Notes under the pieces: generated by a model
What the model saw: the letters and a program-made list of their open reading frames with translations, nothing else
Database searches by the model: none
What the model was told of the DNA's origin: nothing
Program-made: the position numbers and the translations under genes
Shown here: piece after piece, positions 1-12,842 of the stretch
How positions within the stretch are numbered: the stretch's first letter is position 1
Layout of the letters: every line of letters starts with the position of its first letter
NCBI GenBank assembly: GCA_002069025.1
Contig: MWBK01000107.1
Location: 1 to 12,842 of the forward strand
Direction of reading: 5' to 3'
DNA length: 12,842 bases
DNA from: Bacteroidetes bacterium ADurb.Bin302
GTDB taxonomy: Bacteria > Bacteroidota > Bacteroidia > Bacteroidales > Paludibacteraceae

Positions 1-70
1 TACCACCAGGAATCGAACCGGGGACACAAGGATTTTCAGTCCTTTGCTCTACCAACTGAGCTATGGTACC
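1..70 (-). tRNA. tRNA-Phe (GAA), 3' end cut by window edge
   Basis: Read on the minus strand, position 70 starts the acceptor stem GGTACCA. The D-arm (AGCTCAGTTGGTAGAGC) follows. The anticodon stem AAGGA/TCCTT encloses the loop CTGAAAA, so the anticodon is GAA (Phe). The T-arm carries the GGTTCGATTCC signature, and the visible 3' strand ends TGGTA. Pairing with GGTACCA needs two more bases, so only the last acceptor bases, the discriminator and any CCA lie outside the window. A dedicated promoter sits about 13 nt upstream. Confidence 0.96.
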
Positions 71-82
71 ATTTTGAGACTG

Positions 83-113
83 CAAAGGTAAAAAGATTTT
101 TTTAAATACCAAA
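83..113 (-). promoter_or_regulatory. Bacteroidota-type promoter for tRNA-Phe
   Basis: On the minus strand, TTTG (113-110) is followed after 19 nt by TACCTTTG (90-83). This matches the Bacteroidota sigma-ABfr consensus of TTTG and TAnnTTTG at normal spacing. The predicted start is near position 79, giving a very short 5' leader before the mature tRNA end at 70. Confidence 0.8.
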
Positions 114-154
114 CTTTATTATAAAAATTAGTACCCGGCATCGCAGTCTTTGAC

Positions 155-904
155 TCACCACCTGCCTCCTGCGCCACCACCACCGGTAGAACCGCCGCCG
201 AAGCCACCAAAACCACCACCAAAGCCGCCTCTGCCAAAGCTTCCACCAGAACCTCCAACCGGGAACCATCCAGTTGATGAACCGGTTTTATTATTTCCAC
301 CACCTTTCTTGCGAAAAATTACAGCTAATATGATGCCACCAAAAATTGCGATAAAAATAACCCAATCAAACCAACTTAATTCATCAGAATTTGCGTATTC
401 ATCGGCAGTAAATTCGCCTTTTGATAAAGACATAATTGTTGAAACAGCTTTGTTTACACCATCATAGTAATCCCCCTCAATAAAAGACGGTATCATTTCT
501 TTCTGCACTATTTGATGCGCCACAGCATCAGGAATAATACCCTCCATGCCATAACCTGTAGAAATGAAAACTTCGCCTGAGCTATCACTGGTCTTTGGTT
601 TTAATAATATCAAAACACCATTATCCTTGCCTTTACTGCCTATTTTCCATTTATCGAACAGTGCAACAGAATACTCGTTTATTTCATATCCTTCAAGAGA
701 CTCAACAGAAACCACTGCAATCTGCACTGATGTTGAATCGGAAAATTCAACAAGACGTGCTTCCAATTCTGCTCTTTGCTCAACAGAGAACATAGATGCA
801 AAATCGTTTACTAAACGCGGAGGTTGCATCGGATCAGGAATATTCTGACCAAATAACAGCATTCCAAAAAAGAATGCTGCTATAAAAATCAAAGATCTTT
901 TCAT
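155..904 (-). CDS. TPM-domain (YgcG-like) membrane-anchored protein with Gly-rich tail
   Basis: This 249-residue protein has an N-terminal signal peptide (residues 1-19). A TPM domain spans about 30-155, with the family landmarks DNGVLILL (94-101) and STGYGMEGIIPD (115-126). One transmembrane segment lies at about 178-198, followed by basic residues. Residues 201-249 are low complexity and dominated by Gly, Ser and Phe. TPM proteins are secreted or membrane-tethered. Some relatives have reported phosphatase activity or photosystem-repair roles, but the bacterial function is poorly defined. The start codon lies 1 bp after the lemA stop, so the two are almost certainly co-transcribed, a pairing common in bacteria. 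The domain is extracytoplasmic and the Gly-rich tail follows the membrane span. The product family is clear; the biochemical role is not. Confidence 0.9.
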   Translation of the reverse strand: MKRSLIFIAAFFFGMLLFGQNIPDPMQPPRLVNDFASMFSVEQRAELEARLVEFSDSTSVQIAVVSVESLEGYEINEYSVALFDKWKIGSKGKDNGVLILLKPKTSDSSGEVFISTGYGMEGIIPDAVAHQIVQKEMIPSFIEGDYYDGVNKAVSTIMSLSKGEFTADEYANSDELSWFDWVIFIAIFGGIILAVIFRKKGGGNNKTGSSTGWFPVGGSGGSFGRGGFGGGFGGFGGGSTGGGGAGGRW

Positions 905-905
905 A

Positions 906-1484
906 TTAGAAGTTTACTGTTGGTGCTACACTAGCTGCTTGATCGGCTTCAAAATAAGGTTTTTGTGCAAAGCCAAAAATACCTGCTATAAGACTATTTG
1001 GGAAACGGCGTATTTTTGTATTAAAAGATTGAACTGCTTCGTTAAAACGCTTACGTTCAGTCGAAATGCGATTCTCGGTACCTTCTAATTGAGCTTGCAA
1101 TTGCAAAAAGTTTTGATTCGCTTTTAAATCCGGATAGTTCTCGGTAATCATCATAAGACGACTCATAGCTTTAGACAATTCGCCTTGAGTTTCCTGGTAT
1201 TTAGCCAGTGATTCTGCATCATTTATATCAACCGTAAGATTAGTTGCTTTAGCACGTGCTTCTACAACTGCTGTTAAGGTACCTTCCTCATGTGCCGCAT
1301 AACCTTTTACTGTATTAACCAAGTTTGGAACTAAATCCATTCTACGTTGATACTGATTCTCTACTTGTGACCAAGCAGAATTAACAGATTCTTCCATTGT
1401 AATCATTCCATTGTAAGAGGAAAAAATCCAAACTACGATAACCGCAACGACGGCAATAATAATCCACAATCCTTTGTTTTTCAT
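906..1484 (-). CDS. lemA: LemA family protein
   Basis: This 192-residue protein starts with a single membrane-anchor helix (about 5-22). The LemA core follows, with YNGMITMEESVNSAW (24-38) and the conserved QRRMDLVPNLVNTVKGY stretch. The C-terminus ends in the family pattern of an aromatic PYFEA segment followed by a short hydrophobic tail. LemA proteins are helical and membrane anchored, with the bulk outside the cytoplasmic membrane. Their function is unsettled. It sits 1 bp upstream of the TPM-domain gene, a recurrent LemA-TPM pairing that suggests a joint envelope role. The start ATG at 1484 directly precedes a Lys-rich stretch and the membrane helix. The upstream gap of 40 bp may carry a weak promoter. 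Confidence 0.93.
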   Translation of the reverse strand: MKNKGLWIIIAVVAVIVVWIFSSYNGMITMEESVNSAWSQVENQYQRRMDLVPNLVNTVKGYAAHEEGTLTAVVEARAKATNLTVDINDAESLAKYQETQGELSKAMSRLMMITENYPDLKANQNFLQLQAQLEGTENRISTERKRFNEAVQSFNTKIRRFPNSLIAGIFGFAQKPYFEADQAASVAPTVNF

Positions 1485-1519
1485 ACTGATATTTTTTAAT
1501 GTTAAAGTGTATATTACTA

Positions 1520-1527
1520 CAAAACTA
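1520..1527 (-). promoter_or_regulatory. Possible -7 element for lemA-TPM operon
   Basis: The minus strand reads TAGTTTTG, which fits TAnnTTTG. It overlaps the stop codon of the upstream 989-residue gene and lies 36 nt before the lemA ATG. No good TTTG is seen at the -33 distance, so this is only a partial match. lemA could equally be transcribed from further upstream. Confidence 0.3.
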
Positions 1528-4494
1528 TTTTTTCATGATTATACCACGATTCTTTTTCCCATCAACCTTAGTGATTAGAGCAGAATCGAAATGAACTTGA
1601 CGTATGTACTTAGTCTCCTTTACAGTAGGCTGTGCTTCAAGGTATGCCATATCAAAGCACTCTTGCTTATTATTATTCTGAACAGTTATATACACAGCTC
1701 CACACGAAGTAAGATTCTGAAAGAAATGAGTACCCTGACTCGGATCTATATGATAATTCGTTTCTCCGGCTTCTACTATAACATGCGCACCTGCAATATT
1801 TGGCCATTTAACAGGTATCCCCAGCCATGTATCACTGCTTCCCCATCTTCCGGGTCCTATCAAAATATAAGGCTTATTTTCAGCCATCAATGCCTTATTA
1901 AACGAATCAATATCATACGCAATTAATTGATTATTTGATGGACTAAACATTCCCGGTTTTACATATACCACATCAAATATATCACTTAATATACCATTGC
2001 CTAAAGCATTTGAAGATGATACCAAAGTATCGACAAGCGGAATCAAGGACAAGTCTTCGTCAATTGATTTATTAGAATCCACAATAGGACGTATCTGCAA
2101 TAAATAAAATACATTATTAGTATTTTTTTTATAATCGAGGTTTACTGCGAATTCAATCTCTACAGGACGCCCCATCTCGCGTTCGCCCACCTTCAGTACC
2201 TTCTCTAGGATATCTGCCAATGGGAATACATCATGCTCCAAAATATTAGCAAATGTAATTACCTTTCTTCCTCCTTCGTATATACCATCACGAATTATCT
2301 GATCGTAAGGATCAAAGGTGGATGCAAGATAACGCAAGGTACCATCTTTTTCAGCATCACGCACATTTAAATGCAATAGGTTAAAGCCATCGTCTACCAA
2401 TGGTTCAAATTTTATATTCGCCAAATCAAGCGCATTAAAATATGTTTGCGTTTCACGAAGAGCAAAATCTAAAGAACTTGTTTGTAATATGTTATTTGGA
2501 TGCTTTGGCGAGAATCTAAGTGTTTGGCCACCATCAACAATATACTTACCTAATCCGAGAGCTACATTTACAATACCATCCTCCGGTTTTTCTTCACCTA
2601 TAGGATAATAATTCAAAGATCTTGCGACTCCCGAAAATGAAGGATAAAATCTATCTTCATGAGCATTACCGCACACTTCTTGCAGAACTACAGCCATTTT
2701 TTCTCTGCTAATGACATTCTTAGTTGCAGTCATGTAAGATTTACTTGCCTGATAGTAAACTGATGCATACACAGCCTTAATTGCCTCACATATCATCATC
2801 AATGTAGTAATACGACTTCCTTTGATATTTGGTACCATATATGTAGAGTATACACCAGCAAAAGGTTGATAGTGAGCATCTTCAAGCAAACTTGAAGAAC
2901 GAACTGCGATAGGACAATTTTCTTCAACAGCACCAAGATATGCATATAAATCACCTACTACAGTGCGTGGCAATTTAGCATTTAAAAAGAATTTTAAAAT
3001 TTCCTCATCAGTTTTATCCTCTGCTAAAGCTATGGGGTATAAGTTATTCATTTCCATGAATTCGTCGAACTTATCCGTGCAAAGAACAACTGTTTTTGGT
3101 ACTACAATCTGAGTCGTTTCATACTCAAAAAACTCTGGATTTCGTTTTGATACAAGGTCTAGAAATGCCAAGCCTCTACCTTTTCCACCCATTGAACCTT
3201 CTCCGATTCGAGCAAAATTCGAATACGTGTCGTATCTATCGCTCATAAATACGGCAACAACGCCTTTATTTTTGATTTTACGATAAGTTACTATTGCATC
3301 GAAAATAATTTTGCGAGCCTCATCAATATCGTTTATGTTCTTGACAACTAGGCCGCGTAAAAACTCTGCCAAAGGGAACATGGCTCTTGAATAAAGCCAG
3401 CGTGATATGTGATTATGAGATATATGGTAAAACAATGATTCAGCAGGAATTGTAAAAATTTCATCTTGTAAATCTCTTAAATTCCGAGCGACAGCTACCA
3501 CCTCCTTATTTTCAGGATTGATAAAATTAAAATCACCGAAACCGAAATTAGTAGTTACGGCATCCTTCAACTCAAGATGCATTGTTTCATTATTTTTATT
3601 AATGAAATATGCTCCCATTTCTTCAGCAAGAGGCTTGTTTTTATCCTCACTCGATTCTATAATTATAGGCAAAAACTTGTCTTTCGATCTTATGTACGAA
3701 CACAAGCTGATACCGGCCTCACCATCTATCACACCGTTACGAGGAAACCTTACATCAGATACTACACCAAGAATATTTTTTGAGTATTTGTCATAAAGTT
3801 TCAATCCTTCTTCATAACTACGAGCCAATAAAATCTTTGGCCTACCACGCATTCGCAACATTCTTTCATGATCATTTAATGCCTCTGTCATAAACGACCT
3901 AGATTGCACAAATACATGTTTATATAGATATGGCAATATAGCAGAATAAAAAAGTATAGAGTCTTCAATAAACAAAATTGCTTGAACTCCTACTGATGCG
4001 ATATCCTTATCAACATTCATCTTGTCTTCAATCAACTTAACAATTGCCAACAAAAGATCTGTTTCGCCTAACCAACTAAATACATAATCAATGCCCGTAA
4101 AATCCTCATGTCCGAAAACCTTCTTAAACATTTCACGCGAAAAGGGAGTTAATAACACAATGGGAATAGATGGCCTTTGGCTTTTGAATTCTTTTGACAG
4201 CTCGAATACCTCACTATTGTCGCCGGAAGGCATAACAATTATAAGTTCGAAAGACCTGGCTTTTAGTAAATCCTTAGCATCTTTCATTGTTGATGCTAAA
4301 GTAAAACGAGGAGGATAACGAAGATTTAGTGAAGTATACTCATTAAATATCTGCTCATCTATTCTACCATCTTCTTCAAGTGTAAACGCATCATACTTAC
4401 TAGCAACTAGCAAGATATTATAGATACGTTGAGTCATTAAACTTGCAAAAGAAGTATCTTTAAAGTATAGTTTAATCCTATCAGGTCTATTCAT
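1525..4494 (-). CDS. Receiver-domain / PPDK N-terminal (PEP-pyruvate-binding, ATP-grasp-like) fusion protein
   Basis: This 989-residue protein has two receiver-like regions first. One spans about 24-160 and lacks an Asp at the phospho-site (IIVMPS). The other spans about 171-310 and keeps the acidic pair E177/D178, D247 in VVSDVR, and K300. A PPDK N-terminal nucleotide-binding domain covers about 427-805, with GEGSMGGKGRG (431-441), CPIAVRSSSLLEDA (527-540) and QIRP (800-803). A C-terminal domain of about 185 residues contains GPGRWGSSDTWLGIPVKW (880-897). The phosphohistidine swivel domain and the PEP-binding TIM barrel of true PEP synthase or PPDK are absent, so that full reaction is not expected. 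Similar proteins occur in Bacteroidota without an assigned function. I infer a phosphorylation-controlled ATP-using enzyme. The start at 4494 is chosen because FKDTSF just after it looks conserved; Met20 (4437) is an alternative. Confidence 0.82.
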   Translation of the reverse strand: MNRPDRIKLYFKDTSFASLMTQRIYNILLVASKYDAFTLEEDGRIDEQIFNEYTSLNLRYPPRFTLASTMKDAKDLLKARSFELIIVMPSGDNSEVFELSKEFKSQRPSIPIVLLTPFSREMFKKVFGHEDFTGIDYVFSWLGETDLLLAIVKLIEDKMNVDKDIASVGVQAILFIEDSILFYSAILPYLYKHVFVQSRSFMTEALNDHERMLRMRGRPKILLARSYEEGLKLYDKYSKNILGVVSDVRFPRNGVIDGEAGISLCSYIRSKDKFLPIIIESSEDKNKPLAEEMGAYFINKNNETMHLELKDAVTTNFGFGDFNFINPENKEVVAVARNLRDLQDEIFTIPAESLFYHISHNHISRWLYSRAMFPLAEFLRGLVVKNINDIDEARKIIFDAIVTYRKIKNKGVVAVFMSDRYDTYSNFARIGEGSMGGKGRGLAFLDLVSKRNPEFFEYETTQIVVPKTVVLCTDKFDEFMEMNNLYPIALAEDKTDEEILKFFLNAKLPRTVVGDLYAYLGAVEENCPIAVRSSSLLEDAHYQPFAGVYSTYMVPNIKGSRITTLMMICEAIKAVYASVYYQASKSYMTATKNVISREKMAVVLQEVCGNAHEDRFYPSFSGVARSLNYYPIGEEKPEDGIVNVALGLGKYIVDGGQTLRFSPKHPNNILQTSSLDFALRETQTYFNALDLANIKFEPLVDDGFNLLHLNVRDAEKDGTLRYLASTFDPYDQIIRDGIYEGGRKVITFANILEHDVFPLADILEKVLKVGEREMGRPVEIEFAVNLDYKKNTNNVFYLLQIRPIVDSNKSIDEDLSLIPLVDTLVSSSNALGNGILSDIFDVVYVKPGMFSPSNNQLIAYDIDSFNKALMAENKPYILIGPGRWGSSDTWLGIPVKWPNIAGAHVIVEAGETNYHIDPSQGTHFFQNLTSCGAVYITVQNNNKQECFDMAYLEAQPTVKETKYIRQVHFDSALITKVDGKKNRGIIMKK

Positions 4495-4515
4495 AATGGC
4501 AAATATACACTTTTT

Positions 4516-4899
4516 CTATCGCTTGCGAAATGCAGTTCCTCTAAAAACTGCAATTAATTGATCTGTGTCTTCCATTCTTACTTCAACATCGTACAAAATT
4601 ATAGTTTTACCTTGTTTTACGGGTTTTGCAATAGATATTAAAACTCCTTCAGATTTGCCTCTGAAATAATCTATTTGCGCATTCAATGTGACGCATTCAC
4701 CGCCCATCGAATTTGAAGCCGCCCCCATTGTATAATCAGCCAAAGTAAATAAAGCACCTCCTTGAACAGAACCCAGACCATTTAAATGATTCTTAGTTAT
4801 TGGCATTCTCATCTTTGCATATCCGTTATAAGCCTCAAGGATTTCAATTCCTATCAATTTTGCAAACTCATCTTTTTGAATGTGATTTTCTACTATCAT
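4516..4899 (-). CDS. PaaI-family hotdog thioesterase
   Basis: This 127-residue protein covers one complete hotdog fold. The family signature is the NHLNGLGSVQGGALFTLADY stretch (residues about 38-57), where the Asn, the GG pair and the Asp line the active site. The middle section (CVTLNAQIDYFRGKSEG) is also typical. Such enzymes hydrolyse acyl-CoA or phenylacetyl-CoA-type thioesters in the cytoplasm, but the substrate cannot be read from sequence. The upstream ompA terminator lies 13-51 bp before its start and no convincing separate promoter is visible, so it may depend on terminator read-through. The PPDK_N gene begins 21 bp downstream, suggesting co-transcription. Confidence 0.87.
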   Translation of the reverse strand: MIVENHIQKDEFAKLIGIEILEAYNGYAKMRMPITKNHLNGLGSVQGGALFTLADYTMGAASNSMGGECVTLNAQIDYFRGKSEGVLISIAKPVKQGKTIILYDVEVRMEDTDQLIAVFRGTAFRKR

Positions 4900-4911
4900 A
4901 TCTTCAATTAT

Positions 4912-4950
4912 AAAAAAAGCCCCTATAGCGATTAACTACAAGGGCTTTTT
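4912..4950 (-). terminator. Intrinsic terminator after ompA-family gene
   Basis: A 10-bp perfect stem (4941-4950 with 4914-4923) encloses a 17-nt loop. On the minus strand it reads AAAAAGCCCT...AGGGGCTTTTTTT. The GC-rich core followed by seven U residues is a classic intrinsic terminator for the gene ending at 4969. Because the A/T part is symmetric, it could also act weakly on the plus strand. Confidence 0.85.
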
Positions 4951-4968
4951 ATGGTTTTGAACTAAAAT

Positions 4969-6435
4969 CTATTTATGAAAATAAAAGTCGCAACGACGAT
5001 TCTTATATTCTTTCATTGGAGGATTCTGCATTTTTCCCTTTGGAGTTAGAGAAATTCTGGAAGCATCTATACCATATTTTTCAACCAACTCTTTCTTAAC
5101 TGTTTCAACACGATTACTACTTAACTTCATATTATAATCACCACTTCCAGGGAAATCGCAATAGCCACGCAATTCAACTTGCAACTCAGGATCTTCTTTT
5201 AATTTCTGAGCAGCTTTTGCTACATTGCTCTTAGCAACATTAGTCAAATAATATTTGTCGAATGGGAAATACACAGACATATCGTAATCAATGCCAGCAC
5301 CCATTGCAGCTAATACGCCTCTAACCTCTTCGCAACATTTTGCTGATTGCATAATCTCTTGTGGAATACTTTCACCCCAATAGTTTACGAAAGAGCCTTG
5401 TGGAGTATTAGGTTCACGATCACGGAAATCAGGAACTCCATCACCATCACCATCAGGTCTGGTTGCTTGTTGAGCCTCTAAAGCAGCTATACGTGGTAGA
5501 ACATTATTGCTAAGAGTATCTTCAACAGCAGTTACACGTCTTTTTAAACTGTCCAATTGATCTTGAAAGTTTTTGTCGCCGGTTTTTAATTCACGATAAG
5601 CAAAAGGACTTATATTACGCATATGGCCGCCTTCTTTTTTGTTAGGAGCAAACTTTACACGGAAATTTAAAGTAGCTGTAAATTCACCATCATTCATAAC
5701 ACCCTTGGTGTATGCTTCTCCTTCAAAATAATCTTTATTATGGAAACGATAATGTGCGTTCAAACCTAAAGCAATATGCTTGTTGAAGTTGTACTCAACG
5801 TTTAATCCTACAGGAAAACCTATTGCCATACCATCTTTTATATCACGAGGACCAGCCTCTGCTGCTATTTGTGCTATTTCTTCAGGCGTTTTACCTGCTT
5901 TAGTAGCCTTATCTATTGCAGCTTGTTCGATAGTTCCTATTGGAGAACCCGCAACAGGAGTTGTTTGCACATCGTAAAAAGTTAGACCCAAACCGGCATT
6001 CAAATAAAATCCCCATTTCCAAGTGCTACGATATTGCCCAAACAAGTTCAAAAGGTTTAACGAAGCCATAAGAGTTGGCTCATACATATTACCGGTAAAC
6101 GTATTACTACCATACTCGGTTGTTTTTGTAGCTCCTAAAAATGGCATATATTGGAATTGTGCAATCAAACCCCAATATGGATTCCATGTGTATTCAATAT
6201 CCAATCCAACTGTCCATGAAACAGTAGATTGAGAAAAAATATCATTATATTTTTGCGTTACGTCACCATCAAACTGAGACAATCCTCCGTTTATTGATAG
6301 AGACCAGTGCGTAAAGTCCTTAAAGTCGTTTAATCCACCTGTTGAATCAGAAAAAGCACTTGCCGTATTTTTAGCAGCAGATGCTAAGGTAAAACTAAAC
6401 GCAAGAACTGTGATTAGTGTCAAAACTTTTTTCAT
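4969..6435 (-). CDS. OmpA/OprF-like outer-membrane porin with peptidoglycan-binding domain
   Basis: From the ATG at 6435 the product is 488 residues. The signal peptide (about 1-20, MKKVLTLITVL...ASA) makes this a better start than the in-frame TTG at 6462. Residues of about 21-270 look like an outer-membrane beta-barrel: many alternating aromatic strands, and the final barrel strand FTATLNFRVKFAP. A short coiled-coil-like stretch (about 278-320) and an Asp-rich thrombospondin type-3-like Ca-binding linker (DGDGDGVPDFRDREPNTP) follow. The OmpA domain covers about 385-488, with VELRGYCDFPGSGDYNMKLS and NRV residues that bind diaminopimelate in peptidoglycan, and NRRCDFYF near the end. It anchors the outer membrane to the cell wall. 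A single-gene unit is likely, with its own promoter and a strong terminator. Confidence 0.93.
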   Translation of the reverse strand: MKKVLTLITVLAFSFTLASAAKNTASAFSDSTGGLNDFKDFTHWSLSINGGLSQFDGDVTQKYNDIFSQSTVSWTVGLDIEYTWNPYWGLIAQFQYMPFLGATKTTEYGSNTFTGNMYEPTLMASLNLLNLFGQYRSTWKWGFYLNAGLGLTFYDVQTTPVAGSPIGTIEQAAIDKATKAGKTPEEIAQIAAEAGPRDIKDGMAIGFPVGLNVEYNFNKHIALGLNAHYRFHNKDYFEGEAYTKGVMNDGEFTATLNFRVKFAPNKKEGGHMRNISPFAYRELKTGDKNFQDQLDSLKRRVTAVEDTLSNNVLPRIAALEAQQATRPDGDGDGVPDFRDREPNTPQGSFVNYWGESIPQEIMQSAKCCEEVRGVLAAMGAGIDYDMSVYFPFDKYYLTNVAKSNVAKAAQKLKEDPELQVELRGYCDFPGSGDYNMKLSSNRVETVKKELVEKYGIDASRISLTPKGKMQNPPMKEYKNRRCDFYFHK

Positions 6436-6459
6436 ACTCGCTTTTTTATATATTTGGCG

Positions 6460-6467
6460 CAAATATA
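6460..6467 (-). promoter_or_regulatory. -7 element for ompA-family gene
   Basis: The minus strand reads TATATTTG, an exact TAnnTTTG match, 25 nt before the ATG at 6435. The -33 region has only a weak TTTA-like match. The element overlaps the alternative TTG start at 6462, which supports the downstream ATG as the true start. Confidence 0.6.
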
Positions 6468-6520
6468 AAACATTAATAGTATATAAACATCATATTCTCA
6501 ATACAAAAGGAGAAAAAAGC

Positions 6521-7897
6521 TTATTTTTTGAGTTCATTTGTTAAAATTGAACCAAATAAAGTTGCCGGTGATGCTTTTTCAATCTCAACTATCACATAAT
6601 CACCTATTTTCACATTTCCTTTATCAAATAAAACTACTTTATTTTGTGATGTTCTTCCAAAAAGTTGTTCGCGGGAACGCTTAGAATATCCTTCAACTAA
6701 AACTTCGAATTGTTTATTAATGTCATTTTCATTACTCTGAAGAGATAATTGCAATTGTAAATCAATGGCTTCTTGTAAACGTTTTACTTTTATTTCTTCC
6801 GGCACATCATCCGGCAAATGCTTGGAAGCATAAGTGCCTTCACGTTCCGAATACTTAAACATAAATGCACTATCAAAGGCTACTTCGCGCATTAATGATA
6901 AGGTTTGAGCATGATCTTCTTCTGTCTCTGAATGAAACCCGGTAAATAAATCTGTCGTAATACCACAATCGGGTATATGTTTGCGAATCATTGCGATTTT
7001 ATCTAAATACCACTCACGCGTATATTTTCGATTCATTAGTTGCAATATTCGATTACTACCTGATTGGACCGGCAAATGTATGTGCTTACATAGATTATGA
7101 TGCTTAGCAATTGTTTTTACCATTTCTTCATCCATGTCTTTAGGATGTGAAGTAGTAAAACGAATTCGCATATCAGGAACTTCTCCGGCAAGTTTATCAA
7201 GCAATTCCGCAAACCCCATACCTTCAAAATTATATGAATTTACGTTTTGCCCTAACAATGTCAATTCTTTATATCCTTTTTCTTTTAAATCCAGTACTTC
7301 GTTTAAGATACTTTGGTATTCACGACTTCTCTCTCTACCCCTTGTATATGGTACTATGCAATATGAACAAAAATTATTACAACCACGCATTATTGATACA
7401 AAACCTGATATTGTATTATGGCCGATTCGACTTGGTATTACATCTTTGTAGGTTTCAACAACTGATGATTTTACATTTACAACTCTACTTCCTTGTTCAA
7501 CAGATGCAATTAAGTTTGGCAAATCCAGATACGCATCCGGTCCAACTACCATGTCTATGACTTTTCTTGATAAAAGATCCTCTTTTATCCTTTCTGCCAT
7601 GCATCCTAAGACTGCAACTATAAGTTTGCTGTTTTTTCTCTTTAGAGACTGAAAGAACTCCAAACGCGATAAAGCTTTTTGTTCTGCGTGGTCGCGAATG
7701 GAGCAAGTGTTGATAAAAATAGCATCCGCTTCGGATATATCTTCAGTAATCACATAACCTGCCATTTGCATAACTGCTGCGACGACTTCGCTATCAGCTA
7801 TATTCATTTGGCAACCATAAGTTTCTAGAAACAATTTTTTTTCGTTAGCAAATATGGCGGATGCATAGTCCGTTGGTTTGCCATTTTGGTTTTCCAT
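6521..7897 (-). CDS. miaB: tRNA-2-methylthio-N6-dimethylallyladenosine synthase MiaB
   Basis: This 458-residue radical-SAM methylthiotransferase is full length. The N-terminal MTTase domain supplies three cluster-binding cysteines: C29 (ETYGCQMN), C65 (NTCSIRDHA) and C99 (VLGCMAER). The radical-SAM motif is C173-x3-C177-x2-C180 in RGCNNFCSYCIVPYTRGRER. A TRAM RNA-binding domain lies at about 395-455. The enzyme adds a methylthio group at position 37 of tRNAs already carrying i6A. The phrase NTCSIRDHAEQKA and overall length favour MiaB over RimO or MtaB. The ATG at 7897 has a good promoter 25 nt upstream and no other gene close by. No hairpin terminator is obvious before the next gene, whose promoter lies in the 85-bp gap. 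Confidence 0.96.
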   Translation of the reverse strand: MENQNGKPTDYASAIFANEKKLFLETYGCQMNIADSEVVAAVMQMAGYVITEDISEADAIFINTCSIRDHAEQKALSRLEFFQSLKRKNSKLIVAVLGCMAERIKEDLLSRKVIDMVVGPDAYLDLPNLIASVEQGSRVVNVKSSVVETYKDVIPSRIGHNTISGFVSIMRGCNNFCSYCIVPYTRGRERSREYQSILNEVLDLKEKGYKELTLLGQNVNSYNFEGMGFAELLDKLAGEVPDMRIRFTTSHPKDMDEEMVKTIAKHHNLCKHIHLPVQSGSNRILQLMNRKYTREWYLDKIAMIRKHIPDCGITTDLFTGFHSETEEDHAQTLSLMREVAFDSAFMFKYSEREGTYASKHLPDDVPEEIKVKRLQEAIDLQLQLSLQSNENDINKQFEVLVEGYSKRSREQLFGRTSQNKVVLFDKGNVKIGDYVIVEIEKASPATLFGSILTNELKK

Positions 7898-7905
7898 ATA
7901 ATTTT

Positions 7906-8064
7906 TTCGTTAAAAATGTGCGCAAAGATACGCTATTTTAATCATAATTCGACAACTACATAAAAAAGCATTAAATATTTACATATATCTGCCACTATAT
8001 TGAATAGCTATAATTATTCGTTAAAACAACTATCATATAACTTTACACAAACGTTTTCGTTAAA
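7906..8064. repeat. Three copies of the 9-mer TTCGTTAAA upstream of miaB
   Basis: Exact plus-strand copies of TTCGTTAAA start at 7906, 8017 and 8056. The first lies in the miaB leader and the other two lie upstream in AT-rich DNA. The second and third extend with AAC or AC. Spacing is irregular (111 and 39 nt). They could be binding sites for a regulator or chance in AT-rich sequence. Confidence 0.35.
7923..7955 (-). promoter_or_regulatory. Promoter for miaB
   Basis: The minus strand reads TATCTTTG (7930-7923), an exact -7 consensus, with a TTG (7955-7953) about 22 nt upstream. The predicted start is near 7919, giving a leader of about 22 nt before the ATG at 7897. The spacing is slightly long, so the -33 assignment is less certain than the -7 box. 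Confidence 0.65.
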
Positions 8065-8098
8065 CTAAGTTAATAGTAAAGTAAAATAGTCGCAATCG

Positions 8099-8129
8099 TT
8101 TGCAAGTTAATAAAAACATTATACCTTTG
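8099..8129 (+). promoter_or_regulatory. Orphan Bacteroidota promoter upstream of a hairpin, no ORF
   Basis: TTTG (8099-8102), 19 nt, then TACCTTTG (8122-8129) is a full consensus match with ideal spacing. The predicted start is near 8133. No coding sequence of credible length follows before the greA promoter at 8333, so it probably drives a small RNA. Confidence 0.7.
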
Positions 8130-8132
8130 TCA

Positions 8133-8213
8133 GGAGAAAATTGAAAAGATTTTTTCATAGTTAAGGTTTAGGTTAAATAAGGAGAGTACTGATGTTCTCT
8201 CCTTATTTATTTT
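8133..8213 (+). ncRNA. Candidate small RNA of about 80 nt
   Basis: The predicted RNA starts just after a perfect TTTG/TAnnTTTG promoter and ends at a 13-bp hairpin (8174-8186 with 8197-8209, loop about 10 nt). The GC core is GGAGAG/CTCTCC and a U-rich run TTATTTATTTT follows it. The 5' half (about 40 nt) is A/T rich and may be single stranded. Only trivial reading frames exist inside it, such as a 7-codon frame from 8192. It may be an independent sRNA or the leader of a lost gene. I do not recognise its family. Both ends are inferred. Confidence 0.5.
8174..8213 (+). terminator. Intrinsic terminator of candidate small RNA
   Basis: The perfect 13-bp stem (8174-8186/8197-8209) has the GC core GGAGAG pairing with CTCTCC, and U residues follow through 8213. 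No gene ends just upstream on either strand, so it most likely ends the transcript starting near 8133. Confidence 0.6.
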
Positions 8214-8332
8214 GATGCTACCAATGCAATATAATTCCGTTTTCTATTTGATTATTTATTATCAAAAAATTAAAACAGCTCATTAATAATAATATAGCTT
8301 ATATGGTAAAAAAAAATAAATCAACAATATTG

Positions 8333-8364
8333 TTTGTTTATTAGTACAACTTGACTTATCTTTG
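8333..8364 (+). promoter_or_regulatory. Promoter for greA-HIT operon
   Basis: TTTG (8333-8336), 20 nt, then TATCTTTG (8357-8364) is an exact consensus with normal spacing. The predicted start is near 8368, which places a long hairpin at the beginning of an 80-nt leader before the greA ATG at 8449. Confidence 0.8.
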
Positions 8365-8375
8365 CCAAACATACA

Positions 8376-8416
8376 AAGGAGAGTCCCGGTTTACGAATCG
8401 GGATTCTTCTTGTTTT
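8376..8416 (+). promoter_or_regulatory. Terminator-like hairpin in greA leader (putative attenuator)
   Basis: Positions 8376-8391 pair with 8396-8411 over 16 bp, including three G-U pairs. The loop is TACG (a UNCG-type tetraloop sequence), and the U-rich run TGTTTT follows. The hairpin starts about 8 nt after the predicted transcription start and ends about 38 nt before the ATG. The stem-plus-U-tract form suggests premature termination that yields a leader RNA of about 45-50 nt, though it could instead stabilise the mRNA 5' end. In E. coli the greA leader is known to give the terminated small RNA GraL, so a regulated greA leader has precedent. Confidence 0.6.
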
Positions 8417-8448
8417 ATCTAACAATACAAAACAATTATTTATATATT

Positions 8449-8922
8449 ATGGCAACACCAAATTACATGACCGAAGAAGGTTACAAGAAACTTATGGAAG
8501 AGATCAACCGACTTGAATCGGTAGAACGCCCAAAAATTTCAAGGCAAATTGCTGAAGCTCGCGACAAAGGAGACTTATCAGAAAATGCCGAATATGATGC
8601 TGTCCGTGAAGCACAAGGGCTACTCGAGTTAAAAATCGCTCAAATGAAGGCAACGGTCTCAAATGTTCGCATCATAGATGAAACTCAACTTGGCGATGGT
8701 ACAATACAAATACTTAGCAAAGTTACCATTAAGAATGTCAAAACCGGCCAAAAAATGACATACACCTTAGTGTCTGAAGCAGAAGCTAACATACGCGAGT
8801 TTAAAATGGCAATAAGCACACCTATTGCTAAAGCTCTTATAGGCAAGAAAAAAGGCGACCACGTAACAGTTGAGGCTCCTTCAGGCATTATTGAATTTGA
8901 AATCTTAGAAGCTGGATTCTAA
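8449..8922 (+). CDS. greA: Transcription elongation factor GreA
   Basis: From the ATG at 8449 the product is 157 residues, the normal GreA length. A longer in-frame reading back to 8362 would run through the leader hairpin and promoter, so it is rejected. Residues 1-75 form the antiparallel coiled coil that enters the RNA polymerase secondary channel. The tip GDLSENAEYD carries D42 and E45, equivalent to the E. coli D41/E44 pair that stimulates transcript cleavage in backtracked complexes. The C-terminal FKBP-like domain (about 80-157) includes YTLVSEAEAN and TPIAKALIGKKKGD. It is transcribed with the HIT gene 11 bp downstream. The strong promoter and leader hairpin suggest control at the level of transcription termination. 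Confidence 0.97.
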   Translation: MATPNYMTEEGYKKLMEEINRLESVERPKISRQIAEARDKGDLSENAEYDAVREAQGLLELKIAQMKATVSNVRIIDETQLGDGTIQILSKVTIKNVKTGQKMTYTLVSEAEANIREFKMAISTPIAKALIGKKKGDHVTVEAPSGIIEFEILEAGF

Positions 8923-8933
8923 AACACAATTAT

Positions 8934-9332
8934 ATGGCAAGCATATTTAGTAAAATAGTAGCCGGTGAAATTCCTTGTTATAAGGTTGCTGAAACCGACA
9001 AGTACTTCGCATTTCTAGATATCAATCCTTTAGTTAAGGCTCATACTCTTGTAATTCCAAAACAAGAAGTAGATTATATTTTTGATTTATCTGATGAAGA
9101 TTTAGCGGGCTTACATATTTTCGCAAAAATCATTGCTGATGCAATCAAGAAAGCATACCCATGCAAGAAGGTGGGCGAAGCTGTTATCGGATTAGAAGTT
9201 CCGCATGCACACATTCACCTGATTCCTATTCAAAAAGAATCGGATATGCTGTTTTCAAATCCAAAACTCAAATTAACAGCCGAAGAGTTTAAAGAAATTG
9301 CTGCAAACATACAAAATGCAATTAAAGCATAA
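8934..9332 (+). CDS. HIT-family (HINT-like) nucleotide hydrolase or transferase
   Basis: This 132-residue protein has the histidine triad at 91-95 (PHAHIHLIP, H91-x-H93-x-H95), where the middle His is the expected nucleophile. The N-terminal FSKIVAGEIPCYKV and FLDINPLVKAHTLVIPK segments are typical of HINT/protein kinase C inhibitor-like proteins. Such enzymes hydrolyse purine nucleoside phosphoramidates and related AMP conjugates in the cytoplasm. The physiological substrate cannot be inferred. It lies 11 bp after greA and ahead of a long terminator, so it is the last gene of a two-gene operon. The greA-HIT pairing has no obvious biochemical explanation and may simply reflect shared growth-related expression. 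Confidence 0.92.
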   Translation: MASIFSKIVAGEIPCYKVAETDKYFAFLDINPLVKAHTLVIPKQEVDYIFDLSDEDLAGLHIFAKIIADAIKKAYPCKKVGEAVIGLEVPHAHIHLIPIQKESDMLFSNPKLKLTAEEFKEIAANIQNAIKA

Positions 9333-9342
9333 ATAATGTGAC

Positions 9343-9387
9343 TATCAAAAAAGGGGTTCACATCTTATGTGAGCCCTTTTTTTGATA
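9343..9387. terminator. Bidirectional intrinsic terminator between convergent operons
   Basis: The hairpin pairs about 21 positions (9343-9363 with 9367-9387, with two G-T pairs) around a 3-nt loop. It has an A-run on one side and a T-run on the other, so both strands end in U-rich RNA. It lies 10 bp after the HIT gene stop and 29 bp after the end of the minus-strand oxidoreductase gene, and serves both. Confidence 0.9.
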
Positions 9388-9416
9388 TATATTTACTAAA
9401 CTAAAATTTGTGTTTA

Positions 9417-10652
9417 TCACAATTTTGCTTCTGCTTTTTCGATCTCTTTTACAAGAGACTTAGGCAAATTGTCGACGCAGTGATGACATTTCATTTCTAA
9501 GGTGTACATACGTCCGATGCAATAGTTAGAATGCTTGCAGCCGTTACGGTAATTTGAATCAGATTCTTTCATCTTATTTACAAATTCAGGATCATGAACT
9601 AATGCGCGAGCCATTTGTACAAGTTCAAATCCCTTATCTAAAACTTCGTCAATCTTAGCTCTTGAAACAAGTCCACCAACGTAGATAAGAGGACATTTAA
9701 TTTCTGCTCTAAATTTCAGTGCAGGTTCTAGAAAATATGCTTCTTTAAAAGGAACGGTAGGAATCATTTGTCTGCCAACAACTTTCAATCCTGCTTTTAA
9801 CCACCAGAATTTCCACGGATTCATATAATGTCCTAAGGTTTTAAGTGGCATAGCTCCACACATAACATGCATAGGTGCTTTGCTTACAAATCCGGCGCTA
9901 AGTACAATTCCGTGTACACCGCATTTCTCTATTTCCTTTGCAACGGTCAAGCAGTCGGGAAGTTCTAATCCTCCTTTAAATCCATCATACATATTGGTTT
10001 TTACGACTACTGCCATGTCGTCTTTAGCGTGCTGCATTACTTCGTGTAAAACTTGGCGCATAAAACGCATACGATTATCGAGGCTGCCACCATATTCATC
10101 TTTTCTATGGTTTGTGTATGGTGATAAAAATTGAGAAATCAGATAACCATGTCCTGCATGTATTTCAACGCAATCAAATCCGGCTTTGCGGCACATATCT
10201 ACAGATTTTCCGAAATCTTTTACCAAATCATTTATTTCAGAAATTTTCAAACCACGCATAATGGTTGGAGAGTATAAATTAAATCCGCTTGAAGCACCAA
10301 CAGGCATCCCGCCACATGTATAATAGTGAGTCATATTGCCGCAGTGACCTAATTGTATGCTTGCTTTAGCTCCTTCTGCATGTATTGCATCCGTTAATTT
10401 TTTTAGTTCCGGAATGATTTCCTCGCGCATCCATAACTGTCCGTCAAAAGATACACCGTTGCGGTTAACAGCGCAATAGGCGATTGTAGTCATACCGATT
10501 CCGCCTTTGGCTACGCTTGTATGGTAGTTAAACAAATCTTGTGAAGGCTTGTTATCATAACACATATTTTCAAATGCGGCCGAACGTATAGTACGATTAC
10601 GTAGAGTAATAGGTCCTAATTGAAACGGAGTGAATAATTTACTTTCTGACAT
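9417..10652 (-). CDS. Old-yellow-enzyme family NADH:flavin oxidoreductase (single domain)
   Basis: This 411-residue FMN-binding TIM-barrel protein starts with the OYE pattern LFTPFQLGPITLRNR. It has the family core HAGHGYLISQFLSPYTNHRK (165-184) followed by DEYGGSLDNRMRF. H165, H168 and Y170 are the expected substrate/flavin residues, and the phosphate-binding end has IYVGG and MARALVHDP. After the barrel comes a four-cysteine cluster with spacing C372-x5-C378-x10-C389-x2-C392. This resembles, but does not match, the [4Fe-4S] site of 2,4-dienoyl-CoA reductase and BaiCD-type enzymes. The C-terminal FAD/NAD(P)H domain of those longer enzymes (about 640-670 residues) is missing. The gene lies 21 bp after a steroid 5-alpha-reductase-family gene. 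I infer an enone or delta4-3-oxo-steroid reductase. The substrate is not proven. Confidence 0.85.
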   Translation of the reverse strand: MSESKLFTPFQLGPITLRNRTIRSAAFENMCYDNKPSQDLFNYHTSVAKGGIGMTTIAYCAVNRNGVSFDGQLWMREEIIPELKKLTDAIHAEGAKASIQLGHCGNMTHYYTCGGMPVGASSGFNLYSPTIMRGLKISEINDLVKDFGKSVDMCRKAGFDCVEIHAGHGYLISQFLSPYTNHRKDEYGGSLDNRMRFMRQVLHEVMQHAKDDMAVVVKTNMYDGFKGGLELPDCLTVAKEIEKCGVHGIVLSAGFVSKAPMHVMCGAMPLKTLGHYMNPWKFWWLKAGLKVVGRQMIPTVPFKEAYFLEPALKFRAEIKCPLIYVGGLVSRAKIDEVLDKGFELVQMARALVHDPEFVNKMKESDSNYRNGCKHSNYCIGRMYTLEMKCHHCVDNLPKSLVKEIEKAEAKL

Positions 10653-10673
10653 GATGATATGAATTGTTAATTA

Positions 10674-11441
10674 TCAGTATATGAATGGGAAAACGCGTTT
10701 TAGATGTTTCCCTTTAAATTCTTGTTCAAATTCAACTTTGTATTTTTTGTAAATAGAATTTGCGCGGGGTACTAAATTTGCGCAAGTCCACCATAAGAAT
10801 ACTGCACCTGCAGTCGACCATGTTAATATTGCAAATCCGCCCCATTCTAAAATTTCACCAAAGTAATTTGCTGATGTAACATATTTATACATGCCTTTTT
10901 GCGGTAAATAATGATTAGTATCACCTGGTGCACGAAGATTCCTTATTACATGGTCTGAATTCCAATTTATAATTAAACCTATAATAAAAATGCTTGTGCC
11001 TAAAATAAATTGCCAGCTTGTTAACCAACTTTCAGTGTACATATTTTCAGGTGCAAGATAAAAAATCCATCTTCCTTGTATGTATCCGTTAGCAATATTA
11101 AAGAGTACTCCCATAAGCATAATGGCAATAGGCATCTTACTATCTCCTTTTAGTAAAAAAGGGAAAATAAACGAACGTTGAAAATAGTGTAATTCGAATA
11201 GTAAGAACATAATTAGTGGTACAATCTCAAATGTTCTGTCTGACATCCACCATAAGTATGCTATGACAAAAAATACAGGGCATTCCATCATCACCCATGC
11301 TACTTTATTGTTTATTGACGGTCCCCATTTTTCACTGATTAATTTGCCGTAACCTGCCTCAACAAAAAACAAGGATACGAATACCACCAATGCTATAATA
11401 GTCATGATGAGTAAGAAAAAATTAAACTGTGCTAAATCCAT
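10674..11441 (-). CDS. Steroid 5-alpha-reductase family (3-oxo-5-alpha-steroid 4-dehydrogenase-like) membrane protein
   Basis: This 255-residue polytopic protein has about six or seven hydrophobic segments, near 6-26, 47-65, 72-88, 103-121, 142-160 and 200-220. Family landmarks are ECPVFF (E53), LHYFQRSFIFPFL (84-96), NGYIQGRW, NWNSDHVIRNLRAPGD (159-174) and the cofactor-side motif NYFGEILEWGGFA (192-204, with E196/E199). The C-terminal NLVPRAN and FPFIY segments also fit. Each has a clear counterpart in human SRD5A enzymes, which reduce the 4,5 double bond of 3-oxo-delta4 steroids with NADPH. A bacterial relative could use bile-acid or steroid-hormone intermediates or another enone lipid. 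It lies between a secreted PCMD-domain gene (49 bp upstream) and the OYE gene (21 bp downstream). No promoter is visible in either gap. Confidence 0.88.
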   Translation of the reverse strand: MDLAQFNFFLLIMTIIALVVFVSLFFVEAGYGKLISEKWGPSINNKVAWVMMECPVFFVIAYLWWMSDRTFEIVPLIMFLLFELHYFQRSFIFPFLLKGDSKMPIAIMLMGVLFNIANGYIQGRWIFYLAPENMYTESWLTSWQFILGTSIFIIGLIINWNSDHVIRNLRAPGDTNHYLPQKGMYKYVTSANYFGEILEWGGFAILTWSTAGAVFLWWTCANLVPRANSIYKKYKVEFEQEFKGKHLKRVFPFIY

Positions 11442-11490
11442 AATTAATATTTATTGATGTTATGTATAAAGTGAATTAGTTAATATTTAA

Positions 11491-12444
11491 TTAGTAGTCA
11501 AGTTTAATATTGTCAACCCATAAAGTATTACCCACGGTTCCGATGAATGCACCTTGATTTCCTGAGGTAATCATTAAAATCATGTGTGTAGGAACATCAT
11601 CTTCATCACCCCAACAGATTTCTCTTACAAGAACCATTTTACCTTTTTTGTTAGGTGCTTTGAATGGTCCATTGCTACCTGAAAGTGCCATAAATGGCTT
11701 GTAATATGGGGTTTTGCTGATATCGCCGTATTGAATAGGGAATCTTGCGTTGTTTTGCCATTCTGGTACATCACTGGTTAATTGATGGCGAATAGTTCCA
11801 ATGCGTTTTGCATAAATCTTTCCATCTGCGTCTTCCCATCTTTTTTGTAGATAAAGTATGAATTCGGCCCTGTCTTGTTTTCCCTCAATACGAGTTGAGC
11901 CGATACCGGGATGTTTCATTACAAAGGTATTCTGTGATACTATACATTTGTAATCCAAAACTAGTGCCTTAGGTTTTTGAGTGAAAGGGACTCCCATATT
12001 AATAAATCCGTATGGGTCGCTGGTACCTGTAATAGGTTCAAGAGTTTCTCCTAAAAATATGCTACCGGATACAAGTACCGAAATATCAATCATTCCAAGT
12101 ACTTTTACATACTCCATTTTGGTGTCAAGTCTTGCGCATCTTCCGTTGCCTCTTTTTTCCGGTGAAACCGAATTACTTGTTTTATGGATTCCTGCAACTT
12201 TAGCATATGCGTTAGAAGAACTCCAAGGTGTTTTTACACCATATTTGTAAGGTATATTCCCTTTTATGTATTCGTCAGGAGCAATAACGTAGATTTGTTT
12301 AGTCTTTCCACCGATTATGGCAGATTCTTTAATCTCGCGTGTCGCCCATTGTTCAAAATCACCGAATTGAATGGGTTTTTCTTCGGCTAATATTGGCAAA
12401 AAGTATGCTATTAGACCTAACGATAATATTGGCTTTAGTTTCAT
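11491..12444 (-). CDS. Secreted PCMD-domain (putative carbohydrate-metabolism domain) protein
   Basis: From the ATG at 12444 the product is 317 residues; an ATG two codons earlier (12450) is also possible. The predicted transcription start near 12460 leaves more leader for 12444. A Sec signal peptide (MKLKPILSLGLIAYFLPILA) ends without a lipobox Cys, so the protein is probably periplasmic or secreted. The rest matches the PCMD pattern: VLVSGSIFLGE, a GVPFTQKPKALVLDYK segment, a Trp/Pro-containing middle strand region, SGNQGAFIGTVGNTLWVDNIKLDY near the end, and mostly beta structure. PCMD is common in Bacteroidota. A jelly-roll, glycan-related role has been proposed for it but is not established. 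It leads the operon with the steroid-reductase-like gene. Why the two go together is unclear. Confidence 0.75.
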   Translation of the reverse strand: MKLKPILSLGLIAYFLPILAEEKPIQFGDFEQWATREIKESAIIGGKTKQIYVIAPDEYIKGNIPYKYGVKTPWSSSNAYAKVAGIHKTSNSVSPEKRGNGRCARLDTKMEYVKVLGMIDISVLVSGSIFLGETLEPITGTSDPYGFINMGVPFTQKPKALVLDYKCIVSQNTFVMKHPGIGSTRIEGKQDRAEFILYLQKRWEDADGKIYAKRIGTIRHQLTSDVPEWQNNARFPIQYGDISKTPYYKPFMALSGSNGPFKAPNKKGKMVLVREICWGDEDDVPTHMILMITSGNQGAFIGTVGNTLWVDNIKLDY

Positions 12445-12463
12445 ATACATATTTTAACGGCTG

Positions 12464-12493
12464 CAAAGATAATTAAAATACATTAAAACTCAA
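12464..12493 (-). promoter_or_regulatory. Promoter for PCMD/steroid-reductase/OYE operon
   Basis: The minus strand has TATCTTTG (12471-12464), an exact -7 match. A TTG (12493-12491) lies 19 nt upstream. The predicted start near 12460 gives a short leader. This is the only promoter-like match seen upstream of the three-gene unit. Confidence 0.7.
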
Positions 12494-12615
12494 TTTATTA
12501 AGAAATAAATGCATTGGGATGTTGCTTGTGAAAATTTAAATAAGAAGTGCAATATTACTGTTAGTAATGCAATTGCGTAGCAGTCGCCGTTAATATTATT
12601 GTTCGGAGATATTTG

Positions 12616-12842
12616 TTAAAAATTTAAGGTTCTTTGGTATTCGGCTTCAGGTTCAGTTGCTAAAAACAATTTTAATTGTTTTTTGTCCTCAAATCCACCA
12701 AGTTTTTTTCTATAAGTACCAAATATTTGTGGATTCTCGATTTCAAGTTTTCTATTTTTAGAAATATTCAAAAATTCTTCGACTTTATCAATTCCTAGAA
12801 ATTTTCTATTTGCAAGATTTGCAGCAATTCCTGTTGTCGAAC
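12616..12842 (-). CDS. DNA methyltransferase C-terminal fragment (N6/N4-type), start outside window
   Basis: Reading the minus strand from the right edge, two leftover bases are followed by 74 codons and a TAA at 12616-12618. The visible protein begins STTGIAANLANRKFLGIDK. This is the SAM-binding motif I region ((G)SGTTG...GR-FIGID) of N6-adenine/N4-cytosine DNA methyltransferases, and it sits near the C-terminus as in the beta class. The tail ends EAEYQRTLNF. The catalytic DPPY-type motif and target-recognition region lie beyond the edge, so specificity cannot be read. Any partner restriction gene would also be outside the window. The frame has no start codon in the window. Confidence 0.72.
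   Translation of the reverse strand, partial: STTGIAANLANRKFLGIDKVEEFLNISKNRKLEIENPQIFGTYRKKLGGFEDKKQLKLFLATEPEAEYQRTLNF

Follow-up and report, generated by a model that had tools for sequence, protein, structure and literature searches.

A candidate steroid or sterol A-ring operon in a Bacteroidales genome, with a secreted PCMD protein as its proposed partner

What would a membrane protein resembling steroid 5-alpha-reductase (SRD5A), a short flavoenzyme of the OYE family and a secreted protein of the PCMD family do side by side in a Bacteroidales genome? In the window, that is, the whole stretch of 12,842 nucleotides analysed here, their genes lie on the minus strand, with PCMD in the lead (11491-12450, 319 aa, ORF and Pfam), followed after 49 bp by the SRD5A-like gene (10674-11441, 255 aa, Pfam and PDB matches) and, after a gap of 21 bp (10653-10673), by the OYE gene (9417-10652, 411 aa, ORF and Pfam). 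An earlier note on this DNA had reported these three reading frames, the 21-bp spacing and three SRD5A-type motifs, all of which were found, the motifs in the translation and the frames at the positions given except for one: the PCMD start proposed at 12444 corresponds to the second in-frame ATG of a minus-strand frame that opens two codons earlier, at 12450, and the gene itself stands. All three family assignments exceed the curated Pfam cut-offs, with E-values of 1.1e-57 for Oxidored_FMN, 1.6e-39 for Steroid_dh and 3.2e-21 for PCMD.

A single promoter had also been proposed for the three genes, in agreement with the pattern search. On the minus strand, the interval from the start of PCMD to the edge of the window holds one TANNTTTG match, TATCTTTG at 12464-12471, which belongs to a candidate Bacteroidales-type promoter 5' of PCMD (TTGA-N18-TATCTTTG, 12464-12493, minus strand); two further minus-strand matches both fall within the PCMD gene, and neither intergenic gap of the operon has one on this strand. 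The match at 12464-12493 is exact, to a pattern written post hoc, after inspection, from what we take to be the consensus of such promoters. A sigma-70 scan placed nothing at this site and returned 39 promoter-like sites in the window, fewer than the mean of 53.1 after shuffling. At the other end, a hairpin of 20 pairs flanked on both sides by A/T runs (9343-9387, scored on the plus strand, strand unassigned) lies between the OYE stop and a convergent HIT-family gene, and is likely a two-way terminator. The gene 5' of the operon, cut at the window edge (12616-12840, 74 aa in the window), shares 92% identity with the terminal part of a 292-aa gene of locus L001; the first part of that gene reads DPPY, a methyltransferase motif (by motif reading only), as expected from the earlier description of a methyltransferase gene at this edge. 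Judged from this layout, PCMD, SRD5A and OYE would form one transcription-unit-like block, and their order is not attributed to chance because it is kept across Bacteroidales.

The membrane protein matches PF02544 with 135.7 bits (cut-off 22.6) over residues 102-255, the C-terminal catalytic domain, and shows near full-length homology to a bacterial SRD5A homologue (7c83, 1.4e-52) and to human SRD5A2 (7bw1, 5.7e-38). Of 22 human positions examined, comprising E57 and Y91, which we take to be the catalytic Glu/Tyr pair, and others that presumably line the active site or the NADPH site, 13 are kept (E57, Y91, Y33, W53, R94, N160, D164, R171, N193, E197, E200, R227 and Y235), most NADPH-site positions among them. 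Nine differ (Q56, Y98, N102, R105, R114, R179, F223, H230 and H231), and, unlike the human gene, that of the window sits in a bacterial operon. Residues E53, Y86, R89 and N159 of the window protein correspond to human E57, Y91, R94 and N160, and D163, R170, N192 and E196 to D164, R171, N193 and E197, while M52 occupies the place of Q56 beside the catalytic Glu. E53 and Y86 are conserved in at least 97% of 75 relatives with a selected length of 245-275 aa. When the SRD5A of Phocaeicola was used as a protein query, no characterised species came up among the best 120 of 5241 matches; the few names given among the matches listed read DUF1295. The nine substitutions, together with a match to the enoyl-CoA reductase art-1 at 2.3e-05, could also be accommodated by an enzyme reducing a double bond in an endogenous lipid or polyprenol, as do very-long-chain enoyl-CoA reductases and SRD5A3, with the OYE acting on another enone. 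We regard such a function as quite improbable, since the solved steroid reductases match far more strongly, and since linkage to short-chain dehydrogenases (SDRs) and the co-occurring sterol-type sulfotransferase, both described below, also argue against it.

The OYE scores 196.3 bits against PF00724 (cut-off 27), and its active-site residues H165, H168 and Y170 are invariant in all 50 uncut OYE frames. In its Cys-rich tail, C372 and C378 are present in 49 of these frames and C389 in every one; the remaining cluster-type position, the second, is Ser in 35 of the 50, varies among Ser, Val, Thr and Lys across the near clade and is Cys only in the distant L185 and L186; the Fe-S-type motif reads as degenerate. 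Pfam finds only Oxidored_FMN in this protein, without FAD and NAD(P)H domains, and in a fold comparison its end at residue 411 aligns to about residue 439 of 729 in 2tmd. It stops after the extension, in contrast to BaiCD, 2,4-dienoyl-CoA reductase, 2-naphthoyl-CoA reductase and trimethylamine dehydrogenase, and it reaches 202 bits against the BaiCD equivalog NF041087, whose cut-off is 825, with its best stretch at positions 3-257 of 642. The enzyme is TMADH/DCR-like, a class assigned from the fold comparison and the Cys motif because a profile search against PDB sequences left the Cys-rich tail unaligned among the matches listed. Nor is the short form peculiar to this layout, as had been supposed, the 50 uncut frames being 401-475 aa long.

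The association of the two enzymes was followed in 54 SRD5A loci that have one short, exactly matching peptide pattern in common with the protein of the window and so represent a sample of close relatives. An OYE gene lies downstream on the same strand in 51 of them, the exceptions being L006 and L009, which end first, and L019, which has no OYE; of the 39 genomes that have the two genes, 32 carry them less than 500 bp apart, and SRD5A and OYE are an old pair. An SDR of one of two families flanks 22 of the 54 loci (Pfam on single members), and the order SRD5A-OYE-SDR-SDR occurs in L187, L190 and L191. Beside the pair in the window, as in L001, there is no HSDH-type gene, which bears out the absence of a 3-beta-HSDH remarked on before. 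The genome behind L001, G001, is a sister genome that was used as a stand-in for that of the window; it has an SDR of one family (47%) elsewhere, unlinked to the pair, and the second family was not found in it. Because of this SDR elsewhere, the missing HSDH looks like a local rearrangement.

A Bacteroidetes route from 3-oxoLCA to isoalloLCA through 5AR, 5BR and 3-beta-HSDH was reportedly described by Li in 2021 and by Sato in 2021. Passages of PMC11271093, PMC9645264 and PMC12789469 present this route, and those of the first, a review, assign the conversion in Bacteroides to this set of activities. The likeness, which is one of gene types and layout and not of measured identity, lies in a membrane 5-alpha-reductase, an OYE-type partner and SDRs that are gene neighbours in many Bacteroidales relatives, and in the adjacency of the 5AR-like and OYE-type genes in the window, whereas the window lineage has no SDR beside the pair and a PCMD gene in the lead. 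An operon specific to bile acids, in which 5BR and 5AR turn 3-oxo-delta4 bile acids into allo and isoallo forms beside an accidental PCMD neighbour, would agree with the equal activities of the reported Bacteroides route (in passages of PMC11271093 and PMC9645264), with the Phocaeicola species in the clade (L021, L026 and L027) and with the sample labels of the 54 loci, in which most titled hosts are gut or faecal. We nevertheless find it unlikely, as the rumen-labelled L042, where bile acids are not expected, carries the full SRD5A-OYE pair, as the PCMD linkage recurs, and as two distant SRD5A clusters lie in islands with START, MMPL and TonB-receptor genes, a content that suggests sterols. 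The other rumen-labelled loci with SRD5A have no OYE in view, the contig ending in L009 and the gene being absent from L019. Of the steroid/bile-acid operon proposed in the earlier note, the 5-alpha-reductase-type and OYE operon is upheld by the 13 of 22 SRD5A2 positions including E57/Y91, the conserved pair and the SDRs of relatives; its bile-acid part should be read as a possibility only, given L042 and the company that the module keeps with a sterol/steroid-type sulfotransferase.

We consider it rather likely that the operon is a steroid or sterol A-ring module, in which the secreted PCMD protein would be a partner in 5-alpha steroid handling, and the gene set probably converts steroids or sterols from a bent to a flat shape. 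The SRD5A protein would reduce 3-oxo-delta4 steroids at the expense of NADPH, giving flat 5-alpha (A/B-trans) products, and the OYE would act on the 5-beta side of the same C4=C5 bond. The short OYE, with no NADH domain, hints at a 5-beta step that may be oxidative: its main reaction may be the oxidation of 3-oxo-5-beta steroids to the delta4 ketone, the FMN electrons going to an outside carrier because the enzyme has no FAD/NADH domains of its own. Together, the two enzymes would convert ring systems from the bent 5-beta to the flat 5-alpha form, while SDR enzymes, nearby in many relatives and found once elsewhere in the sister genome, would set the 3-hydroxyl. The PCMD protein would then bind, carry or process the resulting flat molecule, a 3-hydroxy steroid or sterol or one of its conjugates; bile acids, host sterols and plant sterols are candidate substrates.

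In comparison with known 5AR/OYE systems, PCMD is the new part of the operon. The protein (76.6 bits against PF13201, cut-off 28) has a signal-peptide-like N-terminus without a lipobox Cys and a predicted jelly-roll beta-sandwich fold, common to solved PCMD members. Among the papers listed by a literature search, none deals with this domain judging by title or abstract start, which does not show that the link is unpublished; one listed paper uses "PCMD" 12 times for a plant database, another meaning. Of 295 Bacteroidales genomes, scanned with a requested completeness of 90 and per-genome values not given, 48 have an orthologue. At least one of two partners, the near SRD5A and a BT_0416-like sulfotransferase, is present in 42 of these 48 and in 11 of the 247 genomes that lack PCMD, when genomes are treated as independent and kinship is ignored. 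A near SRD5A is present in 30 of the 48 and the sulfotransferase in 24, six have neither, and 10 of 40 genomes with a near SRD5A have no PCMD orthologue. Of the 30 genomes that have PCMD and SRD5A, only 4 place them less than 500 bp apart; PCMD adjoins SRD5A in G001, G108, G193 and G260, and these cases are scattered over separate parts of the SRD5A tree, as read directly. In L043, L188 and L189, PCMD comes after an SDR gene.

The second genomic partner of the PCMD orthologue is the sulfotransferase, which precedes it within 200 bp in 11 genomes, with gaps of 1-35 bp between the frames in the seven loci read. In relatives this Sulfotransfer_3 enzyme comes after CysN/CysD/CysC-like genes (Pfam on two members, order by reading), a likeness to the Bacteroides PAPS-sulfotransferase cluster BT_0411-BT_0416 described in PMC9417993; unlike that system, the window has no such cluster. 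The label "BT_0416-like" is provisional. A search of the sister genome G001 gave no match to the sulfotransferase at 1e-20, and no solved homologue of this enzyme was found by sequence at 0.001. Passages of PMC11271093 and PMC9417993 describe the Bacteroides sulfotransferase as acting on cholesterol and isoalloLCA; the name BT0417 does not appear in the main text of PMC9417993.

The fold leaves room for a quite different role, that of an ordinary protein that binds glycans or acts on glycosides and has spread through the same gut lineages, the co-occurrence being due to shared ancestry and the adjacency to chance or genome compaction. Among solved structures, its nearest relatives bear the title of putative glycoside hydrolases, followed mostly by carbohydrate-binding modules and comparable jelly rolls; the counts above ignore phylogeny, and several PCMD loci lie among housekeeping genes (RuvX, acyl transferase and LD-carboxypeptidase by Pfam, deformylase by eye). 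This role is a possibility to be taken seriously, though short of an even chance, and it is opposed by the several distinct arrangements in which PCMD is closely linked to an SRD5A, SDR or sulfotransferase gene and by the low number of PCMD genomes, just 6 of 48, without both partners. The PCMD gene noted before at the head of the operon is indeed there, and it seems more than a passenger, given the co-occurrence and recurrent adjacency. We tentatively propose, at a confidence still below one half, that this orthologue is a secreted protein dedicated to 3-hydroxy sterols and steroids of flat shape, 5-alpha or otherwise planar, in Bacteroidales. It would work for the 5-alpha-reductase module as well as for the cluster of the steroid sulfotransferase, for instance by binding the flat molecule in the periplasm, handing it to the membrane reductase or releasing it to the outside, in which case the "putative carbohydrate metabolism domain" family would have a steroid-handling branch.

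Flat steroids are poorly soluble, yet they have to enter, be delivered to a membrane reductase and exit. A secreted PCMD protein that goes with both the 5-alpha-reductase and the sulfotransferase provides a concrete gene for genetics in a workable commensal. Flat steroids from gut Bacteroidales, such as isoallo bile acids and steroid sulfates, affect immune cells and cholesterol balance, according to passages of PMC11271093 and PMC9417993.

Some further PCMD candidates were set aside. The secreted protein of the distant SRD5A islands is not counted as an orthologue: that of L184 scores 25.3 bits as a weak PCMD match, below the cut-off of 28, that of L183 gives no match, and BLASTP gives no useful similarity to the window PCMD (best E 1.7). 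An in-frame SGNH-hydrolase-PCMD fusion (L126/L198) comes from a single genome, too little to build on, and the long open frames behind the apparent PCMD fusions in L195 and L196 look, by eye, like antisense-type extensions.

Three minus-strand genes, all confirmed by Pfam, make up the operon: in transcription order, those for the PCMD protein (11491-12450), the SRD5A-like protein (10674-11441) and the short flavoenzyme OYE (9417-10652), separated by gaps of 49 bp and 21 bp, respectively. The three-gene arrangement described in the earlier note is borne out. A Bacteroidales-type promoter match lies immediately upstream of PCMD and a 20-pair hairpin lies 3' of OYE. At its far end the operon is flanked by genes for GreA and for a HIT protein (ORF calls and Pfam), which lie on the plus strand and converge with it. 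Elsewhere in the window, positions 1525-4494 encode a protein of 989 aa, in which Pfam recognizes a PPDK_N ATP-binding domain as well as a response-regulator match below threshold, and a tRNA truncated by the window edge (1-70) was matched by Rfam (57 bits) and not by ARAGORN.

The solved structures closest to the SRD5A-like protein are a bacterial SRD5A (7c83, 1.4e-52) and human SRD5A2 (7bw1, 5.7e-38). Among 22 selected positions of the human enzyme, 13 are identical in the window protein (Y33, W53, E57, Y91, R94, N160, D164, R171, N193, E197, E200, R227 and Y235) and nine differ (Q56, Y98, N102, R105, R114, R179, F223, H230 and H231). E57 and Y91, the residues holding the 3-keto group, are retained in the window protein, and at least 97% of 75 relatives share them. 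A steroid 5-alpha-reductase is the prediction favoured by the fold and by these two residues; the change at Q56 leaves room for other readings.

Scanning titled genomes with the SRD5A protein yielded 54 loci, whose host titles are Bacteroidales or Bacteroidia except for L007 (uncultured bacterium). In 51 of them, counting L005, which is cut within OYE, the OYE gene is downstream of SRD5A and shares its strand; L006 and L009 end before it, and L019 has none. The two genes are about 1.3 kb apart in L039 and L046, from two Prevotella-type genomes, where an additional gene, of one family in both genomes, is inserted between them (L039:2286-3653 and L046:3189-4415), perhaps a REP-type transposase as judged by eye. 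Near SRD5A genes (at least 47% identity) occur in 40 of 295 Bacteroidales genomes, 39 of which also carry OYE (at least 44% identity), with the pair less than 500 bp apart in 32. Another ten genomes have OYE without a near SRD5A, and nine of them have a distant one; in the exception, G257, OYE and a short-chain dehydrogenase (SDR) are still adjacent (L192:5487-7501), SRD5A is absent from its usual place and none was found genome-wide at 1e-8. Genes of two SDR families come next, one or both in the flank of 22/54 loci, with the order SRD5A-OYE-SDR-SDR in L187, L190 and L191; the sister genome, G001, has one type (47%) at another site, and the second was not found in it. A gene of cluster c3, whose L025 member is a glutamine cyclotransferase by Pfam, lies upstream of SRD5A on the opposite strand in 14 loci among L025-L054, directly so in 12 and with one frame intervening in L025 and L053.

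The link of PCMD with these genes was overlooked in the earlier note. PCMD stands beside SRD5A in the same direction in the window, L001-L004 and L010, whereas G108, G193 and G260 have the two genes head to head. In L043 it follows the SDR; in G083 and G302 it follows an SDR about 10-14 kb from SRD5A, with G172 arranged likewise. Cases of direct linkage occupy separate parts of the SRD5A tree: one holds the window and Paludibacteraceae-type rows, another L043, and a third the G260 group. Against linkage, however, PCMD is in the flank of only six of the first 54 loci (one 22-bit match left out), and the two genes are not within 500 bp in 26 of the 30 genomes that have both. One PCMD orthologue (45-97%) was present in each of nine genomes in a first test, and 48/295 genomes have one (G207 and G175 as pieces only). 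Its co-occurrence with near SRD5A in those 30 genomes gives a Fisher p of 3e-20, although such p-values take no account of shared descent among the 295 genomes; gene linkage is the better evidence for the association. SRD5A or a BT_0416-like sulfotransferase is found in 42 of the 48 PCMD genomes, versus 11 of the remaining 247. In one genome, an SGNH-hydrolase-like part, recognized by eye, is in frame with a PCMD protein (L126:697-2418, equal to L198:3289-5010), a signal-peptide-like stretch separating the two.

The gene preceding PCMD belongs to a single cluster in seven of the fetched PCMD loci, two members being Sulfotransfer_3 by Pfam. A CysN-like end lies ahead of it in 5/7 loci (the L127 fragment matches GTP-eEF1A_C in Pfam), and in L187 the order CysN, CysD, CysC-like can be made out by eye. 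This arrangement has the anatomy of the Bacteroides cholesterol-sulfate cluster BT_0411-BT_0416 (PMC9417993). The sulfotransferase (at least 60%) occurs in 25/295 genomes, 24 of them also with PCMD, which follows it within 200 bp in 11 genomes.

Steroid reduction as the kind of activity proposed in the earlier note stands, while its bile-acid substrate is too narrow. Bile acids are a candidate substrate only: L042, which carries the SRD5A-OYE pair, is rumen-labelled. L009 and L019, likewise rumen-labelled, have SRD5A with no OYE in view. In the distant Bacteroidales G298 and G161, distant SRD5A genes sit in sterol-type islands with a sulfotransferase, START, LolA-like, MMPL, a TonB receptor, a 3Beta_HSD-family protein and a secreted protein (L183:6046-16956 and L184:2826-12965), the G161 MMPL scoring above the sterol-sensing cut-off (33.5 versus 22.3 bits). 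Their gene content supports sterols as substrates of the SRD5A family in Bacteroidales, in lineages other than that of the window. Near the sulfotransferase, a DUF4136 protein lies beside an outer-membrane beta-barrel protein (L187:11485-12764 and L184:35-1311), a pairing common to one near and one distant lineage.
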